From Conexibacter sp. SYSU D00693 (GTDB taxonomy: Bacteria > Actinomycetota > Thermoleophilia > Solirubrobacterales > Solirubrobacteraceae), in the NCBI RefSeq assembly GCF_017084525.1, contig NZ_CP070950.1:3720001-3784000 (forward strand): a stretch of DNA of 64,000 bases, read 5' to 3'. This document shows, in pieces, positions 1 to 64,000 of this stretch. Numbering within the stretch: position 1 is the stretch's first letter; each line of letters starts with the position of its first letter. The notes beneath the pieces were generated by a model. It was not told the DNA's origin, ran no database searches, and saw nothing but the letters and a program-made list of their open reading frames with translations. Position numbers and translations under genes: made by a program.

Positions 1-1295
1 TGCGGCGCGGCGCCGTCCGGGTCCGGGTCCTGGCCGGCCAGCGGGTCCGGGGCGTCCTGCGGCTCACCGCCCGCCGGGGGCGCCGGGAGGTCCTCGTCGC
101 CCGCCGGCAGCTCACCCTCCCGGCCAACCGCGTCCAGACCGTCAGCCTCCGCCTCACCCGGGACGGGCGGCGGCTCCTGCGCGACCGGCGCAGCGTCAGC
201 CTCGTCCTGCGGGCCACCGGCGGGCAGCTCGGGAGCGCGAGCCGGCGGGTCGTCCTGCGGTAGGGGCGCAGGCGCCCCGCAGGCGCGGTCGTAGTAGGCG
301 CCGTAGACGCCGGGCTCGCGCGCCTCGTCGCAGCCGGCGCCCGACGCGAGCCGGACGAGCTTCGTGCGCACGCCCGTCGAGCGCTTGCGCAGGTAGGTGC
401 GCTCCTTCGCGGGAAGTGCCTGCCAGTCGTCGCGGTCGACGTCGGCCGGGACCCACGGCGACGGCGTGGGCTCGGCGGGCGGCGGCGTCGCGGCGGGCCG
501 CCGGCGCGGCGCCGCACCCGGCGAGGCGGGCGGCGACGCGGGGGCGACCATGACCTGCGCGCGCTGGGGCGCGCTGGCCGGCGCGACAGCGGGGGCGGGG
601 GCGGAGGCCGCGGGCTGCGCGGCGCTGCCGGGGACCACGGCGACGATGGCCGCGGCGCCCGCGACCGACAGGCCGCGCAGCGCCGGCGCCGCCGCCGGCG
701 CACCCGCGAGCTGCTCGGCCAGCCAGCCCCAGCCGGGCACGAGCGCCGCGGCCCGCGCTCGGAGGTCCTGGGCGCGGGCGCGCGCCCGCGCGCGCAGCCG
801 GGCGCACGCGCGCGAGGACAGCACCCGCGCGTTCATCGGCGTGACGCCGAGCTCCGCCGCGACCTCGACGTGCGGGCGGCCCTCGAGGCGGGCCAGCAGC
901 GCGTGGCGCTGACGGGCGGGCAGCTCGCCGACGTCGGCGACGACCTCCGCGAGCAGCTCCCGGGCCAGGACGGCGTCGGCGGGCCCGCCGACCGCGAGCG
1001 CCGCCTCGGGCACCGCGTCCAGCGGCGCCCCGGCGGCGCGGCGCAGCTCGTCCACGCAGCGGTTGCGCACCATCCGGTGCAGGTAGCCGGGGTCGAGCGC
1101 GGCGTCGGAGCGCAGCAGCGCCCGCTGGGCGCTGATCAGCACGTCCTGGACGACGTCGTCGGGGTCGACGGGCCGGCTGCGCAGCAGCCGGCGGGCCACG
1201 CGACGCAGCTCGTCGCCGTGGCCCGCCGACAGCGCCTCGACGAGCCGCCAGGCCTCCTGCGGGGTGCGGTGCGGGGTGGGTGCGGGGGAGGACAA
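1..1295 (-). CDS. ECF-type sigma factor with hydrophobic segment and long Pro/Ala/Glu tail (partial, C-terminus off window)
   Basis: The frame stays open from about 1295 to the left edge. Residues ~25-85 match sigma-70 region 2 (PVDPDDVVQDVLISAQRALL, then YLHRMVRNRCVDELRR). Residues ~112-172 match region 4, with a helix-turn-helix around LPARQRHALLARLEGR and VAAELGVTPMNARVLSSR. This implies a promoter-recognition subunit of RNA polymerase. After region 4 come a short hydrophobic run at ~206-223 and then more than 200 residues rich in Pro, Ala and Glu, with a Cys pair (GCDEAREP...RACG). Ordinary ECF sigmas stop after region 4, so this may be membrane-tethered with an external tail. No ATG is usable ahead of region 2. 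I chose TTG at 1295, just after the stop of the upstream gene, so the start is uncertain. Function and topology are inference from motifs. Confidence 0.75.
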   Translation of the reverse strand, partial: MSSPAPTPHRTPQEAWRLVEALSAGHGDELRRVARRLLRSRPVDPDDVVQDVLISAQRALLRSDAALDPGYLHRMVRNRCVDELRRAAGAPLDAVPEAALAVGGPADAVLARELLAEVVADVGELPARQRHALLARLEGRPHVEVAAELGVTPMNARVLSSRACARLRARARARAQDLRARAAALVPGWGWLAEQLAGAPAAAPALRGLSVAGAAAIVAVVPGSAAQPAASAPAPAVAPASAPQRAQVMVAPASPPASPGAAPRRRPAATPPPAEPTPSPWVPADVDRDDWQALPAKERTYLRKRSTGVRTKLVRLASGAGCDEAREPGVYGAYYDRACGAPAPLPQDDPPARAPELPAGGPQDEADAAPVAQEPPPVPGEAEADGLDAVGREGELPAGDEDLPAPPAGGEPQDAPDPLAGQDPDPDGAAP

Positions 1296-1315
1296 GCGGC
1301 GCGCCGGGCGGCGGA

Positions 1316-1816
1316 CTAGCGGCGGGCGGTGCCGCAGGTCGAGTAGGTCACCGGCTTGGTCGTGGTGCCGGCCTTCGGACCCTCCAGCACGAGCCGCATG
1401 CGCAGGTTGCGGTACGCGCACCCGCTCGGCGCGCCCGATGAGGAGACGGTGGCCGGCGTGGAGGCCGCGCCCGGGGCGGCGGCGCCGAAGGTCCAGCGCA
1501 CGGTGCCCGCGGCGTTCCACTCGCGCGTCCAGGTCACCTTGGCGGCGCCGCGCTGATGGGCGGCGTGGACGAGGCCGACCCACCCGGCGTCGCGGTACAC
1601 GCGGCACAGGCCGCGGTCGGCGACCTCCCCGGCGTCGTCCACGCGCTTGCCCGTGGCGCAGTCGTCCTTCGTCGTGCGGCCGTCGGCGAACTGCAGGACG
1701 ACGTCGTGGCGCTTGGCGGTGAAGTCCTCGACGGGCGTCTCGCCGGCGAGCGCGGAGCCGGCGCCGCCGGCCGCGACGGCGGCGGCGGTGAGGAGGGCGA
1801 TCGTGGTGCGGTTCAT
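1316..1816 (-). CDS. Secreted hypothetical protein, 166 aa
   Basis: It starts at ATG 1816 with a clear signal peptide: a short basic start, a hydrophobic stretch ALLTAAAVAAGGAGSALA, and a likely AxA cleavage site near residue 24. The mature part has four cysteines (CATGK, GLCRVY, SGCAYRN, STCG), consistent with two disulfides in an exported domain. I do not recognise the family. It is followed within 20 bp by the sigma-factor gene on the same strand. The two may be cotranscribed, which would fit an envelope-related sigma/target pair, but nothing in the sequence proves it. Codon use is like the neighbours. Confidence 0.7.
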   Translation of the reverse strand: MNRTTIALLTAAAVAAGGAGSALAGETPVEDFTAKRHDVVLQFADGRTTKDDCATGKRVDDAGEVADRGLCRVYRDAGWVGLVHAAHQRGAAKVTWTREWNAAGTVRWTFGAAAPGAASTPATVSSSGAPSGCAYRNLRMRLVLEGPKAGTTTKPVTYSTCGTARR

Positions 1817-1851
1817 GCAAGCACCACGGACGAGCGCCCCTCGTGTGACAG

Positions 1852-2547
1852 TCAGCCCTCGCGGCCGTCGGGGCGCTCGGCCGGCCCACCGGCCGCCAGG
1901 CGCATGAGCGGCGTGTCGAAGTCGACGGAGGTCTCCACCCCGTCCGGGCGCTGGGCCCGGCTGTCGAACTGGTGCTGGTAGTGGCCCCAGGCGCCCCCGG
2001 CGATGGTGCGCTCGACGCCGGCGAGCGCCGCCGCCTCGACGGCCGCTCGCTCGACGCGCCGCCCCAGCGCCGCGTCCGACCAGTCCTCCGGGGCGGCGAA
2101 GACCGACGTCGGCACCGCGACCGCCCGCAGGAACGCGAACAGCGGCCGCAGGTGGTCGTCGACGACCATCGCGTGGCGCGCGCTGCCCGCGGTCGCCGCG
2201 AGCACGACCGTCGTGCCGACCAGGAGGTCGTCGTCCAGGACGTCGGCGAACGTCTTGAACAGCCCGCTGACGCCCGCCTTGTAGACCGGGGTGCTCGCCA
2301 CGACGACGTCCGCGCCGGCCAGCAGCCCGACCGCCTCGTCGAGCGCGGCGCTGTGCGGACCGCCGACGAGCGCCGCCGCCGCGTCGGTGGCCAGCGGCGC
2401 GAGCTCGACCGTCGCGACGGTCGCCTGGCGGCCGTCGCGCCCCAGCACCTCGACGACCTTCGACGCGACGCGGTCGGCGAGCAGCCGCGTCGTCGAGGGG
2501 TCGCTCGTCCCGGCGCTCAGCACGACGACGCGTACCGGCTCGCTCAC
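1852..2547 (-). CDS. LLM-partnered FMN reductase, CE1759 family
   Basis: NAD(P)H-dependent FMN reductase of the flavodoxin-like fold, 231 aa from GTG 2547. The N-terminal strand VRVVVLSAGTSDPSTTRLLA and the central VVVASTPVYKAGVSGLFKTF are the flavin-phosphate and substrate loops of this family (compare SsuE/CE1759 proteins). It would supply reduced FMN to a partner monooxygenase. Its GTG overlaps the stop of the upstream luciferase-like gene by four bases (GTGA type), so the two are translationally coupled. This is the fixed two-gene arrangement known for CE1758/CE1759 pairs. The C-terminal AGGAWGHYQHQFDSRAQRPD is typical of this subfamily. The physiological substrate is unknown. Confidence 0.88.
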   Translation of the reverse strand: MSEPVRVVVLSAGTSDPSTTRLLADRVASKVVEVLGRDGRQATVATVELAPLATDAAAALVGGPHSAALDEAVGLLAGADVVVASTPVYKAGVSGLFKTFADVLDDDLLVGTTVVLAATAGSARHAMVVDDHLRPLFAFLRAVAVPTSVFAAPEDWSDAALGRRVERAAVEAAALAGVERTIAGGAWGHYQHQFDSRAQRPDGVETSVDFDTPLMRLAAGGPAERPDGREG

Positions 2548-3722
2548 GCCGCCACCTCCTCGACGGGCCCGCCGTCCTGGTAGGGCGTCGGGCCGGTGAG
2601 GTTGTCGCCGCGGTTGGCGTTCGGCGTCGGCTGGCGCGCCGGCCCGTCGCCGTACTTCGCGGCGCGCAGGCTCGCGTGCGTCGGGCCGTCCGGGACCCCC
2701 GGCGCCCGCACGGCGTCCATCTCCCGGCGCAGGACCGGGACGACCTCGGTCCCGAGGCGCTCGACCTGCTCGAGCACCACCTCGAGGGGCAGCCCCATCG
2801 CGTCGACGTTCCACAGCTGGCGCTGGTAGTCGCCGAAGCCCTCGCGGAACTCCATCGTCTTGTCGATGACGTCCTGCGCGCTGCCGACGCTCATCGGCGT
2901 CCCGCGCATGAAGTCCTCGAGCCGGTAGCTGGTCCCGTAGACCGGGCTGCCCTCGAAGGAGGGCCGGAAGCGCCGGACCGCCTGGTCGGTGCTGTCGGCG
3001 ATGAACGCGTGGCCGCCGAGGCCGACGATGGCCTGCTCCGGATCGCCGTGGCCATGGTGCGCGAAGCGCCGGCGGTAGAGGTCCACCAGCGGCTTGAAGT
3101 GGAAGTTCGGCGCCAGGATGTTGTTGGCGAAGAAGCCGTTGCCGTAGTAGGCGGCCTGCTCGGCGATCTCCGGGGTGCGGATCGACCCGTGCCAGACGAA
3201 CGGCGGGACGTCGTCCAGCGGCCGCGGCGTCGACGTGAAGCCCTGCAGCGGCGAGCGGAACCGCCCCTCCCAGTCCACGACGTCCTCGCGCCACAGGCGG
3301 TGCAGGAGGTTGTAGTGCTCGAGGGCGAGCGCGACGCCGTCGCGGATGTCCTGGTCGAACCAGGCGTAGACCGGCACGGTGTTCCCGCGGCCGAGCATCA
3401 GGTCGACGCGGCCCTCGGCGAGGTGCTGGAGCATCGCGTAGTCCTCGGCGAGCTTCACCGGGTCGTTCGTGGTGACGAGCGTCGTCGAGGTGCTGAGGAT
3501 GATCCGCTCGGTGAGCGCGGCCACGTGCGCGAGGAACGTCGTGGGCGACGACGGCACGAACGGCGGGTTGTGGTGCTCGCCGATGGCGAAGACGTCGAGG
3601 CCGACCTCGTCGGCCTTGCGCGCGATCGCCACGAGCGCCTTGAGGCGCTCGGCCTCGCTCGGCGTGCGACCCGCCACCGGGTCGCGGCCGACGTCGCCGA
3701 CGGAGAAGATCCCGAACTGCAT
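2544..3722 (-). CDS. LLM class flavin-dependent monooxygenase, CE1758 family
   Basis: Luciferase-like monooxygenase (TIM barrel), 392 aa. ATG 3722 gives the typical N-terminus MQFGIFSVGDVGRDP. Recognisable segments are DEVGLDVFAIGEHHNPPFVPSSP, ERIILSTSTTLVTTNDPVKLAEDYA and GRVDLMLGRGN, the barrel strands that hold flavin and substrate in this superfamily. It probably uses FMNH2 delivered by the reductase encoded immediately downstream with a 4-bp overlap. The DoxX gene lies 2 bp upstream, so doxX, this gene and the reductase form one operon read leftward from the MarR-linked promoter near 4150-4178. The substrate cannot be told from sequence. Confidence 0.9.
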   Translation of the reverse strand: MQFGIFSVGDVGRDPVAGRTPSEAERLKALVAIARKADEVGLDVFAIGEHHNPPFVPSSPTTFLAHVAALTERIILSTSTTLVTTNDPVKLAEDYAMLQHLAEGRVDLMLGRGNTVPVYAWFDQDIRDGVALALEHYNLLHRLWREDVVDWEGRFRSPLQGFTSTPRPLDDVPPFVWHGSIRTPEIAEQAAYYGNGFFANNILAPNFHFKPLVDLYRRRFAHHGHGDPEQAIVGLGGHAFIADSTDQAVRRFRPSFEGSPVYGTSYRLEDFMRGTPMSVGSAQDVIDKTMEFREGFGDYQRQLWNVDAMGLPLEVVLEQVERLGTEVVPVLRREMDAVRAPGVPDGPTHASLRAAKYGDGPARQPTPNANRGDNLTGPTPYQDGGPVEEVAA

Positions 3723-3724
3723 GG

Positions 3725-4102
3725 CTAGAAGGCCTCCGGCCCGAAGCGCTCGATCGCGACGAAGACCGCGAGGGCGGCGAGGACGACGTTGACCGGCAGC
3801 ATCTGCGTCTCGCCGCGGCGCAGGTGGGTCGCGCCCGCGCCGAGCATCAGCACGGCGACCCCGACCGCGGCGACGGCGACCAGGACCGGCGCGACGTCGA
3901 GGACGGCGGGGAGGACGAGGCCGACGGCGGTGAGGACCTCGAGGCCGCCGATGCCCTTGATCTGCGCCTCGGCGAAGTCCTCGGTCCAGTCCATGTTGCC
4001 CGAGGCCAGCAGCTGCTCCTTGGACTGCACGAGCTTCATGGCGCCGGCGGCGAGGAAGGCCGCGGCGAGCAGCCCCTGCACGATCCAGACGACGGTGTTC
4101 AC
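3725..4102 (-). CDS. DoxX family membrane protein
   Basis: Small integral membrane protein of 125 aa with about four hydrophobic helices: residues ~5-24, 52-70, 73-92 and 100-118. The first helix and following loop (LAAAFLAAGAMKLVQSKEQL) match the DoxX family, whose members are often linked to redox or thiol stress. It is the first gene of the operon continuing into the LLM monooxygenase and FMN reductase. The divergently transcribed MarR gene suggests repression relieved by a redox-active or aromatic ligand. The specific activity is not known. Confidence 0.82.
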   Translation of the reverse strand: MNTVVWIVQGLLAAAFLAAGAMKLVQSKEQLLASGNMDWTEDFAEAQIKGIGGLEVLTAVGLVLPAVLDVAPVLVAVAAVGVAVLMLGAGATHLRRGETQMLPVNVVLAALAVFVAIERFGPEAF

Positions 4103-4120
4103 GATGCGCTCCCTCGGATG

Positions 4121-4193
4121 GTGGACGTGTCAACTACCTGATGGTGACCATCGTAGCCCAAGACGTTGACATGTCAACGAACGGCGCTACGCT
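4121..4193. promoter_or_regulatory. Divergent promoter with shared palindromic -35/operator (marR / doxX operon)
   Basis: Positions 4165-4178 are a perfect 14-bp palindrome, GTTGACATGTCAAC. It contains a consensus -35 (TTGACA) in each direction: 4166-4171 on + and 4177-4172 on -. Each is followed after exactly 16 bp by a -10-like hexamer: TACGCT at 4188-4193 (+) and TACGAT at 4155-4150 (-). A near copy, GTGGACGTGTCAAC (12 of 14 matches), sits at 4121-4134, just downstream of the leftward start site. MarR proteins bind such palindromes. Binding here would block both promoters, and the + transcript would start essentially at the marR GTG (4200). Confidence 0.75.
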
Positions 4194-4199
4194 CGCCAG

Positions 4200-4673
4200 G
4201 TGACGTCGTCGAAGGTCCGGCTCGCGCCCGCCGAGCGCCACGCCTGGCGTGGGCTCACGTCACTCCAGGCACGGCTGATGCGCCCGCTCGGTCGCCGCCT
4301 GCAGCGGGCCACGGGCCTGTCGACCGCCGAGTACGAGGTGCTCGTGAACCTCGACAAGGCGCCGTGCGGGGAGCTGCGCGTGCTCGAGCTCGCGGCCGCC
4401 ATGGAGTGGGAGAAGAGCCGGCTCTCCAAGCAGATCGGCCGCATGGTCGACCGCGGCCTGGTCGCGCGCCAGCCGTGCCCGACCGACCAGCGCGGCGCGC
4501 TGCTCGCGCTCACCGGGGCCGGGCGCGACGCCTTCGTCGCGGCCGAGCAGGTGCACCTCGAGCACGTCCGCGAGCTGTTCTTCGACGCGCTCGAGCCCGA
4601 CGAGCTCGTCGCCCTGGGGGACATCGCCGCGAAGGTCCTGGCCCACGTCGAGGCCGCCGACGCGCCGGCCTGA
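4200..4673 (+). CDS. MarR family transcriptional regulator
   Basis: 157 aa, winged helix-turn-helix. LSTAEYEVLVNLD, LRVLELAAAMEWEKSRLSKQI and GRMVDRGLVARQPC-PTDQRGALLALT form the recognition helix and wing of the MarR fold. The N- and C-terminal helices provide dimerisation. The start is GTG 4200, which lies six bases after a good -10 (4188-4193), so the mRNA is probably leaderless. It is divergent from the doxX/LLM/FMN-reductase operon and is the likely repressor of both units through the palindrome at 4165-4178 and the second copy at 4121-4134. The ligand is unknown. There are no cysteines in the DNA-binding half (one in each of CGELR and PCPTD), so thiol sensing is possible but unproven. 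Confidence 0.88.
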   Translation: MTSSKVRLAPAERHAWRGLTSLQARLMRPLGRRLQRATGLSTAEYEVLVNLDKAPCGELRVLELAAAMEWEKSRLSKQIGRMVDRGLVARQPCPTDQRGALLALTGAGRDAFVAAEQVHLEHVRELFFDALEPDELVALGDIAAKVLAHVEAADAPA

Positions 4674-4682
4674 GGCCGACCC

Positions 4683-5543
4683 TCAGGCCGTCGTCGGCTG
4701 CTCCTCGCCCTCGCGGGCGTCGACGCGCCGCATCGCGCCCTGGATCCGCGCGTCGCGCTCCATCAGGCGGTCGGCGACCGGGTTGACGATGCCGCGCAGC
4801 ACCGACCAGGCGACCCACGCGCGCGGCCGGATGACCCGCGGGCGGCGGCGCTCGATGCCGCGGACGATCGCCGTGCCCGCCACCGACGGGGCGAGGCGCC
4901 TGAGCAGCGGCCTGGGGAGCAGGCCCAGCAGCGCGCCGACCTCGTCGTCGGCGTCGATGGCGCGGTGGACCATCTCGGTGTCGATGAAGCCGAAGTACGC
5001 GACGCTCGCGCTCGCGCCGTGCTGGGCGAGCTCGACGCGCAGCGCGCGGCCGAGCTGCTCCACGCCCGCCTTGCTCATGGCGTAGGCGACGGTGCCCATG
5101 CCGTTGACGAAGGCGTAGATCGACGCGACGACGACGACGTGCCCGCGCCGCGCGACGACCTGGGGCAGCGCGGCCTCCACCGTCCTCCAGACGCCGTTGA
5201 GGTTGACGTCGAGGATCCGCTCGAAGGACTCGCTGGGCGTCGCGCGCGCCGTGGCCACCCGCGCCGCGATGCCGGCGTTGGCGACCACGACGTCCAGGCC
5301 GCCGAAGCGCTCGACGGCCACGGCGACCGCGCGCTGCATCGCCGCCCGGTCGGTCACGTCGGCCGCCACGCCGACGGCGCCGGAGCCGACGACCTCGGCC
5401 GCGCGGTCGGCCGCCTCCTGGTCGAGGTCGACGACCACCACCCGCGCGCCCTTGCGCGCGAGCTCCGTCGCCGTGGCCAGGCCGATGCCCCGCGCCGCGC
5501 CGGTCACCAGCGCCACCTTGCCCTGCAGCTCGAAGCGCGCCAT
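4683..5543 (-). CDS. Short-chain dehydrogenase/reductase (SDR)
   Basis: Classical SDR, 286 aa from ATG 5543. The Rossmann motif TGAARGIGLATA is at residues ~13-24, with D in VVVDLDQEA favouring NAD(H). NAG is in VVANAGIAAR. The catalytic serine region is VVVASIYAFV, with YAMSK as the YxxxK active site. A C-terminal extension past the core (RRRPRVIRPRAWVAWS) is seen in actinobacterial SDRs linked to lipid and sterol oxidation. It is divergent from the TetR gene and the acyl-CoA dehydrogenase operon, with a shared inverted repeat between them, so it probably belongs to the same lipid-related regulon. The substrate is not predicted. Confidence 0.88.
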   Translation of the reverse strand: MARFELQGKVALVTGAARGIGLATATELARKGARVVVVDLDQEAADRAAEVVGSGAVGVAADVTDRAAMQRAVAVAVERFGGLDVVVANAGIAARVATARATPSESFERILDVNLNGVWRTVEAALPQVVARRGHVVVVASIYAFVNGMGTVAYAMSKAGVEQLGRALRVELAQHGASASVAYFGFIDTEMVHRAIDADDEVGALLGLLPRPLLRRLAPSVAGTAIVRGIERRRPRVIRPRAWVAWSVLRGIVNPVADRLMERDARIQGAMRRVDAREGEEQPTTA

Positions 5544-5588
5544 GGCCGCACCCTGCCAGACCGCCGATGCGACACCGTCCGATGACAC

Positions 5589-5622
5589 GGTTACCGACAT
5601 GGAAACTTCTACGTCGGTAACC
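5589..5622. promoter_or_regulatory. Probable TetR operator, perfect 10-bp inverted repeat
   Basis: GGTTACCGAC (5589-5598) and GTCGGTAACC (5613-5622) are exact inverted copies with a 14-bp spacer, centred in the intergenic region between the SDR and TetR genes. The first possible TetR start (ATG 5599) falls inside the spacer, whereas the in-frame GTG at 5632 would leave the whole site upstream of the coding region. TetR proteins commonly autoregulate through such sites. Binding here would also control the divergent SDR gene. Confidence 0.65.
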
Positions 5623-6267
5623 TCGGGCGCCGTGGCTGGTCCGACCACCACCGCACGCCGCCGGCTGCCGCGCGCCGAGCGCGAGCAGCAGATGCTCGAA
5701 GCGGCGCACAGCCTGTTCGCGCAGCGCGGCTTCGCGGCCGTGACGATGGACGACGTGGCCGCCGCGGTCGGGGTGACCAAGCCGCTGCTCTACTCCTACT
5801 GGGGCAACAAGGAGCAGCTGTTCCTCGCGTGCATCGACCGCTCCGCGGGCGCGCTCTTCGACGTGGTCCTCGGTGCCATCCGCGGCGCGACCGACCCGGC
5901 CGTCGCGGTCCGCGACGCCGCCCGCGCGTTCTTCGCCTTCGTCGACGCCGAGCGTGACGCCTGGCGTGTCGTCTTCGATGCCGCGGGTGGCGCGGGCGGC
6001 GCGGTGGCCGAGCGCATCGCCGCCGAGCGCGCCCGCCTCACCGGCCTCATCGCCGAGGCGTTCCTCGCCCAGGTGCCCGCCCGCCACCGCGCCCGCGTGC
6101 GCGTCGACGTCGAGGCCCGCTCCCACGCGATCCTCGGCGCCGCCGAGTCCCTGTCGCGGTGGTGGCTGGCCACCCCCGACGCCATGGCCGCCGCCCAGGC
6201 GGCCGACCTGCTCATCGAGACCGTGGTGCCGGGCCTGCCCGGGCCGCGGAGGAAGGACGACGCATGA
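5599..6267 (+). CDS. TetR/AcrR family transcriptional regulator
   Basis: 222 aa from ATG 5599, or 211 aa if GTG 5632 is used. The N-terminal TetR DNA-binding domain is clear: REQQMLEAAHSLFAQRGF, VTMDDVAAAVGVTKPLLYSYW and GNKEQLFLACIDR. The helical C-terminal ligand-binding half is not diagnostic. A 10-bp inverted repeat (5589-5622) surrounds the first ATG, which makes the downstream GTG attractive as the true start. Its stop overlaps the first acyl-CoA dehydrogenase start (ATGA, 6264), so regulator and enzymes form one transcript. Likely ligand: an acyl-CoA or fatty acid, by context only. Confidence 0.87.
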   Translation: METSTSVTSGAVAGPTTTARRRLPRAEREQQMLEAAHSLFAQRGFAAVTMDDVAAAVGVTKPLLYSYWGNKEQLFLACIDRSAGALFDVVLGAIRGATDPAVAVRDAARAFFAFVDAERDAWRVVFDAAGGAGGAVAERIAAERARLTGLIAEAFLAQVPARHRARVRVDVEARSHAILGAAESLSRWWLATPDAMAAAQAADLLIETVVPGLPGPRRKDDA

Positions 6268-7574
6268 CCATCGCCGACCGGGGGATGGCCGTCGGCCTGC
6301 GCGCGCTGCGCGTGGCCGCGGGCTCCCCGGCCCTCGACCGCCTCGGGCTGCGCGAGCAGGCCGAGAAGGCGGTCTTCCAGCTCACGAAGCAGGGCTTCAA
6401 GTCCGCCGGGACCGCGGGGCGCACGTTCCAGCGCGTCGCCGGCAGCGGCAAGCCCGCGCGCCAGCGCCCGACCACGGCGACCGGCCTCTTCGACCTGACG
6501 CCGACCGACGAGCAGGAGATGGTCGTCGAGTCGCTCAAGGCCTTCGCCACCGAGCGGCTGCGCCCGATCGCCGCCGACGCCGACGCCGCCGCGACGGCGC
6601 CCGACACGCTGCCGGCCGAGGCCGCCGAGCTCGGCGTCGCGCTGCTGGGCGTCCCCGAGGAGGCCGGGGGCGCGATGAGCGAGCGCTCGTCGGTCACCGG
6701 CGTCCTGGCCGCCGAGGCGCTCGCCCACGGCGACATGGGCCTCGCGCTCTCGCTGCTCGCGCCCGCCGGCGTGGCCACGGCGCTGGCGCGCTTCGGCGAC
6801 GCCACGCAGCAGGCCACCTACCTGCCGGCCTTCACCGGCGACGACGTCGCGCCCGCCGCGGTGGCGATCCTCGAGCCGGGCCCCCTGCCCGACCCGTTCG
6901 CCCTGAGGACCACGGCGAAGGACGCCGGCTCGGGCTGGGTCCTGGACGGCGAGAAGGCGCTCGTCCCGCTCGCGGCGAGCGCCGACCTCCTGCTCGTCGC
7001 CGCTCAGACGCCCACGGGTCCCGCCGTCTTCGTCGTCGAGCCGGGCGCCGCGAGCGGCCTGACCGTCGAGCCGGAGCCCGCGATGGGCGTGCGCGCGGCG
7101 AGCACCGGCCGGGTCCGGCTCGACGGCGTCCACGTCGGCGCCGACGCCCTGCTGTGCGACGGCGCCGGCTACGCCGAGCTCGTCCGCCGCGCCCGCCTGG
7201 GCTGGTGCGCGCTGAGCCTCGGCACCGCCCGCGCCGTGCTCGACTACGTCATCCCGTACGTCAACGAGCGCGAGGCCTTCGGCGAGCCGATCTCCAACCG
7301 CCAGTCGGTCGCCTTCGCGGTGAGCGACATCGCGATCGAGCTCGAGGGCATGCGGCTGGCCACGCTGCGCGCCGCCTCGCTGGTCGATCGCGAGGCCGAC
7401 GCGGCGCAGGCCATCGCCATCGCCCGCCGGCTGTGCACGGACAAGGGCATGGCCATCGGGTCGCAGGGCGTCCAGCTGCTGGGCGGCCACGGCTACATCA
7501 AGGAGCACCCCGTCGAGCGCTGGTACCGCGACCTGCGGGCCTGCGGCGTCATGGAAGGAGCGCTGGTCGTCTGA
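6264..7574 (+). CDS. Acyl-CoA dehydrogenase family protein with N-terminal helical extension
   Basis: 436 aa. The first ~85 residues (up to TTATGLFDLTPTDEQ) are an extra helical region. The acyl-CoA dehydrogenase fold follows: an N-terminal helical domain, a beta domain (VAILEPGPLPDPF, GWVLDGEKALVPLA, VFVVEPGAA) and a C-terminal helical domain with REAFGEPISNRQSVAF and VQLLGGHGYIKEHPVERWYRD. The chain stops at GVMEGALVV. The glutamate equivalent to the usual YEGT base is present, but the conserved Thr and the last helix are missing. It is coupled both ways: ATGA overlap with TetR upstream, TGATG with the second dehydrogenase downstream. Such adjacent pairs often form mixed complexes in actinobacteria, so this may be the partner subunit. 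Confidence 0.88.
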   Translation: MTIADRGMAVGLRALRVAAGSPALDRLGLREQAEKAVFQLTKQGFKSAGTAGRTFQRVAGSGKPARQRPTTATGLFDLTPTDEQEMVVESLKAFATERLRPIAADADAAATAPDTLPAEAAELGVALLGVPEEAGGAMSERSSVTGVLAAEALAHGDMGLALSLLAPAGVATALARFGDATQQATYLPAFTGDDVAPAAVAILEPGPLPDPFALRTTAKDAGSGWVLDGEKALVPLAASADLLLVAAQTPTGPAVFVVEPGAASGLTVEPEPAMGVRAASTGRVRLDGVHVGADALLCDGAGYAELVRRARLGWCALSLGTARAVLDYVIPYVNEREAFGEPISNRQSVAFAVSDIAIELEGMRLATLRAASLVDREADAAQAIAIARRLCTDKGMAIGSQGVQLLGGHGYIKEHPVERWYRDLRACGVMEGALVV

Positions 7575-8785
7575 TGATCGACCTCGAGGTCCCGAAGAAG
7601 TTCAAGCCGCTCGTCGGCCAGGCCCACCAGGTCGCCGAGGAGGTGCTGCGCCCGATCTCGCGCAAGTACGACCTCGGCGAGCACGAGCGGCCGGTCGAGC
7701 TCGACATGCTCGCCGCGCTCATCGACGGCATGAACGAGGGCGCGGCCACCGGCGGCGCGGGCGCGGCCGGCGTGCGGCGCTCGGGCGGCGACGGCGACAC
7801 GGGCAACCGCAACGGCTCGAACCTCTCGACCGCCCTCTCGATCATGGAGATGTGCTGGGGCGACGTCGGCCTGCTGCTCTCCATCCCGCGCCAGGGCCTG
7901 GGCAACAGCGCCATCGCATCGGTCGCCACCGACGAGCAGCTCGCCCGCTACGAGGGCAAGTGGGCGGCGATGGCGATCACCGAGCCGGAGGCCGGCTCGG
8001 ATGCCTCGGCGATCCGCACGACGGCCGTCCTGGACGGCGACGAGTACGTCCTCAACGGCGAGAAGATCTACGTCACCGCCGGCGAGCGCGCCGACCTCGT
8101 CGTCGTGTGGGCGACGCTCGACCGCTCGCAGGGCCGCGCGGCGATCAAGTCGTTCGTCGTCGAGCGCTCCAACCCGGGGATGAAGCTCGACCGCCTCGAG
8201 CACAAGCTCGGCATCCGCGCGTCGGACACCGCGGCCTTCCGCCTCGAGGACTGCCGCGTGCCCAAGGAGGACCTCCTGGGCTCGCCGGAGATCGACACGA
8301 AGAAGTCCTTCGCCGGCGCGATGCAGACGTTCGACAACACGCGCCCGCTCGTGGCCGCGATGGCGGTCGGCGTCGCGCGCGCGTGCATCGAGCACACGGA
8401 GCAGGTGCTCGCGAAGGCCGGCCTCGAGGTCGACTTCGACAAGCCGGCGCTCACGCAGAGCGCCGCGGCCTCGAAGCTCCTGACCCTCCAGGCCGACTTC
8501 GAGGCGGCGCGGCTGCTGACGATGGAGGCGGCGTGGCTGGCCGACAACGGCAAGCCCAACTCGCTGCAGGCGTCGATGGCCAAGGCGAAGGCGGGCCGCA
8601 CGGGCGTCGACGTCGCGCTCGCGTGCATCGAGCTCTGCGGCGCCGCGGGGTTCGACGAGACCGAGCTGCTGGAGAAGTGGGCGCGCGACGCCAAGATCCT
8701 CGACATCTTCGAGGGCACCCAGCAGATCCAGCTGCTCGTCGTCGCCCGGCAGCTCCTCGGGAAGAGCAGCGCCGAGCTGAAGTAG
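7574..8785 (+). CDS. Acyl-CoA dehydrogenase
   Basis: FAD-dependent dehydrogenase of 403 aa that introduces an alpha-beta double bond in an acyl-CoA. MAITEPEAGSDASAIRTTA is the flavin/substrate loop, EYVLNGEKIYVTAGERAD the beta domain, and KILDIFEGTQQIQ carries the catalytic Glu in the FEGT motif. A Gly/Arg/Asn-rich insert (about residues 56-78, MNEGAATGGAG onward) lies in the N-terminal domain. The start codon overlaps the stop of the preceding dehydrogenase by one base. Together with the TetR repressor and divergent SDR this suggests a beta-oxidation-like side-chain or fatty-acid degradation unit. Chain-length preference is unknown. Confidence 0.9.
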   Translation: MIDLEVPKKFKPLVGQAHQVAEEVLRPISRKYDLGEHERPVELDMLAALIDGMNEGAATGGAGAAGVRRSGGDGDTGNRNGSNLSTALSIMEMCWGDVGLLLSIPRQGLGNSAIASVATDEQLARYEGKWAAMAITEPEAGSDASAIRTTAVLDGDEYVLNGEKIYVTAGERADLVVVWATLDRSQGRAAIKSFVVERSNPGMKLDRLEHKLGIRASDTAAFRLEDCRVPKEDLLGSPEIDTKKSFAGAMQTFDNTRPLVAAMAVGVARACIEHTEQVLAKAGLEVDFDKPALTQSAAASKLLTLQADFEAARLLTMEAAWLADNGKPNSLQASMAKAKAGRTGVDVALACIELCGAAGFDETELLEKWARDAKILDIFEGTQQIQLLVVARQLLGKSSAELK

Positions 8786-8803
8786 TTGCCCGGTGAGGTA
8801 CTT

Positions 8804-8834
8804 GGCGGTACCGTCGTCCCACGACGGCGGTACC
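8804..8834. promoter_or_regulatory. Repeated GGCGGTACC boxes upstream of the P450 gene
   Basis: GGCGGTACC occurs at 8804-8812 and again at 8826-8834, a spacing of 22 bp (two helical turns). Each ends in the self-complementary GGTACC. The intervening CCGTCGTCCCACGACGG is also an inverted repeat, so the stretch can fold as a hairpin. It lies directly after the dehydrogenase stop and before the P450 coding region. It may be an operator or an attenuator/terminator. There is no T-run, so I lean to a protein-binding site. Confidence 0.4.
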
Positions 8835-8853
8835 TCCTCGTACCGAGCCGCGC

Positions 8854-10185
8854 CTGCCGCCCGGCCCGCCCCTGCCGACGCCGGTCCAGGGCCTGCTGGG
8901 CCTCTTCTGGCAGAACCAGGCGCTGCGCTGGATGCAGCGCCGCTACGGCGACGTCATCACCGTGAGGATCCCGGTGATCGGCACGGGCGTCGTCGTCGCC
9001 GACCCGGACCTCGCCAAGCACGTCTTCCAGGCGCCGCCGCACGTGCTGCACGCAGGTTCGCAGAGCCCGCTGGGCGCGGTGCTCGGTCGCCACTCGCTGC
9101 TGGCCATCGACGAGGACCGCCACCTGTCCCAGCGGCGGCTGCTGCTGCCCCCGTTCCACGGCCGGCGGATGCAGGGCTACGAGGCGATCATCGAGCAGGA
9201 GGCCCAGCGCGAGATCGCCACGTGGCCCGAGCACGAGGAGCTCGCGGTGCTCCCGGCCACGATGCGCATCACGCTCAACGCGATCCTCCGGGCGGTCTTC
9301 GGGGCCCAGGGCGCCGAGCTCGACGCGCTGCGCCGGATCCTGCCCCGCCAGGTCGAGCTCGGGTCGCGGCTGGCGACCCTCCCGCAGCTCCAGCGCGACC
9401 TCGGGCCGCGCAGCCCGTGGGGCCGGTTCCTCGCGCTGCGCGCGGCGTTCGACCGCGTCGTCGACGAGCTGCTCGCCCAGGCGCGGCGCGACCCCCGTCT
9501 CGACGAGCGCTCGGACGTCCTGGCGCTGCTGGTCCAGGCCCGCCACGAGGACGGCTCGCCGATGACGCGCGACGAGGTCGCCGACCAGCTGCTGACGCTC
9601 CTGGCCGCCGGTCACGAGACCACGGCGACGACGCTCGCCTGGGCGGTCGAGCGGCTCACGCGCCACCCGGAGGTCCTGCGCCGCCTCGAGGACGAGGTCG
9701 AGGCCGGCGGCAAGGCGCTGCGCGAGGCGACGATCCGCGAGGTGCAGCGGGTGCGCCCGGTCATCGGCGGCACGGGCCGCTTCACGCGCGAGCCGTTCGC
9801 GCTGGGCGAGTGGGTCATCCCCGCGGGCGTGATGCTCATGACCTCGGCGGTCCTGCTGCACGAGGACCCGCGCAACTACCCCGACCCCCTGCGCTTCGAC
9901 CCGGACCGCTTCGTCGGCCGGGCGCCCGAGACCTACCGCTGGATCCCGTTCGGCGGGGGCATCCGGCGGTGCATCGGCGCGGCGTTCGCGCAAATGGAGC
10001 TGGACGTCGTCCTGCGCACGGTGCTGCGCCACCTCGAGCTGCAGCCGACGACGGCGCGGCCGGAGCGCTGGCGCTTTCGCGGCGTGGCCTTCGCGCCCCA
10101 CCGCGGCGGGCGCGTGGTGGTGCGCCGGCGCACGGTGCCGCTCGGGCCGGCCGAGGACCGCCGGCCCGCGCTGGTCGCCGCCTGA
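8854..10185 (+). CDS. Cytochrome P450
   Basis: Heme-thiolate monooxygenase. Visible motifs are the I-helix AAGHETTATTLAW (oxygen activation), the K-helix ExxR in IREVQRVRP, the FDPDRF segment, and the heme loop FGGGIRRCIG with the cysteine ligand. The reading frame is homologous-looking from a typical proline-rich N-terminus (LPPGPPLPTPVQG, encoded from 8854). However, the first ATG is only at 8932, and no ATG, GTG or TTG lies between the upstream in-frame stop (8794-8796) and 8932. I therefore place the start at CTG 8854 (443 aa). Alternatives are ATG 8932 with a shortened N-terminus, or a frame change from GTG 8793. The substrate is unknown; the upstream fatty-acid genes may be unrelated. 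Confidence 0.85.
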   Translation: MPPGPPLPTPVQGLLGLFWQNQALRWMQRRYGDVITVRIPVIGTGVVVADPDLAKHVFQAPPHVLHAGSQSPLGAVLGRHSLLAIDEDRHLSQRRLLLPPFHGRRMQGYEAIIEQEAQREIATWPEHEELAVLPATMRITLNAILRAVFGAQGAELDALRRILPRQVELGSRLATLPQLQRDLGPRSPWGRFLALRAAFDRVVDELLAQARRDPRLDERSDVLALLVQARHEDGSPMTRDEVADQLLTLLAAGHETTATTLAWAVERLTRHPEVLRRLEDEVEAGGKALREATIREVQRVRPVIGGTGRFTREPFALGEWVIPAGVMLMTSAVLLHEDPRNYPDPLRFDPDRFVGRAPETYRWIPFGGGIRRCIGAAFAQMELDVVLRTVLRHLELQPTTARPERWRFRGVAFAPHRGGRVVVRRRTVPLGPAEDRRPALVAA

Positions 10186-10197
10186 GGCCCTCAGGGA

Positions 10198-11118
10198 TCA
10201 GCGCCGGAGGCCGGCGCGCAGCGCGTGGGCGAGCTGCACGGCGGCCTCGATCTCGACGCGACGGATGGACACGCTCTCCACGTTGAGCCCGAACGGCACG
10301 CCGAGCGCGCGGCAGAAGGCCATCAGCTCGGTGGCCGTCGCGAGGGCCTGCTGGTAGGAGTGCGCGAGGGGGTCGGCCGCGTGCTCGAGGTCGTTCTCGA
10401 TCCAGCGCGGGACGTCCACCCCGAGCCAGCGCAGGAAGGCGAGGGTCTTCATCGACCCGCAGACCGAGAAGGTGAAGACCAGCGGCGCGTGGCGGACGCC
10501 ACGGGCCTGGCAGGCGTAGTGGTAGTCGGAGACCAGGTTCTTGGCCGCGTTGAGGTCGAAGACGACCTGCGTCACGAAGAACCGGCACCCCGCGTCCTGC
10601 TTGGCCAGCAGCCGGAGGTGCTCGTCCTCGCGGCGGCTGTGGCGCTCGGGGATCGCGACGCCGCCCGCTGCGAGACCGGGGTTCACCTCCCGCAGCAGCG
10701 CCTGGGCGTCCCTGAGCGGCGTCCGCGCCGGCGTGCGGCTCGACGCGGCGCCGACCAGGACCGTCATCGACCGTGCCGGATCCTGCGCGGCCAGCCACGC
10801 CCGCAGGCGCTCGGGCGCGTACTTGGCCACCGCCCGATAGACGATGACCGGCGTGTCCCACGTCCCGAGGTGGTCGGCGAGGAAGTCGGCGGGGTCCAGC
10901 GTCGGCATGAACGGGAACGGCCGCTCGGCCGGGTTGCGGTCGCGCTCGTCGTCGATGTCGTAGAGGACCAGGCCGTCCAGCCCGACCGGGCGCAACCGCG
11001 CGACGGTCGTCTCGGCGATCTCGTGCGCGCGCTCGCGATCGGTGTCGTGCCGCGGCGGCGTCAGCGCGAACAGCAGGAACTCGCCCTCACCGGCTTGGAC
11101 GCGCTGGACGAGGTCCAC
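10198..11118 (-). CDS. Methylenetetrahydrofolate reductase-like protein (MetF superfamily)
   Basis: TIM-barrel protein, 306 aa from GTG 11118. The core GCRFFVTQVVFDLNAAKNLV resembles the MetF strand in which a Gln-Phe pair faces the flavin. VTVLVGAASS and LRWLGVDVPRWIEND are further MetF-like pieces. The N-terminal segment EFLLFALTPPRHD is shifted from the usual substrate loop, so this is a divergent member and may not be the housekeeping folate enzyme. It faces the gene at 11198 across about 80 bp, which must hold both promoters. Assignment to the superfamily is fairly firm; assignment to methionine biosynthesis is not. Confidence 0.7.
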   Translation of the reverse strand: MDLVQRVQAGEGEFLLFALTPPRHDTDRERAHEIAETTVARLRPVGLDGLVLYDIDDERDRNPAERPFPFMPTLDPADFLADHLGTWDTPVIVYRAVAKYAPERLRAWLAAQDPARSMTVLVGAASSRTPARTPLRDAQALLREVNPGLAAGGVAIPERHSRREDEHLRLLAKQDAGCRFFVTQVVFDLNAAKNLVSDYHYACQARGVRHAPLVFTFSVCGSMKTLAFLRWLGVDVPRWIENDLEHAADPLAHSYQQALATATELMAFCRALGVPFGLNVESVSIRRVEIEAAVQLAHALRAGLRR

Positions 11119-11197
11119 GTGCGCGAGCGTAGCGGCGCCATCGACGTCCGCGGCGGACCGTGGACCCCACGCACCGGCGCGTGGCACCCTGACGGGC

Positions 11198-11575
11198 GTG
11201 CGCGACCCGTACCTGGTGCTCTTCGTCGTCGAGCCCGCAGAGGACGAGCACGCCGACGCGTTGCACCACATCGCCCACGCCGCGGCCCAGCTGCACGCGT
11301 GGGAGGGACCCGAGCCGCGGTCCTTCGACGCCACGCCGGCGGAGTCCGACGAGCGGACGGTCGGCATCGCGCTGCGCATCCCGGAGAGGCCCGCGGAGGC
11401 CGACCGCAACGCCATCGCCGCGCTCGTCGAAGCCTGCGCGACCACCGGGCGCGAGCTCGGCGTCGGCCTCGAGGTGCAGCTCGCCGAGCAGCGCCTGGGC
11501 GAGATCCGCGAGGGCCGCGCCGACGACCCGGTGCTCGACGCCCTGCGCGACCGCCTCGGGCTCGACATGGAGTAG
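11198..11575 (+). CDS. Conserved-looking hypothetical protein, 125 aa
   Basis: GTG 11198 opens a frame with coding-type codon use: MRDPYLVLFVVEPAEDEH, then an alternating helix/strand pattern (GIALRIPERPAE, AIAALVEACATTGRELGVGLEVQ). It has no signal peptide, no membrane segment and no cysteine cluster other than one Cys. It is acidic overall and probably a small soluble cytoplasmic protein. I do not recognise a family. It is divergent from the MetF-like gene, and no ribosome-binding site is visible, so it may be translated from a short or absent leader. Confidence 0.55.
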   Translation: MRDPYLVLFVVEPAEDEHADALHHIAHAAAQLHAWEGPEPRSFDATPAESDERTVGIALRIPERPAEADRNAIAALVEACATTGRELGVGLEVQLAEQRLGEIREGRADDPVLDALRDRLGLDME

Positions 11576-11693
11576 CCAGTTCTGGGCCGACAGACGGCGC
11601 GACGCCCGCCGTTCGTCGCAAACCGGTCCCCCGGAGGACCGGATCGGCGACGTCCGTTGCGCCTCGGGCCGCGCTTGGCCGACTGCTCGGGGC

Positions 11694-14600
11694 GTGCCCC
11701 GACCCACGTCGTCCCCCACCCGTGCCTTGGTGGCCGGGATCGCGGCCCTCTTCGCCGCCGCGCTCCTGCTGCTCGCACCCGCGAAGGTCCTCGCCGCGAC
11801 CTTCCCCATCACCGAGTCCTTCCGCAACACCACCATGCAGCCGGGGTGGAACCTCGGCGGCAACGCGTCGCTGACCGCCAACTCCGGCGACGGCAACGGC
11901 AACGGCTGGCTGCGCCTGACCGGCGCCGTGAACAACCAGTTCGGCGTCGCCAACCTCAACGACGCGTTCCCGTCGAACAACGGCGTGCTCGCCGAGTTCG
12001 AGTACGCGGCGTGGGGTGGCACGGGTGCCGACGGCCTCGTCTTCTTCCTCTACGACGGCTCTGTCGCCCAGGGCAGCTTCAGCACGGGCCCGGTCGGCGG
12101 CTCCATCGGCTACACGAACTGCCCGCAGACGAACACGCCCGGCCTGAGCGGCGCGTACATCGGCGTCGGCTTCGACGAGTGGGGCAACTTCTTCAACTCG
12201 ACGTTCTGCAACCAGAACGGCGGCGAGGTCGGCGGCCCGGGCGCCCTGTTCCCCAACCGCGTCGGCGTGCGCGGCGGCACCCCCACCTACCCGTACCTCG
12301 GCTCGGTCGTCACGTCGCAGTCGCTGCAGGCGCCCCGCGCCTCCTCGCGCAAGGTCAAGGTCGCGATCACGACCGACATGAAGCTGTCGGTCTACATCAC
12401 CTACCCCAACGGCCAGATCCAGACGGTCATCAGCGAGCAGCAGCTGCCCGCCGCGCCGTCGACCCTGAAGCTCGGCTTCGTCTCCGCGACCGGCGGCTCG
12501 AACAACAACCACGAGGTCCGCAACACCCAGGTCGTCCTCCCGGCCGACCTGCGCGCGACGCTCACCGACGGGGACGCCGGCGCGCCCCGCACCGGCCAGC
12601 GCACGTACACGGCGACGGTCACCAACGACGGCCCGAACCCGGTCGTCGACGCCACCGTCAAGCTCTCGGGCGCCACGGGCATCACGCCGCAGTCCTGGAC
12701 CTGCGTGGCCGCGGGCGGCGGCAGCTGTGACGCGAGCTCGGGCAGCGGCCTGCCGGACACCACCGCCGACCTGCCGGTCGGCGCCTCGGCCACCTACACC
12801 GTCGTCGCCGACGTCGCGGCCGGTGCCGACGACGCGTCGCTCACCCTCACGGCCGGCCAGACCCCCGGCGGCCAGACCGGCGAGTCGGACCCGCGCAACA
12901 ACACGGTGACCGACCAGACCGACCTGACCCCGGTCAACGACGTCGCCCCCGTCGCCACCCTCGCCGCGAACGGGACCGCCTCGGTCACCGGCGGCACGTG
13001 GCGCGGCGGCCACATCGCCCGCAGCTACCAGTGGCAGCGCTGCGACCTCGACGGCACGAACTGCGCGGACATCGCCAGCGCGACCGCCGCGTCCTACGCG
13101 CTGACCGCGAGCGACGCCGGCAAGGGCGTGCGCGCCGTGGTGACGGCCGACAACGCCGCGCCGGCCACCGGCTCGGAGCCGTCGAACCTCCTCCTGCCGC
13201 CGGACACCACGATCGACAGCGGCCCGACCGCCTCGTCCACGACCACCGACCGCACGCCGGACTTCACCTTCAGCTCGACGCCCGGCGGCGCGACCTTCAC
13301 CTGCCGCGTCGACGGCGGCGCCTGGGCGGCGTGCACGAGCACGCACACCACGGCGAGCCTGATCGACGGCACGCACACCTTCGAGGTGCGCGCCACGCGC
13401 AACGGCCACACCGACGGCACGCCGGCCTCGCGCACGTTCGACGTCGACGCCACCGCGCCAACCACGACGATCGACAGCGGTCCCGCCGACCCGACCAACG
13501 CCACCGGCGCGACGTTCGACCTCTCGACCGACGACCCCCAGGCGACCTACGAGTGCTCGCTGGACGGCGCGCCGTTCGCGGCCTGCGTCGACGGCGAGAC
13601 GCTGAGCGGCCTCGCGGAGGGCCCGCACACCTTCCAGGTGCGCGCCGTCGACCCGTTCACGAACACCGACGCCACCCCGGCCTCCTACACCTGGACCGTC
13701 GACACGACGCCGCCCGCGGACCCGGCGGTCGACGTCGAGCCGCCGGCGCACACCAACGCGCCGGACGCGCACTTCGAGCTCACCGTCGACAACGGCGCCA
13801 CCCTGTGGTGCAAGGTCGACGGCGGCGCGTGGGCCACCTGCGCCACGCCGTTCGACCTGCCGTCCATCGCCGTCGGCACCCACACGGTGCAGTTCCGTGC
13901 CCGCGACGCCGCGGGCAACGACTCGGGCGTCGTCCAGCGCACCTTCGAGGTGGACCGCACGACCTCCGTCGACCTCACCGCCCCCGCCCCCGGGCGCATC
14001 GCCAACGCCAAGCCGACCGTCACCCTGACGGGCGAGCCGGGCGCGACGCTTGTCCTCAAGGACGGCGCGACGACGATCGCGGGCGGCGTGTTCGCCAACG
14101 ACGGCAAGCTCTCGCTGCCGCTCGTCGCCGCGCTCGCCGAGGGCGCACACACGCTCGTCGCGACGAGCACGGACCTCGCGGGCAACACCGCCACCGACCA
14201 GGTGACGATCACGGTCGACACGATCGCCCCGGACGTCGTCGTGCTCGGTGAGCGCCCGGCCTCGCCCTCGAACACCGGCACCTCGACGTTCACGTGGACC
14301 GGCCCCGAGGCCGGCGCGACGTACAAGTGCAAGCTCGACGGCGGCGCCTGGGGGCCGTGCACCTCGCCGTTCACGCTCAGCGGTCTCGGTGAGGGCCCGC
14401 ACACGTTCTCGGTCGTCGCCATCGACGAGACCGGCAACGAGGGCCCGCGCGTCGACCACACCTGGACGGTCGACAAGACGCCGCCGCCCGCGCCGACCCC
14501 GGTCGAGCGCCCCGAGCCGCGCTCGCCGTCGACCGACGCGGTCATCGACGTCTCGCACGAGCCGGGCGCCGTCCTGGTCTGCAAGGTCGACGACGGCCCG

Positions 14601-15419
14601 TACCAGCCCTGCGTCCTGCCGCTCAAGCTGACCGGCCTGAAGAAGGGCGGCCACGTCGTGCAGGTCCGCCAGGTCGACCTGGCCGGCAACCTCGGCGCCC
14701 CGGCGATCGTCGTCTGGGAGGCCGGGCACGAGACCCCGAAGCCGCCCGCCACCAAGCCCGCGACGAAGGTGACCCCCGCCATCGCGTCCCGCGCGACGGT
14801 CGAGGACGGCCGCAACGTCAAGGTCGGCTGCTCGCTGGACCAGCCGGTCCTGCAGAGCTGCACCGTCAAGGCCTACGTCAAGGGCAAGCTCGTCGGCACC
14901 GGGGTGCGCAAGGTCGGCGCCGACGGCCGCAGCGCGGGCGCCGTGCAGGTCAAGCTCAACGCCACCGGCCGCAAGATGCTCCAGCAGGCCGTCGGCGGGC
15001 TCGAGGTGCGCCTCGAGGTCAAGGCCAAGGGCCGCGGCCAGGGCCAGGTGCTGACCGAGACGGCGAGCGCGACGCTCCACGCCCAGCGCACGAAGATCCT
15101 GCCTCAGCTCGACCCGTTCGACTTCGACCGGGCCAAGCTGACGGCGCGGTCCAAGCGCACCCTGCGCGGCCTGGTCCGTGAGCTGCGCGGGGCCAAGCGC
15201 GTCGTCTGCGTCGGCCACACCGACAAGACGGGCGCCCCGGCCTACAACCTGCTGCTCGGCCTCAAGCGGGCCAAGGCGGCGTGCGCCCAGCTCAAGGACG
15301 CCGGCCTGAAGGCGCAGACGCGCATCACGACGATGGGCGAGACCCGCCCGCGCGCGACGAACGCGACGGAGGCCGGCCGCCGGCTCAACCGCCGCATCGA
15401 GCTGCTGATCAGCTACTAG
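11694..15419 (+). CDS. Large secreted lectin-like / Ig-like repeat protein with C-terminal OmpA domain
   Basis: 1,241 aa from GTG 11694. It has a signal peptide (hydrophobic ~12-34, AKVLAA) and a legume-lectin-like beta-sandwich at ~36-280 (FRNTTMQPGWNLGG, GADGLVFFLYDG, GAYIGVGFDEWGNF). Next is a DUF11-like domain at ~285-395 and an Ig domain with SYQWQRC. Then come at least five tandem Ig-like modules built around CKVDGGAW-type strands and GTHTFEVRA-type strands. The chain ends in an OmpA-like domain (FDFDRAKLTARSKRTL, VCVGHTDKTGAPAYN, RRLNRRIELLI), which in other bacteria binds peptidoglycan. This suggests a surface adhesin anchored non-covalently to the wall. The 3' end overlaps the convergent LLM gene by 11 bp. 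Confidence 0.85.
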   Translation: MPRPTSSPTRALVAGIAALFAAALLLLAPAKVLAATFPITESFRNTTMQPGWNLGGNASLTANSGDGNGNGWLRLTGAVNNQFGVANLNDAFPSNNGVLAEFEYAAWGGTGADGLVFFLYDGSVAQGSFSTGPVGGSIGYTNCPQTNTPGLSGAYIGVGFDEWGNFFNSTFCNQNGGEVGGPGALFPNRVGVRGGTPTYPYLGSVVTSQSLQAPRASSRKVKVAITTDMKLSVYITYPNGQIQTVISEQQLPAAPSTLKLGFVSATGGSNNNHEVRNTQVVLPADLRATLTDGDAGAPRTGQRTYTATVTNDGPNPVVDATVKLSGATGITPQSWTCVAAGGGSCDASSGSGLPDTTADLPVGASATYTVVADVAAGADDASLTLTAGQTPGGQTGESDPRNNTVTDQTDLTPVNDVAPVATLAANGTASVTGGTWRGGHIARSYQWQRCDLDGTNCADIASATAASYALTASDAGKGVRAVVTADNAAPATGSEPSNLLLPPDTTIDSGPTASSTTTDRTPDFTFSSTPGGATFTCRVDGGAWAACTSTHTTASLIDGTHTFEVRATRNGHTDGTPASRTFDVDATAPTTTIDSGPADPTNATGATFDLSTDDPQATYECSLDGAPFAACVDGETLSGLAEGPHTFQVRAVDPFTNTDATPASYTWTVDTTPPADPAVDVEPPAHTNAPDAHFELTVDNGATLWCKVDGGAWATCATPFDLPSIAVGTHTVQFRARDAAGNDSGVVQRTFEVDRTTSVDLTAPAPGRIANAKPTVTLTGEPGATLVLKDGATTIAGGVFANDGKLSLPLVAALAEGAHTLVATSTDLAGNTATDQVTITVDTIAPDVVVLGERPASPSNTGTSTFTWTGPEAGATYKCKLDGGAWGPCTSPFTLSGLGEGPHTFSVVAIDETGNEGPRVDHTWTVDKTPPPAPTPVERPEPRSPSTDAVIDVSHEPGAVLVCKVDDGPYQPCVLPLKLTGLKKGGHVVQVRQVDLAGNLGAPAIVVWEAGHETPKPPATKPATKVTPAIASRATVEDGRNVKVGCSLDQPVLQSCTVKAYVKGKLVGTGVRKVGADGRSAGAVQVKLNATGRKMLQQAVGGLEVRLEVKAKGRGQGQVLTETASATLHAQRTKILPQLDPFDFDRAKLTARSKRTLRGLVRELRGAKRVVCVGHTDKTGAPAYNLLLGLKRAKAACAQLKDAGLKAQTRITTMGETRPRATNATEAGRRLNRRIELLISY

Positions 15420-16419
15420 CCGCTGCCTGCCTGACCGCCTGGGCGACCTGCGCCCAGGTGGTCAGGTCCGGCTGCTCGCCGGTGAGGCTGACCCGGTCGG
15501 CTCCCGCGGCGCGGCGCAGGACCTCGGCGGCGACGTCCGCCGGCTCGCGGCCCGCCGCACGCACGCCGAACAGCGCGACGACGTCGTCGTCGACCAGGCG
15601 GCTCATGGCCGCCCAGTCGCCCGCCCGCGAGAGCGGGTGCAGCTGCTCGTGCAGCGCGCCCAGGCCGTGGTGGTCGAGCACGTGGCGGTAGCCCGGCGTC
15701 GAGCCGTAGAAGGCCACGCGGCGGCGGATCGCCTCCCACTCGGCGTCGCTCGTGGCGAGGAAGAGGCCGACGACGACCTCGACGTCCTCGCGGGCGCGGC
15801 CGGCGCGTTCGAGCCCGCGGCCGATCGCCGGCAGCGTCACCTCGCGCAGGACCTCCGGGCTCTGCAGCGCGTGGAGCAGGACGCCGTCGGCCACCTCGCC
15901 GGAGACCTCGAGCATCCGCTCGCGCACCGCGGCCAGCAACACGGGCGGCGCGGGATGGCCGGTGGGCGCCGGCCGGAACCCGGCGGGCATGAGCGAGAGC
16001 CGGTGGAACTCGCCCTCGAAGCGCAGCTCGCCGCCGGTCTCCCATGCCGTCCAGATCGCCCGCAGGGCCAGGACGAACTCGCGCATGCGGGCCGCCGGGC
16101 GCGACCACGGCACGCCGAAGCGCCGCTCGACGTGGGCGCGGACCTGCGTGCCGAGGCCGAGGGCGAAGCGCCCGCCCGAGAGGGCCTGCAGGTCCCAGGC
16201 CGAGTAGGCGACGGCCGTCGGAGTGCGCGGCAGGGCGAGGGCGATGCCGGTGGCGATGCGGGCGCGCCGTGTCGTCGTGGCGGCCAGCGCGCAGGCGATG
16301 AACGGGTCGCCCGTGGACTCGGTGAGGCCGACGCCGTCGAAGCCCAGCGCCTCGGCGTCCGCGGCCGCCGCGGCGACGTCGGGCGCCTGGAGCGCCCGGA
16401 GGGTGAGGTCGACGCGCAT
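15409..16419 (-). CDS. F420-type LLM class oxidoreductase (Rv3520c-like)
   Basis: 336 aa from ATG 16419. A TIM-barrel luciferase-like protein of the actinobacterial F420-dependent branch: ADAEALGFDGVGLTESTGDPFIACALAA, RIATGIALALPRTPTAVAY, SGGRFALGLGTQVRAHVERRFG and HPAPPVLLAAVRERM. These match the TIGR03617-type proteins that use coenzyme F420 rather than FMN, by family knowledge. The start codon overlaps the stop of the upstream B12-binding gene by four bases (ATGA), so enzyme and cobalamin protein are made together. The reaction is unknown. Confidence 0.85.
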   Translation of the reverse strand: MRVDLTLRALQAPDVAAAAADAEALGFDGVGLTESTGDPFIACALAATTTRRARIATGIALALPRTPTAVAYSAWDLQALSGGRFALGLGTQVRAHVERRFGVPWSRPAARMREFVLALRAIWTAWETGGELRFEGEFHRLSLMPAGFRPAPTGHPAPPVLLAAVRERMLEVSGEVADGVLLHALQSPEVLREVTLPAIGRGLERAGRAREDVEVVVGLFLATSDAEWEAIRRRVAFYGSTPGYRHVLDHHGLGALHEQLHPLSRAGDWAAMSRLVDDDVVALFGVRAAGREPADVAAEVLRRAAGADRVSLTGEQPDLTTWAQVAQAVRQAAASS

Positions 16420-17096
16420 CAGGCCCGGCCCTCCGTCTCGGGGAACCAGCGGTGCAGGTGCTCGAGCAGCGCGCGGGGGTCGCGCAGGACCCGGTCGGCG
16501 CCGGCGGCGAGCGCGTCGGCCTGCACCTGGTCGGTCCACAGCTGCCCTCCGGCGACGACGTAGGGCGGGTCGGGCAGGGCGCGCAGCGCGGCGAGCGCCT
16601 CGACGACGCCCGGCAGGCCCGAGGCGGTCGTCGTCGACAGCGCCACGAGGTCGGGGCACTCGGCGTCGACGATCCCGGCGAGCTCGTCGGCGGGCAGCGA
16701 GGCTCCGAGGTGCAGGGTCTCCCAGCCGTCGCTCTCCAGGAAGTCGGCGACGACCTGCGCGCCGAGCGCGTGCAGCTCGCCGGGGGTGCACGAGACGATC
16801 GCCAGGCGGCCGTGGCGCGCGGGGACGCGCAGGCGCTCGCGCAGCGCGCCGAGCACGGACTGGGCGACGGTCGTCGCGAAGTGCTCGTCGGCCACCGTGG
16901 CGGTCCCGACGGCCCAGCGGTGGCCGATCTCGTACATCGCCGGCTGCAGCAGGTCCGTGTAGAGGTCCGGCACCTCCATGCCCGCGTCGGCGGCGTCGTC
17001 CACCAGCCGTCGCGCCGCGGCGGCGTCGTGGGCGAGGAGGGCGGCGACCAGCCCGCGCACGCGGCCGTCGTCCGTCGTGGTCTGCGCCGGCACCAT
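16419..17096 (-). CDS. Stand-alone CarH-like cobalamin-binding (photoreceptor-type) protein
   Basis: 225 aa. An N-terminal four-helix bundle (~10-90) and a Rossmann-like B12-binding domain (~95-215). It carries the signature of light-sensing CarH domains: Trp61, nine residues, Glu71-His72 (WAVGTATVADEH), and the lower-ligand motif ExHxxG at Glu107-His109-Gly112 (GELHALG). DLVALSTTTASGLPGVVE and VVAGGQLWT line the cobalamin pocket. CarH family regulators carry a MerR-type DNA-binding domain ahead of this module. Here none is present, so it must signal through a partner or act as a B12-binding subunit. It is coupled to the F420-type monooxygenase. Adenosylcobalamin binding and light response are inference from motifs. 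Confidence 0.83.
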   Translation of the reverse strand: MVPAQTTTDDGRVRGLVAALLAHDAAAARRLVDDAADAGMEVPDLYTDLLQPAMYEIGHRWAVGTATVADEHFATTVAQSVLGALRERLRVPARHGRLAIVSCTPGELHALGAQVVADFLESDGWETLHLGASLPADELAGIVDAECPDLVALSTTTASGLPGVVEALAALRALPDPPYVVAGGQLWTDQVQADALAAGADRVLRDPRALLEHLHRWFPETEGRA

Positions 17097-17130
17097 CGCC
17101 CCGCATCCTGCCGGGCCGGGCGCGTCGCCG

Positions 17131-18468
17131 CTAGGCGGGGACCGGCGTGCGCGTCTCGACCGCGGCGGCGCCCGCCTCGGTCTCGGCCGCCTCGAGGGCG
17201 GCGCTGCGCTGCGGCCTGCTCTCGGGCACGTGGCGCGCGAGGCGCAGCGCCGGCTGCTCGACGGCCTTCCAGCTGGCCCACGCGATGGGCAGGGTGATGA
17301 CGAGCGTCGCGCCGTACCAGCCCAACCAGCTCTTGATCCCGCCGCCGAAGCTCACGCCGCCCGTGCGCATGAGGTCCAGGGCGAGGAAGTGCCAGAGGTA
17401 CAGGCCGAAGGAGACCGTGCCGAACCACAGCAGCACCCGGTGGGAGAGGATCCGCCGCACGCGGTCGACGGGGCCCCAGCCCAGCGCGACCGGTGCCAGG
17501 GCGAGCAGGCCGATGGCGTTCGTCGTGAGGTGCTCGACGAGGAACCGCGCCGGCGTGAACTGCTTGCCGGCCTCCGCCGGGGTGTCCGAGCGCAGGACGA
17601 AGAGCGAGAAGAGGACGAACGCGGCGCACAGCGTCCAGGCGCCGCGGGCCGACAGGCCGCGGCGCACGAACCGGGGCAGCGGCTCGCCGCGGTCGGCGCC
17701 CAGCGCGAGGACGGCGAGCAGCATGCCGACGGCGAACGCGTCGAAGTACGCGACGGGGAAGTAGAGCTGCTGGGTGCCGGGGGCCAGGCCGTCGGCGGAG
17801 ATCGCGAAGCCGACCTTCCAGAGGACCGAGACGGCGATGAGGCCGCCGACGCAGAGGACCTCCGCGCGCAGCCACGACATACCGCGCGCGACCAGCCGGC
17901 CGGCCAGGAGCGCCACGAACGGCAGCAGCACGTAGCAGGCCAGCTCCACGTCGAGCGTCCAGGCCTGCTGGATCGCGCGCAGCCGGTCGTCGCCGGTCAG
18001 CCAGCCGGCGACCATGCCGTACCAGGCGAGGGCCTGCAGCGGCCCGTCGGGGCTGCTGGGGTTCGGCGAGCTGATGCCCAGCAGCGGGTACAGCGCCATG
18101 ACGCCCAGGAGCGCCAGCCAGTAGCCCGGGAAGATGCGCAGGACGCGGCGCGCGGCGTAGGCGACCATCCGCGGCGCGGGACGACCGGCGGCGTGCGCGG
18201 CCGCGAACGGCGAGTAGAGCAGGAAGCCCGAGAGGGCGAAGAAGACCGGGACGGTCGACTCGAGCTGCCGGAGGAGGTCCGCGCGGATCGAGCCGTGCAC
18301 GAACGTGCCGGAGAACATCCCGGCGTGCACGCTGACGATGAGCGCCGCCGTCAGGCCGCGCGTGCCGTGCAGCGCCAGCACCCGCCGGCGGTCGGCGCGC
18401 GGTCCTTCGAGGGTCGCGTCGCCGCGACGGGGCCCAGGCCCCGCATCCTTGCCCTTGTCCCCCACCAC
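17131..18468 (-). CDS. Acyltransferase family 3 membrane protein
   Basis: About 445 aa with roughly ten transmembrane helices. The family features are RVLALHGTRGLTAALIVSVHAG, with the conserved His in the first helix, and VPVFFALSGFLLYSPF in the second. RRVLRIFPGYWLAL is the conserved Arg-Tyr loop. Such enzymes O-acetylate or O-acylate cell-surface glycans or small molecules. I place the start at GTG 18468, preceded by a GAGGA-like sequence. An upstream in-frame ATG at 18519 would add 17 residues that reach into the divergent promoter region. The C-terminal tail after the last helix is a short cytoplasmic Ala/Glu region. Confidence 0.85.
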   Translation of the reverse strand: MVGDKGKDAGPGPRRGDATLEGPRADRRRVLALHGTRGLTAALIVSVHAGMFSGTFVHGSIRADLLRQLESTVPVFFALSGFLLYSPFAAAHAAGRPAPRMVAYAARRVLRIFPGYWLALLGVMALYPLLGISSPNPSSPDGPLQALAWYGMVAGWLTGDDRLRAIQQAWTLDVELACYVLLPFVALLAGRLVARGMSWLRAEVLCVGGLIAVSVLWKVGFAISADGLAPGTQQLYFPVAYFDAFAVGMLLAVLALGADRGEPLPRFVRRGLSARGAWTLCAAFVLFSLFVLRSDTPAEAGKQFTPARFLVEHLTTNAIGLLALAPVALGWGPVDRVRRILSHRVLLWFGTVSFGLYLWHFLALDLMRTGGVSFGGGIKSWLGWYGATLVITLPIAWASWKAVEQPALRLARHVPESRPQRSAALEAAETEAGAAAVETRTPVPA

Positions 18469-18593
18469 TCCTCGATGACGGTAAGACGCACCTGGATCAG
18501 GTGCGACACATGGACGCATGTTCGAGGGTCGTGAAGGGCCCGATGTCGCACCTGCGGGCGCACCTTCTGCCCGGCTTCGTGGTTATGGTCCGC

Positions 18594-18750
18594 GACGACC
18601 CACCAAGGCCGAGTCCCGCCCGCCCCAGGGCGGCGGGAGCGGGGGACCCACGCGGACCGGCCTCACCGGTCCTGGGGCGAATCGTCGCCGCTCGCTCGAG
18701 CGACGTAGCGCCATCGCGGCGCGAGCCCGTCAGCTCACCTCGTAGGCCTC
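18594..18750 (+). ncRNA. c-di-AMP riboswitch (ydaO/yuaA class)
   Basis: The untranslated leader of the NlpC/P60 gene carries the recognisable core of the ydaO class. There is GGCCGAGTCCCGCC near 18607, GGGGGACCCACG near 18641, CCTGGGGCGAATC near 18671, GTAGC at ~18705, and the very conserved closing stretch CCCGTCAGCTCACCTCGTAG at 18726-18745. The order and spacing match the two-fold pseudo-symmetric c-di-AMP binder. In actinobacteria this RNA controls cell-wall hydrolase genes and represses when c-di-AMP is high. A -10-like TATGGT at 18584-18589 would start transcription right at its 5' end. The rest of the 18469-18593 gap holds only promoter-type sequence. Confidence 0.88.
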
Positions 18751-18771
18751 GACGACAAGGAGCACCATCGA

Positions 18772-19929
18772 GTGAGCGCCGTCCGGCCCCTGCGCCTGAC
18801 CGACGACCCCTACGCCCGCAGCCAGGACGGCTGGGCGATCCGCGCGGAGCCCCCGGGGGACCGCGACCTCGGCAGCCCCGACCTCTGGGACCGCTCGCTC
18901 GAGCGGTCCCGCCGGCGTCGCGAGGCGACGGCCGCGCGCCGCCCCGGGCTGGCCCACGCCACCCCGGCGAAGGTGTCGGCGGCGCTCGTCACCGCGACGC
19001 TGCTCGCGCCCTCGGCGTCCCAGACCGCGCAGGCGGCCAGGACGTCCACGGCGCAGGTCGGCGACGCGGGCGTGCTCCAGCGCGGCAGCAGCGGCGACGG
19101 GGTGCGGGCGCTGCAGCGGGCGCTGGGCATCGGCAGCGACGGCGTCTTCGGCCCGGCGACGGCGAAGGCCGTGCGCGCCTTCCAGCGCGAGAAGGGCCTC
19201 GCGGTCGACGGCGTGGTCGGTCCGCAGACGCGCCGGGCGCTCGGCCTGTCGGCCAAGCAGGCGTCGAAGGGCTCGCCGGTGGCCAAGCGCCGCAGCCTCG
19301 TCGCAGCGCCGGCGTCCGGCATGGCGCTGGACCGCACGGCGGTCAAGGCGCTGCAGCGGGCCCTGGGCGTCTCGGCCGACGGGGCGGTGGGGCCCAGGAC
19401 GCGGTCGGCGATCCGGCGGGCCGAGCAGCGCGCCGGCCTCCCTGTGGACGGGCGGCCCGACGCGCAGCTCCTCGCGGCGCTGGGCGTGACGCCGGGCGGG
19501 ACGACGGACGCGGACCCGGGGGCGCCGCAGGACGAGGCCGCCGCCGGCGCGCCGGCGCCCGCCGGGAAGGGCGCCGCGGCGGCCGTCGAGGCGGCGCGGG
19601 CGCAGGTCGGCAAGCCCTACGCCTCGGGCGGCAACGGCCCGTCGGCGTTCGACTGCTCGGGCCTCACCGTCCAGGCGTTCAAGGCGGCGGGGATCTCACT
19701 GCCGCGCACGAGCTTCGACCAGTACGGGCAGGGCAGGCGGGTCGCGAAGTCCCAGATCCAGGCCGGCGACCTCGTCTTCTTCTCCACGAACGGCGCCGGC
19801 GCGTCGCACGTGGGCATCGCCACCGGTCCGACGACCGCCATCTCGGCGACGACGAAGGGCGTGATGGAGCACTCCTTCGGCTCGGGCTACTGGGCCGAGC
19901 ACTTCGTGGGGGCGCGCCGGGTCGGCTGA
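18772..19929 (+). CDS. NlpC/P60 peptidoglycan hydrolase with two PG-binding repeats
   Basis: 385 aa from GTG 18772, with AAGGAG at 18757-18762. The charged N-terminal ~60 residues precede an internal hydrophobic signal (~66-86). Two peptidoglycan-binding_1 modules follow (VLQRGSSGDGVRALQRALG and TAVKALQRALGVSADGAVG). A linker leads to an NlpC/P60 domain (from ~265) with the catalytic Cys in FDCSGLTVQ and His in SHVGIATG. It is a cysteine endopeptidase that cuts wall stem peptides outside the cell. Expression should fall when c-di-AMP binds the riboswitch in its leader. Confidence 0.92.
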   Translation: MSAVRPLRLTDDPYARSQDGWAIRAEPPGDRDLGSPDLWDRSLERSRRRREATAARRPGLAHATPAKVSAALVTATLLAPSASQTAQAARTSTAQVGDAGVLQRGSSGDGVRALQRALGIGSDGVFGPATAKAVRAFQREKGLAVDGVVGPQTRRALGLSAKQASKGSPVAKRRSLVAAPASGMALDRTAVKALQRALGVSADGAVGPRTRSAIRRAEQRAGLPVDGRPDAQLLAALGVTPGGTTDADPGAPQDEAAAGAPAPAGKGAAAAVEAARAQVGKPYASGGNGPSAFDCSGLTVQAFKAAGISLPRTSFDQYGQGRRVAKSQIQAGDLVFFSTNGAGASHVGIATGPTTAISATTKGVMEHSFGSGYWAEHFVGARRVG

Positions 19930-19954
19930 CCCGGCGCGTGCGGGCGCGCGGCGG

Positions 19955-20200
19955 CTAGGCGGCCTGGCGCAGGGTGACCGGGCGGATGACCGCGGTCCCC
20001 ATGCGGGCGTCGAGCTCGACGGTCACCTGACCGCCGGCCGGCGCGTCGACCACGGCGTACCAGCGGTCGCGCAGGCGGCCCTCGCGGTGCAGGAGGCGCA
20101 GGGCGCCACCGCCCGCGGCGGCGATGGCCGTCTCGGCCACGAGCGCCTGCTCGCGGTCGATGCCGGCGGGCTGGTCCAGGACGGGGTGGAGGAGGAGCAT
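19955..20200 (-). CDS. Small hypothetical protein, 81 aa
   Basis: The frame from ATG 20200 reads MLLLHPVLDQPAGIDREQAL and is predicted to form a small mixed alpha/beta domain ending in GQVTVELDARMGTAVIRPV. An upstream in-frame ATG at 20242 would add 14 residues. It has no signal peptide and no known motif. It lies between the cell-wall hydrolase and the ABC transporter, transcribed opposite to both. Coding potential is moderate: the codon third-position pattern fits a gene, but no homology is recognised. Confidence 0.5.
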   Translation of the reverse strand: MLLLHPVLDQPAGIDREQALVAETAIAAAGGGALRLLHREGRLRDRWYAVVDAPAGGQVTVELDARMGTAVIRPVTLRQAA

Positions 20201-20309
20201 GGGCGCAGGGTGTCGGAGGAGGGTCAAGCGCACCTTCGGCATTCCTGAGCGCAACCTGAACCCCTCATCGCTCGGTGTCGGGACCGGGTCGTCTGCCAGC
20301 ATCAGGAGC

Positions 20310-21239
20310 GTGACGTTGATCGAGGCCCGCGGGCTCACGAAGCGCTTCGGCGAGCGCACGGCCGTCGACCACGTCGACCTCGACGTTCCGGCCGGCTCGT
20401 GCTTCGGGTTCCTCGGGCCCAACGGCGCGGGCAAGACGACGCTCATCCGGCTGCTGCTGGGCCTCGCCCGCGCCGACGAGGGACGCGTGCTCATCGGCGG
20501 GGTCGACGTCGCGGCCGACCCGCGGTCGGCGTTGCGGCGGGTGGGCGCCATCGTCGAGGAGCCGCGCTTCCACGCCCACATGACGGGGGTCGAGAACCTC
20601 GTGGTCCACGCGGCGCTGCTCGACGGCGACCCGCGGGAGCGCATCCCGGAGATGCTCGACCGCGTCGGCCTCCGCGGCCGCGGCGACGACAAGGTCTCGA
20701 ACTACTCCATGGGCATGCGCCAGCGGCTCGGGGTCGCCCGCGCGCTGCTCGGCGAGCCCGAGCTGCTCGTGCTCGACGAGCCGACCAACGGCCTCGACGC
20801 CGAGGGCATGGCCGAGTTCCGCACGCTCATCCGCGGGCTCGTCGAGGACGACGGGCGCACGGTCTTCCTCTCGTCGCACCTGCTCGACGAGATGGAGAAG
20901 CTCTGCGACGAGGTCGCCATCGTCGAGCAGGGCCGCGTCGTCGAGCAGTCCTCGGTCAGCGCGTTCATCTCCGGCGGCGGCCTGGCCCTCGTGCTCGACG
21001 TCGACGACCCCGGGCGCGCACGGGAGCTGCTCGCCCACCCGGACATCCGGATCTCCGACCTCGAGGGCGGCCGGCTGCGCCTCGACGGCGTCGGCGAGCG
21101 CGAGCAGGCGATCGCCATCACCCGGCGGCTCGTCGAGGGCGGCGTCGGCGTCGCCGAGATCCGCCGCCACGTCCAGACCCTCGAGGAGCGCTACCTCGAG
21201 TCGACCCGCCAGGCCGCGTCCGGGAGGGCCGACGCATGA
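20310..21239 (+). CDS. ABC transporter ATP-binding protein
   Basis: 309 aa. It has a full nucleotide-binding domain: Walker A GPNGAGKTT, signature NYSMGMRQRL, Walker B ELLVLDEP, switch His in SSHLLDEME. A C-terminal ~80-residue regulatory segment follows, as in drug or lantibiotic exporters of the CcmA/BcrA class. GTG 20310 sits almost on the AGGAG at 20304-20308, so the TTG six bases later (20316) may be the real start. It couples by a 4-bp overlap to the permease gene and will power export or membrane maintenance. The cargo is unknown. Confidence 0.9.
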   Translation: MTLIEARGLTKRFGERTAVDHVDLDVPAGSCFGFLGPNGAGKTTLIRLLLGLARADEGRVLIGGVDVAADPRSALRRVGAIVEEPRFHAHMTGVENLVVHAALLDGDPRERIPEMLDRVGLRGRGDDKVSNYSMGMRQRLGVARALLGEPELLVLDEPTNGLDAEGMAEFRTLIRGLVEDDGRTVFLSSHLLDEMEKLCDEVAIVEQGRVVEQSSVSAFISGGGLALVLDVDDPGRARELLAHPDIRISDLEGGRLRLDGVGEREQAIAITRRLVEGGVGVAEIRRHVQTLEERYLESTRQAASGRADA

Positions 21240-21982
21240 CCGCGCTGATCGCCGCCGACCTGCTCAAGCTGCGCCGCCGAACCGGCCTGTGGTGGTCGGC
21301 GCTCATGCTCCCGTTCGTCCTGGCCTCCGTCGTCTTCCTCCTGGCGGCCACGGAGACGATCGACCTCGACGGCGGCCAGCAGTTCGTCCGCGACGGCACG
21401 AGCTCGCTGGCCTTCATCGGCCCGATCCTCGCCGTCCTCGTCGGCGCCCGCCTCGGCAGCGACGAGCACGCCGCGGGGACGCTGCGCTACCAGCTGCTCA
21501 CCGGCGTCCCCCGCGAGCGCCTGTACCTGTCGAAGCTCGCGGTCCTCGCCATCACCTGCCTCGGGCTCGTCGTCCTCGGCGCGACGGCGGTCGTCGTCTT
21601 CGGCCTCGTCCTGCCCGCCGAGGCCGGCACCGAGGGCGTCGGCGGCGGCGACGTGGTCGACGCCTACTGGAACCTCTTCATCCGCTGCTTCGTCTACGGC
21701 GTCATCTCGTTCGGCACCGGCGCCCTCGTGCGCTCCACCGGCCCGGCGATCACCGTCTCCCTGGTCCTGCTGCTCTTCGGCGTCGACCTCGTGGCGATCC
21801 TCGTCCTCATCGACGACTGGTTCCGCCACCTCGTCCTCGACGTCGGCCTCGACCGCCTCACCACGAACGACCTGGACGCCGACGACCGCGTCTCCTTCGG
21901 CGCGGCGCTCATCATCACCGTGGCGTGGCCCGCCGCGTTCGCCTTCGCTGGGTGGCTGCGGTTGAGGAACCTGGAGGCGTAG
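21236..21982 (+). CDS. ABC-2 type transporter permease
   Basis: 248 aa with six hydrophobic helices (for example WWSALMLPFVLASVVFLLAA, LAVLAITCLGLVVLGATAVV, ITVSLVLLLFGVDLVAILVL, ALIITVAWPAAFAFAGWL). The segment ARLGSDEHAAGTLRYQLLTG is the conserved coupling region of ABC-2 permeases. It is translationally coupled to the ATPase gene (ATGA at 21236), and the two should assemble as the exporter. No substrate is evident from the sequence or neighbours. Confidence 0.87.
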   Translation: MTALIAADLLKLRRRTGLWWSALMLPFVLASVVFLLAATETIDLDGGQQFVRDGTSSLAFIGPILAVLVGARLGSDEHAAGTLRYQLLTGVPRERLYLSKLAVLAITCLGLVVLGATAVVVFGLVLPAEAGTEGVGGGDVVDAYWNLFIRCFVYGVISFGTGALVRSTGPAITVSLVLLLFGVDLVAILVLIDDWFRHLVLDVGLDRLTTNDLDADDRVSFGAALIITVAWPAAFAFAGWLRLRNLEA

Positions 21983-22295
21983 GGCGCGGGGCGGTCCGGC
22001 CGCCTCGACCGTCGACCGGCGACTTGGAGTCGCGGGGTGACCTCAAGTCGCCGCTCGATCGGTCGGCCGGCGCTGAGGTCCCACTGGGCGAGACCTTCTC
22101 CCCGCTCCGCGGGCCGCCCCGCAGCCCTCGCGCGCGCTGGCCGGTTCCCCTCCCTCGGTGCCCGCCGGCGAGCGCCGCGCGCCGCGCCGACGCCCGGGCG
22201 AAACGCCACTCCACGCCCGCGCCCATCGACCGTCCGGCCAGACGCCCGGCCACGGCCCTCAAGGTCGGGCGGCCCTGGCCGAAGCAGCCTGCACC
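21983..22295. other. Gap of 313 bp with one imperfect hairpin, no convincing gene
   Basis: The only structure I see is an imperfect inverted repeat at 22020-22050 (CGACTTGGAGTC ... GACCTCAAGTCG), placed where a terminator for the ABC operon is expected but without a T-run. The rest is GC-rich sequence with open frames on both strands but no ordinary coding signal. Confidence 0.4.
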
Positions 22296-22577
22296 ATGCT
22301 GCTCGATCGCGTCGACACCGCCGGCGCGGCCGTCTGGCGCGACGCGCCCACACGCACGACGACGCCGCCCGGCCACAGCCGCTTCCCGCCGAACCCGAAC
22401 AAGCCCGAGCTGGTCGCCGCCGCGATCGGCGCGCCGCACGGCGGCTCGCTGCAGGAGGTCCAGCAGCGCTGCCTGGACATCCTCGAGCTGCGCGACGCCG
22501 AGCGCGCGGTGGCCAAGCGCGCGGCGCTGGACCGCGACCTCGCGCGCCAGCGGGCGTCGCTGGACGTCCGCGCCTAG
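22296..22577 (+). CDS. Small hypothetical protein, 93 aa
   Basis: From ATG 22296 (MLLDRVDTAGAAVWRDAPT) to TAG 22577. The C-terminal half is charged and helical (LDILELRDAERAVAKRAALDRDLARQRA), possibly a short coiled coil. The middle is Pro/Asn-rich (FPPNPNKPELVAAAIG). It has no signal or membrane segment. The frame stays open further upstream but with atypical residues, so I use the internal ATG. It overlaps the 3' end of the convergent DUF3291 gene by four bases. Function unknown. Confidence 0.5.
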   Translation: MLLDRVDTAGAAVWRDAPTRTTTPPGHSRFPPNPNKPELVAAAIGAPHGGSLQEVQQRCLDILELRDAERAVAKRAALDRDLARQRASLDVRA

Positions 22578-23068
22578 GCCGGGCGGAGCGCGTCGCCGGC
22601 GTCGACGTGCGTCTGCGCCGCCCCCGCGTCGGGCGGCGGGAAGGCGTGGCGGAAGGTGAACGCCTCGGGCGTCGGCCCCTGCTCGGCCAGGAGCGCGCGC
22701 CGCGCCTCGGCCTCGGGGATCGTCGGGAGGCGTCCCGCCGGCACCCACCAGAGGACCAGGACGGGCGAGAGCTTCGCGAACCACTCGCGCCGCCGGCGCA
22801 TCACGGCGAGATGGCCGGCGTCGCCGTAGACGAACGCGCGGAGGTCCTCGAAGGACCGCCAGACGCTCATGTTGAGCAGGAGCTCGTCGTCGCTGCCCCG
22901 CAGGTCGGTCGCGTTGCCGCTGTCGTCCTGCATGCGCCAGACGAAGCCCGGCGCCGCGTCGGCCGACGCGTTCACCGGGTCGAGCTGCGCCGTGAACTCC
23001 GCCAGGCGCGGGGAGTCGAGCGGCTCGAGGGCCACGGCGACGTTGAGCTGCGCCAGGTGCCAGGCCAT
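22574..23068 (-). CDS. DUF3291 domain-containing protein
   Basis: 164 aa. The sequence MAWHLAQLNVAVALEPLDSPRLAEFTAQLDPVNASADAAPGFVWRMQ fits the DUF3291 family: a ferredoxin-like fold related to antibiotic-biosynthesis monooxygenase domains. Further hallmarks are NMSVWRSFEDLRAFVY and REWFAKLSPVLVLWWVPAG. It is a soluble single-domain protein of the usual length. The next gene on the same strand (PEBP) is 36 bp upstream, so the two may be cotranscribed. No reaction is established for the family. Confidence 0.82.
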   Translation of the reverse strand: MAWHLAQLNVAVALEPLDSPRLAEFTAQLDPVNASADAAPGFVWRMQDDSGNATDLRGSDDELLLNMSVWRSFEDLRAFVYGDAGHLAVMRRRREWFAKLSPVLVLWWVPAGRLPTIPEAEARRALLAEQGPTPEAFTFRHAFPPPDAGAAQTHVDAGDALRPA

Positions 23069-23104
23069 CGAGCCGCTCCGCCAGCGACGCGCCAGCGCGT
23101 CCGC

Positions 23105-23647
23105 CTAGCCGGCGTTCTCGTAGGTCGGGCGGATCACCGCGCGCGCCAGGGTGTGGAACGCGAGGTTGAAGCCGACGTAGGCGGGCGAGGCGTCCGGCGT
23201 CACCTCGAGGGCGTCGACGTCGAGGGCGTGGACCGCGACGACGTAGCGGTGCGGGCCGTCGCCGGGCGGCGGCGCCGGGCCGCCCCACTGCTGGGCGCCG
23301 TAGTCGTTGCGCACGTGGAAGGCCCCGTTGGGGAGCTTGTCGCTGGACGCGCCTGCGCCCGTCTCCAGCGCCGTGGTGTCGGCGGGCAGGTTGACCACGA
23401 CCCAGTGCCAGAAGCCCGAGTGCGTCGGCGCGTCCGGGTCGTAGCACGTGACCGCGAAGCCCTTGGTCTCGTCGGGGAAGCCCGACCACCGCAGCGCCGG
23501 CGAGACGTTCTCGCCGCCCGAGGAGTCATGGACGAAGCGCAGGTCGATCGGCTGCCCGTCGGCGACGTCGTCGCTCTCGAGCGTGAACGACGGCTTCTCG
23601 GGGAGCAGGTCGTAGGGGTCCGGGGCCTTCGTGCGGTGGATCGCCAT
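23105..23647 (-). CDS. YbhB/YbcL family Raf-kinase-inhibitor-like protein (PEBP)
   Basis: 180 aa, single PEBP domain. Key motifs are ENVSPALRWSGFP, TCYDPDAPTHSGFWHWVVVNLPADT (the anion-binding CYDPDAP and HW) and GPHRYVVAVHALD. It is cytoplasmic, with no signal peptide. Bacterial members are structurally known but lack a firmly defined role. It has the expected length and a clear ATG start at 23647. It sits between the RTX-like gene and DUF3291 on the same strand. Confidence 0.9.
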   Translation of the reverse strand: MAIHRTKAPDPYDLLPEKPSFTLESDDVADGQPIDLRFVHDSSGGENVSPALRWSGFPDETKGFAVTCYDPDAPTHSGFWHWVVVNLPADTTALETGAGASSDKLPNGAFHVRNDYGAQQWGGPAPPPGDGPHRYVVAVHALDVDALEVTPDASPAYVGFNLAFHTLARAVIRPTYENAG

Positions 23648-23657
23648 GGCCGCGACC

Positions 23658-24224
23658 CTACCCCTGCCCGTCCGGCATCCGAACGTCCTCGCAGTCGAAC
23701 ACGCCCTCCTCGCGCTCGTCGACGTAGGCGACGTCCTCGCCGGGCCCGCAGTCCACGCCGTCGAGCTCGTCCTCGGCGCTCGCCCCGTCACGCGCGTCGA
23801 GCACGTCGTCGCCCGCGCCGCCCTCGAGCTCGTCGGCGCCCGGGCCGCCGTCGAGGCGGTCGGCGCCCTCGCCGCCCTCCAGCACGTCGCGCCCGCCGAC
23901 GCCGACCAGGACGTCGTCGCCCGCGCCGCCGCGCACGTCGTCGTCGCCCGCGCCGCCGTTGACGCGGTCGGCGCCACCGTCGCCGAGCAGCTCGTCGTCG
24001 CCGGCGGCGCCCACGACCCGGTCGGCGCCGGCCCCGCCGCGCAGCTTGTCGTCGCCCCCGCGGCCGAAGAGCTGGTCGGCCCCGCCCCGGCCGTTGAGCC
24101 GGTCTGCCTTGGCGGTGCCGGTGAGGCGGTCGGCGCGCGGCGTGCCCTGCTTCGTCACCGCCAGGGCGACCGCCGGCCCCGCCAGCGCGCCGAGCACCCC
24201 GAGCGCCGCCAGCGCGCGGCGCAT
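23658..24224 (-). CDS. Secreted RTX-type calcium-binding repeat protein
   Basis: 188 aa with a signal peptide (residues 1-22, LAALGVLGALAGPAVALA). About ten nonapeptide RTX repeats of the form GGxGxDxLx follow, from GRGGADQLFGRGGDDKL to GGPGADELEGGAGDDVL. These form a calcium-bound parallel beta-roll outside the cell. The last ~35 residues contain two cysteines (DCGPGED, FDCED) and no repeats. The start overlaps the stop of the phosphoesterase gene by four bases, so both exported proteins come from one transcript. There is no enzymatic domain, so the role is likely structural or adhesive. Confidence 0.85.
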   Translation of the reverse strand: MRRALAALGVLGALAGPAVALAVTKQGTPRADRLTGTAKADRLNGRGGADQLFGRGGDDKLRGGAGADRVVGAAGDDELLGDGGADRVNGGAGDDDVRGGAGDDVLVGVGGRDVLEGGEGADRLDGGPGADELEGGAGDDVLDARDGASAEDELDGVDCGPGEDVAYVDEREEGVFDCEDVRMPDGQG

Positions 24225-25708
24225 CAGCGCACCGCCAGCCCGCGGCGGACGGTGTCGGGCTGCCGGAAGGCGTCCTCGGCCCGCGCCCGGCGGAAGTCGA
24301 AGCCGAGCCGCTCGAGGTAGCCGCTCGTCGCCAGCTCCACCAGGTCGTGCTCCTTGGCGCGCGCCGCCGGCCCGTCGGCGTTGCCGGGACACGGCAGCGA
24401 GACGACCGTCGCCGGGTCGGGCAGCGGCGCGGGCTCGAGGCGCGGCTTGCCCTCCCAGTCGAAGGACCGCGCGATGTTGTTCGCGTAGCGGTCGCGCAGC
24501 GTCAGCGGCGGGACGCCGAAGCGGAACTCGATCATCTTCAGGATCGACTCGAAGCCGTAGACCGTGTGCGAGACGTGCCCCTGGCGCGCGTACGGGCTGA
24601 TCGCCACGGTCGGGATGCGGAAGCCCATCTGGCGGAAGTCCTCCATCGGGTCGGCCGACCGGCGCTGGTCGGGGACCTTCGGCGGCGCGACGTGGTCGAA
24701 GAAGCCGCCCCACTCGTCGTAGGTGATGAAGATCGCCGTGCGGGGCCACTGCGGCGAGGCCATCACCGCGTGCACCACGTCGGCCATGAACGCCTGCCCC
24801 GCGCGCACGTCGCCGTGCGGGTGCTCGTCACCGGAGAACCCCGGGCCCTCGCCGGCGCTGGCCGCGAAGAACGGGTCGACGAACGACACCCGCGGCAGCG
24901 TCCCCGCCGCCGCCTGGGCGTAGAACTGCGCGATCGGCCGCGAGCGCGCCAGCCCGGGCAGCCCCCACAGCGCCGCCACCGGGACGTCGACGAAGAAGTA
25001 CTGGTTCGAGACGCCCTTGCGGTCGAGCGCGGCGAAGATCGACGTGTCGGGGAAGCCGAGGCCGTCGGCGCCGAAGGGCAGGTCGTTGTCCATCAGCCCG
25101 TAGGACTGCGCGGCGTGCAGGTACTCGCGGTTGGGCAGCGTCGAGGCCAGCAGCGAGCAGAAGAACCGGTCGTAGGCGGTGTAGGCCTTCGCCGCGTCCT
25201 GGATGAAGCCGAGGTCGCCCTCCTCGTAGTAGGAGATGGCGAACTGGTCGTTGTCGCCCGACCGCAGGAAGCCGTCGCACCGGCCGCCGTTGAGCTGGAC
25301 CAGCCCGCCCTTGCGCGAGTGGTCGGGGTCCGGGTGCCCGCAGCCCTGCCAGTCGGGCGCGAGGCGCGCGGTCCGGTGCGCCCTGCCGTCGGCGTCGACG
25401 TACTCGAGCCCCGCCTGGCGCCCGTCGGCCCCGGGCAGCCAGCCGAGGTAGTGGTCGAAGGAGCGGTTCTCCATCATCAGGACCACGAACGTGTCGACCG
25501 GCATGTTGCGCGGGGAGGGCAGCGGCACCCGGCGCTGGCGGCGCGCCGCCTCGGCGACCAGGACGTCGGGCGCGAGCGTCGTCGCCGCCCCGATGCCGAG
25601 CCCCGCCGCGAGCGCGGTGCGCTGCAGGAACTCCCGCCGGCGCAACGCCTCGTCGGGCGCGGCGTCGGCGAGCCGCTCGTGATGTGCGTCCCCCTCAGGC
25701 CCCCACAT
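24224..25708 (-). CDS. Tat-exported phosphoesterase (phospholipase C / acid phosphatase family)
   Basis: 494 aa. The twin-arginine signal LRRREFLQRTALAAGLGIGA begins at residue ~21. The alkaline-phosphatase-like phosphoesterase domain (PF04185) follows with VVLMMENRSFDHYLGWLPG, the metal and nucleophile region. Later motifs are FITYDEWGGFFDHVAPP and FRIPTVAISPYARQGHVSHTVY. Family members hydrolyse phospholipids or phosphate esters outside the cell, and Tat export fits a cofactor-loaded enzyme. The gene is coupled to the RTX protein gene. The exact substrate (phospholipase C versus phosphatase) is not decided by sequence. Confidence 0.9.
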   Translation of the reverse strand: MWGPEGDAHHERLADAAPDEALRRREFLQRTALAAGLGIGAATTLAPDVLVAEAARRQRRVPLPSPRNMPVDTFVVLMMENRSFDHYLGWLPGADGRQAGLEYVDADGRAHRTARLAPDWQGCGHPDPDHSRKGGLVQLNGGRCDGFLRSGDNDQFAISYYEEGDLGFIQDAAKAYTAYDRFFCSLLASTLPNREYLHAAQSYGLMDNDLPFGADGLGFPDTSIFAALDRKGVSNQYFFVDVPVAALWGLPGLARSRPIAQFYAQAAAGTLPRVSFVDPFFAASAGEGPGFSGDEHPHGDVRAGQAFMADVVHAVMASPQWPRTAIFITYDEWGGFFDHVAPPKVPDQRRSADPMEDFRQMGFRIPTVAISPYARQGHVSHTVYGFESILKMIEFRFGVPPLTLRDRYANNIARSFDWEGKPRLEPAPLPDPATVVSLPCPGNADGPAARAKEHDLVELATSGYLERLGFDFRRARAEDAFRQPDTVRRGLAVR

Positions 25709-25823
25709 GCCGACGACGCTATCCGGGCACCACGCACGCGTGCGACCGTCGCGTGAACGCGCCAGGACGCCGATGGACCGCAAAGCGGCGAAGTGGCAGG
25801 GGTACGCTCCCTGAGCGCCAGTC

Positions 25824-26522
25824 ATGGCTGACCGCGCCCGCATCCTCGTGGTGGACGACTCGGAGGTCGTCCGGTCCGTCGTCCGCCTCGTCCTCGAGCG
25901 CGGAGGCTTCGACGTGCGGGAGGCCACCGACGGCCGCGAGGCGATGAAGGTCGTCTTCGCCGAGCGCGTCGACGCCGTGCTGCTCGACGTCGAGATGCCC
26001 GAGCTCGACGGCTGGGCGACGCTCGAGCGCATCCGCGAGGTCACGGCGCTCCCCGTGTGCATGCTCACCGCGCAGGACGCCGAGCTCGCGAAGGTCCGGG
26101 GCCTGCGCGGCGGCGCCGACGACTACCTCGTCAAGCCCTTCGGCAACCAGGAGCTCCTCGCGCGCGTCGAGGCGCTCGTGCGCCGCGGCAAGCTCGCCGG
26201 CTCCGAGGGCGACACGACGGGCGGCGTCGCCGACCGCTACGACGACGGCGTGCTCGTCGTCGACCACGACCAGCGCCTGGTCCGCGTGCGCGACCAGGAG
26301 GTCCCCGTGACGCCGTCGGAGTTCGCGCTGCTGGCGGCGTTCGTGCGCAACCCGGGCGTCGTCCTGAGCCCGGACCGCCTGGCCGAGCTGGCCTTCGGCG
26401 TCCCCGAGGCGGCCGACAACCAGGTCAAGCTCTACGTGTCGCGCCTGCGTCGCAAGCTCGGCTCCGAGGTCGAGATCGAGACGCTGCGCGGCTTCGGCTA
26501 CCGCCTGAGCGCGACGCGCTGA
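25824..26522 (+). CDS. OmpR/PhoB-type response regulator
   Basis: 232 aa. The receiver domain has the acidic pair DDSE near residues 11-12, phosphoacceptor Asp55 (AVLLDVEMPELDGW), Thr in VCMLTAQ, and Lys in DDYLVKPFG. A winged-helix DNA-binding domain of OmpR type follows (VPVTPSEFALLAAFVRNPG, NQVKLYVSRLRRKLG, ETLRGFGYRLS). A -10-like TACGCT at 25802-25807 would start transcription about 10 bp ahead of the ATG. It is convergent (1-bp gap) with a histidine-kinase-like gene that lacks its ATPase domain, so its cognate kinase may be elsewhere. Confidence 0.92.
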   Translation: MADRARILVVDDSEVVRSVVRLVLERGGFDVREATDGREAMKVVFAERVDAVLLDVEMPELDGWATLERIREVTALPVCMLTAQDAELAKVRGLRGGADDYLVKPFGNQELLARVEALVRRGKLAGSEGDTTGGVADRYDDGVLVVDHDQRLVRVRDQEVPVTPSEFALLAAFVRNPGVVLSPDRLAELAFGVPEAADNQVKLYVSRLRRKLGSEVEIETLRGFGYRLSATR

Positions 26523-26523
26523 G

Positions 26524-27276
26524 CTAGCGGTCGGTCAGTCCGAGGCGCCGGCGGATCGCCGCCTCGGCGCCCGCGGCGTCGCGCCGCAGCGCGTCGAGCA
26601 GCGCGTCGCCGCTGCGCTGGAGGCCGATGGCGTTGGCGAGGATCGCCTCGACCGACGCGCGGGCGCCCGACGACATGCCGTCGGGGTCGTCGAGCAGGAG
26701 CTCGGCGTGCGCGCGGATCGCCGTGAGCGGCGTGCGCAGCTCGTGCGCGGTGGCCTCGAGCAGCCGGGCCTGGAGGTCGGCGAGCTCGTCCGCGCGGGCC
26801 CGGCCGGCGTCGCCGCCGGCGGCCGTGGCCAGCTCGGCCTCGGCCCATGCGGCCAGGTCGTCGAGCGCGGCGGACGTCGAGCGGCCGAAGACGTGCGGCG
26901 CGACGTCGAGCACGCAGAGCGTCCCGAGCAGCTCGCCGCCCGGGGCCGAGAGCGGCCGTCCGGCGTACGCGCGCAGACCGCCGCCGGCCATGGCCGACCA
27001 GCGCGCGTCGGCGTCGAGGTCGTCGACCACGAGGAGCTCCTCGCGCTCGATCGCCACCGCGCACAGCGACCGGGCGACGTCCAGCTCCCGGGGCACGGCG
27101 CCGACGACGGCGGGGTGCCACTGCGACGCCTCGCCGACGAGGCTCACGAGCGCCATGGGCGCGTCCGCCGCCGCGGCCGCGCGGCGCACCACCGGGCCGA
27201 GGCGGGTGCTGGCGTCCCGGCCGACCAGGCCGGTCGCGGCGACGGCGCGCAGGCGGGCGGGGTCGTCGAGCCTCAT
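26524..27276 (-). CDS. GAF-domain sensor with histidine-kinase phosphoacceptor helix but no ATPase domain
   Basis: 250 aa. A GAF domain (~15-165) includes MALVSLVGEASQWHPAV, LCAVAIEREELLVVDDL and AYAGRPLSAPGGELLGTLCVLD. A HisKA dimerisation helix follows with the H-box EATAHELRTPLTAIRAHAELLL. The protein ends about 50 residues later, at RRRLGLTDR. No N, D/F or G boxes of an ATP-binding domain follow, and none is encoded downstream before the convergent regulator. ATG 27276 overlaps the stop of the preceding small gene by four bases. This makes it the last gene of the calY-sipW operon. It may be a phosphotransfer or sensory protein fed by another kinase. Confidence 0.8.
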   Translation of the reverse strand: MRLDDPARLRAVAATGLVGRDASTRLGPVVRRAAAAADAPMALVSLVGEASQWHPAVVGAVPRELDVARSLCAVAIEREELLVVDDLDADARWSAMAGGGLRAYAGRPLSAPGGELLGTLCVLDVAPHVFGRSTSAALDDLAAWAEAELATAAGGDAGRARADELADLQARLLEATAHELRTPLTAIRAHAELLLDDPDGMSSGARASVEAILANAIGLQRSGDALLDALRRDAAGAEAAIRRRLGLTDR

Positions 27277-27461
27277 CGGTCGCTCCACGTTCCCGGAGTG
27301 GTGGGGGGAGGCGACACGCTCTGCGACGGACGGACGGGCTGGTGGGGTCCACCGGGGGTCCCGTGGGTCGGGCCGTACCAGGCCGCCGCCGCGACCGCGG
27401 TCGCCCAGGCGGCCACCGCGACCGCACGGGCACGGGTGCGGCGGGCGGCGCGTGCGGCCAT
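27273..27461 (-). CDS. Small single-pass membrane protein, 62 aa
   Basis: [30 protein letters not shown]: a strongly basic start, one hydrophobic segment (~13-29), then a Pro/Gly/Thr-rich tail predicted outside. Its ATG overlaps the stop of the upstream Ig-repeat gene and its stop overlaps the ATG of the kinase-like gene, each by four bases. This tight coupling on both sides is the main evidence that it is real. No family is recognised. It may be a signalling or assembly accessory for the surface operon. Confidence 0.62.
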   Translation of the reverse strand: MAARAARRTRARAVAVAAWATAVAAAAWYGPTHGTPGGPHQPVRPSQSVSPPPTTPGTWSDR

Positions 27462-28963
27462 CAGAAGTCGACGTCCGCGGTGCCCGACTCGGTGACCGGG
27501 CTGGTCGACGAGGCGTTGCCGGCGAGGTCGAGCGCCGCCGACGACGGCGTCCACGCCATCGTCGCGGTCGAGGCGGTGCGCAGCCCGCCGCCGGAGGCGG
27601 CCCCCAGCGTCACGGTCACCGTGGTCTGGCCGCCGGCGACGGCCGCCGTGGCGGTCGCGGCGAACGTGACGGTGCGCATCGAGCGGATGTAGTTGCCCTT
27701 CAGGTCGACCGACCCGAGGCCCGTCGCGGCGCCGCTGCCCGTCAGGAGCTGGAGCGTGTCGCTGGCGCCCAGGCCGATGAGGCCGCTGTCGCGCAGGCGG
27801 ACCTGGAGGGTCGCGGTGCCGGTGCCGTCCCAGCCCGGGACGAGCGTCGACGGGCGCATCTGGTCCGACCAGGTCAGCCGGAGCTGGTCGCCGGTCTCGA
27901 GCCGGCCACGCGTGCCGCCGGTCCGGTTCGTGGCCTGGACGTCGACGCCGCGCACCAGGGTGTTGTCGACGCGCGTGGAGATCGTCGCCGAGGCGACGCT
28001 CGCGCCGGAGCCGGTCACGAGGACGGCGCGCAGGTCGTAGGCGCCGTCGGCCAGGCCGGTGGTCGCCCACGAGCAGCCGTAGGGGGCGGTCGTGTCGGCG
28101 CAGATCGTGGTCCAGGTGCTGGAACCCGAGGGCGCGCGCTGGATGGTCACCGACGTGACGCCGCTGCCCGAGGAGGCGTTGGCGCTCAACGCGACGGTGC
28201 CGCGGACGAAGCTGCCGGGGTCGTCGAGGGAGACCGACGGCTTGGTGTTGTCGACGCGGCGGCCGGCCACCGTCGCCGAGGTGCGCGTGTTGCCGGCCTC
28301 GTCGGTGGCGATCGCCCGCAGGTCGTAGAGGCCGTCGGCCATGGTCGTCGTGTCCAGGCGGCAGCTGAACGGCGCGGTGTCGTCGGTGCACACGTCGGTC
28401 CAGGTGGTCGACCCGGCCGGCGCGCGCTGGAGCCGGACGGTCGCGATGCCCGAGCCGTCGTCCGTCGCGGACATGCCGACGGTGACGACGCCCGCGATCG
28501 GCGAGCCGGGGTCCGTGACCGAGACGGAGGCCGGCGCGGTGTTGTCGACGTCGACGGTGACCTCCTCCGACGTGCCGGTCAGGCCGACCTTGTCGGTGGC
28601 GACGGTGCGCAGGTCGTAGGCGTCCTCGGTCAGACCGGCGGTGCTCCACGCGCACGTGTAGGGCGCCGTGGCGTCGGTGCAGATGGTGGTCCAGACGCCG
28701 CTGTCGGCCAGCGCGCGCTCGAAGCGCACGGAGGCGACGCCGCTGCCGCCGAGGTCGTCGGCGATCGCGGTCAGCGTGACGGTGCCGCGCACCGCCGGGC
28801 CGGGGGACAGCAGCGTCGTCGACGGGGCGACCCAGTCGCTGACCGCGGTGAAGGTCGAGCCCGGGTTGGCCGAGCGCGAGGTGAAGGCCGCACCCGACGG
28901 CAGCGCGAGCCCGGCGACGAGGCCGAGCAGCGCGAGGGCGAGGAGGGCGCGGCGGACGGTCAC
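27461..28963 (-). CDS. Secreted Ig-like repeat protein with SipW/camelysin-type N-terminus
   Basis: 500 aa. The signal region LLALALLGLVAGLALPSGA is followed by AFTSRSANPGSTFTAVSDW, the pattern seen at the N-terminus of SipW-processed TasA/camelysin proteins. Three to four tandem Ig-like modules follow, each with GSGVASVRFERALADSG-like and WTTICTDATAPYTC-like strands, then YDLRAVATD. A ~150-residue C-terminal beta domain ends the chain (SDQMRPSTLVPGWDGTGTAT). Cys pairs within each repeat suggest disulfides. It overlaps both neighbours by four bases. A surface or matrix protein processed by the adjacent peptidase is the best reading. Confidence 0.8.
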   Translation of the reverse strand: MTVRRALLALALLGLVAGLALPSGAAFTSRSANPGSTFTAVSDWVAPSTTLLSPGPAVRGTVTLTAIADDLGGSGVASVRFERALADSGVWTTICTDATAPYTCAWSTAGLTEDAYDLRTVATDKVGLTGTSEEVTVDVDNTAPASVSVTDPGSPIAGVVTVGMSATDDGSGIATVRLQRAPAGSTTWTDVCTDDTAPFSCRLDTTTMADGLYDLRAIATDEAGNTRTSATVAGRRVDNTKPSVSLDDPGSFVRGTVALSANASSGSGVTSVTIQRAPSGSSTWTTICADTTAPYGCSWATTGLADGAYDLRAVLVTGSGASVASATISTRVDNTLVRGVDVQATNRTGGTRGRLETGDQLRLTWSDQMRPSTLVPGWDGTGTATLQVRLRDSGLIGLGASDTLQLLTGSGAATGLGSVDLKGNYIRSMRTVTFAATATAAVAGGQTTVTVTLGAASGGGLRTASTATMAWTPSSAALDLAGNASSTSPVTESGTADVDF

Positions 28964-29565
28964 TGGGCGGCGGCGGGCGTCGGTGCGGCGGTGCGTGCGG
29001 CGGCGGCCTCACGGCGCGCGTCGCGCAGCAGGCGACCGACGGTGAAGAGGGCGAGGAGGACGGCGGGGAGGCCGATCAGCACCATGCGCACGTCGCGACG
29101 ACCGAGGGCGGAGATCGCGTACCCGAGGTGGCCGACGCCGAAGCTGACGCGGGCCTGGGTGGGCTCGTCGAGGACGAACTTCCACGGGTCGGCCGTCGGG
29201 TTGGCGTCGCCCTTGGTCTGGAAGGCGCGGTGGCCGCGGCCGTCGTCGCCCATCCACGTGATGCGGTGGGTGACGAGCTCCTGCGGCGAGGCGCCGGCGG
29301 GCGGCGCGTAGGTGATGACGTCGCCGACGCGCAGGTCCTCGGTGGGGACCTCCTTGGCGTAGACGATCGAGCCGGTGTCGTAGGTCCCGGTCATCGAGCC
29401 GGACACCAGGACGTAGCGCTGGTAGCCCAGGGCGGCGGGCACGAGCATCACGAGGGCCACGACGGCGACGGCCGCGAGCAGGGCCGAGCCGACGAACGAA
29501 CGTGCGGCGCGGCGCCGGCGGTCGCGGCGGGCGGGGGCGGTGATGGCGAATCCGGTGCTGGGCAT
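28960..29565 (-). CDS. sipW: SipW-like signal peptidase I (Ser/His type)
   Basis: 201 aa. An N-terminal transmembrane helix (~26-47) is followed by LVSGSMTGTYDTGS, with nucleophile Ser57. The general base position is His100 in LVTHRI, as in the ER/archaeal-type SipW enzymes, instead of the Lys of ordinary bacterial LepB. VGDVITY and HRAFQTKGDANPTAD are conserved box D/E segments. A second hydrophobic helix lies near the C-terminus (~160-178). It lies between a camelysin-like gene and an Ig-repeat gene with a similar N-terminus, which are its probable substrates. Confidence 0.85.
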   Translation of the reverse strand: MPSTGFAITAPARRDRRRRAARSFVGSALLAAVAVVALVMLVPAALGYQRYVLVSGSMTGTYDTGSIVYAKEVPTEDLRVGDVITYAPPAGASPQELVTHRITWMGDDGRGHRAFQTKGDANPTADPWKFVLDEPTQARVSFGVGHLGYAISALGRRDVRMVLIGLPAVLLALFTVGRLLRDARREAAAARTAAPTPAAAQ

Positions 29566-29634
29566 GGTCTCTCACCACCTCGAGCCCGGACGGCGGCGGC
29601 CGTCCGGGCGGGGAGGTGCGGAGCGGGAGCGGTG

Positions 29635-30159
29635 CTACGAGGTGGCGGTCTCGTCCCAGACGAAGTCGGCCGTGGCGGACTTGCCCTGGTCGGCGTTCGG
29701 GGCGGCCTGCGCGAGCGTCACCGTGAAGCGGTACGTGTGGGCCTCGTTCGGCGCGAAGGAGCCGAGGGTCTTGGCGCCCAGGCCGCCGAGGTCGCCGTTG
29801 TAGACGGTCGTGGCGGTGCTGGTGCTGACGTCCTCGACCTTGACGTTCAGCGAGCCCGCGGTGAAGCCGTTGGTGGCGTTCGTCTCGCTGAGCTTGAAGT
29901 CGCCGGCCAGCGTGCCCGTGTTCTTGATCGTGACCTCGCCGGTCTTGACGTCGCCCGGCTTCATGTTGGCGCCCGTGACGATGGCGACGCCGTTCTTGGA
30001 GTTGCTCTGGAGGAGCGTGCCCGAGGTGAAGGTGTTGGTCGGGTTGGCGGTCTGCGACGTGAAGGAGGCGCCCGAGCCGACCGCGACGCCGCCGGCGGCG
30101 AGGAGCGTGAGGAGGGCGGCGAGGAGGCGCTTGGGGTTCGAGAGGAGGGCGGAGGTCAT
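29635..30159 (-). CDS. TasA/CalY-family (camelysin-like) SipW-dependent secreted protein
   Basis: 174 aa. The basic start and hydrophobic segment LLAALLTLLAAGGVAVGSGA lead into SFTSQTANPTNTFTSGTL, matching the consensus at SipW cleavage sites. The mature part is a beta-sandwich with GDVKTGEVTIKNTGTLAGDFKL, as in TasA and camelysin fibre proteins. It is the promoter-proximal gene of an operon with a SipW-type peptidase, the set-up used for biofilm matrix fibres in Bacillus. Whether fibres form in this organism is inference. The ~130 bp upstream, shared with the enoyl-CoA hydratase promoter, shows no riboswitch I recognise. Confidence 0.83.
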   Translation of the reverse strand: MTSALLSNPKRLLAALLTLLAAGGVAVGSGASFTSQTANPTNTFTSGTLLQSNSKNGVAIVTGANMKPGDVKTGEVTIKNTGTLAGDFKLSETNATNGFTAGSLNVKVEDVSTSTATTVYNGDLGGLGAKTLGSFAPNEAHTYRFTVTLAQAAPNADQGKSATADFVWDETATS

Positions 30160-30287
30160 GGTGATCAGGTGGCTTTCTCTTGGAGGGATCTGGTGCTGCT
30201 CTGCTTCGGTGGTGGAAGCTTCGGCCCGGCGGGTGTCAGCGCCGGATCGCCTCCGTGTCGGTCCGGTATCAGCGAGGATCCGCCGCG

Positions 30288-31043
30288 ATGAGCCCCACGG
30301 AGGTCCGCCTCGAGGTCGCCGACGGCGTCGCGACCCTCACCCTCGACGCGCCCCAGCGGCGCAACGCGCTGACGCCCGAGATGGCGCGCGAGCTCGTCGC
30401 CGCCTGCGATCGCATCGACGCCGATCCGGCCGTCGGCGCCGTCGTCGTCCGCGGCGAGGGCGGGTACTTCTGCGCGGGCGGCGACCGCGCGACGCTCGCG
30501 GCCGCCGGCGAGGATCCCGCCGACCCCCAGGCCTTCGCGGGGCTCAGCGACGTCTACTCGGCGTTCGTGCGCGTGGGCGAGCTCGAGCCGCCGACGATCG
30601 CCGCGGTCCAGGGCGGCGCGGTCGGCGCGGGCATGAACCTCCTGCTGGCCACCGACGTGCGCGTCGTCGCCCGCGACGCCAGGCTCGCCTCCGGCTTCCT
30701 GCCGATCCACCTGCACCACGGCGGCGGTCACGGGGCGCTGATGGGCCGCCTCGGTGGGCGCGAGACGGTCAACGCGATGGTCCTCTTCGGCGAGCGCATC
30801 GACGGCGCGAAGGCGGTCGAGCTCGGCCTGGCATGGGCCGCCGTCGACCCGGATGCCGTCGACGAGGAGGCGCGCCGCCTGGCCGCGGTGCCCGCCGCCG
30901 ACCCCGAGCTGGCCCGGCGCACCGCGCGCTCCGTGCGCCTCGTGGCCGGCCCGCCGGCGCTGCCGTGGTCGGCGGCGCTCGAGCTCGAGCGCCCGGCGCA
31001 GATGTGGTCCATGCGCCGCAAGGCGCTGAATTCACCGTCCTGA
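30288..31043 (+). CDS. Enoyl-CoA hydratase/isomerase family protein, 3' end altered by insertion
   Basis: 251 aa crotonase-fold protein: VADGVATLTLDAPQRRNALTPEM, GGYFCAGGDRATLA (oxyanion hole) and AAVQGGAVGAGMNLLLATDVRV. Its end is MWSMRRKALNSPS. The codons for MWSMRRKA lie in a 26-bp sequence repeated exactly at 33702-33727, where the frame continues to AAG and stops (33733-33735), directly ahead of the serine hydrolase gene. The inserted DNA has therefore replaced the last codons (AAG) with LNSPS while keeping the enzyme intact. The active-site Glu pair is not obvious (the second position reads LHHGGGHG), so it may be a non-hydratase crotonase. ATG 30288 follows a -10-like TATCAG. Confidence 0.87.
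   Translation: MSPTEVRLEVADGVATLTLDAPQRRNALTPEMARELVAACDRIDADPAVGAVVVRGEGGYFCAGGDRATLAAAGEDPADPQAFAGLSDVYSAFVRVGELEPPTIAAVQGGAVGAGMNLLLATDVRVVARDARLASGFLPIHLHHGGGHGALMGRLGGRETVNAMVLFGERIDGAKAVELGLAWAAVDPDAVDEEARRLAAVPAADPELARRTARSVRLVAGPPALPWSAALELERPAQMWSMRRKALNSPS
31000..31025 (+). repeat. Left 26-bp direct repeat (attL-like)
   Basis: A 26-bp sequence running from AGATGTGGTCC to CGCAAGGCG, identical to 33702-33727. It lies inside the enoyl-CoA hydratase coding region and encodes MWSMRRKA in that frame. The bases just outside differ between the copies (C versus G before, CTG versus GCG after), so the identity is exactly delimited. Confidence 0.85.
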
Positions 31044-31174
31044 AGCCAAATCTGGCAGTTGCGCGCCAGCTCGAGCGCCAGGCGCGCAAGGCGAAGAGCT
31101 GCCGACCCTCGTGCAAACCTGGCGACTAGCCGGCCGAGTGTGGTGTCATACCGCGCCGGTCTACGGGCCGATAA

Positions 31175-31582
31175 ATGCTCAGGATGTCCGTGACCTGTCC
31201 CCCGTACCAACCGCATCCGCCGCATCGCGACCGGTCAGCCGGCAAGTCGCAGTGGACGATCCCCGAGGCCGCGGAGACAGTCGTCTTCGAGAGAGCGTGG
31301 GACAACGGTTGGGTCGCCGGCGCCGTGGGCTGGGGCATCTACGCCGAGGACGGCGAGATCGCTTTGGACCTGGGGATATCGGATGACGGGGAACGCAGCC
31401 TGTGGTGGGCCAAGTTCGTGGGGAAGACGGACCCGTGGCACGGCTACCCGGCCGACCTTGTCCGCCGGCAGGAGCATGATGCCCCCGCCGTCTCCGTTGC
31501 CCGCGCCTGGCACGAGGCTGGGCACATTGACAAGGTGGCGCTCAGCCGGATCATCAGGAAGCAGCCGTGCCGCCCGAGCTGA
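31175..31582 (+). CDS. Hypothetical protein of the integrated element, 135 aa
   Basis: ATG 31175 or ATG 31184 (in frame, preceded by CAGG). It is rich in Trp: AGKSQWTIPEAAETVVF, ERAWDNGWVAGAVGWGIYAED, ERSLWWAKFVGKTDPWHGYPADLVRR. The pattern of strands with a conserved-looking DPWHGYP and a C-terminal helix (VARAWHEAGHIDKVALSRII) suggests a compact soluble domain. The product has no signal or membrane segment. Lower GC and T/A-ending codons set it apart from the chromosome. It overlaps the next gene by 16 bp, so the two are coupled. I do not recognise the family; a role in host defence or element maintenance is possible but unsupported. Confidence 0.65.
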   Translation: MLRMSVTCPPYQPHPPHRDRSAGKSQWTIPEAAETVVFERAWDNGWVAGAVGWGIYAEDGEIALDLGISDDGERSLWWAKFVGKTDPWHGYPADLVRRQEHDAPAVSVARAWHEAGHIDKVALSRIIRKQPCRPS

Positions 31583-32922
31583 CACCCGAAGCCGCTGCCG
31601 GCATCCGAGAGCCGGTCACCCTGGACATCCCGGGGGACTGGTGGGACGTGTTCCTCTACGCCGGGCGCCTTTATCTCATCACCCTCGACGGAGACGTGGT
31701 TGAGGTTGACTGGCCCCGGCTCGTTGAGTCGCTTGTAGGGGCCCGGGAAGATCGCCTCGCGCTTGAGCTGAGCTTCATCGACGCGCGGTTCCTGTACGGG
31801 CGCGATTGGGAGCGCCTCGTGCGTGACCCCGAGATCCGCGCGCTCATCACCGACAAGATCAATCGCGTCGCGGCTGCCGAGCTAATTGTCGACTCCGAGA
31901 AGTTGCACCGGAGCACAATCAACTCTCACCTGCAGGCTCTGCCAGAGGCGATTAGCGACCTGGACTTCCATCGCAATCGCATCTACACGGCCAGTGAGGA
32001 AGGCCTGGTCCGCACCGAGCGCTTTGAGCTCAGCCGGAATGGCGGTCAGCGCCAGTGGGATGGCGAGGCGCTTCGTCTCCGGGCTAACGCAGGCATGCTC
32101 GCTGTCGCCGCTGGAGTGGACGGTCTCCGGCAGTCCTGGCTGCGCTCAGATGGTCCTCTTGAGGAGCCTCGAGAGGTCTTGCGCGGTGACTTCACAGGGT
32201 GCAGTTGGCTGAGCACCAGCATCTACGCGTCCTCCCACTCCAACGCGGGCGCCCTAGCAGTGTTCTCGCAGAGTCGGCGGGACGCTGCGCGGACCGGACG
32301 TCGAGCAGTGCGCCGTCTCGAGGCTGCACTGGACAGCGGAACGCTGTTCGACGCTAAGCAGCGCGCGAAGCTCGACGAGATGGTGCGCCGTGAGGTCGCC
32401 GGCGCGGAGGGCTTGCGCGAGGATCCGCCCGCGGCTGACGCAGCGCCCGGTGACGGGATCGACATCCCGGAGTACCAGTCGCGTTACGCCGACCCGCCCG
32501 AGATCAGCCGCCGCGATAAGGGCTTCTCGTGGGCCGGCCACGGCCTGATCTGTCGGGCGGACGTCGATGCCGTGCACATCGTGCGCTACAGCGGCAAGGG
32601 CGACCTCCTGAGCAGGCGGCTCGACGACCTAGGTCAGCTCCGTCTCAACGGGACCGAGGGCGTCACCGACGGAGATGTCGCGCCGTTCGGCGTTGTAGTC
32701 GAGACCGACGACGACCTGCGAGTGATTACTGACGACGCCGTTTACGACGTTGGGATCCGCCCAGTGCGATGGAGGACGTACCACCGGGCGACGAACTACC
32801 CGAATCACTTGCACGTCGTCGCCTCAGATCGAGTCCGCATCATCTCGTTCCTCAACGAAGACATGGTCAATTTCGCTCGTCGCCGAGGCGGCTTCATGGG
32901 TCGCACCGGCCGGGCGCGCTGA
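31567..32922 (+). CDS. Hypothetical protein of the integrated element, 451 aa
   Basis: GTG 31567 starts MPPELTPEAAAGIREPVTLD. The N-terminal part has beta-rich segments (WWDVFLYAGRLYLITLDGDVVEVDW), and similar strand pairs recur (DLDFHRNRIYTASEEGLVRTE, GLICRADVDAVHIVRYSGKG, VVVETDDDLRVITDDAVYDVG). This hints at a propeller-like or repeated beta-meander fold interrupted by a charged helical stretch (SRRDAARTGRRAVRRLEAALDSG). It has no signal peptide, transmembrane segment or catalytic motif I recognise. Codon use is that of the insert, less GC-biased than the flanks. It is coupled to the 135-aa gene. Function unknown. Confidence 0.68.
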   Translation: MPPELTPEAAAGIREPVTLDIPGDWWDVFLYAGRLYLITLDGDVVEVDWPRLVESLVGAREDRLALELSFIDARFLYGRDWERLVRDPEIRALITDKINRVAAAELIVDSEKLHRSTINSHLQALPEAISDLDFHRNRIYTASEEGLVRTERFELSRNGGQRQWDGEALRLRANAGMLAVAAGVDGLRQSWLRSDGPLEEPREVLRGDFTGCSWLSTSIYASSHSNAGALAVFSQSRRDAARTGRRAVRRLEAALDSGTLFDAKQRAKLDEMVRREVAGAEGLREDPPAADAAPGDGIDIPEYQSRYADPPEISRRDKGFSWAGHGLICRADVDAVHIVRYSGKGDLLSRRLDDLGQLRLNGTEGVTDGDVAPFGVVVETDDDLRVITDDAVYDVGIRPVRWRTYHRATNYPNHLHVVASDRVRIISFLNEDMVNFARRRGGFMGRTGRAR

Positions 32923-33065
32923 CCTCTAAGGCCAACCGCTGGAGTTGCGCTCAATCCCCGTCTCGACCGGTGCGGGCACCTCATGCAGGCAACGAAGCCG
33001 AGGCGGCCCAGCTCGTTGACGCGTACCTCGACGCCGCAGGCTGATCGGCGGATAGTCCGTCAGTG

Positions 33066-33593
33066 ATGACGAACTCGACGCCTCACCATGACTACTCGGC
33101 GATAGCGGCGCGACTCTCGGGTGACGAGGCCGCTGTCGCGTACTCGGCACTCGACGACGATGGGCGCAACTGGTTCGTCGTCGAGCGCGCTGGTCGACGC
33201 TCGGCAGCGATGCTGCCCAGGGGTGAGATCGACACTCTGGATGCGAGCAGCCTCGAAGGGCTCATCCGTGCCGGTCTTCGCAGAATCGAGACGGCGGAAG
33301 GAACCGAGCTTGTTCCGGCAGACCTGCGCACGTCCCCCGTCCTGCAGCTCCGAGACGCCTGGCGAGCTCGATCCGACGATCCGCAAGCTCAGGTCGAGAT
33401 CCTCGATGCGCCAGCGGCTGCGTGGGAGTACATCGGCGAGCCGGCGATCGACCTTCGCTTCGTTTCTCCGCAGCGAGCTCAGAGTCATGCCGCTCGCTTG
33501 TCATGGCGCGCCGAAGTGCTGGTGGCGCCCGATGCGGGTGAGTTCGACGAGATCGCGGCGGCCGCTCTGAGGCAGTTCGAGCAGGCGACGTAG
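33066..33593 (+). CDS. Hypothetical protein of the integrated element, 175 aa
   Basis: From ATG 33066 (a GTG lies directly before it) to TAG 33593. It is acidic and soluble: SALDDDGRNWFVVERAGRRSAAMLPRGE and ASSLEGLIRAGLRRIETAEG, ending in a helix GEFDEIAAAALRQFEQAT. No membrane segment, Cys motif or recognised domain. It is separated from the 451-aa gene by about 140 bp that contain a non-starting frame ending in EAEAAQLVDAYLDAAG, perhaps debris of another gene. Base composition is that of the insert. About 110 bp of non-coding DNA follow before the right repeat. Confidence 0.6.
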   Translation: MTNSTPHHDYSAIAARLSGDEAAVAYSALDDDGRNWFVVERAGRRSAAMLPRGEIDTLDASSLEGLIRAGLRRIETAEGTELVPADLRTSPVLQLRDAWRARSDDPQAQVEILDAPAAAWEYIGEPAIDLRFVSPQRAQSHAARLSWRAEVLVAPDAGEFDEIAAAALRQFEQAT

Positions 33594-33701
33594 CGCGCCG
33601 GCGCGCCAGTCGTGCGCCAGCCGAGGCCTGGGTACAGGGGACTCAGCCGGACTCCACCGGACGGTGTAGGCAAGAATCATCGCCGATGAGCGGGGATCCC
33701 G

Positions 33702-33727
33702 AGATGTGGTCCATGCGCCGCAAGGCG
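33702..33727 (+). repeat. Right 26-bp direct repeat (attR-like)
   Basis: Exact copy of 31000-31025. From here the enoyl-CoA hydratase frame runs MWSMRRKAAG and stops at 33733-33735, which I take as the ancestral 3' end. The serine hydrolase GTG (33752) follows 16 bp later, so this junction restores the original operon boundary. Confidence 0.85.
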
Positions 33728-33751
33728 GCGGGCTAGCGGCGACGGGCGACC

Positions 33752-35056
33752 GTGTCGGTCCTGCCGTCCCCGCGCATCCCCGCGCCGCCGCGCATCCCCG
33801 GCCTGCCGGACCCGCTGCGGCGCTGCTGGGTCCCGCGCGACCTCGACAGCGTCACGACGATCGGGGAGGAGGACCCGATGGCGGGCGGGGTGCACCCCGA
33901 CCACGCCGAGCGGCTGTGGCGGGCGGTGCGGCGGCTGTACCGCACCGGCGTGCACCCGGCGATCGCGCTGTGCGTGCGCCGCAACGGCGTCGTGGTGCTC
34001 GACCGGGCGATCGGGCATGCACGCGGCAACGGCCCCCAGGACGGCCGCGACGTGGCCAAGGTCCCCGCGACGCCCGACACGCCCTTCGTCATCTTCTCCG
34101 CGGCCAAGGCGGTCACCGCGGTGCTCGCGCACGTGCTCGACGAGCGCGGCGCGTTCCACGTGGGCGACCGGGTGGCCGAGCACGTGCCGGAGTTCGCGCG
34201 CAACGGCAAGGACGCGATCACGATCGAGCACGTCCTCAGCCACCGCGCGGGCGTGCCGAACCTGCCCAAGGAGGTCCTCGACCTCGACAACCTCGCCGAC
34301 GAGGAGCTGCTGCTGCGCGTCATCGCCGACGCCAGGCCGCGCACCCGCCCCGGCAAGCTCCTGGCCTACCACGCGGTCAGCGGCGGCTTCATCCTCGCCG
34401 AGGTCGTCCGGCGGACCACCGGCAAGGACATCCGGACCGTCCTGGAGGAGGAGCTCCTCGGTCCGCTCGGCTTCCGCTGGGGCTCCTACGGCGTCGCGCC
34501 CGAGGACGTCGACCAGGTCGCGCTGAGCTACCCGACCGGCGCGCCGCCGCTGCCGCCCGTCTCGACGGTCCTGACCCGGGCGCTCGGCCCCCATCCCGAC
34601 GAGGTCACGCGGCTGTCCAACGACCCGCGCTTCCTCACCGGCGTCATCCCCGCGGCGAACGTCGTGACGACGGCGAACGAGCTCTCGCGGTTCTTCGAGC
34701 TGTGCCTGCGCGGCGGGACGCTCGACGGCGTCACGGTCTTCGAGCCGCGCACGATCCGCCGGGCGACGGTGGAGCGCGCGTACCGGGAGCTCGACCTGAC
34801 GCTCGGCGCGCCCATGCGCCATGGCGCCGGCCTGATGCTCGGCGCGCAGGCGATCTCGCTCTTCGGTCCGGACACCGAGCACGCCTTCGGCCACCTCGGC
34901 TTCACGAACGTCCTCGGCTGGGCCGATCCCGAGCGCGACCTCAGCGTCGGCCTGCTCACCTCCGGCAAGCCGATCGTCCACCACGGCCTGCCCGACCTCT
35001 GGGCGATCACGCGCGAGGTCGGGCGGCTGGGGCCGAAGGCCGGTCTGCCCGGCTAG
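33752..35056 (+). CDS. Serine hydrolase, beta-lactamase family (class C / esterase type)
   Basis: 434 aa from GTG 33752. Penicillin-binding fold: SxxK in VIFSAAKAVTAVLAHV (nucleophile Ser), a Tyr motif in LLAYHAVSGGFILAEVV, and a C-terminal HLGFTNVLGWADPERD. No signal peptide is seen, so it is likely a cytoplasmic esterase or lipase-like enzyme rather than a secreted beta-lactamase. Homologues named LipE/EstB are similar in outline. It originally followed the enoyl-CoA hydratase by 16 bp; the 2.7-kb insert now separates them and may have removed its promoter. A remote beta-lactamase activity cannot be excluded. Confidence 0.88.
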   Translation: MSVLPSPRIPAPPRIPGLPDPLRRCWVPRDLDSVTTIGEEDPMAGGVHPDHAERLWRAVRRLYRTGVHPAIALCVRRNGVVVLDRAIGHARGNGPQDGRDVAKVPATPDTPFVIFSAAKAVTAVLAHVLDERGAFHVGDRVAEHVPEFARNGKDAITIEHVLSHRAGVPNLPKEVLDLDNLADEELLLRVIADARPRTRPGKLLAYHAVSGGFILAEVVRRTTGKDIRTVLEEELLGPLGFRWGSYGVAPEDVDQVALSYPTGAPPLPPVSTVLTRALGPHPDEVTRLSNDPRFLTGVIPAANVVTTANELSRFFELCLRGGTLDGVTVFEPRTIRRATVERAYRELDLTLGAPMRHGAGLMLGAQAISLFGPDTEHAFGHLGFTNVLGWADPERDLSVGLLTSGKPIVHHGLPDLWAITREVGRLGPKAGLPG

Positions 35057-35183
35057 GCGGCCGTCGGCCGCGACGGTGCGCCAGGTCCGCGGCCGATGCA
35101 CCACTTCCGAGTACTCTGGGTGGGCCAGGGCTTCGAGGGATGCGAAGCCAGACGACTGACAAGGAGATGTCCGCGCGCCCGGC

Positions 35184-37073
35184 GTGGCGGACACAGGCAT
35201 GCACGGACGACGACCGGCGGTCCCGGGCCCCGAAGAGGCCCGCGGCTCCCGGAGGCAGCACCCCCGGCACCGGGTCATGGCGGCGCACTCGGTCTACGGC
35301 GCCGGGGCGGTGGTGGAGCCCGCGCCCACGCCGCTGGACGACCTCGCGCGCAGCCTGCCCGGGCCGACGACGTCGGGCCGCGGCGGCGTCCCGGCCGGCA
35401 GCACGCGGGTGCTCTCGCGCGCCGACCTGGTCGCCCACGCCGCCATCGGCGTGCTGTGGCTCGTCGTCAACGCGGCGTTCTGGGCGTACTGGATCCCGGC
35501 GGCCCGCGGGGGCGATGCCGTGCTCGCCGTCGCGGCCAGCGCGGCGGTGGGCTACCAGGCCTGCTTCCTGCCCACGGTCTTCTGGGCGTTCGTGGGGCGG
35601 ATGCGCCGGCCGGTGCACCGCGCCCCGACCGCCGACCTGCGTGTGGCGGTGATCACGCTGTGCGTGCCGTCGCTGGAGGCGATGGAGGTCATCGAGCGCC
35701 AGCTCGAGGCGCTGAGCGCCATCACCTACCCCCACGACAGCTGGGTCCTCGACGAGGGCGGCTCCGACGAGGTCCGGCGGCTCGCCGCCCGCCACGGCGT
35801 GCGCTACTTCTCGCGCAAGGGCATCGACCGCTGGAACCGCGAGGGCCCGCCGTTCCAGGCGCGCACGAAGGCCGGCAACGTCAACGCGTGGCTCGGGCAC
35901 GTCCGCGCGCTCGGGCTCGACTACGAGGCCTTCGTCCAGCTCGACGTCGACCACCGGCCGGTGCCCGAGTACCTCGACCGCGTCCTCGGCCACCTCGACG
36001 ACCCGGAGGTCGCGTGGGTCCAGGCGCCGAGCGTCTGCCGCAACCTCGACCGCTGGACCGCCCGCGGCCTGGCCGAGCAGGAGGTCGTCCTCCAGGGCCC
36101 GCTGCAGATGGGCTTCTACGGCGCGACCTCGACGCCGTTCATCATCGGCTCGCACACCACCTACCGGACCTCCGCGGTCCGGCAGATCGGCGGCTTTCAG
36201 CCCACGCGCGCCGAGGACCACCTCGACACCGTGGTGCTCGCCGCCGAGGGCTTCCGCGGCGTCTTCGTCCCCGAGGTGCTCGCTCGCGGCGACGGCCCGG
36301 AGGACCTGCGCACGTACGCCCGGCAGCAGTACGCGTGGGCGCACTCGATGGTCACGGTGTTCCTGCACTGGACGCCGCGGCTGCTGCCGCGCTACGCCCC
36401 GCGTCAGGCGCTCCAGTTCCTCTTCAGCCAGAGCTGGTACGTCCTGTGGTCGCTGTCGCTGCTGGCGATGTGGGTCCTGCCCCTGGCGGCGGCGGTGAGC
36501 GACCGCCGGATCGCCGACACCACGCTGCTCGAGTACGTCCTGCACGTGCTGCCCGTCGCGCTCGCCGGCTGGCTCATGTGGTCCTTCGCGCGGCCGTGGT
36601 TCCAGCCCGAGGGCGTGGGGCTGTCGTGGCGCGGAGCGGTGCTCGCCGTCCTGCGCTGGCCGGTGGTGCTCTGGGCGATGGCCTCGGTCGTCCTGCGCAT
36701 CAAGCGCCCGTACATGGTCACGCCGAAGGGACGGCGCGCCGGGGCGTCCGGGGCGGCGCACCAGGGCCTGGTCCACGGGCCGCTGGCCGTGCTCGCCGCG
36801 CTGGCGTTCGGCGCCGTCTGGGTCGCCGGCTGGGCGAGTGGGGACGACGGGCGCTCGTACGCGCTGCTCGTGATGGTCAACGGCCTGCTCCCGCTGCTCG
36901 CGCTGGGCGTCGCGGTGGTGCTCGACGTCGTGGCGGTCCGCGAGGCGAGCGGGTCGACGGCGACGGCCCTGCGTGCCGGCGCGGTCAGCCTCCTGGTCAC
37001 CTGCGCCCTGGTGGCCGCGGCCGCCGCGACGACGGTCGTCCAGTGGGACGTCGTCCGGGCAGCGGTGTCGTGA
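35184..37073 (+). CDS. Cellulose-synthase-like family 2 glycosyltransferase
   Basis: About 629 aa (GTG 35184; an internal ATG at 35277 would give 598). Two N-terminal helices (~85-103, 113-135) precede a GT-A domain with Asp190 (VLDEGGSD), DxD at 254-256 (VQLDVDHRP), Glu-Asp at 344-345 (RAEDHLD, the catalytic base region), and Q381-Q-Y-A-W385 for the QxxRW motif. C-terminal helices follow. These are hallmarks of processive inverting synthases of cellulose, hyaluronan or other beta-glycans. It lacks a PilZ domain. The GTGA overlap with a GH26 hydrolase gene points to one polysaccharide synthesis/processing unit. A -10-like TACTCT lies at ~35113. Confidence 0.87.
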   Translation: MADTGMHGRRPAVPGPEEARGSRRQHPRHRVMAAHSVYGAGAVVEPAPTPLDDLARSLPGPTTSGRGGVPAGSTRVLSRADLVAHAAIGVLWLVVNAAFWAYWIPAARGGDAVLAVAASAAVGYQACFLPTVFWAFVGRMRRPVHRAPTADLRVAVITLCVPSLEAMEVIERQLEALSAITYPHDSWVLDEGGSDEVRRLAARHGVRYFSRKGIDRWNREGPPFQARTKAGNVNAWLGHVRALGLDYEAFVQLDVDHRPVPEYLDRVLGHLDDPEVAWVQAPSVCRNLDRWTARGLAEQEVVLQGPLQMGFYGATSTPFIIGSHTTYRTSAVRQIGGFQPTRAEDHLDTVVLAAEGFRGVFVPEVLARGDGPEDLRTYARQQYAWAHSMVTVFLHWTPRLLPRYAPRQALQFLFSQSWYVLWSLSLLAMWVLPLAAAVSDRRIADTTLLEYVLHVLPVALAGWLMWSFARPWFQPEGVGLSWRGAVLAVLRWPVVLWAMASVVLRIKRPYMVTPKGRRAGASGAAHQGLVHGPLAVLAALAFGAVWVAGWASGDDGRSYALLVMVNGLLPLLALGVAVVLDVVAVREASGSTATALRAGAVSLLVTCALVAAAAATTVVQWDVVRAAVS

Positions 37074-38167
37074 GCGAGCGGCCGGCCGACCGTCGGCGGG
37101 GCAGGCTGGTCGCGCCGCTGCTGCTGGCCGTCGCCGTCCTCGGCCTGCTGGCGGCGCAGCTGCGCACCGCCGACGGCGAGGACGCCAGGCCCGTGCCCCG
37201 CCCGTGGCCCCGGGCAGAGGCGGCGGGCGCGCGGATCACCCTCGGCGTGACGACCGTCGAGCTCGCGCGCAACTCCTACCGGCGGTGGCGCCAGGCCGAC
37301 CTGCGCTCGGTGAACGCCTTCGAGCAGGCGGCGCGCCACCACGCGGGGATCGTCATGTGGTTCTCGGACTGGGCACGCGTCCCGAGCCCGGACGTCGACC
37401 AGCTGCGGTGGGTCGCGCGGCGCGGCAGCGTGCCGGAGATCACCTGGGAGCCGTGGGACAGCGAGAAGGGGCTCAACGTGCCCCAGCCGGCCTACCGGCT
37501 TCGGCGCATCATCGCCGGCGACTTCGACCCGCTGGTCCGGCGCTGGGCGCGGGCGCTGTCGCGCTACGGCCAGCCCGTGCGCCTGCGCTTCGGCCACGAG
37601 ATGAACGGCAACTGGTACCCCTGGAACGAGGCCGCCAACGGCAACCGCCACGGCGAGTACGTCCGCGCCTGGCGGCGGATCTGGCGGATCTTCCGCGAGG
37701 CGGGCGCCTTCAACGTGCAGTGGGTCTGGAGCCCGGTGGCGCTCGAGGTGTACGCCAGCCAGTACCCCGGGGACCGCTACGTCGACCGCGTGGGGCTGAC
37801 GGGCTTCGTCGGCGGCGTGCAGCTGCGCTTCCAGCGCTACCGCCCGTTCACGCAGCTGGCGGGCCCGGCGGTGCGGGCGCTGCGCCGGATCGCCCCGGGC
37901 AAGCCGGTCGAGATCAGCGAGATGGGCGCGGCCGAGCAGGGCGGCGACAAGGCCGCGTGGTTCACCGGGATGTTCGCGGCGCTCGAGCGCACGCCGCAGA
38001 TCGACGCGCTCGTGTGGTTCGAGCTCGACAAGGGCTCGGACTGGCGCATCCGCAGCTCGCACGCGGCGCGGCGCGCCTTCGCCGCCGGCCTCGACGGGCC
38101 CGCGTTCCGCCCCCGCTCTCGACGGGCCCGCCTTCCGCCCCCGCTGGACGCTCAGTCGCCGCCGTGA
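37070..38167 (+). CDS. Glycoside hydrolase family 26 (beta-mannanase-like)
   Basis: 365 aa from GTG 37070. An N-terminal membrane anchor or signal (~13-31) is followed by a TIM barrel. The acid/base Glu177 is in RLRFGHEMNGNWYPW and the nucleophile Glu284 in VEISEMGAAEQ, both standard for GH26. WSPVALEVYASQYPGDRYVDRVGLTG matches the barrel strand before the nucleophile. It would cleave a beta-glycan at or outside the membrane. Its gene overlaps the glycosyltransferase stop (GTGA), like synthase-hydrolase pairs of other exopolysaccharide systems. The 3' end overlaps the convergent gene by 16 bp and shows a short repeat of the FRPRS-type codons. Confidence 0.87.
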   Translation: MSERPADRRRGRLVAPLLLAVAVLGLLAAQLRTADGEDARPVPRPWPRAEAAGARITLGVTTVELARNSYRRWRQADLRSVNAFEQAARHHAGIVMWFSDWARVPSPDVDQLRWVARRGSVPEITWEPWDSEKGLNVPQPAYRLRRIIAGDFDPLVRRWARALSRYGQPVRLRFGHEMNGNWYPWNEAANGNRHGEYVRAWRRIWRIFREAGAFNVQWVWSPVALEVYASQYPGDRYVDRVGLTGFVGGVQLRFQRYRPFTQLAGPAVRALRRIAPGKPVEISEMGAAEQGGDKAAWFTGMFAALERTPQIDALVWFELDKGSDWRIRSSHAARRAFAAGLDGPAFRPRSRRARLPPPLDAQSPP

Positions 38168-39228
38168 CGCGCGATGAGCCGGCGCAGGGCGTCGAAGGCC
38201 GGCTTCTCGCGCCAGTCGTCGCGCAGCAGCCCGTACTGGTGCTCGGGGTGCTGGCTGGCGGAGGCGGCGTCGCGCAGGGCGAACCAGCGGAAGTCCGTGA
38301 CCCGCAGGCTGCGTCGGGCGGCCACGACGGCACCGACCGACGCCTCGAGCACCGCGACCTGGTCGGCCTCCGAGCGCCCGGGGCCGGTGGGGAACCCGTT
38401 CTCGGTGACGCGCAGCGCGACGTCGCTGCCGAAGCCCCCGGCGGGCATGTGCGTGCGGCGCATCGTCCGCAGCGCCTCGGTGACCGCGGCGCGGACGGCT
38501 GCCCGGTCCGGGCGCTCGGGTGCCGACCACGTCGCGGGGTAGACGTCGAGGCCGATCCAGTCGACGGCCTGGTCGAGCCGGCGGCCGCCGACGCGGCGCA
38601 CCGCGGCGAAGAACGCGCTGAGCCCGCGGTCCTCGGCCACGTTGAAGCCGACGGAGACGTCGCGACGGTCGGCGCGCGCGAGCTGGTGCTCCACGGCCAC
38701 GACGCCGCGGGCGAGCGCCTCGAGGACGCCGGGGGAGCTGCCGTCGGCGGCCGCGGGCGCGCCGCGGACGTTGGCCTCGTTGGTCACCTGGATGCTGTGC
38801 AGGCGGCGCACGCCCGACAGGCGGCGCGCGAGGCGCGAGAGGTCGTCGACGTAGGCGTCGACCGCGGCCTCGGCGTCCGTGCGCGCCGGCAGGTGGCGCG
38901 CGACGACCTCGACGTCGTGGCCCGCCTCGGACCACCGCCGCACCTGGCCGACGAGGTCGTCCTGGTCATCGTCGCGCCGGCCGTCCAGCGACGTGTAGAG
39001 CCGGACGACGACGTCGGCGTCGCCCGCCAGCCGGTCGACGGCCGCGCGCTCCCGGCGCAGGTCCGGCGCCACCTGGAGCTGCGGCGCATGGACGGCGCCC
39101 GCGGCGCCGCCCGGGTAGACGCCGAAGCGCAACGACCCGTCGCGGTCGGCCGCCCACGCAGGCCCAGCGGCGAGCCCGGCGGCCACGAGGACCGCCGCGA
39201 GCGCGGCGCGGCGCCGGCCGTCGACCAT
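38152..39228 (-). CDS. Secreted TIM-barrel glycosidase-like protein (paralogue of 39288-40403)
   Basis: 358 aa with a signal peptide (residues 1-27, LAAVLVAAGLAAGPAWA). The barrel contains LRFGVYPGGAAGAV, IQVTNEANV (Asn-Glu, likely acid/base), WIGLDVYPATWSAPE, and RVTENGFPTGPGRSEADQ (likely nucleophile Glu), ending DFRWFALRDA. The arrangement is that of clan GH-A hydrolases, though I cannot name the family. It shares the whole layout and many identical segments with the divergent gene at 39288, 59 bp away, so the pair arose by inverted duplication. It probably acts on the local exopolysaccharide. Confidence 0.78.
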   Translation of the reverse strand: MVDGRRRAALAAVLVAAGLAAGPAWAADRDGSLRFGVYPGGAAGAVHAPQLQVAPDLRRERAAVDRLAGDADVVVRLYTSLDGRRDDDQDDLVGQVRRWSEAGHDVEVVARHLPARTDAEAAVDAYVDDLSRLARRLSGVRRLHSIQVTNEANVRGAPAAADGSSPGVLEALARGVVAVEHQLARADRRDVSVGFNVAEDRGLSAFFAAVRRVGGRRLDQAVDWIGLDVYPATWSAPERPDRAAVRAAVTEALRTMRRTHMPAGGFGSDVALRVTENGFPTGPGRSEADQVAVLEASVGAVVAARRSLRVTDFRWFALRDAASASQHPEHQYGLLRDDWREKPAFDALRRLIARHGGD

Positions 39229-39287
39229 GCGTCCATGATCGCCCCTGACCGCCTGGGAGGACGCGCACGAGGGCCGACCACCCGGAC

Positions 39288-40403
39288 GTGCGACGTCTCG
39301 CAGGCCTTGCCCTGGTCCTGGTCCTCCTGCTCGCCCTCGGGGCGCCGTCGGGCGCTGCGACGGGTGAGCGCCCGCGGTCCGGGAAGGCGTCCGTGAAGCG
39401 CACGCCGCCCCCGCTGCGGTTCGGCATCTACCCGGGTGGCGGGGTCGGGACGGTCGACGCCGCGCCCACCCGCACGTCGCCCGACGAGCTGCCGCTGCTC
39501 GACGAGCTGCGTCGCCTGCGCGGCGACCGCGCCTTCGTCCTGCACCTCTACACCGAGATCGACGGGACCGACGCCTTCGACGGCCACCTCGAGTGGGCCG
39601 AGGGCGAGATCGCCCGGTACGCCGCCGAGGGCTTCCTCGTCGAGCTCGTGCTGCGCCACAAGCCGGTCGCGACCACGCCCCGCGAGGCCGTCGCCGGCTA
39701 CGTCGCGGGCGTGCGCAAGGCCGTGCAGCGCCTCGGCGGCCAGCCCGGGCTCATCGGCCTGCAGATCACCAACGAGGCCAACGTGACGGGCGCCCCCGAC
39801 GCGGCCGACGGCGCCTTCCCGGGCGCACGCCAGGCGCTCGTGCAGGGACTGCTCGCCGCCGACCAGGAGCGCCGTCGGCTCGGCCTGCGCGGTCTGGGCC
39901 TGGGCTTCAACGCCGCCGAGGGCGGCGGCGCCCCCGGGTTCTGGTCGGACCTGCGCAAGCTCGGCGGCAAGCGCTTCGCCAGGGCCGTCGACTGGGTCGG
40001 GATCGACGTCTACCCCGGCACGTGGTCGGCGCCCAGCCAGCCCTCCTACGGGGCGGTGCGCAAGGAGGTGGTCCGCAGCCTCGGGCGGTTGCGCTCGAAG
40101 AGCCTCCCCGCCGCCGGGCTCGGCCGCCGCGTGGCCCTCCACGTCAGCGAGAACGGCTACCCCACCGGGCCGGGCCGCAGCGAGGCGGCCCAGGTCGACG
40201 TGCTGCGCGCGAGCGTCGCGGCCATCGACGCCAACCGCGGGCGCTACGGCGTCACGGACTACCGCTGGTTCGACCTGCGCGACGCCGACTCGTCCAGCCG
40301 CGAGATGGAGCACCAGTACGGCGTGCTGCGCAGCGACGGGACGCCCAAGGCGGCGTTCGACGTCCTGCGGGGCCTGGTGGCCCGGCTCGGCGCCGCCGCC
40401 TAG
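39288..40403 (+). CDS. Secreted TIM-barrel glycosidase-like protein (paralogue of 38152-39228)
   Basis: 371 aa from GTG 39288, signal peptide ~1-23 (LAGLALVLVLLLALGAPSGA). The barrel has LRFGIYPGGGVGTVDAAP, LIGLQITNEANVTGAP (Asn-Glu acid/base), WVGIDVYPGTWSAPSQ, and HVSENGYPTGPGRSEAAQ (nucleophile Glu), followed by TDYRWFDLRDADSSSREMEHQYG. The same landmarks occur in the same order in the neighbouring divergent gene. Clan GH-A membership is likely. The 3' end overlaps the GNAT gene by four bases. Candidate substrate: the polymer made by the glycosyltransferase at 35184, by context only. Confidence 0.8.
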   Translation: MRRLAGLALVLVLLLALGAPSGAATGERPRSGKASVKRTPPPLRFGIYPGGGVGTVDAAPTRTSPDELPLLDELRRLRGDRAFVLHLYTEIDGTDAFDGHLEWAEGEIARYAAEGFLVELVLRHKPVATTPREAVAGYVAGVRKAVQRLGGQPGLIGLQITNEANVTGAPDAADGAFPGARQALVQGLLAADQERRRLGLRGLGLGFNAAEGGGAPGFWSDLRKLGGKRFARAVDWVGIDVYPGTWSAPSQPSYGAVRKEVVRSLGRLRSKSLPAAGLGRRVALHVSENGYPTGPGRSEAAQVDVLRASVAAIDANRGRYGVTDYRWFDLRDADSSSREMEHQYGVLRSDGTPKAAFDVLRGLVARLGAAA

Positions 40404-40891
40404 CCGAGGTCGGCGCGCAGCGCCTCGCGCTCGAGCACGAGCGTGCAGACGCTGCCCACGGTCCGCGCCTGGCGGGCGCCGTGGCCCTGGAAGAAGCGCA
40501 GGGCGCGGTGGTTGTCGGCCTGGACCTCGAAGGTGATGCGGCGCAGGCCCTCGCGGTCGCAGCGCTCGAGCAGCGAGCGCATGAGCGCGGTGCCCAGGCC
40601 GTCGGCCTGGACGTCGTCGGCCACGACGATGGCCAGCTCGGCCTCGACGCCGCCCTGGTCGCCGACCGCGCGGGCGACGCCGTGCAGCTCACCCGCCTCG
40701 TCCTCGGCGACGAGCGCGATGTGGCGGCGGCCGTCGACCTCGGTGAGGTACCGCAGGTCGCCGCGCGTCAGGTCGCCCTTGACCCCGTGGAAGCGCCGGT
40801 AGCGCGTCTCAGGGGAGAGGCGGGCGTGCAGGCGCTGGAGCGCCGGCTTGTCGTCGGGTCGGATGTCGCGGAGGCGGAGGTCCACCGCCAT
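40400..40891 (-). CDS. GNAT family N-acetyltransferase
   Basis: 163 aa, one GNAT domain. LRLRDIRPDDKPALQRLHARL begins the fold and RRFHGVKGDLTRGDL follows. The acetyl-CoA pyrophosphate loop is VVADDVQADGLGTALMRSLLERC (RxxGxG/A-type, here QADGLG), and FEVQADNHRALRFFQGHGA is the C-terminal strand-helix. The segment resembles the acetyltransferase domains that follow acyl-CoA synthetase-like proteins (Pat type), but it stands alone here. The substrate is unknown. Convergent with the glycosidase-like gene. Confidence 0.86.
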   Translation of the reverse strand: MAVDLRLRDIRPDDKPALQRLHARLSPETRYRRFHGVKGDLTRGDLRYLTEVDGRRHIALVAEDEAGELHGVARAVGDQGGVEAELAIVVADDVQADGLGTALMRSLLERCDREGLRRITFEVQADNHRALRFFQGHGARQARTVGSVCTLVLEREALRADLG

Positions 40892-40931
40892 CTGTTGTCG
40901 GCCTCGACAGGCCGTCGATCCGTGCGATGGC

Positions 40932-42575
40932 TCACACAGACCGCCCGGTCCGCTTCGCCTGGCGCCCGGACCGCCGCTGGGACGTGCGCCCCGGCTTGCG
41001 CTTGGGCCGCACGACGACGTCCCGCACGGCGGCGGCGCGCGGACCGCTGAGGCCGGTCGCGACCACCCGCACGCGGTAGCGGCCCGCGGTCGGCGGGCGG
41101 ACGGCGAACACGTGGCGCCCGCGGCCGAGCCGGCCGCCGACGTCGAGGGCGGCGCCGCGCCGGCTGGCGACCGTGACGCGCACGCGCGCGACCTTGGACA
41201 GGCGGATGGCGAGGTGGGTCAGACGGCCGGGGCGCAGGGCCGGCAACCGGTCGAGGTGGATGCGCGGCGGCTCGCGCTCGTAGCGCGCGAAGCGCTCGCG
41301 GGCCGCGCAGTACAGCCCCCGGTGGGTCTGGCGGCAGAGCTCGCGCAGGAAGCCGCCGACGAGGCGGTGGTAGCCCAGGTCGCTCTCGCGCCCGCCGTCG
41401 CTGTAGAGCGACCAGGCGCCGGTGTCGGCGCCGGGGAGGGACGTGCGCGCGGCCGCCTGACCGCGGCGGAAGACGCGGCCCGCGCGGGCGCTGAGGCCGC
41501 GCTGCGCGGCCTCGCGCAGCCCGATGAGCGCCTGCAGGTGGGCGTTGAAGACCCGCAGGCCCGGCAGGTCGCTGTAGAGCAGGTAGAACCGCCCGCCGCC
41601 CGGCTGGGGCAGCGCGACGCCGACGGGCGGCCGGCGCTCGAAGGCGCCGAGCGCCTCGCGGGCGGCGTCGCGCAGGGCCGGGCGCTGCAGGACCGCCGCG
41701 CCGCGCACGAGCGCCTGGACCGCGGTGGCCTGCGTCATGCCGCTGATCCACCCGGGTCGCGCGCCGCCGAACGCGAACGGCAGCTCCCACGCGCGGAACG
41801 ACCCGCGGCGTGAGGAGACGGCGAGCAGGCGGTCGAGCGTCGCGGCGAGCGCGGCGGGGCGGCAGGTCCCGAGCGGGCCGCGCAGGACCCTGCCGGCGGG
41901 CGGGCCCGCATCGGCGTCGCCCGTGCGTCGCGTCGTCACGGCGGCCCGGGCGACGCGCTCAGCCTGCGCGGCCTGCGCCTCGAGGCAGACCCGCGCGAGG
42001 GCGTTGGCCCTGCCCGCGGTCGCCAGCGCCTGGAGCTGCCAGCCGTGGCCGGGGTAGAACTGCCAGACGAGCGGGTCGCGGCCGAAGGTCGTGCGCTGCT
42101 TGGCCGTCCCGAGCGGGCGCTCCGAGAGCGCGAAGGCGTTGCGGCGGATGGTGAGGAACGCGAGCGGCAGGCGCCCGGCGCTCAGGCGCCCGCGGCGGGC
42201 GAGGTCGTCGACGCCGGCCAGGACGTGGCGCAGCTCCGTCCCGCGGGCGCCGGGCAGGCGAGCGGCCAGGCGCTCCGCGTCGCGCCAGCGGCGGCGCAGC
42301 GCGTCGTGCTCGCGCTGGCCGAGGTGCCCGGCGAGGCGGGCCCGCCGCAGGGCGCCGCGGACCGTCCGTCCGGGCTTGCGCGGCGCGACCCGGCGCTTGG
42401 GCGCGGCCGGCTTCCCGGCAGCGGTCGGGGTCGCCGGCGCGGGCGCGGTCAGCGGGGTGGGCGCGGCGGTGGCGGACTGGGCGGCGAGCGTCGCCGGGTG
42501 GGCGGCGGCGTGCGCGAGCGACCCGGGCGTCAGCAGCGCGAGCGCGACCAGCAGGGTGGGCGCTCGGCGGCGCAC
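40932..42575 (-). CDS. Secreted D-glucuronyl C5-epimerase-like protein
   Basis: 547 aa from GTG 42575. It has a signal peptide (LLVALALLTPGSLAHA), an Ala/Pro-rich linker to ~75 and helices to ~150. An (alpha/alpha)-type domain follows that resembles the C-terminal domain of heparosan/heparan glucuronyl C5-epimerases: LVWQFYPGHGWQLQALA, WISGMTQATAVQALVRGA, FYLLYSDLPGLRVFNAHLQALIGL and TGAWSLYSDGG. A C-terminal beta domain (ARVRVTVASRRG) and a basic tail complete it. It could epimerise uronic acids in an exported polymer. The adjoining glycosyltransferase and hydrolases support an exopolysaccharide role. Activity is unproven. Confidence 0.8.
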   Translation of the reverse strand: MRRRAPTLLVALALLTPGSLAHAAAHPATLAAQSATAAPTPLTAPAPATPTAAGKPAAPKRRVAPRKPGRTVRGALRRARLAGHLGQREHDALRRRWRDAERLAARLPGARGTELRHVLAGVDDLARRGRLSAGRLPLAFLTIRRNAFALSERPLGTAKQRTTFGRDPLVWQFYPGHGWQLQALATAGRANALARVCLEAQAAQAERVARAAVTTRRTGDADAGPPAGRVLRGPLGTCRPAALAATLDRLLAVSSRRGSFRAWELPFAFGGARPGWISGMTQATAVQALVRGAAVLQRPALRDAAREALGAFERRPPVGVALPQPGGGRFYLLYSDLPGLRVFNAHLQALIGLREAAQRGLSARAGRVFRRGQAAARTSLPGADTGAWSLYSDGGRESDLGYHRLVGGFLRELCRQTHRGLYCAARERFARYEREPPRIHLDRLPALRPGRLTHLAIRLSKVARVRVTVASRRGAALDVGGRLGRGRHVFAVRPPTAGRYRVRVVATGLSGPRAAAVRDVVVRPKRKPGRTSQRRSGRQAKRTGRSV

Positions 42576-42626
42576 ACCTCAGTGATCGGCGCCCCCGGCG
42601 GCGGGGTTGATGAAGCCCGTGTGGAG

Positions 42627-42971
42627 CTAGGCGCAGATGAGCGCGGCCGCCGCGATGGTCGCGACGTGCAGCGCCTGGTCGCGCCAGAGGTGGATCGTGA
42701 ACGCCTCGGGCCCGGTCGGCGTCTGCGTCATCACCTTCGCCCACCACTCCAGCGGGCGGCGGGTGTCGATCAGCAGGTGCGCGACGCCGAGCGCGATCGC
42801 GGCGAGGGGCGGGAAGACGAGCAGCAGCGCGGCGCCGTGCAGCGTCGCGTGGACGTAGCCGGCCGGATGGCGCAGGCTCGTCTTGTTGAGCGCCATCCAC
42901 TCGTTCTGCAAGAGCCAGTCCACGATGAAGTGGACGACGAGGCCCCAGACCACGTACTCCTCGGCGGACAA
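42627..42971 (-). CDS. DUF3307-like membrane protein
   Basis: 114 aa from TTG 42971. VVWGLVVHFIVDWLLQNEWMALNK with a following His (ATLHGAALLLV) and HLLIDTRRPLEWW matches the DUF3307 family: small integral membrane proteins with conserved His/Asp residues in helices. Three or four hydrophobic segments are visible. A -10-like TATCCT (42986-42981 on the minus strand) lies nine bases before the TTG, suggesting a leaderless message. Longer upstream starts would run into the divergent phosphatase gene. Function unknown. Confidence 0.68.
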   Translation of the reverse strand: MSAEEYVVWGLVVHFIVDWLLQNEWMALNKTSLRHPAGYVHATLHGAALLLVFPPLAAIALGVAHLLIDTRRPLEWWAKVMTQTPTGPEAFTIHLWRDQALHVATIAAAALICA

Positions 42972-42980
42972 GGGCGCGGG

Positions 42981-43001
42981 AGGATAGGGCCGTCCTAGGA
43001 T
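42981..43001. promoter_or_regulatory. Divergent -10 elements for DUF3307 and phosphatase genes
   Basis: TATCCT on the minus strand (42986-42981) and TAGGAT on the plus strand (42996-43001) lie back to back. They are 9 and 7 bases before TTG 42971 and GTG 43009 respectively, so both transcripts should start at or within a few bases of the start codon. Confidence 0.5.
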
Positions 43002-43008
43002 CTGGGGC

Positions 43009-43488
43009 GTGCGGGTCCTCTTCGTCTGCCTGGGCAACATCTGCCGCTCGCCCACCGCGGAGGGCGTGCTGCGCCACCTCGTGCGCGAGGAGGGCCTCGA
43101 GGACGTCGTGACGATCGACTCCGCCGGCACCGGCGACTGGCACGTCGGCAACCCGCCCGACGCGCGGTCGGCCGAGGCCGCCATGCGCCGTGGCATCACG
43201 CTCGACGGTGCCGCGCGCCAGGTCATCGCTCGCGACTTCGAGGAGCACGACCTGCTCCTCGCGGCGGACCGCTCCAACCTCGCGGCACTGCGCCGCCTGG
43301 CCCCCGACGCGGAGGCACGCGCGAAGGTCCGACTGCTGCGCGAGTTCGACCCGGAGGCCGTCGCGTCCGGCGACCTCGACGTGCCGGACCCCTACTACGG
43401 CGGCGAGGACGGCTTCGACCACGTCCTCGACGTCGTCGAGCGCGCCTGCCGCGGCCTGCTCGACGAGGTCCGCGCCGCCCGCGCGTGA
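43009..43488 (+). CDS. Low-molecular-weight protein-tyrosine phosphatase family
   Basis: 159 aa. The P-loop VCLGNICRSPTAEG (CxxxxxR-S) is at residues 7-14, and the general acid Asp in DVPDPYYGG near residue 128. Start GTG 43009 is seven bases from a TAGGAT -10 box, so probably leaderless. The next gene, a fructosamine-kinase-like enzyme, overlaps by four bases. In bacteria, such phosphatases linked to this kinase are known to act as ribulosamine/erythrulosamine 5-phosphatases in protein deglycation, which is the reading I prefer over tyrosine dephosphorylation. Confidence 0.9.
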   Translation: MRVLFVCLGNICRSPTAEGVLRHLVREEGLEDVVTIDSAGTGDWHVGNPPDARSAEAAMRRGITLDGAARQVIARDFEEHDLLLAADRSNLAALRRLAPDAEARAKVRLLREFDPEAVASGDLDVPDPYYGGEDGFDHVLDVVERACRGLLDEVRAARA

Positions 43489-44339
43489 GCGCCGGCCTGC
43501 GCGACGCGCTCGGCGCCGCGCTGGGCGCCCAGGTCCTCGAGCTGCAGGCCGTCCCCGGCGGGGACCTCAACGCGGCGCACCGCGCGCGGCTTCCCGGCGG
43601 CCGGGAGGTCTTCGTGAAGTCGGGCACCGGCGGCTACGCGGCCGAGGCGGCCAGCCTGCGCTGGCTCGGCGAGGCCGGCGGCGGCCCGCCGGTCCCGGAC
43701 GTCGTGGCGGTGCAGGACGACGGCTTCCTGGCGCTCGAGTGGGTCGCGCCCGGCCGCCTCGGCGCCGCGGGCGAGGAGGAGCTCGGCCGCCGCCTCGCCG
43801 CCCTGCATCGCGCGGGCGCGCCCGCGCACGGGTGGACGCCGCACGGCGGCCCGGTGCGGCTGGGGCCGTTGGAGCTCCCGAGCGACCCCGCCCCGACCTT
43901 CGCGGCCTTCTACGCCGCCTCGCGGCTGGCGCCGATGACGCGGGCGGCCCGCGACCGCGGCGGCCTCGACGCCGGCCAGGCCGCGGCGGTGGAGGCGGTC
44001 GCCGCGCGGATCGACGACCTCGCCGGCCCCGAGGAGCCGCCGAGCCGCCTCCACGGCGACCTGTGGGCCGGCAACGTCCACGCCGCCGCCGACGGCCGTG
44101 TCCTGCTCATCGACCCCGCCGCCCACGGCGGCCACCGCGAGGTCGACCTCGCGATGCTGCGGCTCTTCGGCGGGCCGGGCGAGCGCCTGCACCGCGCCTA
44201 CGCCGAGGTCGCGCCGCTGGCCGAAGGCCACGAGGACCGCGTGGGGCTGTGGCAGCTGCTGCCGCTGCTCGTGCACGCGGCGCTCTTCGGCGGCGGGTAC
44301 GGGGCGCGGGCGGCGGCCGTGGCCCGATCGCTCGCGTGA
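43485..44339 (+). CDS. Fructosamine/ketosamine kinase family protein
   Basis: 284 aa, an APH/choline-kinase-like fold. LQAVPGGDLNAAHRARL begins the nucleotide loop and EVFVKSG holds the Lys. LHGDLWAGNVHAA contains the catalytic Asp of the HGDLWxGN motif, and VLLIDPAAHGGHREVDLAML the metal-binding Asp and the E-x-D-L pattern of fructosamine-3-kinase homologues. It would phosphorylate ketosamines attached to proteins so that they fall off. It is translationally coupled (GTGA) to the phosphatase, giving a two-step repair unit: 5-phosphatase, then 3-kinase. Confidence 0.87.
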   Translation: MSAGLRDALGAALGAQVLELQAVPGGDLNAAHRARLPGGREVFVKSGTGGYAAEAASLRWLGEAGGGPPVPDVVAVQDDGFLALEWVAPGRLGAAGEEELGRRLAALHRAGAPAHGWTPHGGPVRLGPLELPSDPAPTFAAFYAASRLAPMTRAARDRGGLDAGQAAAVEAVAARIDDLAGPEEPPSRLHGDLWAGNVHAAADGRVLLIDPAAHGGHREVDLAMLRLFGGPGERLHRAYAEVAPLAEGHEDRVGLWQLLPLLVHAALFGGGYGARAAAVARSLA

Positions 44340-44427
44340 CACGGCACCGGGCCGCGCCCCAAGACCATCCACCCGCTCATCCGATCGGAGGATGGGCGCC
44401 GCCGCCGCGCGGCCCGATCCTGGTCCC

Positions 44428-44748
44428 ATGCCCGCCACCGCCATCCGCTCCACCACCGAGCGCCTCGACAAGGTCTCGCCGCTGCAGCGCACGATCCTCG
44501 AGGTCCTGCGCGGCGGCACGGCCTTCGAGGCCCATGACGTCTTCGACCGCATCGAGCTCCACGCCCCGCAGGGCGCCGACCTCGCGACGGCGACCGCGGT
44601 GCACTTCGCGGTGACCCGGGCGCTCGAGCGCCTCGTCGACGAGGACCTCGCCCTCCGCCTCGAGGTCTGCGGCGGCCAGGGCATCCGCTACGCGATCGCG
44701 CCCGAGGCGCTCATGGCGACCGCCTACGCCGGCGTCGCCCGCGGCTGA
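44428..44748 (+). CDS. Small hypothetical protein, 106 aa (possible winged helix)
   Basis: From ATG 44428. VSPLQRTILEVLRGGTAFEAHDVFDRIEL looks like the first helices of a winged helix. It is followed by VTRALERLVDEDLALRLEVCGGQGIRYAIAP, a helix and wing-like hairpin. The fit is by eye only. There is no signal or membrane segment. An imperfect hairpin (CCATCC ... GGATGG, ~44366-44397) lies upstream. The 3' end overlaps the convergent MFS gene by 25 bp. A small regulator is possible. Confidence 0.58.
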   Translation: MPATAIRSTTERLDKVSPLQRTILEVLRGGTAFEAHDVFDRIELHAPQGADLATATAVHFAVTRALERLVDEDLALRLEVCGGQGIRYAIAPEALMATAYAGVARG

Positions 44749-45917
44749 GCCGCGGCCACGAGCCCGACGAGCACCCCGGCGGCCGCCGCCCCGGCCGCGA
44801 CCAGGAACGCCGCCTCGTAGCTGGCGGCCGCGCTGATCGCCCCCGCGATCGGCGCCCCCAGCCCGACGCCGACGTCGAAGAACGCGGTGAACGCCCCCAG
44901 CGCCGTCGCCCGGCGTTCCTCGCCCACCCGTTCCACCGCGATGAGCGCGAGCGACGGGAACAGCAGCGAGAAGCCCAGGCCCATGACGATCGCGCCGGCC
45001 AGGGCGACGGGCAGCGTGCCCGCCACCGCGAGCAGCGCCAGGCCCGCCGCCTCCGCCACGCCCGCGCCCGCCGCGGTGACCCGCGCGCCCAGCACGTCGG
45101 GCAGCCGTCCGAGCACCAGCCGCGCGAGCACCACCGCGGTCGCGAACGCGGTGAACACCGCCGCCCCGCGCTCGACGCCGTTGTCGGCCAGCAGCAGGAC
45201 GACGAACCCGGCCATCGTCCCGTAGCCGACGTTCGCCAGCCCGAGCGCCATCCCGGGACCGAGCACGCCCGGCGGCAGCAGCGACCGCGCGCCGCCGGTG
45301 ACGACCCGTCCGACGTGCGCGTCGGGCACCCGCAGCGCGACGAGCGCCCCGAGCGCCGGCAGCACGGCCGAGCAGGCGAAGACGAGCTCGTAGGAGCCGA
45401 GGTCGTGCGCGGCCTCGCCGATGAGCGGGCCGGCCGCCAGCCCGCCCCAGATGGCCAGGCCGAAGATCCCGATCGCCTGCCCGCGGCGCTCCTCCGGGGC
45501 GAGGTCGACGATCCACGACAGCCCCGCGGTGAACACCCAGCCGTCGCCGATGCCGAGCACGAGCCGCGCGACGACGAGCCCCGCCACCCCGGCCGGCACG
45601 AGGTACAGCAGGCCCGCGAGGACGCAGACCAGCAGCCCGACGACCACGACCCAGCGCCGGCTGCGCCGGTCGGCCATCCGCCCGCCCACCGGCCGTCCCG
45701 CCACCGCGGAGAACGCGAACGCGCCGACGACGACGCCCACCGCGACGTCGCCCGCCCCGATCGGCCCCGTGACGTACCGGGGCAGGATCGGCAGCACCGC
45801 GCCGACCGCCAGGAAGCACAGCAGCGCCGCGAGGAAGACCCCGGCGAACGCCGCCTGACGGGGGCGTTCACGGCCGGCGGTGCGCAGGCGCTCGAGCGGC
45901 GAGGCGGCGCCGGCCAT
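44724..45917 (-). CDS. MFS transporter
   Basis: 397 aa from ATG 45917, with 12 predicted membrane helices. The conserved loop between helices 2 and 3 reads GRPVGGRMADRRSRRW (GxxxDRxxRR type). VLGIGDGWVFTAGLSWIVDLAPEERRGQ is the helix-4/5 region of drug-efflux MFS proteins. The size fits a compact 12-helix exporter. It is divergent from the ATP-grasp gene with ~75 bp between. The substrate is unknown. Frames further upstream of the ATG would intrude on the divergent promoter and are rejected. Confidence 0.87.
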   Translation of the reverse strand: MAGAASPLERLRTAGRERPRQAAFAGVFLAALLCFLAVGAVLPILPRYVTGPIGAGDVAVGVVVGAFAFSAVAGRPVGGRMADRRSRRWVVVVGLLVCVLAGLLYLVPAGVAGLVVARLVLGIGDGWVFTAGLSWIVDLAPEERRGQAIGIFGLAIWGGLAAGPLIGEAAHDLGSYELVFACSAVLPALGALVALRVPDAHVGRVVTGGARSLLPPGVLGPGMALGLANVGYGTMAGFVVLLLADNGVERGAAVFTAFATAVVLARLVLGRLPDVLGARVTAAGAGVAEAAGLALLAVAGTLPVALAGAIVMGLGFSLLFPSLALIAVERVGEERRATALGAFTAFFDVGVGLGAPIAGAISAAASYEAAFLVAAGAAAAGVLVGLVAAAQPRATPA

Positions 45918-45993
45918 CGACCGAGCGTACAAGCGGACCGCCCCCAAGTTCCGACCCGCTGGCGCGCCTGCGGCTGGCAGGATCGCCGCCCTG

Positions 45994-47577
45994 GTGGTCG
46001 AGCCGTTCGCCGTCCGGGAGCCCAACGTCTACCGCCCCAGCCGCGGCGGCTTCGACGAGGTCTTCGCGCTCGGCGGGATCCCGCGCGAGCACGCCCAGGC
46101 GCTCGTCGCCGAGCTCGCCCGCCTCGGGCCCGCCCAGCTCGCCGAGGCCGGCCGCCTGCGCGACGCGATCTTCGTCCAGCAGGGCATCACGTTCGACGCC
46201 ACGGGCGAGGACGGGCCCGTGCGCGACCGGCCGTTCCCGCTCGACCTCGTCCCGCGGATCCTCCCGGCCGACGAGTGGGCGTCGATCGAGCGCGGCCTCG
46301 AGCAGCGCATCCGCGCGCTCAACCACTTCGTCGACGACGTCTACCACGGGCGCGAGGTCGTCCGGGCGGGCGTCGTGCCGTGGCGCCTGGTCGTCTCGCG
46401 CAGCCACTTCGCCCGCGCGGTGCACGGAGTGCGACCGCCCGGCGGCGTCTACTGCCACGTCGCCGGCTGCGACCTCGTCCGCGACGCCGACGGCTCGTGG
46501 AAGGTCCTCGAGGACAACGTCCGCACGCCCTCAGGCATCTCCTACGTCCTCGAGAACCGCGTGGCGATGACCCGCCTGGTCCCGCGGCTGTTCCAGCACT
46601 ACCGGCCGCGGCCCGTCGACCACTACCCGCAGCTCCTGCTCGCCGCCCTGCGCGCCGTCGCGCCGGGTGCCGACGAGGAGGCGACGGTCGTCGTCTGGAC
46701 GCCCGGCCCGCACAACTCGGCGTACTTCGAGCACGCGTTCCTCGCGCGCCAGATGGGGGTCGAGCTCGTCGAGGCGACCGACCTCGTCGTCCGCGACGAC
46801 GTCCTCTACATGCGCACGACCGCCGGCCTGCGCCGCGTGCACGCCGTCTACCGCCGCCTCGACGACGACTTCGCCGACCCGCTCGAGTTCCGGCCCGACT
46901 CGCTGCTCGGCGTCCCGGGGCTCGTGCGCGCCTACCGGGCGGGCACCGTCGCCGTCGCCAACGCCTTCGGGACGGGCGTCGCCGACGACAAGGCGATCTA
47001 CCACTACGTCCCGGCGATGATCCGCTTCTACCTCGGCGAGGAGCCGATCCTCGACAACGTCGAGACCTACCTCATGAGCGATCGCGCGGCGCGCGAGCAC
47101 GCGCTGTCGCGGATGGACGAGCTCGTCTTCAAGCCCACGGGGGAGAGCGGCGGCAAGGGCGTCTTCATCGGCCCGCAGACCGAGCCCGACGTGCTCGCCG
47201 GCCTCGCCGACGTCGTGCGCGCCCAGCCCGACCGCTGGATCGCGCAGGAGGTGGTCCAGCTCTCGACCGTCCCCACCGCCGGCCCGGACGGGCGGATCGC
47301 CCCGCGCCACGTCGACCTGCGCCCGTTCGCGGTCTTCGGCGAGGGCATCACGATCGTCCCCGGCGGCCTGACCCGCGTCGCCATGGTCGAGGGCTCGATG
47401 GTCGTCAACAGCTCGCGCGGCGGTGGGTCCAAGGACACCTGGGTGCTCGAGCCGGGCGACCGGCCCGGGCCGCGGCCCGCCGACGAGCTGCCCCCGCCGG
47501 TCGTCCCGCTGCCCGGCCTGCGCCAGGGCTCGGACTGGACCGGCCAGCAACAGCAGCAGCAGCAGGGTCGCGGCTGA
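45994..47577 (+). CDS. Circularly permuted ATP-grasp protein
   Basis: 527 aa from GTG 45994, which follows a CAGGAT -10-like box by ten bases. Motifs: YRPSRGGFDEVFALGG, LNHFVDDVYHGREVV, WKVLEDNVRTPSGISYVLENR, and later FKPTGESGGKGVFIGP, the ATP-binding loop at the C-terminal side as expected for a circular permutation. GSMVVNSSRGGGSKDTWVL closes the domain. It ends in a run of seven Gln codons that is probably disordered. It forms an operon with an alpha-E protein and a transglutaminase. This conserved trio is thought to make or modify peptides, but no reaction is proven. Confidence 0.87.
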   Translation: MVEPFAVREPNVYRPSRGGFDEVFALGGIPREHAQALVAELARLGPAQLAEAGRLRDAIFVQQGITFDATGEDGPVRDRPFPLDLVPRILPADEWASIERGLEQRIRALNHFVDDVYHGREVVRAGVVPWRLVVSRSHFARAVHGVRPPGGVYCHVAGCDLVRDADGSWKVLEDNVRTPSGISYVLENRVAMTRLVPRLFQHYRPRPVDHYPQLLLAALRAVAPGADEEATVVVWTPGPHNSAYFEHAFLARQMGVELVEATDLVVRDDVLYMRTTAGLRRVHAVYRRLDDDFADPLEFRPDSLLGVPGLVRAYRAGTVAVANAFGTGVADDKAIYHYVPAMIRFYLGEEPILDNVETYLMSDRAAREHALSRMDELVFKPTGESGGKGVFIGPQTEPDVLAGLADVVRAQPDRWIAQEVVQLSTVPTAGPDGRIAPRHVDLRPFAVFGEGITIVPGGLTRVAMVEGSMVVNSSRGGGSKDTWVLEPGDRPGPRPADELPPPVVPLPGLRQGSDWTGQQQQQQQGRG

Positions 47578-48518
47578 TGCTCGCCCGCATCGCCCACGAG
47601 CTCTTCTGGCTCGGGCGCAACATCACGCGTGCCGAGCACACCGCGCGGATGCTCGACGGCGTCTTCCAGGCCGACCTCCAGGCCCGGCCGTCCGGCCCGA
47701 CCGGCGTCGCCTTCGGCTGGCGCTCGATCCTCGCGACGATGGGCGTCGACCCCGGCACGGCCCCCGTGCGCCGCGACGACGTCCTGCGCCGCCTGACCCT
47801 CGACCGCGACGAGCCCGCGTCGATCGTCTCGTGCGTCGAGCGCTCGCGCGAGCAGGCGCGCACCGTGCGCGACGTCATCAGCGCCGAGATGTGGGAGTCG
47901 CTGAACACGACGCACCTGCGCCTGCGCGACGGCGACATGGAGGGCCGGCTGGCCACCAGCCCCTACGCGGTGCTGCGCGACGTCCGCGAGCGCTGCGCGC
48001 TCTTCTGGGGCCTCATGCAGCGCACGATGCTGCGCGACGAGGCCCGCTCGTTCCTCGTGGCCGGCGGGCGCATCGAGTCGGCCGACATGGTCCTGCGGAT
48101 GCTGCGCGTGGCGCTGCCCGGCGACGAGGTGAGCTCGAGCGACGGCCAGGCCCTCGCGCTGCTGCAGGCCGTCGGCGGCTTCCAGGCCTTCCGCCGCGCC
48201 GTGCCCGCGCCCGCCAACGCCCGGCCGGTCATGCGCTTCCTGGTCTACGAGGCCGCCTACCCCGACAGCGTCGCCGCGTCGATCGCCGGCGCCCAGGTGC
48301 AGCTCGAGGTCGCCGACCACGCGCCGCGCTCCTCCGAGCCGGTGCTGCGCCTGAGCCGGCTGGGGGCCGACCTCGAGCTGCGCGCCCGCTCCACCGAGGG
48401 CGACGACCTCGCCGCGGTCTGCGCCGGCGTGCAGGCCGAGCTGGCCGCCGTCGACCGCGACATCGCCGAGCGCTACTTCGCCGGCGCCGCGCCGCTGGGC
48501 GTGGTGAGCACCGTCTGA
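47577..48518 (+). CDS. Alpha-E domain-containing protein
   Basis: 313 aa, all-helical. The N-terminus MLARIAHELFWLGRNITRAEHTARMLD is the signature of the alpha-E (DUF403) family. Further motifs are SREQARTVRDVISAEMWESLN and ERCALFWGLMQRTMLRDEARSFL. Start ATG 47577 overlaps the ATP-grasp stop by one base and the stop overlaps the transglutaminase start likewise, so the three are coupled. The role is unknown; it probably serves as a partner of the ATP-grasp enzyme. Confidence 0.88.
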   Translation: MLARIAHELFWLGRNITRAEHTARMLDGVFQADLQARPSGPTGVAFGWRSILATMGVDPGTAPVRRDDVLRRLTLDRDEPASIVSCVERSREQARTVRDVISAEMWESLNTTHLRLRDGDMEGRLATSPYAVLRDVRERCALFWGLMQRTMLRDEARSFLVAGGRIESADMVLRMLRVALPGDEVSSSDGQALALLQAVGGFQAFRRAVPAPANARPVMRFLVYEAAYPDSVAASIAGAQVQLEVADHAPRSSEPVLRLSRLGADLELRARSTEGDDLAAVCAGVQAELAAVDRDIAERYFAGAAPLGVVSTV

Positions 48519-49390
48519 TGCACGTCCAGCTGCACTACCGCACCGAGTACCGGTACGCCTCGCCGGTCAGCGACAACCTCAACGCGCTGCGGGTGCGCCC
48601 GGCGACGACGTCGACCCAGCGCTGCGACGACTTCCACGTGCGCCTGGACCCCGAGGCCCGGCTGCACCGCCACGTCGACTACTTCGGCACGGAGGTCGTC
48701 GAGTTCGGGATCGCCAAGCCTCACGACCACCTCTGCATCGACGTGCAGGCGCGCGTGGTCACCTCCGAGCCGCCCGACCCGCCCGACGCCCGCTGGGACG
48801 GCCTGACCGCGCCCGCCTACCTCGAGGCCGCCGGCGAGTTCCTGCTCCCGGAGGCCGACGAGCCCGAGGGCGGGCCGCTGGGCGACCTGGTCGCCGCGGC
48901 CCGCGCGAGCACGCCCCTGGCCGCGGTGCGCCTGCTGTGCGAGCTCGTCCCGGATCGCTTCGCCTACCGCCCCGGCGTGACGTACGTCGGGACGACGGTC
49001 GCCGAGTTCCTCGAGACCGGCGCCGGCGTCTGCCAGGACTTCGTCCACGTCTCGCTGCTCGTCCTGCGCCGGCTCGGGATCGGCGCCCGCTACGTGTCGG
49101 GCTACCTGTGGTCGGCGCCGGAGGACGGCGGGGACGACTCGGTCGAGGTGCAGACCCACGCGTGGCTCGAGGCGCTGCTGCCGCCCGACCGCGGCGGCGA
49201 GCCGGTCTGGGTCGGCGCCGACCCCACGAACCGCCGGCTGGCGGGCGAGACGCACGTCAAGATCGGCCACGGACGGCGCTACGCCGACGTCCCGCCGATC
49301 AAGGGCGTGTACCGCGGCGCGGCCGCCGCGGAGCTCCACGCCCACGTGCAGATGACCCGCCTGGACCGCCAGGCGGGGGCGCGCGCGTAG
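48518..49390 (+). CDS. Transglutaminase-like cysteine peptidase family protein
   Basis: 290 aa. An N-terminal beta domain ([24 protein letters not shown]) is typical of bacterial transglutaminase proteins. The catalytic domain has Cys in [22 protein letters not shown], His in [10 protein letters not shown] and Asp in [10 protein letters not shown], a complete triad. There is no signal peptide, so it acts in the cytoplasm. It is the third gene of the ATP-grasp/alpha-E/transglutaminase operon. A proteolytic or amide-exchange role on a peptide made by the ATP-grasp partner is plausible. Confidence 0.9.
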
Positions 49391-49437
49391 GCGAGGCGCC
49401 GCCTCGGACCCATCGGCGCTACCATCCCGGGTCGACT

Positions 49438-49476
49438 CGCTCCGGGCGGGTCTTTCCTTTGCCCGGGCCCGGAGCG
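49438..49476 (+). promoter_or_regulatory. Hairpin in the rpmG leader
   Basis: CGCTCCGGGC (49438-49447) and GCCCGGAGCG (49467-49476) are perfect 10-bp inverted copies around a 19-nt loop containing CTTTCCTTT. They lie 42 bp before the rpmG ATG, downstream of a -10-like TACCAT (~49420). It could be a terminator for the preceding operon or a leader structure for rpmG. No tRNA gene is present here, although some genomes have one ahead of secE. Confidence 0.5.
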
Positions 49477-49517
49477 TCTATTGGTCGACCCCTTCACCCA
49501 GAAGATCGGGAGCCGGC

Positions 49518-49682
49518 ATGGCCCGTGGCGACGTCCGCATCGCTGTCACCCTCGCGTGTGAGGAGTGCAAGCGGCGCAACTACCAGACGAACAAGAGCAA
49601 GCGCAACAACCCCGACCGCATCAGCCTGCGCAAGTACTGCCGCTGGTGCCGGTCGCACACCAGCCACCGGGAGACCCGCTAG
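49518..49682 (+). CDS. rpmG: 50S ribosomal protein L33
   Basis: 54 aa. [25 protein letters not shown] and [16 protein letters not shown] are the L33 sequence with both Cys pairs (CEEC, CRWC), so this is the zinc-binding form. Length is standard. It begins the block rpmG-secE-nusG-rplK-rplA-rplJ-rplL, in the usual bacterial order. Confidence 0.95.
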
Positions 49683-49698
49683 CCGCGGGACCTTCGTC

Positions 49699-50151
49699 GT
49701 GGCCTCTGACGAGCGCACCGACCGCGAGGACGACAACCCGGGGCCGGCTCCGAGCGAGCCGCACCGCGAGAACGTCCCCGGCGAGCTGGACCACGCCTCC
49801 GCCGAGGTCGACCAGGCCGAGGCCTCGATCGTCCGCGGAGCGGACGGCGTGGTCGCCGACCCGTCGGTCCCCGGCGGCGCGCGGTCCATCGACGACCTCG
49901 ACGACGAGGACGACGAGGACGGCCGTCAGCTCGACCGCAGCGCCGCGCCCGGCGCCCCGACCACCGGCGGCGGCCTGCGCGTCTGGAACTTCTTCAAGGC
50001 CTGCTGGGCCGAGCTCCAGCGCGTCCAGTGGCCCGACCGCCGTCAGGTCGGCCAGGCCACGGCCGTCGTCATCGGCTTCGTCATCGTGGCCGGCCTGTAC
50101 CTCGGGGTCGCCGATCGGCTCGCGCAGGAGCTGGTCGACCTCATCATCTGA
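49699..50151 (+). CDS. secE: Preprotein translocase subunit SecE with long acidic N-terminus
   Basis: 150 aa from GTG 49699. The last ~60 residues are SecE: VWNFFKACWAELQRVQWPDRRQVGQATAVVIGFVIVAGLYLGV, with the amphipathic helix, the WPxRxx-x-Q motif and one transmembrane helix. The preceding ~90 residues are an acidic, Pro/Ala-containing disordered extension (DDLDDEDDEDGRQ), far longer than in Escherichia and similar in style to other actinobacterial SecE. The gene lies between rpmG and nusG, its invariable position. It stabilises SecY in the membrane. Confidence 0.93.
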   Translation: MASDERTDREDDNPGPAPSEPHRENVPGELDHASAEVDQAEASIVRGADGVVADPSVPGGARSIDDLDDEDDEDGRQLDRSAAPGAPTTGGGLRVWNFFKACWAELQRVQWPDRRQVGQATAVVIGFVIVAGLYLGVADRLAQELVDLII

Positions 50152-50176
50152 TCCCTAGGACCGCAGCGAGAAGCCC

Positions 50177-50698
50177 ATGTACCGCTGGTACGTCGTCAAC
50201 ACCTACTCCGGCCACGAGAACAAGGTCAAGCAGAACCTGGAGCACCGCGCGTCCTCGCTCGGGCAGCGTCAGCGCATCCGCCAGGTCGTCGTGCCGACCG
50301 AGACCGTCTCGGAGATGAAGGACGGCCAGAAGGTCTCCAAGGAGCAGCGGACCATGCCCGGCTACGTGCTGGTGAACATGGACCTGGACGAGGCGGCCTG
50401 GCAGGTCGTCAAGGGCACCCCGGGCGTCACCGGCTTCGTCGGCGCGTCCAACGAGCCCGTCCCGCTCACCCAGCCCGAGGTGGACCGCCTGCTGCACCGC
50501 GAGGTCGCGCAGCGCGTCACCACGAAGGCCCAGTTCTCGATCGGCGAGAGCGTCAAGGTCGTGTCCGGCCCGCTCTCGGACTTCTCCGGCGAGATCTCCG
50601 AGATCAACCAGGACGCCCAGAAGCTCAAGGTCCTGGTCTCCATCTTCGGCCGCGAGACCCCGGTCGAGGTGGGCTTCGACCAGGTCAAGAAGATCTAG
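50177..50698 (+). CDS. nusG: Transcription termination/antitermination protein NusG
   Basis: 173 aa. The NGN domain starts [22 protein letters not shown], with [16 protein letters not shown] and [13 protein letters not shown]. After a linker, the KOW domain is [27 protein letters not shown]. It binds RNA polymerase and links it to Rho or the ribosome. Length is close to the E. coli protein, without the long N-terminal acidic extension of many actinobacteria. It lies 25 bp after secE. Confidence 0.96.
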
Positions 50699-50766
50699 CC
50701 CGAGCCGCCGCGCACCACCGCAGAGCGCTCGCTACCCTCGTACGTCCCCGAACCACCGGAATCTCC

Positions 50767-51192
50767 ATGGCGAAGAAGGTCCTCACCCAGATCAAGCTGC
50801 AGGCCGTCGGCGGCCAGGCCAGCCCGGCTCCGCCGGTCGGCCCCGCCCTGGGCCAGCACGGCATCAACATCATGGAGTTCTGCAAGGCGTTCAACGCGCA
50901 GACGCAGCAGGACTCCGGGACCGTCATCCCGGTCGTCATCACGGTCTACGAGGACCGGTCGTTCACCTTCATCACGAAGACGCCGCCGGCCGCCGTCCTC
51001 ATCAAGCAGGCCGCGGGGATCGAGAAGGGCTCGGGCGAGCCGCACCGCGAGAAGGTCGCGAGGCTCACCCAGGACCAGGTCCGGCAGATCGCCGAGAAGA
51101 AGCTGCAGGACCTCAACGCGCACGACGTCGACCAGGCGGCGAAGATCATCGCCGGGACCGCCCGCAGCATGGGCGTGGAGGTGGAGGCCTGA
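50767..51192 (+). CDS. rplK: 50S ribosomal protein L11
   Basis: 141 aa, full length. [40 protein letters not shown] is the highly conserved N-terminal domain, and the C-terminal rRNA-binding domain follows ([34 protein letters not shown]). The ~68 bp upstream hold a -10-like TACCCT (50734-50739), so the L11-L1 pair may have its own promoter. The stop overlaps the rplA ATG by one base. Confidence 0.97.
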
Positions 51193-51920
51193 TGGCCAAG
51201 CACGGCAAGGGCTACGTCGAGTCCCTGCAGCAGGTGGACCGCGAGCGCGAGTACCAGCCCGCCGAGGCGCTGGCGCTCGTCAAGGCCCTCAAGAAGGCCA
51301 AGTTCGACGAGTCCGTCGAGGTCCACATCCGCACGGGCCTGAACGTCCGCCACGCCGACGAGCAGCTGCGCGGCACCATCGCGCTGCCCAACGGCCTGGG
51401 CAAGGACGTCACGATCGCCGTCTTCGCCAAGGGCGACAAGGCCAAGGAGGCCGAGGAGGCCGGCGCGGACGTCGTCGGCGCCGACGACCTCGCCAAGCGC
51501 ATCGAGGACGGCTTCACCGACTTCGACGTCGCGATCGCGACGCCGGACATGATGCCGGTGGTCGGCCGCCTCGGCCGCATCCTCGGCCCGCAGGGCAAGA
51601 TGCCCAACCCGAAGGTCGGCACGGTCACCATGGACGTCCGCAAGGCCGTCGAGGAGTCCAAGTCCGGCAAGGTCGAGTACCGCACCGACCGGACCGCCAT
51701 CGTGCACCTCACGATCGGCAAGACGTCCTTCGAGGACCAGGCCCTGCTCGAGAACTACGCCGCCGTCATCGACGAGCTCGTCCGTGCGAAGCCGTCGGCG
51801 GCCAAGGGGAAGTACCTGCGCACGATCACCGTGGCTTCGACCATGGGCCCGGGCGTGAAGGTCGATCCCACCCGAACCCGCGACATCCTCGGGGAGGGCA
51901 CGACCGCTCAGGCGGCGTAG
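51192..51920 (+). CDS. rplA: 50S ribosomal protein L1
   Basis: 242 aa, normal length. [51 protein letters not shown] and [23 protein letters not shown] are the L1 signatures. It binds 23S rRNA at the L1 stalk and in other bacteria represses its own operon by binding the mRNA leader. It is coupled to rplK by a TGATG overlap. Confidence 0.97.
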
Positions 51921-52004
51921 CCACTTCACCGAGGCGTCCAGAGACCCGCGGCGGTCTCGCCCTCCTGATGAGGGGGCGAGGCGCAAGCCCGCGACAGGAG
52001 GCCG
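51921..52004 (+). ncRNA. Ribosomal protein L10 leader
   Basis: The 84-nt gap before rplJ contains CCAGAGACCCGCGGCGGTCTC, a stem with the AGA-containing bulge region that L10 leaders use to bind the L10(L12)4 complex. CTCCTGATGAGGGGGCG and a GACAGGAGG ribosome-binding site follow. Position, length and the conserved pieces fit autoregulation of rplJ-rplL. Confidence 0.7.
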
Positions 52005-52736
52005 ATGAACAGGGAGCAGAAAGCCACGGCGATCGCCGAGATCGCCGAGCAGATCCGGGAGTCCGAGGCGGTCTTCGCCGTGGACTACCGCGGGATCACC
52101 GTCACCGGCGCCGGTGAGGTCCGCGCACAGCTGCGCGGGGCCGACGCGACGTTCCGCGTCGTCAAGAACACGCTGACCGAGCGTGCCGCTGACGAGGTGG
52201 GCGCCGAGGCCCTGAAGCCGCTGCTGCAGGGCCCGACCGCGCTGACGTTCGTCCGTGGCGACGTCGCGGCGGCCGCGAAGGCCATCGCCGACTACCAGCG
52301 CTCGAACGACCTCCTCGCCTTCAAGGGCGGCGTCATGAACGGCGACGCCCTCGACCCGGCGCAGATCGCCGCGATCGCGAAGCTGCCGTCCCGCGAGGTG
52401 CTCTACGGGCAGCTCGTCGGCGTCGTCGCCTCGCCGATCACCGGCCTGGCCCGCGGCCTCAACGGCCTGCTCTCGGGCCTCGCGGTGGCGCTCGGCGGCG
52501 TGCTCGAGAAGAAGGAGAGCGGCGAGATCGGGGCGGGCGGGACCGATTCCGACGCGCCTGCCGCGTCCGCTGCTGCTGACACGACTGAGCCGGCGGCCGA
52601 GGCCGCCGACGCCGAGGCCGCGCCCGCGACCTCGGACGACACCACCGACCAGGACGCGGAGGCCCCTGAGCCCGCTGCGTCGCCGGAGGAGCCCGCCGAG
52701 GGCGCCCCCGACACCACCGAGACCCAGGAGGACTAG
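52005..52736 (+). CDS. rplJ: 50S ribosomal protein L10 with unusual acidic C-terminal tail
   Basis: 243 aa. Residues 1-170 are a standard L10: [49 protein letters not shown], then FKGGVMNG and [22 protein letters not shown]. The end is different. Residues 171-243 form a tail of Ala, Pro, Thr, Glu and Asp with no Lys, Arg or His, whereas most L10 proteins end near residue 165-175. The helix that binds L7/L12 dimers lies before the tail, so stalk assembly should be intact. The start ATG follows a strong AGGAGG. Confidence 0.95.
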
Positions 52737-52738
52737 GC

Positions 52739-53128
52739 ATGGCCACCAGCACCCAGGAGTGGATCGACGAGCTCAAGAGCATCTCCGTGCTCGAGCTCAG
52801 CGAGCGCATCAAGGCGCTCGAGGAGGAGTTCGGCGTGTCGGCGACGGCCGTCGCGGCGGCGGCCCCGGCCGCCGGCGGCGGTGGCGGCGGCGACGCCGGC
52901 GGCGCCGAGGAGGCCAGCACGACGGTCGACGTCGTCCTGACCGGCGCCGGCGACAAGAAGATCCAGGTCATCAAGGTCGTCCGCGCGGCCACCGGCCTGG
53001 GCCTCAAGGAGGCCAAGGCCCTCGTCGACGAGGCCCCGAAGCCCGTCAAGGAGGGCATCGAGCGCGACGAGGCCGAGAAGCTCAAGGGCGAGCTCGAGGA
53101 GGCCGGCGCCACCGTCGAGCTCAAGTAG
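52739..53128 (+). CDS. rplL: 50S ribosomal protein L7/L12
   Basis: 129 aa. The N-terminal dimerisation domain ([25 protein letters not shown]) is followed by an Ala/Gly hinge ([19 protein letters not shown]). The C-terminal factor-binding domain has [44 protein letters not shown]. It recruits translation factors to the stalk. The gene starts 2 bp after rplJ and ends with a strong terminator (53163-53190), after which rpoB is absent. Confidence 0.97.
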
Positions 53129-53162
53129 CTCGGCGCGGCTCGCGCCGCTCCACCGCTGTCGG

Positions 53163-53190
53163 CGAAGGGCGCCCCGTGGGGCGCCCTTCG
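53163..53190 (+). terminator. Rho-independent terminator after rplL
   Basis: A perfect 13-bp stem, CGAAGGGCGCCCC (53163-53175) paired with GGGGCGCCCTTCG (53178-53190), with a very short loop and a following TCGTTCT. It lies 35 bp after the rplL stop. Confidence 0.85.
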
Positions 53191-53244
53191 TCGTTCTGGG
53201 GCGTCCCGCTCGCTGCCGTTCGCGAGGCGTCCACGGGACCGCGC

Positions 53245-53357
53245 GCTCGTGACCCTGGAGTTGACCGCCTCTGTGGCGGCGAACTCCAGGCTCGCGAGCA
53301 CCGAGGCCTCCGGGCACCCATCGACCACCCGCGCCCGGACGACCACCCGCGCCTGGA
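53245..53357. repeat. Long imperfect inverted repeat followed by an 18-bp tandem repeat
   Basis: 53245-53299 forms a cruciform-like inverted repeat with arms of about 27-29 bases. Its core CCTGGAGTT (53254-53262) and AACTCCAGG (53282-53290) is perfect, and the outer arms GCTCG/CGAGC also pair. At 53322-53357 an 18-bp unit (GACCACCCGCGCC-C/T-GGAC) occurs twice in tandem with one mismatch. Both lie in the ~270-bp gene-free gap between the rplL terminator and the DUF11 gene. Role unknown: a second terminator, a recombination remnant or a regulatory site. Confidence 0.55.
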
Positions 53358-53459
53358 CACCCCGGCCTCTGGCCGCCCGCCGTCCACGAACTGCGCCGTC
53401 CAGTCTCAGCTCAGACGGCGCGTTGCGTGGGGGCCGCGCTCCTGCCGAAGAGAGGAGGG

Positions 53460-56400
53460 ATGCTCCGACGCCCGTTCGGCCGCTGCCTCGCGCCGCTGCT
53501 CGCCCTCGCGCTCCTCGGCGCCGCGCCCACGGCGGCCAGCGCCGATCGCGGGTTCACGCCGCGCTTCTCGGCCAACGACACGGGCGACGTCACGCTGGCG
53601 TCCAACGCGCTGATGACCTGCCCGACGTCGGCGAGCGGATGCTCGACCGTCCAGCAGGGCACGCAGAACGCCGTCGCGCAGAACAACGACTGGAACATGA
53701 CCTACGTCGACGTCGACGGCGACCCGACGACGTTCAACTCCTCCCGCGCGACGCTGGACCTGCCGGCGGGTGCGACGGTCCTCTTCGCGGGCCTGTACTA
53801 CGGCGGCGACTGGTCCACCGGGACCGCCGCGGCGCCGAACGCCACCGCGCGCAACAAGGTCAAGCTCCGCGCCCCCGGCGACACCGTCCCCCGCCTGCTG
53901 ACGGCGTCCGTGGTCGACGACTCGACGCTCAACGTCGGCCGCTACCAGGGCTTCGTCGACGTCACCGACGTCGTGAGCGCCCGCGGCGAGGGCCAGTACA
54001 CGGTCGCCGACGTCCAGGCCGGCAAGGGCGCCGACCACTACGCCGGCTGGTCGCTCGTCGTCGCCTACCGCGACACGACGCAGCCCGCCCGCAACCTCAC
54101 GGTCTTCGACGGCCTGCGCACGATCCGCCCGAGCGACCCGCCGACGACGATCCCCGTGAGCGGCTTCAAGACGCCGCCCGCCGGCGAGGTCCGGACGACG
54201 GTCGGCTTCGTCACCTGGGAGGGCGACCTCGGCTACACGGGTGACACCGCCACGCTCAACAGCACCCGCCTGGGCGACGCGCAGAACCCGTCGACGAACT
54301 TCTTCAACAGCTCGCTGAGCGACCGCGGCGCCCGCTTCAGCGCCAAGGACCCCGACCACGTCAACCAGCTGGGCTTCGACGCCGACCTGCTCAGGGCCGA
54401 CGGCGTCCTGGCCAACGGCGCGACGTCGGCGACGATCACCGTCACGACCTCCGGCGACCAGTACCTGCCGGGCGTCATCACCTTCGCCACCGACCTCTAC
54501 GCGCCGAAGGTCGACCAGACGAAGACCGTCGTGGACCTCGACGGCGGCAGCGTCGAGCAGGGCGACGTCCTCGAGTACCGCATCGCGGGCACCAACACCG
54601 GCCAGGACGCCGCCACCGGCGTCGTCGTGCGCGACCCGGTCCCGGCCGGCACGACGTACGTCCCCGGCTCGATCACCGTGGGCGGCGCCGCCCGCACCGA
54701 CGCGGGCAGCGACGACACCGCCGAGCGCGACATCGCGGGCGACCGCATCGTCGCCCGCGTGGGCAGCGGTGCCACCGCGACGGCCGGCGGCCGCCTCGCG
54801 GTCAACGGCACCTACGACGTCCGCTTCCGCGTGACGGTCGGCGACGGGCTCGTGGCCGGTACGAAGCTCGTGAACACCGTCACGACGAGCTTCTTCTCCG
54901 AGTCGCTCAACACGCCGCTCACCGCGGTGAGCACCGCCACGAGCACCGTCGCCGCGCCCAACCTGCGCATCGCCAAGAGCCACACCGGCTCGCTCACGCC
55001 CGGGGGCCAGGCGACCTACCGCCTGCGGGTCTCCAACGACGGCACCGCCGCCACCCAGGGCACCGTGACGGTCGTCGATCGCCTGCCGGCCGAGCTCACC
55101 GCCACGAGCGCCGCCGGCAGCGGCTGGTCCTGCGGGGTCACCGACGCCGGCAAGACCGTCACCTGCACCCGCGCCGACGCCCTGGCGACCGGCGCCGCCC
55201 ACCCCGACATCACGCTGGACGTCGACGTCGCGGCCGACGCGGACGGCACCGTGCCGAACACCGCCACGGTGAGCGGCGGGGGCGACGCGACGCCGGACGA
55301 CGGCAGCTCCACCGACCCGGCGGTGGCCACCCCGACCTCCGACCTGTCGCTGCGCAAGACCGCCTCGACCGCCACCGCGGTGGTCGGGGAGCAGGTCACC
55401 TTCACGCTGACCGCGCGCAACGACGGCCCGTCGACCGCCCGCGGCGTGCGCGTCACCGACGTCCTGCCCGTCGGCCTCGAGCGCGTCTCGGCCACCGCCT
55501 CCCAGGGCAGCTGCGACACGGCGATCGCCTGCGAGCTCGGCACGCTCGCCCCCGGCGCCGAGGCCACGGTGACGGTCGTCGCCCGCGCCACGACGGCCGG
55601 CGCGGCCACGACGGTCCGCAACACCGCGACCGTCACCGGCACGCAGCCCGACCCGAACGCGACCAACGACCGCGCCGCGGCCGACGTCGCCGTCGGCGGC
55701 GCCGACCTCGAGGTCACGAAGACCGCGGTCGGCACGCCGCAGGCCGGCGGGACCGCCAGCTGGGACGTCACCGTCCACAACGCCGGCCCGTCGCCCGCCT
55801 CGGGCGTCGTCCTGCGCGACGTCCTGCCCGCCCAGGTCACCAACGCCTCGACGGACCGCGGCTGCGCCGTCGAGGGCGGCGAGGTGCGCTGCACCGTCGG
55901 GAGCCTCGCCGCGGGCGCCTCGTACGTCGTCCGCGTCAGCGCCGACGTCGCCGCGAACGCCACGAGCCTGCGCAACACCGCCTCGGCGCTGGCCGCCGAG
56001 CGCGACCCGGACACGACGGACAACACCGCGACCGTCGAGACGCCCGTCGCCGGCGAGGCCGACCTCCAGGTCACGAAGGTGGCCGACCGCGCCGCCGCGG
56101 AGCCGGGCGGCCTGGTCACCTTCACGCTGCGCGTGAAGGACGGCGGCCCGGCGAGCGCGACCGGCGTCCTGCTGCGCGACGAGCTGCCGGCCGGCCTGAC
56201 CTTCGTCTCGGCCTCGGCGGGCTGCACGGCCGCCGGCCAGACGGTCACCTGCGCCGTCGGGGCCCTCGCCACCGGCGCGACCGCCGAGCGCCAGGTCGTC
56301 GCCCGCGTCGCCGACGGCGCCGTCGGCACGCTGGTCAACGTCGCCCGCGCGTCCGGCTCGCAGCCCGACCCGGTCCCGACGAACGACGCCGCGGCCGCCG

Positions 56401-58040
56401 CGGTCGCCGTCGTCGACCGCGCCGACCTGCGCGTCACGAAGACCTCCGACCCCGCGTCGGCCCGGCCGGGCGCCACGGTCGCCTACCGGCTGGCCGTCGC
56501 CAACGACGGCCCCGCGGCCGCCAAGGACGTCGTCCTCAGCGACCCGCTGCCGGCCGGCCTGAGCTTCGTCGACGCCTCGAGCGGCTGCACGGTCGACGAG
56601 GGCACGGTGACCTGCCGGCTCGGCACGCTGGCTGCCGGCGCCTCGCGCGAGGTCGTCGTCACCGCGACGGTCGACGCCGTCGACCTGCCGGGCGCCCACC
56701 AGCACCTGCTCGGCGTCCAGAAGGTCGAGCGCCAGGTCGACCTCGCCGCCGGCGCCACGGAGGGCTTCGAGCTCGCCTGCCCGCAGCCCGGCATGGTCAT
56801 GACCGACGGCGCCATCCGCGTCGACGCGGTCGACCAGGGCACCGGCACGCTGGCCGACGTGCGCGTCCTGCGCGCCGAGTCGGTCGACCAGGACCGCTAC
56901 GCCTTCACCGTGCGCAGCACCGCCGCCGGCCAGGCCCAGGCCAAGGCCTTCGGCACCTGCGTGGCCGCGACGACCGGCGACGAGGGCGGCCACGGCCACG
57001 ACGTCGTCCTCAGCGACGTCGCCGCCACCACCCAGACCGTCCCGGCCGGGCGCAGCGACGTCGCCGTCGCCTGCGGCCCCGGCAAGGTCGCGACCGCCCC
57101 CGGCCTGCGCGTCGCCTCCGGCAGCGCCCGCGTGGTGGGCAGCGAGCCGCAGGGCACCGGCCGCCGCTTCACCGTCGAGGCCGACGAGGCCGCCGACGTC
57201 CGGGTCTCGGTGCGCTGCGTCGACCGCGCGACGGGCACGGCCGACGGCCACTTCCACGAGCTCGCCCTGCGTGAGGTCGCCCGGACGGTCACCGTCGCCG
57301 CCGGCGCCACGGCCTCCGAGCAGGTGACCTGCGGCGACCAGGAGAAGGGCATCACCGCCTCCTACGACCTGCCCGCCGGCCTGCTGCTCGCCGGCCACGA
57401 CCCGCAGCCCAAGACGCGCGTCTTCAAGCTCGTCAACACGACCGCCGCGCCGCTCGAGGCCCAGCTGGACCTCCTCTGCCTCGGCGACCGCACCGGCGGC
57501 CCCGCGGTCGTCAGCCAGGCGGTCAACACCGCGACGGTGACGACCACCACGCCGGACCCTGACGCGGCCGACCACGTGGCCACCGCGACGACGACGGTGC
57601 TCGCCGGCGACGTGCGCGACGACGCCGCGCCGTCGACCCCGGCGCCCCAGGGCCAGCCGTCGGTCCCGGCGCCCGCCCCGGCCGCGCCGGCCGCGGCGGC
57701 GCCCGCGCCGGCCGGCACCGCCCCCGCCGCGCTGACGTTCCCCGATGCCACGGCGACCCTCACGCTCACCGGCGGGCAGCCGTCGGTCCGGGTCGGGCTG
57801 CGCTGCGCCAAGGCCAAGGGCTGCAAGGGCACCGCCAAGCTCGTCGCGCGCAAGGGCCTGAAGGGCGTCAAGGCGGGCGCGCTCCTCGCGCGCGGGACCT
57901 ACAGCGTCGGCACGGGCAAGACCGCCAAGGTGCGCCTCGTGCTGACGAAGGCCGGGCGCGAGGCCGCGCGGTCCGGCCGCCTGAGGACGGCCACGCTCGT
58001 GGCCGGCGGGCGCAGCCGCGCGCTGCGCGTCGGGCGCTAG
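53460..58040 (+). CDS. Large secreted DUF11-repeat surface protein
   Basis: 1,526 aa from ATG 53460, directly after GAGGAGG. It has a signal peptide (LAPLLALALLGAAPTAASA) and an N-terminal ~330-residue beta domain (ATVLFAGLYYGGDWSTG, GWSLVVAYRDTTQPARNLTVFDGL). Five or more DUF11 modules follow, each with a strand like VTFTLTARNDGPSTARGVRVTDVLP and ending TATVTGTQPDPNATNDRA. Then comes a stretch with His motifs (GGHGHD, DGHFHE), a Pro/Ala linker and a basic C-terminal beta domain (AKGCKGTAKLVARKGLKG). There is no LPXTG sorting signal or membrane anchor. An adhesive stalk-like surface protein is likely. A GTG 33 bp upstream is in frame but gives a poorer signal peptide. Confidence 0.83.
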   Translation: MLRRPFGRCLAPLLALALLGAAPTAASADRGFTPRFSANDTGDVTLASNALMTCPTSASGCSTVQQGTQNAVAQNNDWNMTYVDVDGDPTTFNSSRATLDLPAGATVLFAGLYYGGDWSTGTAAAPNATARNKVKLRAPGDTVPRLLTASVVDDSTLNVGRYQGFVDVTDVVSARGEGQYTVADVQAGKGADHYAGWSLVVAYRDTTQPARNLTVFDGLRTIRPSDPPTTIPVSGFKTPPAGEVRTTVGFVTWEGDLGYTGDTATLNSTRLGDAQNPSTNFFNSSLSDRGARFSAKDPDHVNQLGFDADLLRADGVLANGATSATITVTTSGDQYLPGVITFATDLYAPKVDQTKTVVDLDGGSVEQGDVLEYRIAGTNTGQDAATGVVVRDPVPAGTTYVPGSITVGGAARTDAGSDDTAERDIAGDRIVARVGSGATATAGGRLAVNGTYDVRFRVTVGDGLVAGTKLVNTVTTSFFSESLNTPLTAVSTATSTVAAPNLRIAKSHTGSLTPGGQATYRLRVSNDGTAATQGTVTVVDRLPAELTATSAAGSGWSCGVTDAGKTVTCTRADALATGAAHPDITLDVDVAADADGTVPNTATVSGGGDATPDDGSSTDPAVATPTSDLSLRKTASTATAVVGEQVTFTLTARNDGPSTARGVRVTDVLPVGLERVSATASQGSCDTAIACELGTLAPGAEATVTVVARATTAGAATTVRNTATVTGTQPDPNATNDRAAADVAVGGADLEVTKTAVGTPQAGGTASWDVTVHNAGPSPASGVVLRDVLPAQVTNASTDRGCAVEGGEVRCTVGSLAAGASYVVRVSADVAANATSLRNTASALAAERDPDTTDNTATVETPVAGEADLQVTKVADRAAAEPGGLVTFTLRVKDGGPASATGVLLRDELPAGLTFVSASAGCTAAGQTVTCAVGALATGATAERQVVARVADGAVGTLVNVARASGSQPDPVPTNDAAAAAVAVVDRADLRVTKTSDPASARPGATVAYRLAVANDGPAAAKDVVLSDPLPAGLSFVDASSGCTVDEGTVTCRLGTLAAGASREVVVTATVDAVDLPGAHQHLLGVQKVERQVDLAAGATEGFELACPQPGMVMTDGAIRVDAVDQGTGTLADVRVLRAESVDQDRYAFTVRSTAAGQAQAKAFGTCVAATTGDEGGHGHDVVLSDVAATTQTVPAGRSDVAVACGPGKVATAPGLRVASGSARVVGSEPQGTGRRFTVEADEAADVRVSVRCVDRATGTADGHFHELALREVARTVTVAAGATASEQVTCGDQEKGITASYDLPAGLLLAGHDPQPKTRVFKLVNTTAAPLEAQLDLLCLGDRTGGPAVVSQAVNTATVTTTTPDPDAADHVATATTTVLAGDVRDDAAPSTPAPQGQPSVPAPAPAAPAAAAPAPAGTAPAALTFPDATATLTLTGGQPSVRVGLRCAKAKGCKGTAKLVARKGLKGVKAGALLARGTYSVGTGKTAKVRLVLTKAGREAARSGRLRTATLVAGGRSRALRVGR

Positions 58041-58228
58041 CGGATCAGCTGCAGGCTGCGGCGGCGCTGCTCGGCGCGGGCGGCCGCCTCCGCGGCGTCC
58101 GCGCTGCCCGCGGCGCGCGCGAGGCCCAGTGCCAGCGCGATGGCGAAGGCCCACAGGACCGACAGCAGGACCACGACCAGCATGAGGGACATCGCCCAAG
58201 CGCGATTCCCAGTCAGTCGGCGTCTCAT
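58037..58228 (-). CDS. Small single-pass membrane protein, 63 aa
   Basis: ATG 58228: MRRRLTGNRAWAMSLMLVVVLLSVLWAFAIALALGLARAAG, one strong transmembrane segment (~13-36), then a charged helical cytoplasmic tail (AAEAAARAEQRRRSLQLIR). It overlaps the end of the convergent DUF11 gene by four bases. Neither a family nor a clear operon partner is seen. Coding is supported by composition and by the compact membrane-plus-helix layout. Confidence 0.55.
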   Translation of the reverse strand: MRRRLTGNRAWAMSLMLVVVLLSVLWAFAIALALGLARAAGSADAAEAAARAEQRRRSLQLIR

Positions 58229-58314
58229 GCACGCCGGCGTTCGTCGGGGCGCCGCAGCACGCACCTCGGGCCGACTGGGCGCGCGGGCGCGCGGGGTCCT
58301 AGTCTCGGAGCGTC

Positions 58315-58953
58315 GTGACCACGACCCTCGGCATCGACCTCGCCCCCGAGCCGGCGGCGACGACCGTCTGCCTGGTCGGCTGGGCCGCGGGCGGCGCATC
58401 GGTCGACGTCCTCGCCGCCGGTGAGCACGAGGGCCGGGCCCTGGACGACGACCACCTCCTCGAGCTCCTGGACGCCGCCGCGAAGGCCGGCCTCGCGGCG
58501 CCCTTCGACGCCGCCGGTGCGGCCGACCGGGGTCCCGGCGCGCGCTGCGCGCAGCTGCTCGCGGCGCTGGCCGGGCGCCGTGGCGCCGCCACTGCCTCGC
58601 GCGACGGCAGCGGGCTTGTCGTCGCCGTCGACCCGGACGCGGCGCTCGCCGCCCTGACCGAGGGCGTGGCGCCCCGGGCCGCGCCGCCGCAGGACGTCGT
58701 CCCCTCGCCGCTCGAAGCGCTCCTCGCCGGCCTCGGCCCCGAGTTCGTGGTGCGCCCCGCGCATCGCGCGCTGGCGGCCGCCGAGCCGGCGGCCCTGCGT
58801 GCGCTGACCTGCGCCCTCGTGGCGCGCGCCGCCCGCCTCGGGCTCACGGTCCCGCCGCCGGACGTGGCGGCGCTGCGCCAGGCGCTGGTCGACGGCTGGA
58901 CCCACGCGCCGGTGCCTGGCGCGGTCGCCCGGCTCTGCGCCCCCGCCGGCTGA
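58315..58953 (+). CDS. Hypothetical protein with RNase-H-like N-terminal strand (DUF429-like?)
   Basis: 212 aa from GTG 58315, nine bases after a TAGTCT -10-like box. The start TTTLGIDLAPEPAATTVCLVGWAAGG resembles the first strand pair of DUF429 proteins (a GIDLA... motif of a predicted nuclease fold). Later acidic residues (LDDDHLLELLDAA, PFDAAG) could serve as metal ligands. The match is weak and by eye. The C-terminal half is Ala-rich and helical. It is soluble, and stands alone between the DUF11 region and the mce operon on the same strand as mce, about 170 bp ahead of it. Confidence 0.6.
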   Translation: MTTTLGIDLAPEPAATTVCLVGWAAGGASVDVLAAGEHEGRALDDDHLLELLDAAAKAGLAAPFDAAGAADRGPGARCAQLLAALAGRRGAATASRDGSGLVVAVDPDAALAALTEGVAPRAAPPQDVVPSPLEALLAGLGPEFVVRPAHRALAAAEPAALRALTCALVARAARLGLTVPPPDVAALRQALVDGWTHAPVPGAVARLCAPAG

Positions 58954-59007
58954 GCGGCGCCACGCGCGCGCCGGACGGGGCACCGGAGGGCGGTGCGCTG
59001 GGTCGCT

Positions 59008-59075
59008 GTCGGATGTCCGACCGACGTTGAGCTGGCATTGAGGTTGCGGCAGTCCCGGGGGTTCGTGTCTAGGAT
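59008..59075 (+). promoter_or_regulatory. Candidate operator and promoter of the mce operon
   Basis: GTCGGATGTCCGAC (59008-59021) has perfect 6-bp inverted arms (GTCGGA/TCCGAC) around a 2-bp centre, typical of a TetR/GntR-size site. A -10-like TAGGAT lies at 59070-59075, about 50 bp before the first mce GTG (59126), and two TTGAG elements (59027, 59038) lie between. No regulator gene is adjacent. Confidence 0.45.
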
Positions 59076-59125
59076 GCCTCGCCCCGGCGGTGGGTCGCCG
59101 CTGGGCAGAGAGAGGTCACAGGAGC

Positions 59126-60514
59126 GTGGAACGGCAAGGACTGGTGCGGGTCGTGGCGATCGCCGCGCTCGTCGTCGTCCTCCTCATCGCGGGCGCGGTC
59201 GTGCTGCTCGGCGGCAGCTCCTACCGCGTCACGGCCACGCTCGAGAACACGAGCCAGCTCGTGAAGGGCAACCTCGTCACGGTCGCCGGCGAGCGCGTCG
59301 GCACGGTGGCCGACATCCGTCTGAGCGACGACGGCCGCGGGCTCGTCGACCTCGACATCGACGGCGACGTCGCCCCGCTGCGCCAGGGCACCCGCGCCGT
59401 CGTGAAGATCCGCTCGCTGTCGGGCGTCGCCAACCGCGTCGTCGAGCTCCAGCTCGGCGACGGCAAGAACCCCGACCTGGGCGACGGCGCGACGATCCCG
59501 ATGACCGACACCGAGTCGTCCGTCGAGATCGACCAGCTCTTCAACACCTTCGACACGAAGACGCGCGAGGGCACGCAGAAGGCCATCCGCTTCTTCCGGG
59601 ACCTCAACCGGGGCAACGAGGACGACGCGCGCCAGGCGCTGCGCTACCTCGACCCCGCGCTCGCCGCCTCGAGCCGGCTGTTCGCCGAGCTCAACTCGGG
59701 CAACGGGCGCGACATGGACCGCTTCGTCACCGAGACCTCGAAGCTCGTCACCGACCTCTCGGCCAAGGACGACGACCTGGCCGGGCTCGTCCAGGACCTC
59801 GGCACGACCATGTCCGCGCTGGCCAGCCGCCGCACCGAGCTCTCGGACGCGATCACCACGCTGCCGGCGTTCATGCGTCGCACGAACACGACGTTCGTCA
59901 ACCTCCGCGCGGCGCTCGACGACCTCGACCCGACGGTCCGCGCCGCCCGCCCGGTCGTCCGCGACGACCTGCGCCCGCTGTTCGACCAGCTGCGCCCGCT
60001 CGCCCGCGACGCGCAGCCGACGGTCCGCGACCTCTCCCGGACGATCCGCCGCACCGGGGCCGACAACGACCTCGTCGAGCTCCTGCGCCGCCAGCCGGCC
60101 ATCGACCGCGTCGCCAACCAGACCGCGCAGCGCAACGGCGCGCAGCGTCCCGGCGCCTTCAAGGCCAGCCAGGAGGCGTCGAAGGGCGCCACGCCGCAGA
60201 TCGCGTACTTCCGGCCGTTCTCCAACGACCTGGTCGGCTGGTTCGACGACTTCTCGCACTCCGGCCAGTACGACGCCCTGGGCTCGTTCTCGCGCGCCGG
60301 CCTGACGGCCAACCAGTTCACGATCACGCCGCTGCTCGACGCGATCCTGCCCGTGCCGCCGTCGCTGCGCGACGAGCTCGAGCTCGGCACGGTCGCCACG
60401 GGCCGCAACAACCGCTGCCCCGGCTCGATCGAGCGCCCGGCCGCCGACGGGACCAACCCGTACGTGCCCGAGAACATCGACTGCGACCGCAACCAGGCGC
60501 CGGTGGGCCCGTGA
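59126..60514 (+). CDS. MCE family (MlaD-domain) protein, first of operon
   Basis: 462 aa from GTG 59126 (GAGAGG and GGAG upstream). An N-terminal helix (~9-28) is followed by the MCE/MlaD domain at ~30-125 (YRVTATLENTSQLVKGNLVTVAGERVG, AVVKIRSLSGVANRVVELQLG). A long helical region follows with repeated amphipathic heptads (DLRPLFDQLRPLARDAQPTVRDL). This is the layout of hydrophobic-channel proteins that move lipids across the envelope. It is the first of four mce genes coupled by 4-bp overlaps. No YrbE/MlaE permease lies upstream. Confidence 0.9.
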   Translation: MERQGLVRVVAIAALVVVLLIAGAVVLLGGSSYRVTATLENTSQLVKGNLVTVAGERVGTVADIRLSDDGRGLVDLDIDGDVAPLRQGTRAVVKIRSLSGVANRVVELQLGDGKNPDLGDGATIPMTDTESSVEIDQLFNTFDTKTREGTQKAIRFFRDLNRGNEDDARQALRYLDPALAASSRLFAELNSGNGRDMDRFVTETSKLVTDLSAKDDDLAGLVQDLGTTMSALASRRTELSDAITTLPAFMRRTNTTFVNLRAALDDLDPTVRAARPVVRDDLRPLFDQLRPLARDAQPTVRDLSRTIRRTGADNDLVELLRRQPAIDRVANQTAQRNGAQRPGAFKASQEASKGATPQIAYFRPFSNDLVGWFDDFSHSGQYDALGSFSRAGLTANQFTITPLLDAILPVPPSLRDELELGTVATGRNNRCPGSIERPAADGTNPYVPENIDCDRNQAPVGP

Positions 60515-62094
60515 AGCGCGCGCTGGTCGTGACCGTCATCGCGGTGCTCGCGGCGTCGCTGGCCGCCTTCGGCCCGTTCGGCGGCGACAGCAGCGACCGC
60601 CCCGAGTACAAGGTCGTGCTCGACAACTCCTTCGGCCTGACCGAGGGGACCGACTTCCGCGCCACCGGCGTGCGCGTCGGCTCGGTCAAGCGCCTGGACG
60701 TCGACCCGCGCAGCGCCCGTGCGATCGCCACCGTCCAGGTCGAGGACACCTCGTTCGGGACCCTGCGCCGCGACGCCCGCTGCGTCGTCGAGCCGCAGTC
60801 GCTCATCGGCGAGTACTACATGGACTGCGACCCCGGCAAGGGCGCCGCGCTGCCCGAGGGCGGCACGATCCCGGTCTCGCAGACCGCCGGCACCGTCCCG
60901 CCGGACCTGGTCACGCAGATCATGACCCGGCCGTACCGCGAGCGGTTCGGGATCCTGCTCTCCGAGCTCGGCGCCGGCCTCGCCTCGCGCGGGGAGGACG
61001 TCAACGCGGCGATCCAGCGGGCGATCCCGGCGCTGCGCGAGACCGACAAGGTGCTCGCGCTCCTCGCCGAGGAGCAGGACACGCTGCAGGCGCTGACCCG
61101 TGACGCCGACGTCGTCGTCGGCCGCTTGGCCGACTCGAAGGACGACGTCGCCCAGTTCGTCTCGGAGGCGCGCGACACCGCCGAGGCCTCCGCCTCGCGG
61201 GCCGACGACCTGCGCGGCACGATCCAGCGCTTCCCGCGCTTCCAGTCCGAGCTGCGCCCGGTCCTCCGGGACCTCTCGACCGTCGCCCGGCGCAACACGC
61301 CCGCCCTGCGCGACCTGCGCGCGTCGGCCGGCAGCCTGACGACGCTGCTCGAGCGCCTCGGGCCGTTCTCGCGCGCCACCGTCCCGGCGCTGCGCTCGCT
61401 CGGCGAGGCCTCCGACGTCGGCTCGCGGGCGCTGCGGGTCGCCGACACCACGGTCGAGCGCCTGCGCGCGACGGCCGCCAAGGCGCCCGAGCCCGTCACG
61501 AACCTGCGCTTCGTCGGCGAGCACCTCGACGACCGCGCCAACGCCGTCGAGAAGAACCCGCTGAGCCCGGGCGGCCAGGGCTTCACCGGCCTCGAGGCCT
61601 TCCTCCAGTACCCCTACGTCCAGGCCCAGGCGATCAACCTCTTCGACGTCCGTGGCTACACGCTGAAGCTCAACGCGCTCGTCAACGAGTGCACGGGCTA
61701 CACGAACGCCAACGGCGCACTGGCCAACCCGGGCCGCACGCAGCGCTGCTCGTCCGCGCTGGGCCCGAACTCGCCCAAGCTCCAGGCGCTGCCGCACGCG
61801 GCGCGGGCCCAGCAGCGCGCGACGACGAAGGACAGCGACTCGGGCACGAGCGCGCAGCCCGCGACCCCGCAGGCGCCCGCCGCCCAGCCCGAGCAGCCCA
61901 CGACGCCGGCGCAGCCCGAGGCCCAGCAGCCCGAGCCCCAGCGTCCCGGCATCCAGCTGCCCGAGATCAAGATCCCGGGCCTGCCGACCATCAAGCTGCC
62001 GCCGCTGCTCGGCGGAGGCTCCGGCGCTCGCGGTCAGGGCAGTGGCTCGCAGGCCAACCCGACCGGCCTCCTCGACTTCCTCCTGGGCCCATGA
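60511..62094 (+). CDS. MCE family (MlaD-domain) protein, second of operon
   Basis: 527 aa from GTG 60511, overlapping the previous stop by four bases. A signal-anchor helix (~4-22) and an MCE domain at ~30-125 (YKVVLDNSFGLTEGTDFRATGVRVG, CVVEPQSLIGEYYMDCDPG). A helical rod follows with many Asp/Arg/Leu heptads (LRGTIQRFPRFQSELRPVLRDLSTV). The C-terminal ~120 residues are Pro/Gln/Ala-rich, ending LPEIKIPGLPTIKLPPLLGGG, as in Mce proteins of actinobacteria. It would assemble with its neighbours into a hetero-oligomeric lipid conduit. Confidence 0.9.
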   Translation: MKRALVVTVIAVLAASLAAFGPFGGDSSDRPEYKVVLDNSFGLTEGTDFRATGVRVGSVKRLDVDPRSARAIATVQVEDTSFGTLRRDARCVVEPQSLIGEYYMDCDPGKGAALPEGGTIPVSQTAGTVPPDLVTQIMTRPYRERFGILLSELGAGLASRGEDVNAAIQRAIPALRETDKVLALLAEEQDTLQALTRDADVVVGRLADSKDDVAQFVSEARDTAEASASRADDLRGTIQRFPRFQSELRPVLRDLSTVARRNTPALRDLRASAGSLTTLLERLGPFSRATVPALRSLGEASDVGSRALRVADTTVERLRATAAKAPEPVTNLRFVGEHLDDRANAVEKNPLSPGGQGFTGLEAFLQYPYVQAQAINLFDVRGYTLKLNALVNECTGYTNANGALANPGRTQRCSSALGPNSPKLQALPHAARAQQRATTKDSDSGTSAQPATPQAPAAQPEQPTTPAQPEAQQPEPQRPGIQLPEIKIPGLPTIKLPPLLGGGSGARGQGSGSQANPTGLLDFLLGP

Positions 62095-63626
62095 GGCGGC
62101 GTCGCGCATCCATCGCCGCCAACCCGATCCTCGTCGGGGCGGTGACCGTGCTCGTGACGGTCACGGCGGTCTTCCTCGCCTACAACGCCAACAGCGGCCT
62201 GCCGTTCGTCCCGAGCTACGAGTTCAAGGTCATCGCGCCCTCGAGCGCGCGCCTCGTGCCGGGCAACGACGTCCGCGAGGGCGGCGAGCGCATCGGCGCG
62301 GTCAAGGAGATCAAGGTCGTCTCGACGCCGGAGGGGCGCAAGGCCGAGATCACGCTGAACATCGACGAGGCCTCCTCGCCGCTGCCCGAGGACTCGCGCG
62401 TGCTGATCCGCCCCCGCTCGACGCTCGGCCTGAAGTACGTCGACCTGCTGCGCGGCGAGTCGACGCGGACGCTCGCCCAGGGCGACGCGATCCGGGTCGA
62501 CCAGACCTCGGTCCCGCCGGAGCTCGACGAGTTCTTCTCGATCTTCGACGAGCCCACGCGGGAGGACGTCCGCACGAACCTGACGACGGGTGGTTCGGGG
62601 TTCGCGGGTCGCGGGGTGGACCTCAACCGGACGCTGGCGGCGCTGCCGCAGCTGCTGGGCGACCTGGTGCCGGTCATGCGCACGCTCTCGGACCCGGAGA
62701 CCGATCTGCGGGGCTTCGTGCGCGAGCTGGCTGATGCGGCGCGCGTGGTGCGTCCGGTGGCCGAGGACCTCGCGGGGGGCTTTCGGTCGGGCGCGCAGGT
62801 CTTCGAGGCGGTCTCGCGCGATCCGCAGGCGCTGCGCGAGACGATCGCCGAGTCGCCGGCGACGTTGCAGGCGGGCATCGACTCGTTCGGTGAGCAGCGG
62901 CCGTTGCTGCGTCAGCTGGCCTCGATCTCCGACGAGCTGCAGGGCACCGCGCGGGAGATCCGTGCCTCGGCGCCGACGCTGGGTCGTGCGCTGGGCGCCG
63001 GCACCGCGGTGCTGCCCGACACGCCGGCCTTCAACGAGCGCCTGGAGACGACGTTCAGCTCGCTGCGTGAGCTGGCGGGCGCGCCGACGACGAACCTGAC
63101 GCTCGCGGGCCTGGGCTCGACGCTGGAGACGCTGAACCCGACGCTGCGCTGGGTCGGCCCGCACATCACGGTGTGCAACTACTGGAACTCGTGGTGGACC
63201 TACCTGTCTGACCACATCAACGAGCAGGTGCCGTCCGGCACGCTGCAGCGCATCCAGGTCAAGCTCTCGAGCCCCTTCCAGCCCAACGGCCCGGCGGTCT
63301 TCAGCGCCAAGGAGCCCGCCAACGGCGACCCGCTGCCCGACCCGCCGACCAACGAGCTGACCGGCGGCGCGGCGTTCTTCCACGCCCAGCCCTACGGCCG
63401 GGCGGTCGACGAGGAGGGCAACGCCGACTGCGAGTCGGGCCAGCGCGGCTACCCCAACCGGCTCACCAACGACGCCGTGATCCCGCCGCAGTTCAACATC
63501 GCCACGTCGGCGCGCACCCCGGGCAACCAGGGCGCGACGTTCACCGGCAAGCCGCGCGTGCCTGAGGGCCAGACGTTCAGCGCCGAGCCCGAGGGCCTGG
63601 CCCCGAAGGTGGTGGGCACCCCGTGA
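62091..63626 (+). CDS. MCE family (MlaD-domain) protein, third of operon
   Basis: 511 aa from ATG 62091 (ATGA overlap). An anchor helix (~11-30) and an MCE domain at ~38-135 (YEFKVIAPSSARLVPGNDVREGGERIG, RVLIRPRSTLGLKYVDLLRG). The helical region starts ELDEFFSIFDEPTREDV, and the C-terminal beta-rich section contains Cys and aromatic clusters (VCNYWNSWWTYLSDH). From about 62587 to 63160 the codon pattern shifts (GGT, GAT, GCT, CGT and TTG appear; G-ending codons increase) compared with the sequence on both sides, suggesting a recombined patch. Confidence 0.9.
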   Translation: MRRRRASIAANPILVGAVTVLVTVTAVFLAYNANSGLPFVPSYEFKVIAPSSARLVPGNDVREGGERIGAVKEIKVVSTPEGRKAEITLNIDEASSPLPEDSRVLIRPRSTLGLKYVDLLRGESTRTLAQGDAIRVDQTSVPPELDEFFSIFDEPTREDVRTNLTTGGSGFAGRGVDLNRTLAALPQLLGDLVPVMRTLSDPETDLRGFVRELADAARVVRPVAEDLAGGFRSGAQVFEAVSRDPQALRETIAESPATLQAGIDSFGEQRPLLRQLASISDELQGTAREIRASAPTLGRALGAGTAVLPDTPAFNERLETTFSSLRELAGAPTTNLTLAGLGSTLETLNPTLRWVGPHITVCNYWNSWWTYLSDHINEQVPSGTLQRIQVKLSSPFQPNGPAVFSAKEPANGDPLPDPPTNELTGGAAFFHAQPYGRAVDEEGNADCESGQRGYPNRLTNDAVIPPQFNIATSARTPGNQGATFTGKPRVPEGQTFSAEPEGLAPKVVGTP

Positions 63627-64000
63627 GGCGCGGTGGCATGAGCCCCTTCCGCTGGGGCGTCCTGACGCTCGTCGCCGCGGTCCTCGTCGCCTACTTCGGG
63701 ACGACGCGCGACATCCCGTTCGTCAACGAGCCCTACGAGGTCAAGGCCGCGTTCAAGGACTCGAGCGGCATCAAGAAGGGCTCGCCCGTGCGCGTCGCCG
63801 GCGTCGACGTCGGCGAGGTCACGAAGGTCGAGGAGGTCGGCACGAGCGGTGGCCGTCCCGCCGCGGTCGTGACGATGGCCATCAAGGAGGACGGGCGCCC
63901 GCTGCACCAGGACGCCACGGCCAAGATCCGCCCGCGCATCTTCCTCGAGGGCAACTTCTTCGTCGACGTGCGCCCGGGCTCGCCGAGCTCGCCGCAGATG
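63623..64000 (+). CDS. MCE family (MlaD-domain) protein, fourth of operon (partial)
   Basis: It begins at GTG 63623 with a 4-bp overlap (an in-frame ATG at 63638 is an alternative) and runs off the right edge. Visible are the anchor helix (WGVLTLVAAVLVAYFG) and most of an MCE domain (YEVKAAFKDSSGIKKGSPVRVAGVDVGEV, AKIRPRIFLEGNFFVDVRPG). It continues the coupled mce series; further mce genes and the ATPase or permease partners would be expected beyond the window. Confidence 0.9.
   Translation, partial: MRRGGMSPFRWGVLTLVAAVLVAYFGTTRDIPFVNEPYEVKAAFKDSSGIKKGSPVRVAGVDVGEVTKVEEVGTSGGRPAAVVTMAIKEDGRPLHQDATAKIRPRIFLEGNFFVDVRPGSPSSPQM

Follow-up and report, generated by a model that had tools for sequence, protein, structure and literature searches.

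The locus described here lies in a 64-kb window, by which we mean the whole 64,000-nucleotide stretch of DNA that was analysed, of the single-contig, 4.43-Mb genome of Conexibacter sp. SYSU D00693. An enoyl-CoA hydratase/isomerase family gene is followed by 2676 bp of DNA of different composition and then by a serine hydrolase gene, and the same 26 bp stand at both edges of the middle part. The features are as follows.

30288–31043, plus strand: enoyl-CoA hydratase/isomerase family gene (ECH_1, PF00378, E 1e-34; C-terminus compared with relatives)
31000–31025, plus strand: probable attL core, the left copy of the 26-bp repeat (exact match), coding for (Q)MWSMRRKA
31026–31043, plus strand: probable element-supplied replacement 3′ end, LNSPS and stop
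31026–33701, no strand assigned: inserted DNA of 2676 bp, very probably a decayed integrative element (drop in GC and GC3)
31175–31582, plus strand: small module gene, 135 aa, WHGYP motif (homologs directly upstream of the large gene); slightly shorter if the start is 31184
31567–32922, plus strand: large module gene, 451 aa, GTG start (homologs; dN/dS)
32962–33044, plus strand: tyrosine integrase C-terminal remnant (matches to the integrase ends of genomes G030 and G130)
33063–33593, plus strand: orphan ORF, 176 aa, no family
33702–33727, plus strand: probable attR core, the right copy of the 26-bp repeat (exact match)
33728–33736, plus strand: displaced native hydratase end, AG and stop
33752–35056, plus strand: beta-lactamase-fold serine hydrolase on the right flank (PF00144, E 5.7e-59)

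The 26-bp sequence AGATGTGGTCCATGCGCCGCAAGGCG is present letter for letter at 31000–31025 and 33702–33727, with its copies spaced 2702 bp apart. It is the sole exact 26-bp repeat within the window, and even when up to three mismatches are allowed it is found at only two places in the genome. The left copy lies in frame close to the end of the hydratase gene, which at present terminates in MWSMRRKALNSPS and a stop, the final codons (LNSPS, stop) being element-derived. Directly after the right copy comes GCGGGCTAG, and when the outer flanks are joined by script, the hydratase reads through to ...ERPAQMWSMRRKAAG and a stop (MWSMRRKAAG, stop). The change of ending, relative to the one on the joined flanks, indicates that the element gave the gene a replacement and displaced the native ending to 33702–33736. 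On these points the initial annotation, made from the letters of the window, had been accurate: the identical repeat, which proves to be unique in the genome, the position of the left copy near the hydratase 3′ end, and the restoration of the native ending by the right copy were all claimed there.

What is the repeat in protein terms? Its product, QMWSMRRKA, represents the last conserved residues of the enoyl-CoA hydratase/isomerase family; we compared it with the C-termini of one congener and of 23 relatives found in named genome records, a set that is almost wholly actinobacterial, and there the hydratase ends in QMWSMRRK or a close variant, then a few residues and a stop. These related hydratases are uninterrupted at the position of the repeat and have no second copy of it. 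Additionally, among the 232 genomes of the order, the genome of the window excepted, the hydratase gene end is single-copy wherever it is present; the two entries for one congener (G002) arise from the recurrence of this gene end close to either end of its single contig. The core, in other words, is the 3′ coding end of the hydratase, and a replacement for that end is supplied. Searches for other elements bounded by the same 26-bp core found none, viral contigs held no match to it, and the integrase and serine recombinase types that were tried gave no hit adjoining the hydratase in related loci.

The DNA between the repeat copies is clearly foreign. Its GC content is 0.64–0.69 versus 0.73–0.79 outside, and GC3 bears out the lower GC that had been pointed out for this stretch: the three ORFs of the insert have values, in order, of 0.87, 0.78 and 0.73, and the flanking genes values of 0.97 (hydratase) and 0.98 (serine hydrolase). 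When 146 genomes of the same bacterial family were searched with the insert, the yield was limited to one gene's partial relative in a congener (G005), short matches at integrase ends and weak background matches; apart from that relative of one of its genes, the insert is absent from the congeners examined. Could host DNA nevertheless have been duplicated locally, so that the right copy is left over from a duplicated hydratase gene? The right copy is indeed the coding end of that very gene, but the identity breaks off abruptly after 26 bp on both sides, no extended, degenerate hydratase homology is seen upstream of 33702, and the intervening DNA is foreign in composition and has no host homolog, so we regard this origin as scarcely credible.

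Within the insert, neither terminal inverted repeats nor an intact recombinase was found, and the intact integrase gene that an autonomous integrative element would carry is thus lacking; the three ORFs also include no conjugation or transfer families. The initial annotation had stated that the element has no visible recombinase, and here it was mistaken, as the last ~27 codons of a tyrosine integrase lie at 32962–33044. This stub reads LDRCGHLM, a 1-nt deletion that shifts the frame, and then GNEAEAAQLVDAYLDAAG and a stop; the catalytic Tyr codon is now TGC (Cys). In the DNA search of the 146 family genomes it matched G030 (82% identity over 72 nt, 68.9 bits) and G130 (85% identity over 47 nt, 50.9 bits), in both cases at the same place, the C-terminal end of a tyrosine integrase. 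The integrase of G030 is intact (385 aa, Pfam Phage_integrase) and ends ...FDRYGHLMPGNEAEAAQLLDDFLDGWSEAG and a stop. As a control, the G030 and G130 loci were also searched with 952 tiles from the remainder of the window, which on the integrase genes reached at most 37.4 bits, below both scores of the stub. A few higher-scoring control tiles match, elsewhere, a cytochrome P450-like gene of G130. The genome itself has several tyrosine recombinases, of which those matching the G030 integrase are only 22–33% identical to it, and no intact close kin of the stub's integrase was seen there.

A C-terminal stub that stands above the tile background, within DNA bounded by the repeat, argues that the element had an integrase that has since decayed. 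The enzyme that made this insertion was presumably the one represented by the stub. Because ~660 bp and an ORF separate the stub from attR, it might instead derive from a second element. More broadly, the stub may have been captured like any other sequence: foreign DNA could have been taken up at a staggered double-strand break, with end joining and fill-in generating the 26-bp duplication, and an insert with neither terminal inverted repeats nor an intact recombinase accords with such an event. A random break would, however, have had to fall on exactly the last conserved codons of the hydratase and to leave a working replacement end, and integrase remains inside the insert are to be expected if integration was site-specific. 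We therefore consider capture at a break improbable.

The right flank bears on how the site looked before insertion. The displaced hydratase stop (33734–33736) lies 15 bp, rather than the 16 bp given earlier, before the GTG of the serine hydrolase at 33752. The initial annotation had placed the two genes in one operon; this is unproven, and in the relatives where both could be located the genes are unlinked. Orthologs of the serine hydrolase (64–66% identity) in four genomes (G107, G166, G087 and G229) stand away from the hydratase, and G002, the nearest congener with the hydratase gene, has a different downstream neighbour and only distant homologs of the hydrolase. A search for the uninterrupted hydratase–hydrolase junction in related genomes, which had been proposed as a check, gave a divided answer: the hydratase is uninterrupted and single-copy in relatives, but an empty copy of its exact junction with the hydrolase was not found in the genomes searched. 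Since no genome offers that junction empty, the empty site is a reconstruction rather than an observation.

Taken together, these data make it very probable that a site-specific integrative element, its integrase since decayed, left the 2.7-kb stretch behind. We infer the integration event itself to have run as follows. A tyrosine integrase borne by the element would have recombined a 26-bp core identical to the hydratase 3′ coding end, leaving attL inside the hydratase gene with a substitute ending from the element, and attR with the displaced native ending; because of the substitute, the hydratase enzyme would stay nearly intact. Afterwards the integrase would have been cut down to its last ~27 codons, with its catalytic Tyr changed to Cys and its frame shifted, while the paired cargo and one orphan ORF were retained. 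With its integrase reduced to a mutated stub, the element would be unable to move by itself, and excision would be possible only through a compatible integrase acting in trans. The initial annotation had proposed an element that uses a protein gene's 3′ end, and this core idea is well supported by the gene-end repeat, the uninterrupted homologs, the foreign interior and the integrase remnant, although its details of recombinase, operon and cargo required correction.

As to the cargo, the three genes had been described as unknown, which still fits the third: the orphan ORF at 33063–33593 has just one weak match among the 146 family genomes. The first two, however, form a conserved module that recurs in other phyla. 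They overlap by 16 bp, and homologous pairs, with typical sizes of ~135 and ~400 aa, have the same order and an overlap of a few bases. Such pairs are carried by a genome of the same family of bacteria (G173), by plasmids of Sinorhizobium americanum, Agrobacterium pusense and Ruminococcus albus, and by Acinetobacter lwoffii and Sphingomonas aerolata (in the last, the large partner was called from position and length only). The pairing holds at every locus where it can be checked, namely these six and the window, and the module thus ranges over Actinomycetota, alpha- and gammaproteobacteria, and Bacillota. It is nonetheless sparse, being present in 1 of 396 genomes of the phylum, 2 of 399 of the class and 3 of 146 of the family; weak P0002 matches in G105 and G066 were not recovered by a profile search of the family. 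The congener G005 has a cut-off copy of the large gene (54% identity), and the comparison with it (dN 0.42, dS 1.40, dN/dS ~0.3) points to purifying selection on the large gene.

In alignments of the small protein, WHGYP is invariant and HR, W and E residues are conserved. The large protein shows a Y-G-L-DG pattern in several short strand-like units, suggestive of a beta-propeller-like repeat. AlphaFold single-sequence models had mean pLDDT values of 37 (small) and 33 (large), too low for use, and were set aside. Neither protein family matched Pfam, NCBIfam, PADLOC or PHROGs, the PADLOC models matched neither the proteins of the window nor the homologous module proteins, no solved structure was found for either family, and viral contigs and phage records held no relatives of the cargo.

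Where does the pair reside in other genomes? In the Acinetobacter plasmid pALWED1.4 it is framed by two sites, XerC/D pdif at 51–80 and XerD/C at 1768–1795, a layout that, judging from these sites, is that of a typical dif module. This raises the prospect that the Conexibacter insert was likewise a never-autonomous cassette, moved in trans by XerCD or another integrase; the same gene pair does, after all, occupy a pdif module in pALWED1.4. A dif-like reading of the 26-bp core, which would call for 28-bp XerC/XerD sites at both ends, was rejected, the best agreement with any dif form tried being 13/28 matches. The window moreover has no actinobacterial dif-like site and the insert does contain an integrase stub, and we judge a cassette of this kind to be very unlikely, preferring the decayed element with its own former integrase.

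The remaining loci are of several types. The direct neighbours of the pair in Agrobacterium are Vsr, an HNH nuclease and a Druantia DruE of full length (2340 bits), and a site-specific integrase is found ~14 kb off; in Sinorhizobium a DrmB-like fragment adjoins the pair. In G005 a large serine recombinase lies ~4.4 kb from the copy of the large gene. In G173 the pair has a kinase resembling PD-T4-6 ~3 kb away, and no direct repeat of the end of the adjacent acyl-CoA dehydrogenase was found there. Defence neighbours occur at only about 3 of 8 loci; in this small sample, the neighbourhoods of the pair are, by their apparent gene content, mobile and defence ones. The pair may represent a defence or toxin-antitoxin-type module that has not been described before. 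That the cargo acts selfishly or defensively, as a candidate anti-phage or toxin-antitoxin-type pair, we put forward tentatively, at somewhat under an even chance. We would give similarly guarded credence to the fuller proposal that such a system crosses phyla as a discrete cassette in varied site-specific recombination contexts, these contexts being, within the same proposal, a tyrosine-integrase island, a XerC/D pdif module and possibly a large serine-recombinase element.

These results matter in more than one respect. The element adds an enoyl-CoA hydratase-type gene to the targets of integration, and a literature search turned up no clear earlier report of such a gene in this role. It is also a clear example of an integrase decaying while the cargo stays intact. 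The cargo is the more useful part, a module common to Actinomycetota, Pseudomonadota and Bacillota that is in no family library checked, and as a small, concrete candidate for a new defence or stabilisation system it would, if that proved true, be the more exciting aspect of the locus.

How does the locus compare with known systems? In Agrobacterium the homologous pair stands beside DruE, Vsr and an HNH nuclease, as defence-island cargo does, and it differs from the known systems of such islands in fitting no PADLOC model. The insert resembles the pdif modules of Acinetobacter in being a small, recombinase-less cassette between recombination sites, and it differs from them in its gene-derived 26-bp core, its lack of dif sites and its probable former possession of its own integrase; the paper on dif modules in the plasmid set of pALWED1.4 names other modules, and its Table 3 does not include this pair (PMC6449649). 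For the choice of target there are good precedents. Prophage e14 sits in the 3′ end of icd. SGI1 integrates in the 3′ end of trmE, protein-gene 3′ ends are well-known targets (PMC8409611), and many islands reconstitute the gene that they enter (PMC12884075). As with SGI1 and e14, the core here is part of a coding 3′ end, for which the element brings a replacement; those two carry an active integrase, whereas the insert has only an integrase stub. Given that protein-gene 3′ ends are already known as targets, the choice of one is by itself not new. The closest structural counterpart is the cis-mobilizable element (CIME), an ICE or IME in decay, with attL and attR still present but its integration and transfer genes gone (PMC5704250). 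Like a CIME, the insert retains both att sites, one of them in a gene 3′ end, has lost its integration gene, is without transfer genes and carries cargo; unlike a typical CIME, it is very small and has an enoyl-CoA hydratase-type gene as its target, and no neighbouring element able to mobilise it was seen. The insert would thus be CIME-like by structure, and its stub fits an ICE, IME, prophage or satellite ancestry alike. Because this type of structure and integration into gene 3′ ends are both already known, we see the element itself as ordinary in kind; its target is unusual, and its cargo interesting.

Directly downstream of the replacement hydratase ending supplied by the element, a short open stretch (window 31044-31129, LKPNLAVARQLERQARKAKS...) could represent another gene remnant, although matches to it are unreliable given the GC-rich background. 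The integrase stub of the window has a relative in the compared genome G130 (contig C7; 6626-6901 of the extracted locus), which also seems truncated or degenerate, and thus decay may be frequent in this integrase family.

The hydratase core also occurs in two draft genomes, G005 (a congener; contig C633, 25-47) and G177 (contig C396, 5-27), and in both the contig starts within 25 bp of the core. Possibly, these contig starts reflect assembly breaks at a repeated core, in which case both genomes would hold unseen inserts at this site.

A homologous version of the overlapping gene pair lies in the middle of a dense defence island on plasmid pR76 of Agrobacterium pusense:

5713-25949 of the extracted locus, genes in the island: DNA methylase, Druantia DruE, Vsr, HNH nuclease, caspase-family protein and RES-type NAD+ phosphorylase

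On pALWED1.4 of Acinetobacter lwoffii, homologs of the pair make up a 1.7-kb XerC/D dif module (51-1795), which is not one of those named in Table 3 of the publication on this plasmid set (PMC6449649); a second small dif module with one small ORF follows it (1840-2456).
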